From Hyphomicrobiales bacterium (GTDB taxonomy: Bacteria > Pseudomonadota > Alphaproteobacteria > Rhizobiales > Xanthobacteraceae), in assembly GCA_017304505.1 (NCBI GenBank), contig JAFKKQ010000325.1:1-13246 (forward strand): 13,246 nucleotides of DNA, written 5' to 3'. A program made the position numbers and the translations under genes. Numbering within the stretch: the first letter of the stretch is position 1; each line of letters begins with the position of its first letter. Shown one piece after another: positions 1 through 13,246 of this stretch. A model generated the notes under the pieces. That model saw nothing but the letters and a program-made list of their open reading frames with translations, did not search any database and had not been told where the DNA came from.

Positions 1-858
1 CACGACGTCGATGAAGAACGGCAGCACCTCTTCCAGCACCAGGAGCGCGATGGCTCCGATTACGGGGCCGAACACAGTGCCCATGCGGCCCAGCACCGCC
101 ATGACAATGAGATCGCCGGACCGTGTCCAGTGCATGATCGCGGGGCTGATGAAATCGGTGTGGTTGGCGAGCAGCGCGCCCGCCAGTCCGCACATCACCC
201 CGGCGACGACGAAGCAGACAAGCTTGTAGCGGAACGTCGGAAAGCCGATGGCGCGCATCCGGCGGTCGTTGGAGCTCGCGCCCTGGATCGCCATGCCGAA
301 GCGCGAGTTGACCAGCCGCCAGACGATATAAAGCGTCAGCAGGAGCAGGGCGAAGCACAGGTAGTAGAAGAAGGTCTTGTTCGACAGATCGAACCAGCCG
401 CCGAACTGGCTGCGCTTATAGATCGTGAGTCCGTCGTCGCCACCATAGCGATCAAGCCCGATGGCGACGTAGTAGATCATCTGCGCAAAGGCGAGCGTGA
501 TCATGATGAAATAGACGCCGCGCGTGCGCAGGCTGAGCGCGCCGACACCGAGCGCGAACAGCCCCGAGGCGACAAGCGCCACCGGCCACTGCACGAAACC
601 CGAGTTGATGCCCTCTTTCGCCAGGATGCCGACAGCATAGCCGCCGATTCCAAGATATGCAGCGTGGCCGAAGCTCACCATGCCGCCGAAACCCATGATG
701 AGATTCAGGCTCACCGCCGCGATCGCCAGGATGACGATGCGGGTGAACAGCGACATCAGGAAGTAGTTGCCGGTGAGCGCCGAATAGACCGGCACCAGCG
801 CGAGAAGCAGCAGCAACGCGACGACGACGGCGTTGCGCGGGGTGGCGACGGCCGTCAT
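1..858 (-). CDS. livM: Branched-chain amino acid-type ABC transporter permease, LivM family (3' end outside window)
   Basis: This is an inner-membrane permease subunit of a LivHMGF-type ABC importer, pairing with LivH. It starts with ATG at 858 and stays open to position 1: 286 codons are visible, against roughly 320-350 for the family, so a short C-terminal part is missing. Successive hydrophobic segments are seen, starting with a run of V, A and L at about residues 10-22. The conserved LivM stretch NLIMGFGGMVSFGHAAYLGI follows, with RTRGVYFIMITLAFAQM further on and a later region of the form WRLVNSRFGMAIQGASSNDR. Its start codon overlaps the livH stop (ATGA, 855-858), so translation is probably coupled. 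ATPase genes (livG, livF) would be expected beyond the left edge. The substrate could be amino acids or, given the neighbouring aromatic acid-CoA ligase, an aromatic carboxylate; the sequence cannot decide this. Confidence 0.93.
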   Translation of the reverse strand, partial: MTAVATPRNAVVVALLLLLALVPVYSALTGNYFLMSLFTRIVILAIAAVSLNLIMGFGGMVSFGHAAYLGIGGYAVGILAKEGINSGFVQWPVALVASGLFALGVGALSLRTRGVYFIMITLAFAQMIYYVAIGLDRYGGDDGLTIYKRSQFGGWFDLSNKTFFYYLCFALLLLTLYIVWRLVNSRFGMAIQGASSNDRRMRAIGFPTFRYKLVCFVVAGVMCGLAGALLANHTDFISPAIMHWTRSGDLIVMAVLGRMGTVFGPVIGAIALLVLEEVLPFFIDVV

Positions 859-1772
859 TTGCTGGCCGCCGGGAACAGACCTTCGGGCCGGAAGACAAGG
901 ACGGCGGCCATCAGCATATAAATCAGCATCGAGGATAGCGACGGACCCAGGCTCGATGCCGCGCTGTAGCTGACGTAGCTGCGCACCATATCGGGAATGA
1001 AGGCGCGGCCGAGCGTGTCGATCAGGCCGACGATGATCGCCGCGACAAACGCACCCCGGATCGATCCGATGCCGCCGATGATGATGACGACGAAGGCCAG
1101 GATCAGGATGTTTTCGCCCATGCCGATCTGCACGGTGAGGATCGGCGCCTGCATCAACCCGGCGAAGCCTGCCAGCGCCGCACCGAGCCCAAACACCAGC
1201 GTATAAAGCAGCTTGATGTTGACGCCCAGCGCGCCGACCATTTCGCGGTTGGATGCGCCGGCGCGGATCAGCATGCCGATGCGGGTTCGCATCACCAGAA
1301 CATAAAGCAACAGCGCAACCACAAGCGTCGCCGCGATGATGACCAGGCGATAGACTGGATAATGGACGCCGGGCAGCACCTGCACGGCGGAAAGCATCTC
1401 GCTCGGCAGCGGCAATGTCATGCCGGCCGGCCCCCAGATCAGCCGCACCAACTCATTGAAGAACAACAGCAAGCCGAAGGTCGCCAGCACATGATCGAGA
1501 TGGCTGCGGCCGTAGAGCGGCCGGATGGCGATCAGCTCCAGCACCATGCCGCAGATCAGCGCGGCGACCAGCGCCAGCGCCGCGCCAGCGACAAAGCTGC
1601 CGGTCCATGCGGCAAAGGTCGCGGCGAAATAGGCGCCGATCATGTAGAGCGAGCCGTGCGCCAGGTTGACCAGATCCATAATGCCGAAAATCAGCGTCAA
1701 CCCGGCCGCCAGCAGAAACAGCAGCATGCCAAGCTGAATGCCGTTCAGGCATTGTTCGATGAAATAGAGCAT
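855..1772 (-). CDS. livH: Branched-chain amino acid-type ABC transporter permease, LivH family
   Basis: This is the second permease subunit of the LivHMGF-type importer, 305 aa, a normal length for the family. The N-terminus (IQLGMLLFLLAAGLTLIFGI, then MDLVNLAHGSLYMIGAY) is the classical LivH opening, with the conserved NLAHGSLYM motif. Further hallmarks are LLLFFNELVRLIWGP in the first half, MRTRIGMLIRAGASNREMV in the cytoplasmic loop that contacts the ATPase, and GGIGSIRGAFVAAIIVGL near the C-terminus. About eight hydrophobic segments can be seen. Only a weak purine-rich stretch precedes the ATG. The gene lies 237 nt downstream of the broken binding-protein gene, from which it is separated by an intrinsic terminator, and overlaps livM by 4 nt. 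Both permeases are intact although the adjacent binding protein is not. Confidence 0.95.
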   Translation of the reverse strand: MLYFIEQCLNGIQLGMLLFLLAAGLTLIFGIMDLVNLAHGSLYMIGAYFAATFAAWTGSFVAGAALALVAALICGMVLELIAIRPLYGRSHLDHVLATFGLLLFFNELVRLIWGPAGMTLPLPSEMLSAVQVLPGVHYPVYRLVIIAATLVVALLLYVLVMRTRIGMLIRAGASNREMVGALGVNIKLLYTLVFGLGAALAGFAGLMQAPILTVQIGMGENILILAFVVIIIGGIGSIRGAFVAAIIVGLIDTLGRAFIPDMVRSYVSYSAASSLGPSLSSMLIYMLMAAVLVFRPEGLFPAASK

Positions 1773-1953
1773 CGTGTTCGTCCGACTGGACCTCGAGAAA
1801 AGCGGGCCTTACAGCCGCGGACTCCCGTGTTGCTCCGTCATACCCAACTTCATGCCGGCGGCTCGCCTGGAAACGCACCGCCCACCGATCGGGACGGCCG
1901 GGAGAAAGCCAAGCCTTGATGACGGCGGGGACCGATCAATCCATGAGACCCGT

Positions 1954-1992
1954 CAAAAAAACAAGACGGCAGAAGCGCGCGCTTCCGCCGTC
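1954..1992 (-). terminator. Intrinsic terminator after the livK-like gene
   Basis: Reading the minus strand, GACGGC (1992-1987) pairs with GCCGTC (1970-1965) and GAAGC (1985-1981) with GCTTC (1976-1972), around one mismatch and a GCGC loop. The hairpin is followed after three bases by seven T (plus-strand A run 1955-1961). It starts 17 bases after the stop codon at 2010. It separates the binding-protein gene from livH, so livHM must rely on read-through or on a promoter of their own. On the plus strand there is no T run, so it works in one direction only. Confidence 0.88.
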
Positions 1993-2009
1993 CTGCCATC
2001 ACCGTCCGA

Positions 2010-3132
2010 TCACTTCGGCATATGGCACTGTGCCACGTGCTTATCCTGGTCGTCCTTGACGATCAAAGCGACGGTTTTCATTCGGTACTCGTTGCCGTCC
2101 TTGACCGCATCTTGCAGGTAGAAGTTCTGGATCGGCATGTGGTTGGGGCCGAACCTGAAGTTGCCGCGCACCGACTTGAAATCGGCCTTCTCCATCGCCT
2201 TGCGGAGAGCGGCCTTGTCGCTGACGTTGCCCTTGGTCTGCTTCAGCGCACTGTCGATCAGCATCGCTGCGTCGTAGGTCTGAGACCCGTAGAACGACGG
2301 GTTGATCTTGTACTTGGTCTTGTAGTCGGCGACGTACTTCTTGTTGGCATCGTTCGGCAGATCGCTGACCCATTGCTGCGCGCCCGGAATGCCGACGGCG
2401 AGATCCTTCAACCGCGGCAGCGACAGGTCGTCGATGGTGAACGCGGTGTAGAGCGGAATCTGACCCTTCAGGCCGGATTGCGCATACTGGGTGACGAATT
2501 GGACACCGGCGCCGCCGGGATAAAACGCAAAGATCGCGTCGGGCTTGGCGGCTCGCGCCTTCGACAGCTCCGCGGAGAAGTCGAGTTGATCCGGCCAACG
2601 GGTCAGTTCGCGCCCGACGATCTTGCCCTTGAAGGTGGCGGCGACGCCTTCCAGCATGTCCTTGCCGGCCGCGTAATTCGGGCCGATCAGGAACGCGGTC
2701 TTCACGCCCTTCTGGTTCATGTAAAGACCGACCGCCTGCGGCGTCTGGTCATTGTTCCAGGAGGGCGTTGGTGATGACGGTGAAGGTCTTGGAATCCACC
2801 AGCGGCTTGAGCGACGCCAGCAACACGTTCGACCAGATGTAGCCGACCATGAAATCGACCTTGTCGGCCTGGATCAGCTTCTCGGTCTTCTGCTTGCCGA
2901 TCTCCGGCTTGAGCTGGTCGTCCTCGTAGATGACTTCGACCGGCAAGCCCCCAAGCTTGCGGCCGAGATGGTCGAGCGCAAGCTCGAACGAGTTGCGCAT
3001 GTCGTTGCCGATCGCGGCAACCGGCCCGCTGAAGGTGCTGACGAAACCGACCTTGATCGTCTTCTGCTGCGCCGCGGCCGGGGCCGCAGCCAACGCCGCA
3101 ACAGCGCAAGCCGCAAGGAGTACGCGCTTCAT
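2010..3132 (-). pseudogene. LivK-like ABC transporter substrate-binding protein, broken by an internal deletion and frameshift
   Basis: This would be the periplasmic binding protein feeding LivHM (Periplas_BP_6 type). The start is ATG at 3132, with a strong GGAGGG site at 3138-3143. Residues 1-22 or so form a signal peptide (MKRVLLAACAVAALAAAPAAA), followed by IKVGFVSTFSGPVAAIGNDM, typical of the family. The frame runs to KTFTVITNALLEQ and stops at 2749. The rest of the protein continues in another frame: NNDQTPQAVGLYMNQKGVKT and on to a C-terminal QCHMPK ending at 2010. Homologues normally carry a stretch resembling GPS-(about 8 residues)-C-(about 6)-TSW between ITNA and NDQ. Here that stretch is gone, implying loss of about 50 nt around 2755-2762. 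The 1123-nt total is not divisible by three. The mature protein keeps only one cysteine, at its C-terminus; its usual partner would lie in the missing piece. It is probably a recent loss-of-function allele, or an assembly error. Confidence 0.85.
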
Positions 3133-3167
3133 GGATACCCTCCGAAGGTAAGACGTTATAGGCAAGC

Positions 3168-4799
3168 TTAGCGCGAGGGCGCCTCGTCGCGCAATTTGAA
3201 GCGCTGGATCTTGCCGGTCGCGGTCTTTGGCAAGTCGGGGCGAAATTCGATCCAACGGGGATATTTATAGGGGGCCAGCTTGGATTTGACGTGGTCCTGG
3301 AGCATCCGCGACATCAGGTCACGAGCGGCGGCGTCTGCGACTTTCGTCTGATCCTTGAGCACCACGAACGCCTTGGGCTTCACCAGCCCCTCGCCGTCGA
3401 GCCAGGCCACCACCGCGGCCTCGAGCACGTCCGGGTGGGTGGCGAGCGCCCCCTCGACCTCGAACGGCGACACGTACATCCCGGACACCTTCAGCATGTC
3501 ATCGCGGCGGCCGCAGTAAACGAAATAGCCCTCCTCGTCCTCGACATACTTGTCGCCCGAGCGCGTCCATTCGCCCAGGAAGGTCGAGCGCGACTGCTCG
3601 CGATTGTTCCAGTACATGACCGCGCCGGTCGGGCCGGCGATCAGCAATTCGCCCATCTCGCCGCGCGGCACCGGCTGACCGTCGTCGCCGACAAGCTTGC
3701 AGGCGTAGCCCGGGACCGGCTTGCCGGTGGTGCCGTATTTCACATCGCCGTCGCGGTTGGAGAGAAAGATGTGCAGCATCTCGGTCGAGCCGATGCCATC
3801 CAGGATGTCCACGCCGTAACGCTCGACCCAGCGCCGGCCGACATCGGTCGGCAGCGCTTCGCCCGCCGACACGCAGCGGCGCAACTTCAATTCCGCACGC
3901 GACGGTGCGTTCGGGCTCGCGAGGAACGCGGCATAGAATGTCGGCACGGCGTAGAACACGGTGACGGGATGCTGGCGCAGCAGCGCGGTGACGCTGTCCG
4001 GCGTCGGCCGGTCCGCCAGCAGCACCGTGCAGGCGCCGGCCGACATCGGAAAGGTCAGCGCGTTGCCAAGCCCGTAGGCGAAGAACAGCTTTGCCACCGA
4101 ATAGCAGACATCGCTCTCGGTGATGCCGAGGAACGGCCCGCCGTAGAGGTCATCGGTCAGCTTGAGATCGGCATGGACGTGCACTGCACCCTTGGGCTTT
4201 CCCGTCGAGCCCGAGGTGTAGAGCCAGAACGCGATGTCGTCGCTCACAGTCGGCGCGGTCCGGTCGTCCGGCCGGGCCGCGGAGATCAGGCCCTCGAAAC
4301 GCTTGAGTCCGTGCGCGCTGTCCCCGGAGACGATCACCTGCTCGAGATCGGGGCATTCGTCGATCAATTTCTGGAATTTCGGATATAACACTTCCGACAC
4401 CACCAGCACGCGGGCGCGGCTGTCGGCCAGCATGAAGCGGTAGTCCTCCTCGGTCATGAGCGTGTTGACGGGCACGGCGACGACGCCGGCCTTGAGGCAG
4501 CCGAGGAAGGCGGTGGGCCAGTCGATGGTGTCGGTCAGCGCGATCAGCACGCGCTCCTCGCGATGCACGCCAAGCGCCCGCAACACCGCAACAAATCGGG
4601 CCACGCGATCGGCGAGCGCGCCGTAAGTCCACACGCCGCGCGGGTCGATGAAAGCCGGCTTGCCCGCACGCCCGGCCTTCAAGTTCCGGCCGAGGATGTC
4701 GGCGGCGAAATTGTAATCCCGCGGGATCGCGCCCACGCGCGCCGTGGCCCTGTTGGGCACCGCGGCATCCGCCCGCACATTCGTCTTGGCAAGAGCCAT
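3168..4799 (-). CDS. Benzoate-CoA ligase family protein (aromatic acid:CoA ligase)
   Basis: This cytoplasmic ANL-superfamily enzyme activates an aromatic carboxylate to its CoA thioester through an acyl-adenylate. With ATG at 4799 it is 543 aa; 4805 is the alternative start. The AMP-binding P-loop YTSGSTGKPKG is at residues 194-204. GIGSTEMLHIFLSNRDGD, followed by YGTTGKPVPGY, is the signature of the benzoate-CoA ligase family. The hinge/A8 region WTRSGDKYVEDEEGYF...GRRDDMLKVSG is complete, and the C-terminal catalytic lysine lies in TATGKIQRFK (about K530). The frame extends upstream to 4853, but that start would precede the predicted -10, so 4799 or 4805 is preferred. The gene is 35 nt upstream of the livK-like gene on the same strand. 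Benzoate, a hydroxybenzoate or 2-aminobenzoate are all possible substrates; the sequence alone does not choose. Confidence 0.92.
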   Translation of the reverse strand: MALAKTNVRADAAVPNRATARVGAIPRDYNFAADILGRNLKAGRAGKPAFIDPRGVWTYGALADRVARFVAVLRALGVHREERVLIALTDTIDWPTAFLGCLKAGVVAVPVNTLMTEEDYRFMLADSRARVLVVSEVLYPKFQKLIDECPDLEQVIVSGDSAHGLKRFEGLISAARPDDRTAPTVSDDIAFWLYTSGSTGKPKGAVHVHADLKLTDDLYGGPFLGITESDVCYSVAKLFFAYGLGNALTFPMSAGACTVLLADRPTPDSVTALLRQHPVTVFYAVPTFYAAFLASPNAPSRAELKLRRCVSAGEALPTDVGRRWVERYGVDILDGIGSTEMLHIFLSNRDGDVKYGTTGKPVPGYACKLVGDDGQPVPRGEMGELLIAGPTGAVMYWNNREQSRSTFLGEWTRSGDKYVEDEEGYFVYCGRRDDMLKVSGMYVSPFEVEGALATHPDVLEAAVVAWLDGEGLVKPKAFVVLKDQTKVADAAARDLMSRMLQDHVKSKLAPYKYPRWIEFRPDLPKTATGKIQRFKLRDEAPSR

Positions 4800-4824
4800 T
4801 CGCATCCCCACGGAAAGATGGAGT

Positions 4825-4853
4825 ATTATGCAAGCGGCCTTGCAAAGCCGCAA
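4825..4853 (-). promoter_or_regulatory. Promoter of the aromatic acid-CoA ligase gene
   Basis: On the minus strand, TTGCGG (4853-4848) and CATAAT (4830-4825) are separated by exactly 17 bp, a good sigma-70-type arrangement. The predicted transcription start is near 4818, leaving an 18-nt leader that contains a GGGG purine stretch before the ATG at 4799. This supports 4799 over the upstream start at 4853. A palindrome overlaps the -10 and spacer. Confidence 0.6.
4829..4844. promoter_or_regulatory. Perfect TGCA-ended palindrome, probable operator
   Basis: TGCAAG-CGGC-CTTGCA is a perfect 6+6 bp inverted repeat with a 4-bp centre. It covers part of the -10 and most of the spacer of the ligase promoter, a position suited to repression. 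TGCA elements are known in operators of the benzoate regulators BzdR and BoxR of Azoarcus. Assigning this site to such a regulator is inference, and no regulator gene is in the window. Confidence 0.5.
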
Positions 4854-4897
4854 TATCCGCCATCACACCTGCGACGATCCGTTTGGAGTTTGCATCG

Positions 4898-6070
4898 ATG
4901 ATCCTGAGCCGCGACCGCATCCTCACGACCCACGTCGGCAGCCTGCCGCGCAACGAAAAGCTGTCCGACCTCCTGATGTCGCAGGAGGAAGGCAAGAGCT
5001 ACGATCCGAAGATGTTGGCGGACGAGATGGACAAAGCCGTTCGTCACGTGGTCGGCAAGCAACTCGAAGCCGGCATCGACGTCGGCAACGACGGCGAGCA
5101 GCAGCGCGTCGGCTTCCAGACTTATGTGCCGCAGCGCATGTCCGGCTTCGGCGGCATCTCCAAGCGCCGTCGCGGTCAGGAGTTCGAGGAGTTTCCCGAT
5201 CTGCTGGCCTATCTGGTGCGCCGCTTTCCGCAGCAGACCAAGGGACAGCATGCCGCGCCCGAGGCGCAGTCCGCCATCAAATACAAGGACCTGAAGCCGA
5301 TCCAGGACGAGACCGCGCGGCTCAACAAGATTGCCGACGAGTTGCATGCCTTCAGCGCGCGTTTCATGACGGCGGCGTCGCCCGGCATCATCTCCACCAC
5401 AATGCTCAACGCGCATTACGAATCGCACGATGCCTATCTCGACGCCATCGCCGACGAGATGAGCAAGGAATACCAGGCGATCCACGATGCCGGACTGATC
5501 CTGCAAATCGATGCGCCCGATCTCGCGATGGATCGCACCATGATGTATCGCGACCTGTCCGACAGCGAGTTCGTCAAGCGTTGCGAGCGCCACGTTGCGG
5601 CCATCAACCGGGGTATTCGGGGCATCCCGCACGACCGCGTGCGGCTGCATGTCTGCTACGGCAACTGGGAAGGCCCGCACATCCACGACATCCCGCTGGA
5701 GAAAATTCTGCCGGCGCTCTACACCGCCAACGTCGGCGCGCTGACCATCGAGTTCTCCAACCCGCGCCACGCCCACGAATATTCCGCGATCAAGAAGCAC
5801 AAACTGCCGGACCACATGATCCTCGTTCCGGGTGTTGTGGAAACGACGTCGAACTTCGTCGAACATCCCGAAGTGGTGGCGCGGCGGATCGAGGAGGCGG
5901 TGGCCGCGGTCGGCGATCGCGAGCGGGTGATCGCCTCGACCGATTGCGGCTTCGGCACCTTCACCAAGCGCGAATGGGTGATCGAGCCGGTGGTCTGGCT
6001 CAAGCTGAAGTCGATCCGCCAAGGCGCCGACATTGCCTCGCAGAGGCTGTGGGGCAAGAAGGTCGCCTAG
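4898..6070 (+). CDS. Short cobalamin-independent methionine synthase-like (MetE C-terminal/EaCoMT type) zinc methyltransferase
   Basis: This 390-aa cytoplasmic protein matches the catalytic barrel of the MetE/UROD-like superfamily without the N-terminal MetE domain, as in archaeal MetE and epoxyalkane:coenzyme M transferase (about 370-390 aa). The start is ATG at 4898, with GGAG at 4885-4888; a TTG at 4883 in the same frame is less likely because it lies on the SD. The opening ILTTHVGSLPR is the usual folate/thiol-site start of this family. Candidate zinc ligands are H251 and C253 (LHVCYGNW), E285 (TIEFSN) and C350 (TDCGFG), the same His-x-Cys...Glu...Cys order as in MetE. It probably alkylates or dealkylates a thiol, but the acceptor and donor are unknown. 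It is divergent from the ligase gene and heads the plus-strand cluster. A role in methionine synthesis is unproven, because such paralogues often serve catabolism. Confidence 0.85.
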   Translation: MILSRDRILTTHVGSLPRNEKLSDLLMSQEEGKSYDPKMLADEMDKAVRHVVGKQLEAGIDVGNDGEQQRVGFQTYVPQRMSGFGGISKRRRGQEFEEFPDLLAYLVRRFPQQTKGQHAAPEAQSAIKYKDLKPIQDETARLNKIADELHAFSARFMTAASPGIISTTMLNAHYESHDAYLDAIADEMSKEYQAIHDAGLILQIDAPDLAMDRTMMYRDLSDSEFVKRCERHVAAINRGIRGIPHDRVRLHVCYGNWEGPHIHDIPLEKILPALYTANVGALTIEFSNPRHAHEYSAIKKHKLPDHMILVPGVVETTSNFVEHPEVVARRIEEAVAAVGDRERVIASTDCGFGTFTKREWVIEPVVWLKLKSIRQGADIASQRLWGKKVA

Positions 6071-6084
6071 CAGAAGTTGCGGTG

Positions 6085-6113
6085 GCGCGGTGCAGCCACC
6101 GGCTGCATCGCGC
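6085..6113 (+). other. Strong 13-bp hairpin downstream of the MetE-like gene
   Basis: Bases 6085-6097 pair with 6101-6113 (GCGCGGTGCAGCC with GGCTGCATCGCGC), with one G-T wobble and a 3-base loop. It begins 14 bases after the stop codon. No T run follows, so it is not a textbook intrinsic terminator. It may protect the 3' end or assist termination between this gene and the next. Confidence 0.55.
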
Positions 6114-6246
6114 AGCAAGCGCCGGCGATTTGCCGCACGGCTGTTGCCCATCGTCCCATCTTGCCGTCACAATCGGCATGTCGGCGGCGTTGAGACGGGG
6201 CATCGCAGACATCCGATCCGCAGCCCGTCTGAGGCGAGGACAGCCG

Positions 6247-7221
6247 ATGCGACGGATTGCGACAGCCGCGTTGCTGATTGCGTTGACGATGATAACGGCG
6301 CCGTTCCCGGCGCGTGCCGCCGATTACCCCGACAGACCCATCCGCATGGTCGTGCCTTATCCGCCGGGCGGCGTGCTCGACACCTCTGCGCGCATCATCG
6401 GGCGCAAGTTGGGCAGCCTGCTCGGTCAACAGATCGTCATCGAAAACAAGCCCGGCGCCAGCGGCACGCTGGGCGCCGCGACAGTGGTGAAGGCCGACGC
6501 TGACGGTTACACACTGCTGCTGACGACCGGCGATCTCGTCACCATGCCGAGCCTTCTGCCGGCCGCAACCTTCGACTCGAACAAGGATCTTCTGCCGATC
6601 GCAATGGTTGGCAGCGCGCCGATGGCGCTGGTCGCCAACGTCAACGCGCCGTTCAACAACGCGAAGGAACTGGTCGCCGCTGCGAAGGCTGCGCCGGGCA
6701 CCATCAGTTACGGCATCCCGGGGATCGGAACGATCAACCACGTCGCAGCCGAATGGTTCTTCCACGCCGCCGGCATCAAGCTGCAACCCGTTCCCTACCG
6801 GGGCAGTGCGCAGCTCGTGAACAGCGTTGCCGCCGGCGACATTCCGCTCGGCATCATCGCGCCATCCACGGCGAAATCGTTGGTCGAGGCCCACAAGCTC
6901 AAGGTCATCGGCCTGAGCGGCAAGCGGCGCCCGTCGTTCCTGCCTGCGTCGTGGGCGACATTCGCTGAAAGCGGCTTTGACGTCGATGCGCTGTTGTGGA
7001 TCGGGGTCTTCGCTCCGGTGGGCACCCCCGAACCCATCATGAAACGGATCGGAGAGGAGTTGGCCCGCGCCACGGCCGACCCGGAGGTCAAGAAGCTGCT
7101 CAACACCGCGGGGATCGACGTCGAAAACATGGCCCAGCCGGAATTTGGAAAATACATCCGTATGGATACCGCCCGCTACGACGACATCATTCGCAAAACG
7201 GGAATCCAGATCAAACGCTGA
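6247..7221 (+). CDS. Bug/TctC-family tripartite tricarboxylate transporter substrate-binding protein (first copy)
   Basis: This is a periplasmic solute-binding protein of the Bug family, 324 aa, the standard length. ATG at 6247 follows CGAGGA at 6235-6240. Residues 1-24 form a signal peptide (MRRIATAALLIALTMITAPF...ARA) with a probable cut before ADYPDRPI. The first ligand loop is PYPPGGVLD at 37-45, where the family holds carboxylates. NKPGASGTLGA, then IPGIGTINHVAAEW and VPYRGSAQ, are further family motifs. No TctA or TctB membrane partner is present; orphan Bug proteins are common in proteobacteria, some acting as sensors. It is followed 223 nt later by a paralogue of identical length and about two-thirds identity. 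A 7-bp inverted repeat (6193-6199 with 6224-6230) lies just before its ribosome site. The ligand cannot be deduced. Confidence 0.93.
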   Translation: MRRIATAALLIALTMITAPFPARAADYPDRPIRMVVPYPPGGVLDTSARIIGRKLGSLLGQQIVIENKPGASGTLGAATVVKADADGYTLLLTTGDLVTMPSLLPAATFDSNKDLLPIAMVGSAPMALVANVNAPFNNAKELVAAAKAAPGTISYGIPGIGTINHVAAEWFFHAAGIKLQPVPYRGSAQLVNSVAAGDIPLGIIAPSTAKSLVEAHKLKVIGLSGKRRPSFLPASWATFAESGFDVDALLWIGVFAPVGTPEPIMKRIGEELARATADPEVKKLLNTAGIDVENMAQPEFGKYIRMDTARYDDIIRKTGIQIKR

Positions 7222-7264
7222 CGATTCACGGGCGGCTTGACGGACAAAGCAACGACACAAGATG

Positions 7265-7306
7265 GCAACGGCCGTGCTCGCTTTCACGGCCAAGCCTGGC
7301 CGTTGC
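7265..7306 (+). other. Overlapping alternative hairpins between the two Bug genes
   Basis: Three GGCCGT-like arms can pair in competing ways: 7270-7276 with 7285-7291 (7 bp, 8-base loop), 7286-7292 with 7297-7303 (7 bp, AGCC loop), and 7265-7273 with 7298-7306 (9 bp). The element starts 44 nt after the first Bug stop. No T run follows, so it is not a simple terminator; an attenuator, an mRNA-stabilising element or Rho-associated termination are possibilities. Confidence 0.5.
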
Positions 7307-7373
7307 AGCCATTCCAGGGCGCGCCTTTCGGCATGCTCACGCATGCGGCGCGCACTTCTTCCGATAAAAGCCC

Positions 7374-7379
7374 TATAAG
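7374..7379 (+). promoter_or_regulatory. Possible -10 element (TATAAG) before the second Bug gene
   Basis: TATAAG stands 66 nt before the start codon at 7445, but no convincing -35 is seen 16-18 bp upstream. The leader that would follow contains a perfect 10-bp palindrome, CTCGATCGAG, at 7421-7430, close to the ribosome site. It is weak evidence that the second Bug gene and the downstream transferase have their own promoter. Confidence 0.25.
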
Positions 7380-7444
7380 AGCACCGTGAAGTTCAAACGG
7401 GAGTTACGCGGATAGAGGTACTCGATCGAGCGTGGAGAGAACAA

Positions 7445-8419
7445 ATGCGGCGAATCGCCATGACATTGACTCTGGGCGTCCTGATTGCAGCCTGCGCGTT
7501 GCCCACGGCACGCGCTGCCGACTATCCGAATCGACCCATCCGCATGGTCGTGCCCTACCCGGCAGGTGGCGTGCTCGACAGCTCGGCGCGCATTATCGGC
7601 CGCAAGCTCGGCGAATATCTCGGCCAGCAGATCGTCATTGACAACCGTCCGGGCGCCAGCGGAACGCTGGGCGATGCCGTGGTCGCACGGGCCGAACCCG
7701 ACGGCTACACGCTGCTGCTGACATCCGGCGATTTCATCATCATGCCGTCGCTCGTTCCGGCCATGAGTTTCGATCCATACAAGGATCTCGCGCCGATCGC
7801 GCTAGTCGGCAGCACGCCGATGCTCGTGGTCGCCAACATCAACGCGCCGTTCAACAACGTGAAGGAACTGATCGCGGCCGCGAAAGCCGCGCCGGGCTCC
7901 ATCGGCTATTCGTCGCCCGGAGTGGGCACCATTAACAATGTCGCCGGCGAATGGCTCGCCCATGCCGCCGGCATCAAGCTGCTCCACGTTCCCTATCGCG
8001 GCGGCGCGCCAGCCGCAAACGGCGTGGCGGCGGGCGATGTGCCTCTCGGTTTCATCACGCCATCCTCGGCACTGTCGCTGCTCGCCGCCAAGCGCGTCAA
8101 GGTGATCGGGCTGACCGGCAAGCGGCGCCCGGAATATGCCCCACCGTCATGGCCGACGCTGGCGGAAAGCGGGATCGATATCGATTCTGTCCTTTGGAAC
8201 GGCGTCTTCGCCCCCGCGGGCACCCCGGCGGCCGTTCTCGACCGGCTCGGCAAGGAGCTGACGCGCGCCGCCCACGACCCCGAAATCCGCGAGGCCCTCA
8301 ACAAGGCCGGCATCGACGCCGAGAGCATCGTTCAACCGGCCTTCGGAGAGCGCATCCGCTCCGACGCCGCACGATACAAGGACATCATCGAGAAAACCGG
8401 CATCAAGATCAGCCGCTGA
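7445..8419 (+). CDS. Bug/TctC-family tripartite tricarboxylate transporter substrate-binding protein (second copy)
   Basis: This is a paralogue of the preceding gene with exactly the same length (324 aa) and about two-thirds identical residues by eye, the product of an old tandem duplication. ATG at 7445 follows GGAGA at 7434-7438. The ligand loop PYPAGGVLD is at 37-45; NRPGASGTLGD, SPGVGTINNVAGEW and VPYRGGAPA follow. The two copies differ around the second ligand region (SSPGVG against GIPGIG, APAANGVAAGD against AQLVNSVAAGD), which suggests different ligands. The leader peptide contains I14-A15-A16-C17, a relaxed lipobox that the first copy lacks, so this copy may be lipid-anchored; the ordinary cut at ARA/AD (24/25) is also available. 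The GST gene follows after 48 nt, so the two are probably co-transcribed. Confidence 0.93.
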   Translation: MRRIAMTLTLGVLIAACALPTARAADYPNRPIRMVVPYPAGGVLDSSARIIGRKLGEYLGQQIVIDNRPGASGTLGDAVVARAEPDGYTLLLTSGDFIIMPSLVPAMSFDPYKDLAPIALVGSTPMLVVANINAPFNNVKELIAAAKAAPGSIGYSSPGVGTINNVAGEWLAHAAGIKLLHVPYRGGAPAANGVAAGDVPLGFITPSSALSLLAAKRVKVIGLTGKRRPEYAPPSWPTLAESGIDIDSVLWNGVFAPAGTPAAVLDRLGKELTRAAHDPEIREALNKAGIDAESIVQPAFGERIRSDAARYKDIIEKTGIKISR

Positions 8420-8467
8420 CCGCCGTTTGGCGTCGGCAAAGGTCCGCTATCAGCCCCAAGGGTATTC

Positions 8468-9280
8468 ATGAGCGATCTGATCCTCTACGACTTCGGCAAC
8501 TCGGTGTGCTGCCAGAAGGTCCGCATCACGCTGGTCGAGAAGGGGCTGACGTGGCAGGCGCGCCGGGTCGACCTGTTCAAGACCGAGCAATATGACCCGG
8601 ACTATCTCAAGCTCAATCCCAAGGGCGTCGTGCCGACGCTGGTGCACAACGGCACGCCGATCATCGAATCCACGCTGATCTGCGAATATCTCGACGAGAC
8701 GTTCCCCGATCCGCCGCTGATGCCGAAGGACCCGGCCGGGCGCACGCGCATGCGGCTGTGGAGCAAGTTCGTCGACGAGGGCCTGTTCGACGGTGCGACG
8801 GAGCTGAGCTTCTCCGCCATGTTCCGCGAACGCATGCGAACGATGCCGGCGGAGTTGCGCGAGAAGCGGTTTCGCAACGTCGGCGACCCGCGCCGAACGG
8901 ACCGCTTCAAATCGACCTACGAACATGGCGTGCAATCGCCGTTCGTGCTGCACGCCATCGCCGCCTACGAGCGGGCGTTCAAACATCTGGAGGCGACGCT
9001 GGCGGAGGGCGGCCCCTGGATCCTCGGCACGCGGCCGACACTCGCCGACATCAACCTGATGCCGTTTGCCGCCCGGCTCGATTATCTCGGCCTGCTCGAT
9101 GTCTGGACAGGCGACCGCCCCCGCGTGCGCGACTGGTGGGCCCTGGCGAGCGACTGGCCGAGCTTCAAGAAAGGGCTGCGCGATCTCATTTCGGAAACCG
9201 AGTTCGCTGAGATGCGCAGCCACGGCCCTAAAATCCGCGACCAGGTGGCGGCCCGGCTTGCCGAGCTGCGAGGGCTTTGA
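8468..9280 (+). CDS. Glutathione S-transferase family protein, LigF/beta-etherase-like
   Basis: This is a cytoplasmic glutathione transferase of 270 aa. ATG at 8468 is preceded by AAGGG. The thioredoxin-like N-terminal domain (about 1-82) shows YDFGNSVCCQKVRITLVEKG, with S12 and C14 in the region that activates glutathione, a cis-proline at VPTL (P56) and the glutathione-binding E67-S68 (IIESTLICEYLDETFP). The helical domain follows, with RMRLWSKFVDE, and later GTRPTLADINLMPFAAR, the conserved helix-6 cap motif. IESTxICEYLxxxFP and the R-W-KxVDE spacing resemble the lignin beta-aryl etherase LigF of Sphingobium (about 257 aa), as recalled rather than aligned. Real beta-etherase activity is unproven. 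It lies 48 nt behind the second Bug gene. Confidence 0.9.
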   Translation: MSDLILYDFGNSVCCQKVRITLVEKGLTWQARRVDLFKTEQYDPDYLKLNPKGVVPTLVHNGTPIIESTLICEYLDETFPDPPLMPKDPAGRTRMRLWSKFVDEGLFDGATELSFSAMFRERMRTMPAELREKRFRNVGDPRRTDRFKSTYEHGVQSPFVLHAIAAYERAFKHLEATLAEGGPWILGTRPTLADINLMPFAARLDYLGLLDVWTGDRPRVRDWWALASDWPSFKKGLRDLISETEFAEMRSHGPKIRDQVAARLAELRGL

Positions 9281-9471
9281 CCGCCCCTGCTCGCGGCCTC
9301 CGACCCAAACAGCGCACGGGGCAAAAGCGGGCCGGGGCGAGACTCATCGTCATGGCGCGACCGCGTGGGACCATGCCCGCACGATCCAGTTCCATCAGCG
9401 ACGAGGCGCATCCGTTCACCGATCGGTTTGGCGTTACGGCGGTTGATGCTGCACCGGCCCCATACACCAGC

Positions 9472-9477
9472 TATAAT
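9472..9477 (+). promoter_or_regulatory. Consensus -10 element (TATAAT) of the M24 gene
   Basis: TATAAT is a perfect -10 hexamer in an otherwise G+C-rich gap. No good -35 lies 16-18 bp upstream; TTGATG at 9443 is 23 bp away, too far. Transcription would begin near 9484, giving a leader of about 39 nt that includes a run of eight C (9490-9497). This fits translation from 9523. Confidence 0.4.
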
Positions 9478-9510
9478 GACGCGAAAGCGCCCCCCCCTAT
9501 TCGAAGTTGC

Positions 9511-9516
9511 GAGGAG
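9511..9516 (+). promoter_or_regulatory. Ribosome binding site deciding the M24 start
   Basis: GAGGAG stands 6 nt before ATG at 9523. The same reading frame is open back to a TTG at 9277 that overlaps the GST stop, but that extension has no family similarity and lies partly upstream of the likely promoter, so 9523 is preferred. Confidence 0.75.
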
Positions 9517-9522
9517 CAAGTC

Positions 9523-10827
9523 ATGGACGACATCACCAAGCGCGAACCGCGCACCATCCGCGCTGAGGACGTCAATCCGCGCTACAACTGGGGCCGCCAC
9601 CTGCCGGCGCTCGGCACAATGGGCGTCGACTTCGAGGAGCGCGTCGACTACCGCCGCCTGCAACGCTACCGGCTGGCGCGCGCACAACAGGCATTAGAGG
9701 CATCCGATCTCGGCGCGCTCCTGGTGTTCGACGTCAACAACATCCGCTATCTCACCTCGACCAAGATCGGCGAATGGGAACGCGACAAGCTCTCGCGCTG
9801 GGCGCTGCTGCCGCGCGGCGGCGAGCCGATCCTGTGGGACTTCGGATCGGCGGCCGTCCACCACAAGCTCTATTCGCCGTGGCTCGACCCGGCCAATTGC
9901 AAGGCCGGCCTCGTCGGCCTGCGCGGCACCGTCGATCCGTCGTTCGGCCTGATGAAGCACCACGCCGAGGAGTTGGCCTCGATCCTGAAGTCGGCCGGCG
10001 TCGCCAACATGCCGCTCGGCGTCGACATCATCGAACCGCCGATGATGTTCGAGTTGGAGAAAGCCGGCCTCAAGGTGAAGGACGGCCAGCAGGTCATGCT
10101 GGAGGCGCGCGAGATCAAGTCGGCGGACGAGATTGCGCTGCTGAACCGCGCCGCCGCGATGGTGGATGGCGCCTATCATCTCATCCACGAGCAGCTCAAG
10201 CCGGGCGTGCGCGAAAACGACATCGTGGCCGAGGTCAACAAGTTCCTCTACACACACGGCTCCGACGATGTGGAAGCGATCAACGCCATTTCCGGCGAGC
10301 GATGTAACCCGCATCCGCACAACTTTACCGATCGGCTGATCCGTCCCGGCGATCAGGCGTTCTTCGATATCCTGCAGTCGTTCATGGGCTACCGCACCTG
10401 CTACTACCGCACCTTCAACGTCGGCCGTGCCACCGACTCACAGCGCGACGCTTACAAGCGGTGCCGCGAATGGCTCGACAAGGCGATCGAACTGATCAAG
10501 CCCGGCGTCTCCACCGACACGGTCGCCAGCGTCTGGCCGAAAGCCGAGGAATTCGGCTTCCCTGACGAGTTGTCCGCATTCGGGCTACAATTCGGCCACG
10601 GTCTCGGCCTAGCTTTGCACGAGCGGCCGATCATCAGCCGCGTGGTCTCGATGGATCATCCGACCATCATCAAGGAGGGCATGGTGTTCGCGCTTGAAAC
10701 CTATTGCCCGGCGAGCGACGGCTACTCCGCCGCCCGCATTGAGGAGGAGATCGTGGTGACCGACAAGGGTCACCGGATCATCTCGCTGTTCCCGGCCGAA
10801 GAGTTGCCGATTGCAGCGAGATACTGA
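9523..10827 (+). CDS. M24-fold (prolidase/creatinase/DddP-like) protein with an altered metal site
   Basis: This 434-aa protein has the two-domain pita-bread architecture of aminopeptidase P, prolidase, creatinase and the DMSP lyase DddP. The N-terminal domain (about 35-210) includes LGALLVFDVNNIRYLTSTKIG, split as FDVNNIRYLTS, a motif typical of the creatinase-type N-domain. The catalytic domain begins near MLEAREIKSADEIALLNRA. Metal ligands expected are Asp, Asp, His, Glu, Glu. D282 (FFDILQ), H359 (FGHGLGLALHE), E392 (FALET) and E407 (ARIEEE) are present, and the auxiliary H366 too. The second Asp, which should be 11 residues after the first, is C293 (GYRTCYYRTF). The reaction is therefore uncertain: a metal-free creatinase-like hydrolase, a mononuclear lyase or a peptidase are all possible. 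There is no signal peptide. It follows the GST gene by 242 nt and has its own -10. Confidence 0.9.
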   Translation: MDDITKREPRTIRAEDVNPRYNWGRHLPALGTMGVDFEERVDYRRLQRYRLARAQQALEASDLGALLVFDVNNIRYLTSTKIGEWERDKLSRWALLPRGGEPILWDFGSAAVHHKLYSPWLDPANCKAGLVGLRGTVDPSFGLMKHHAEELASILKSAGVANMPLGVDIIEPPMMFELEKAGLKVKDGQQVMLEAREIKSADEIALLNRAAAMVDGAYHLIHEQLKPGVRENDIVAEVNKFLYTHGSDDVEAINAISGERCNPHPHNFTDRLIRPGDQAFFDILQSFMGYRTCYYRTFNVGRATDSQRDAYKRCREWLDKAIELIKPGVSTDTVASVWPKAEEFGFPDELSAFGLQFGHGLGLALHERPIISRVVSMDHPTIIKEGMVFALETYCPASDGYSAARIEEEIVVTDKGHRIISLFPAEELPIAARY

Positions 10828-10932
10828 TCAGGTGGCGCACCACCCGCGCATCGCCGGAGCCTTTGCACGCCAGGGGCTGCCGATGCCGGGACATTCCGCA
10901 AAACTCGAAAACCCACGGGGCGAGGAATCCGC

Positions 10933-11259
10933 GTGAAAAATGTCCTGAACCTTCCGTCCCGGCCGCTGCTGTACGCGGCGGCCGCAATTCTGATGGCGTT
11001 GGTGGCGACGGGCGGCACAAAGCCCGCCGCCGCGCAATCGGCCGATGCAGCCGACCTCTGCACACCCGATGTCATGCGGCTGTGCAGCGAGTTTGTTCCC
11101 GATGCCGATCGCATCGTCGGCTGCCTGAAGGCCAAGCGTCGCCAATTGAGCCCCCGCTGCCTGGCCGCGCTGTCGCCCGGAAAATCGACGGCATCGAAAA
11201 AAGCGTCGTCGAAGTCCTCCAGGTCGTCCCACCGGGTGAAATCCAAGAGACATCAATAA
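10933..11259 (+). CDS. Small secreted four-cysteine protein with a basic tail
   Basis: This is a 108-aa protein of unknown function. The GTG start at 10933 follows GAGGA at 10922-10926. Residues 1-34 look like a signal peptide (hydrophobic 12-25, cut near AAA/Q). The mature part has C43, C51, C64 and C76 in the pattern LC-x7-C-x12-C-x11-C with I61-V62-G63-C64-L65 and L72-S73-P74-R75-C76. This resembles one cysteine-rich GLG1-type repeat (Pfam Cys_rich_FGFR), short periplasmic versions of which occur in rhizobia. Residues 79-108 are almost only S, K, R, A and H, a highly basic tail that may bind envelope polyanions or nucleic acid. The stop codon lies inside a 16-bp tandem repeat. A small hairpin (GGTGG-CGCA-CCACC, 10831-10844) lies between it and the M24 gene. 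Confidence 0.72.
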   Translation: MKNVLNLPSRPLLYAAAAILMALVATGGTKPAAAQSADAADLCTPDVMRLCSEFVPDADRIVGCLKAKRRQLSPRCLAALSPGKSTASKKASSKSSRSSHRVKSKRHQ

Positions 11260-11281
11260 CAAGAGACATCAATAACAAGAG
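11245..11281. repeat. 16-bp tandem duplication spanning the stop codon
   Basis: AAGAGACATCAATAAC occurs at 11245-11260 and again, identically, at 11261-11276, followed by the first five bases of a third copy. The TAA stop at 11257-11259 is in the first copy, so the duplication does not change the protein. Perfect identity suggests recent replication slippage. Confidence 0.85.
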
Positions 11282-11329
11282 CCGGGCCGTCCGCCGCCGG
11301 TAACGGCCTGGCGCGGGGCAACGCCCGCA

Positions 11330-11347
11330 CTGTCATGAATGTGTCAT
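11330..11347 (+). promoter_or_regulatory. Pho box (PhoB-binding site) upstream of the phytase-like gene
   Basis: CTGTCAT-GAAT-GTGTCAT consists of two 7-bp direct repeats with an 11-bp period, agreeing with the enterobacterial/rhizobial Pho box consensus (CTGTCATAWAWCTGTCAY) at 16 of 18 positions. It ends 10 bp before a CTATAG -10 element, the standard spacing at which PhoB replaces the -35 contact. The downstream gene encodes a secreted phytase-like protein, a fitting member of a phosphate-starvation regulon. Confidence 0.75.
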
Positions 11348-11357
11348 CGGGGCGAAC

Positions 11358-11363
11358 CTATAG
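11358..11363 (+). promoter_or_regulatory. -10 element of the phytase-like gene; nearly leaderless transcript
   Basis: CTATAG (or TATAGT one base later) sits 10 bp after the Pho box. Transcription should begin near 11370, only about 2-3 nt before the ATG at 11373. No Shine-Dalgarno sequence is present, consistent with leaderless translation. The element lies in the loop of a perfect 7-bp inverted repeat (CGGGGCG 11348-11354, CGCCCCG 11366-11372). Confidence 0.5.
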
Positions 11364-11372
11364 TCCGCCCCG

Positions 11373-12686
11373 ATGGACCCCCTCAGACTGATCCGTGGAC
11401 TGGTCGTTTCAGCCATCGCGCTCGGTGGAACAATTCACACCGCAACCGCGAACGCCGCCGATCTCTCCGTTCGCATCTATAGCGGCGACGATACCCTGCT
11501 CCGCATCGGCCCGGCTTTGTTCGAAGGCGGCAAAACGCTGAACCTCAGCGTCGGCATCGGCAGCAGCGCGTTCCGCCGGTCCGACGATCCACCAAACGTG
11601 TTGTGGACGCTCGGCGACCGCGGCCCCAACATCGCCTGCGGCGACATGAAGGCCACCACGGGTGTCGAACTCACCTGTCGCGACGTGAAGAACGGCCGCG
11701 TCTATCCCACGCCATCCTACGCACCCTCCATCTATCGCGTGATGCTGCTGGATGACGGCCGCTTCCGCGTCACTGACGTCATCACGCTGAAGGACCGCGA
11801 CGGCGTCCCGCTCAACGGCATGCCCAATCCGACACGCACGGCAACCACCGAGACGCCGCTCGACGGCGCCGGCAAGCGTCTGCAACAGGATCTCCGCGGC
11901 ATCGATGCCGAAGGCCTGGTACGGCTCGCGGATGGGTCGTTCTGGATCAGCGATGAGAACGCGCCTTCGATCGCGCACTTTTCAGCCGACGGCCAGCTGA
12001 TCGCTCGCCATGTTCCGGCCGGCACGGAAACGGAGTTCGCCGCCGCGCCCTACCAAACTCTCGGCAGCCTTCCGACGATCCTCGCCAAGCGTCAGGCCAA
12101 CCGCGGCATCGAGGGGCTCGCCATTTCTCCCGACGAGCGCTTCCTCTATTTCATTTTGCAGAACCCGCTCGCCAACCCCGACCAGGCTGCCTACGCGGCG
12201 GCACGCAACACGCGCCTGTTCAAGATCGAGCGCGCCTCGATGCGTGTCGTCGGCGAATATGTCTACACGCTCGACGATCCCCGGAGCTTCCGCCGCGATC
12301 CGTCACGCAAGCAGAGCGATCCGCGCATCAGCGAATTGATGGCCTTGGACGAAGATCGCCTGATCGTCCTGGAGCGCACCGAACGAACGACCAAGCTCTA
12401 CGAGATCGAGCTTGCGGGCGCGACGAACATCCTCGGCAGCCGCTGGGACGATGGCGCGACACGGCCGACCTTGGAGCAAAGCGAGTTGACGGCCATCGCC
12501 GTCATGCCCGTGACCAAGACGCTGCGCCTCGACACGGCCGACCACCCCGAGATCGCCGGCAAGACCGAGGGCATGGCGCTTCTCGGCGACGGCGCTCTCG
12601 CGCTCATCAACGACGACGATTTCGGCATTGGCGGCGAGCGCACGCAGATCGCGGTCGTCCGTGGCACCGTCATCGCGCGGAAATAA
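11373..12686 (+). CDS. Secreted esterase-like/phytase-family protein (Phytase-like, PF13449 type)
   Basis: This is an exported beta-propeller-like protein of 437 aa, in the usual range. Residues 1-28 form a signal peptide (R5, R8, then LVVSAIALGG, cut at ANA/AD). Family motifs appear in order: IGSSAFRR and LWTLGDRGPN near the N-terminus, IDAEGLVRLADGSFWISDEN in the middle, GIEGLAISPDERFLYFILQN, then ELMALDEDRLIVLERT, and TEGMALLGDGALALINDDDF near the end. Acidic clusters (DEN, NDDDF) are probable calcium or metal sites. The family is annotated as having esterase-like activity related to phytase, but biochemical proof is scant. The Pho box upstream favours a role in phosphate scavenging from organic phosphate. 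No ATG or SD-supported start exists downstream that would keep the signal peptide, so 11373 is firm despite lacking an SD. Confidence 0.9.
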   Translation: MDPLRLIRGLVVSAIALGGTIHTATANAADLSVRIYSGDDTLLRIGPALFEGGKTLNLSVGIGSSAFRRSDDPPNVLWTLGDRGPNIACGDMKATTGVELTCRDVKNGRVYPTPSYAPSIYRVMLLDDGRFRVTDVITLKDRDGVPLNGMPNPTRTATTETPLDGAGKRLQQDLRGIDAEGLVRLADGSFWISDENAPSIAHFSADGQLIARHVPAGTETEFAAAPYQTLGSLPTILAKRQANRGIEGLAISPDERFLYFILQNPLANPDQAAYAAARNTRLFKIERASMRVVGEYVYTLDDPRSFRRDPSRKQSDPRISELMALDEDRLIVLERTERTTKLYEIELAGATNILGSRWDDGATRPTLEQSELTAIAVMPVTKTLRLDTADHPEIAGKTEGMALLGDGALALINDDDFGIGGERTQIAVVRGTVIARK

Positions 12687-12688
12687 GC

Positions 12689-12703
12689 GCCGGGCAACCC
12701 GGC
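12689..12703 (-). terminator. Hairpin between convergent genes, candidate terminator
   Basis: GCCGGG (12689-12694) and CCCGGC (12698-12703) form a perfect 6-bp stem with a CAA loop. It lies 2 nt after the phytase-like stop and directly abuts the stop of the minus-strand gene. On the minus strand it is followed by GCTTATTTCC, moderately T-rich; on the plus strand no T run follows. It may serve both genes, with the minus direction better supported. Confidence 0.45.
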
Positions 12704-13246
12704 CTACTGGCACATCGCGCGGCTGATGAACGTGACCGTCTTGCAGGTGTCGCGCGATTCCTGACCGATCAGCGCCTTCACCGGGCATTCCTCGGCCGAG
12801 GTGAAATCCATGCTCTTGCCCGACGCATAGCCGTGCCTGCGGCACAGCGCCTGCGCCGCGCTCAGGCAATCGGGCGCGCCGTTGGGCGCGGCGGCGCAGC
12901 GTTCGCGTCCATCGATCATCCGCCCCGCCGGCAGCTTGGGCATCGCATCCGCCGCGTTCTTGCCGGCGGCAGCCGCCTTGTCGGTGAAATCCTTGCTATT
13001 GGAGGCGGCCTCGTCACCAATGCTGTCCATGCGCTGCTTGGCCCCACGCACGTGGTCGCGGATGTCCGTAAGACCCCGATCGACCCAGCGGCCGACAGCT
13101 TCGAACAGGCCAGGCTTGTGGCTGGCTCGCGGCAACGTCGGCGTGGCGGATCCCGGCGCGACCGGTTCCGACTGAGGCAGCGCCGATTGGGCCGGGGTCG
13201 ATTGAGCCGGGGTCGATTGAGCCGGTTCCGATTGAGTGGGCGCCCA
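12704..13246 (-). CDS. Six-cysteine protein with Pro/Gln/Ser repeat linker (5' part outside window), unknown function
   Basis: I do not recognise this gene. It stops at 12704 (TAG) and is open to the right edge, 180 codons visible, so the N-terminus and any signal peptide are outside. The visible part begins with a low-complexity linker of pentapeptide-like units (TQSEP, AQSTP, AQSTP, AQSAL, PQSEP). A helix-prone segment follows (LFEAVGRWVDRGLTDIRDHV, then AKQRMDSIGDEAASNSKDFTDKAAAAGKNAADAM). The C-terminal domain has six cysteines (RC, DC, LC, EC, TC, MC), probably three disulfides, which together with the linker suggests a periplasmic or surface location. A TTG at 13135 could start a shorter protein, but it has no clear SD and the upstream frame is plainly coding-like. 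It is convergent with the phytase-like gene. Confidence 0.75.
   Translation of the reverse strand, partial: WAPTQSEPAQSTPAQSTPAQSALPQSEPVAPGSATPTLPRASHKPGLFEAVGRWVDRGLTDIRDHVRGAKQRMDSIGDEAASNSKDFTDKAAAAGKNAADAMPKLPAGRMIDGRERCAAAPNGAPDCLSAAQALCRRHGYASGKSMDFTSAEECPVKALIGQESRDTCKTVTFISRAMCQ
13170..13244. repeat. 15-bp tandem repeat encoding the PQS linker
   Basis: Five imperfect 15-bp units start with GA[CT]TGA/GATTGG: 13170-13184, 13185-13199, 13200-13214, 13215-13229 and 13230-13244. Units two and three differ by one base (GATTGGGCCGGGGTC, GATTGAGCCGGGGTC). Each encodes five residues on the minus strand, so copy-number change keeps the frame. The array may continue past the edge. Confidence 0.8.

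Follow-up and report, generated by a model that had tools for sequence, protein, structure and literature searches.

A conserved Pho box at a gene for a PF13449 protein with a predicted beta-propeller fold points to PhoB control, with a possible near-leaderless mRNA, in a Hyphomicrobiales genome

Proteins of the PF13449 family are widespread, and the label that they carry, "esterase-like activity of phytase", says little about their function. The locus described here raises the question of whether one such gene, preceded by what looks like a PhoB binding site, belongs to the Pho regulon and what this would imply for its transcript and its product. The window, which is the whole stretch of DNA that was analyzed, comprises 13,246 nucleotides of a Hyphomicrobiales draft genome (550 contigs, 3.08 Mb, 79% complete). 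The account that we favor, and consider quite likely to hold as a whole, is that of a PhoB-activated promoter that yields a near-leaderless mRNA, whose product, a PF13449 beta-propeller protein, is exported and helps in phosphate release. Under phosphate starvation, phosphorylated PhoB would occupy both half sites at 11330-11347 in place of a -35 element and would bring sigma-70 polymerase to TATAGT at 11359-11364. Transcription would then start no more than about 2 nt from the ATG at 11373 to give an essentially leaderless mRNA, and the exported beta-propeller protein would most likely aid in freeing phosphate from extracytoplasmic organic phosphorus. The value of the finding is that it connects a little-characterized family with the Pho regulon; the presence of a Pho box on many PF13449 genes suggests a testable role in phosphate scavenging and can guide the choice of members for assay.

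The Pho box, CTGTCATGAATGTGTCAT, occupies positions 11330-11347 of the plus strand and consists of the half sites CTGTCAT (11330-11336) and GTGTCAT (11341-11347), which are separated by GAAT, are identical at 6 of 7 bases and form direct repeats with an 11-bp period. It equals the consensus CTGTCATnnnnCTGTCAT at 13 of the 14 defined bases and is the single match of at least 12/14 on both strands of the window, while 60 windows simulated with a first-order Markov model held a mean of 0.03 such matches and none at 13/14. Across the draft genome, the pattern TGTCAYn5TGTCAY has three exact sites, this box included, and 26 sites when up to one mismatch is allowed, versus three for the same pattern read backwards. 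A reversed-motif control is weak when applied to relatives, where 15 of at least 47 sequences still score 10, because CTGTC is partly palindromic in reading order and thus reads similarly backwards. In the available passages of a published Pho box study, the Pho box is given as two direct repeat units of 11 nt, and the boxes of E. coli pstS and phoA and those of Sinorhizobium share the 7-bp CTGTCAT-type repeats and 11-bp period seen here (PMC4415409).

The sequence-only reading had described two 7-bp repeats with an 11-bp period followed 10 bp later by CTATAG, and the sequence agrees with this description. CTATAG is indeed present at 11358-11363, but the -10 element is better read as TATAGT at 11359-11364 on the plus strand, 11 bp past the box. 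In the E. coli phoA promoter a box likewise replaces the -35 element, with the -10 about 10-11 bp downstream, and PhoB-dependent promoters share with this one both the box in the -35 position and a TATAGT about 10-11 bp further on. A scan of 10800-12900 for the sigma-70 consensus found no promoter, which fits with the box taking the place of a -35 element. Among the 37 boxed orthologues described below (query included), -10-like hexamers occur most often at a spacer of 11 (6/37), followed by a spacer of 41 in three, 22 in two and 8 in two, with single cases at seven other spacers; this peak is modest and is compatible with the box replacing a -35. What sets this promoter apart from known PhoB promoters is that the start codon lies merely 8 nt past the -10, which would make the transcript practically leaderless.

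Conservation of the box was assessed upstream of orthologous genes. From 114 loci, 90 gave a match (24 had none at E 1e-20), 85 of these had enough upstream DNA (5 were too short), 75 remained after removal of 10 redundant entries, and 55 of them, including the query, were at least 41% identical. In the 250 bp that precede residue 30, 36 of the 54 nonredundant orthologues other than the query have a box scoring 10/14 or more, and 49 have one scoring 9/14 or more, which leaves 5 of the 54 below 9/14. A score of 10/14 is reached on the opposite strand by only 2 of the 55 regions and by 36 of 943 random windows from the same loci, as well as by 2 of 190 regions upstream of other ORFs of at least 200 aa in named loci, these ORFs being mechanically called and their regions of 130 bp being shorter than the 250 bp used for the orthologues. 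Loci below 41% identity, counted apart, carry a box of at least 10/14 in 5 of 20 cases. When the orthologues are aligned on the box, column counts show prominent repeats and a prominent A-rich spacer. The sequence-only reading had held that absence of the box from close relatives would speak against phosphate control; nine of the 10 other nonredundant relatives with at least 65% identity have a box of at least 10/14, and the tenth scores 9/14.

More distant PF13449 genes were scored over the 130 bp before a start codon picked with a rough signal-peptide criterion. Boxes scoring 10/14 or more precede 12 of 21 genes in a family sample (L036-L056, 26-35% identical over the matched part), 13 of 28 in a phylum sample, none of six in a small class-level set and 6 of 16 distant named loci, with minus-strand counts of 0, 3, 0 and 1, respectively, and with 0.8-2.7% of control windows reaching this score. 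Four loci are uncounted, two with short upstream DNA (L108, L155) and two with no row (L120, L140), and the sets overlap with the orthologue set and with one another (e.g. L139, L141/L153, L143/L154, L148 and L150). The boxed distant named loci come from Snodgrassella, Moraxella, Spirabiliibacterium, Pelistega, a record labeled Streptomyces and one Chlorobiota locus (10/14), while the Bacteroidota, Verrucomicrobia and Gemmatimonadota loci of that set show no box of at least 10/14. Boxed PF13449 genes presumably span the Alpha-, Beta- and Gammaproteobacteria, if we have assigned the organisms to their classes correctly. The record titled Streptomyces cinereus (L102) has a gene and an upstream region that look proteobacterial, with a lipoprotein-like start and a box of 11/14, and is possibly contaminated or, as seems probable, mislabeled. 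A separate observation concerns L142-L144, PF13449 relatives from one class-level family that have no evident signal peptide and boxes of only 7-9/14; they are perhaps a cytoplasmic branch with a different role.

The genome also encodes the regulator itself. PhoB is found at 349 bits, above the curated cut-off, and PstS at 392 bits. The genome's own pstS gene is preceded by the box CTGTCATCTAGCCGTCAT, which scores 13/14 and starts 248 nt ahead of the pstS ATG, so that the box at the PF13449 gene has the form used at the best-known Pho gene of this genome. What would be expected of a Pho regulon member is thus found together: the repeats, a properly spaced -10 without a good -35, PhoB along with a boxed pstS, and conservation among orthologues. 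PhoB control of the PF13449 gene, as the sequence-only reading had proposed, is strongly supported by these comparisons, in which the box is kept across the Alphaproteobacteria and beyond; binding by PhoB and induction at low phosphate would be its expected consequences.

The ATG at 11373 lies 8 nt past TATAGT and 43 nt from the start of the box. An in-frame TAG stop codon (11361-11363) falls within the -10 element itself, and the next in-frame ATG, GTG or TTG is codon 49, well beyond the signal-like segment; the ATG at 11373 is therefore forced, barring use of a rare start codon. The 20 nt ahead of it contain no Shine-Dalgarno-like motif, so the start codon is both fixed and without such a motif, as would be looked for in a leaderless message. 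Transcription from sigma-70 promoters usually starts 7-9 nt past the -10, which places the predicted start at 11371-11373 on the plus strand and predicts a leader of 0-2 nt. With a forced start codon that follows the end of the -10 by 8 nt, a near-leaderless mRNA is plausible in this genome, and in this genome only. The forced ATG and lack of a Shine-Dalgarno motif are in line with the near-leaderless mRNA of the sequence-only reading, but the short distance on which it depends is not conserved in relatives, and the expectation that orthologues would keep the same distance from the ATG fails: the box starts 56-84 nt from the chosen ATG in 32 of 36 boxed relatives and at least 60 nt from it, that is at least 17 nt further than here, in 34 of 36. 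For many boxed relatives the predicted leader is about 20 nt long, and a loose Shine-Dalgarno-like motif precedes an ATG in 24 of the 37 boxed sequences, the query being among the 13 without, although the choice of ATG in relatives was biased toward those with such a motif. Alternative in-frame ATGs are present in L058 and L060 (at 46 and 50) and in L099 (at 40). Given the longer distances in relatives, near-leaderlessness looks like a local trait. Among the gene transcription starts of Bradyrhizobium japonicum, the available passages count 320 that fall 0-10 nt ahead of the start codon, including 192 that coincide with it (PMC4842269). Starts at or near the AUG are common in this relative (PMC4842269), in which near-leaderlessness is thus ordinary; here one is predicted for a single promoter.

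The -10 element is flanked by a perfect 10-bp inverted repeat on the plus strand (11345-11375), with arms CATCGGGGCG (11345-11354) and CGCCCCGATG (11366-11375), the second of which contains the start codon. In 2000 mononucleotide shuffles, the 49-bp segment never produced an inverted repeat of at least 10 bp. When a longer RNA is folded, the AUG is fully paired in the centroid structure and paired at two of its three bases in the minimum-energy fold (z -3.0; of 200 shuffles, one forms an equally good fold), while in the leaderless RNA it is open in the centroid and has two weakly paired bases in the minimum-energy fold (z 0.94). As only a PhoB-started leaderless transcript would then expose the AUG, the repeat might act in this lineage as the second part of a two-part lock, masking the AUG in read-through RNA and restricting translation as well as transcription to phosphate starvation; we regard this as improbable. 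The repeat was noticed post hoc in one genome and may have arisen by chance. A hairpin that hides the AUG was rejected as a feature of the family, given that the longest such inverted repeat among the 36 boxed relatives is 8 bp versus 10 bp here and that folds of three relatives gave z values of -0.65, 0.85 and 0.15. In the first of these, L058, the region of the downstream ATG is also paired, in a fold that is strong yet unremarkable.

The gene at 11373-12686 on the plus strand encodes a protein of 437 aa with a signal-like N-terminus, which suggests export. Its assignment to PF13449 (Phytase-like) by the sequence-only reading is borne out by a profile score of 160.6 bits against a curated cut-off of 27.6. 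Structure prediction yields a beta-propeller, to which the closest solved folds among the best 50 listed are YjiK and glutaminyl cyclases, followed at lower rank by NHL domains, lactonases and SMP30. PhoX and the beta-propeller phytase (PF02333) are absent from these 50 matches, although a more distant likeness may exist, and a Pfam search up to E 10 returned PF13449 and a sub-threshold SdiA-regulated (YjiK-type) match (15.9 bits, cut-off 21) with no PhoX-type or beta-propeller phytase match. Sequence searches of the PDB gave no match up to E 1 in one case and three in a second, the best at E 0.73 and none usable. The alkaline phosphatases PhoX and Psip1 likewise combine a beta-propeller with a role in phosphate starvation, according to the portion of text available (PMC11098088); the query differs from PhoX in the absence of any such match in the Pfam search or among the structures listed. 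Organic phosphate as the substrate is a reasonable inference and is consistent with these data, and release of phosphate is accordingly a prediction.

A literature search found no enzyme assay of this PF13449 subfamily and, with coverage lying mostly outside subscription journals, no recognizable report of PhoB control of the family in Proteobacteria. In Nodularia an "atypical alkaline phosphatase (esterase-like activity of phytase family protein)", nsp7010, is raised under phosphate limitation (PMC9846622). This cyanobacterial gene shares with ours the family label and the link to phosphate limitation and is likened to it by label alone; the term "Pho box" is absent from the main text of the study as available (PMC9846622). 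Judged from that text, a regulatory link for this family label is in part already in print. A table for Pseudomonas asiatica includes a gene of the same label next to phoB and phoR, in a passage that leaves its control unstated (PMC9777792), and the Caulobacter PhoB regulon includes "a phytase", which could be a precedent for PhoB control as its family is unnamed in the text seen (PMC11208175). For three Pseudomonas strains, the passages at hand report no evidence of PhoBR regulation of known or predicted phytases and leave the protein families unstated (PMC5082522).

This last report counts against our account (PMC5082522, in the passages available), as do the 18 of 54 orthologues below 10/14, the unconserved short distance from box to ATG and the small size of the -10 peak (6/37). 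The same 18 orthologues would be expected if the box were a chance match and the gene lay outside the Pho regulon, and confirmed Pho boxes do exist at genes without obvious phosphate regulation, as partial text of one study states (PMC4415409). We nevertheless hold a chance match to be highly improbable given the conservation counts relative to their controls, the simulated windows, the specificity of the box in strand and position, and the same kind of box at the genome's own pstS. Granting PhoB control, the mRNA might instead carry a normal leader, either from a start further upstream or by read-through from a 108-aa ORF (10933-11259), likewise on the plus strand, whose end is 113 nt away from the gene, with the leaderless transcript minor or absent. 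No plus-strand terminator was found in a scan of 10800-12900, and the leaders of about 20 nt predicted for many boxed relatives, together with the loose Shine-Dalgarno-like motifs of 24 of the 37 boxed sequences, would suit such a leader. Yet the ATG at 11373 has no such motif and no usual start follows until codon 49, the strong hairpin of the longer RNA (z -3.0) would pair most of the AUG, and no sigma-70 consensus promoter lies upstream, and we therefore think a normal leader unlikely.

The gene could also be phosphate-regulated while its product acts on something other than organic phosphate, for example as a lactonase-like, binding or surface protein produced during envelope remodeling under phosphate starvation. 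Pho regulons also include non-hydrolases, and both the nearest solved folds (YjiK and glutaminyl cyclases, with NHL domains, lactonases and SMP30 lower) and the SdiA-regulated match (15.9 bits, below the cut-off of 21) lean this way. We see such a role as possible, if on the unlikely side, and retain PhoB-controlled phosphate release as the preferred reading.

By its PF13449 protein, the genome is closest to Xanthobacteraceae and Rhodoplanes among named relatives. The gene was matched in 7 of 11 genomes of the genus and in 18 of 299 relatives, its own genome included in each case. The closest other gene with DNA in these searches is 74% identical, and a protein, P0001, is 94% identical and has the same N-terminus, MDPLR. 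Membership in a phosphate operon gains no support as the source of the box. Pfam matched 5 of 10 neighbor ORFs at seven loci (M24 peptidase, SecA, RlmN, MFS, and tetrapyrrole methylase with ChuX/HutX), none of these families being phosphate-specific, and the rest may include false ORFs; in one of the seven loci, L060, an M24 gene lies upstream in an arrangement like that of the window. Downstream, an ORF at 12704-13135 on the minus strand is convergent to the PF13449 gene. The 108-aa ORF upstream has a signal-like start and no Pfam or NCBIfam match. At its 3' end (11244-11275) a 16-bp unit, caagagacatcaataa, occurs twice in tandem, and the stop codon of this ORF is consequently present twice.
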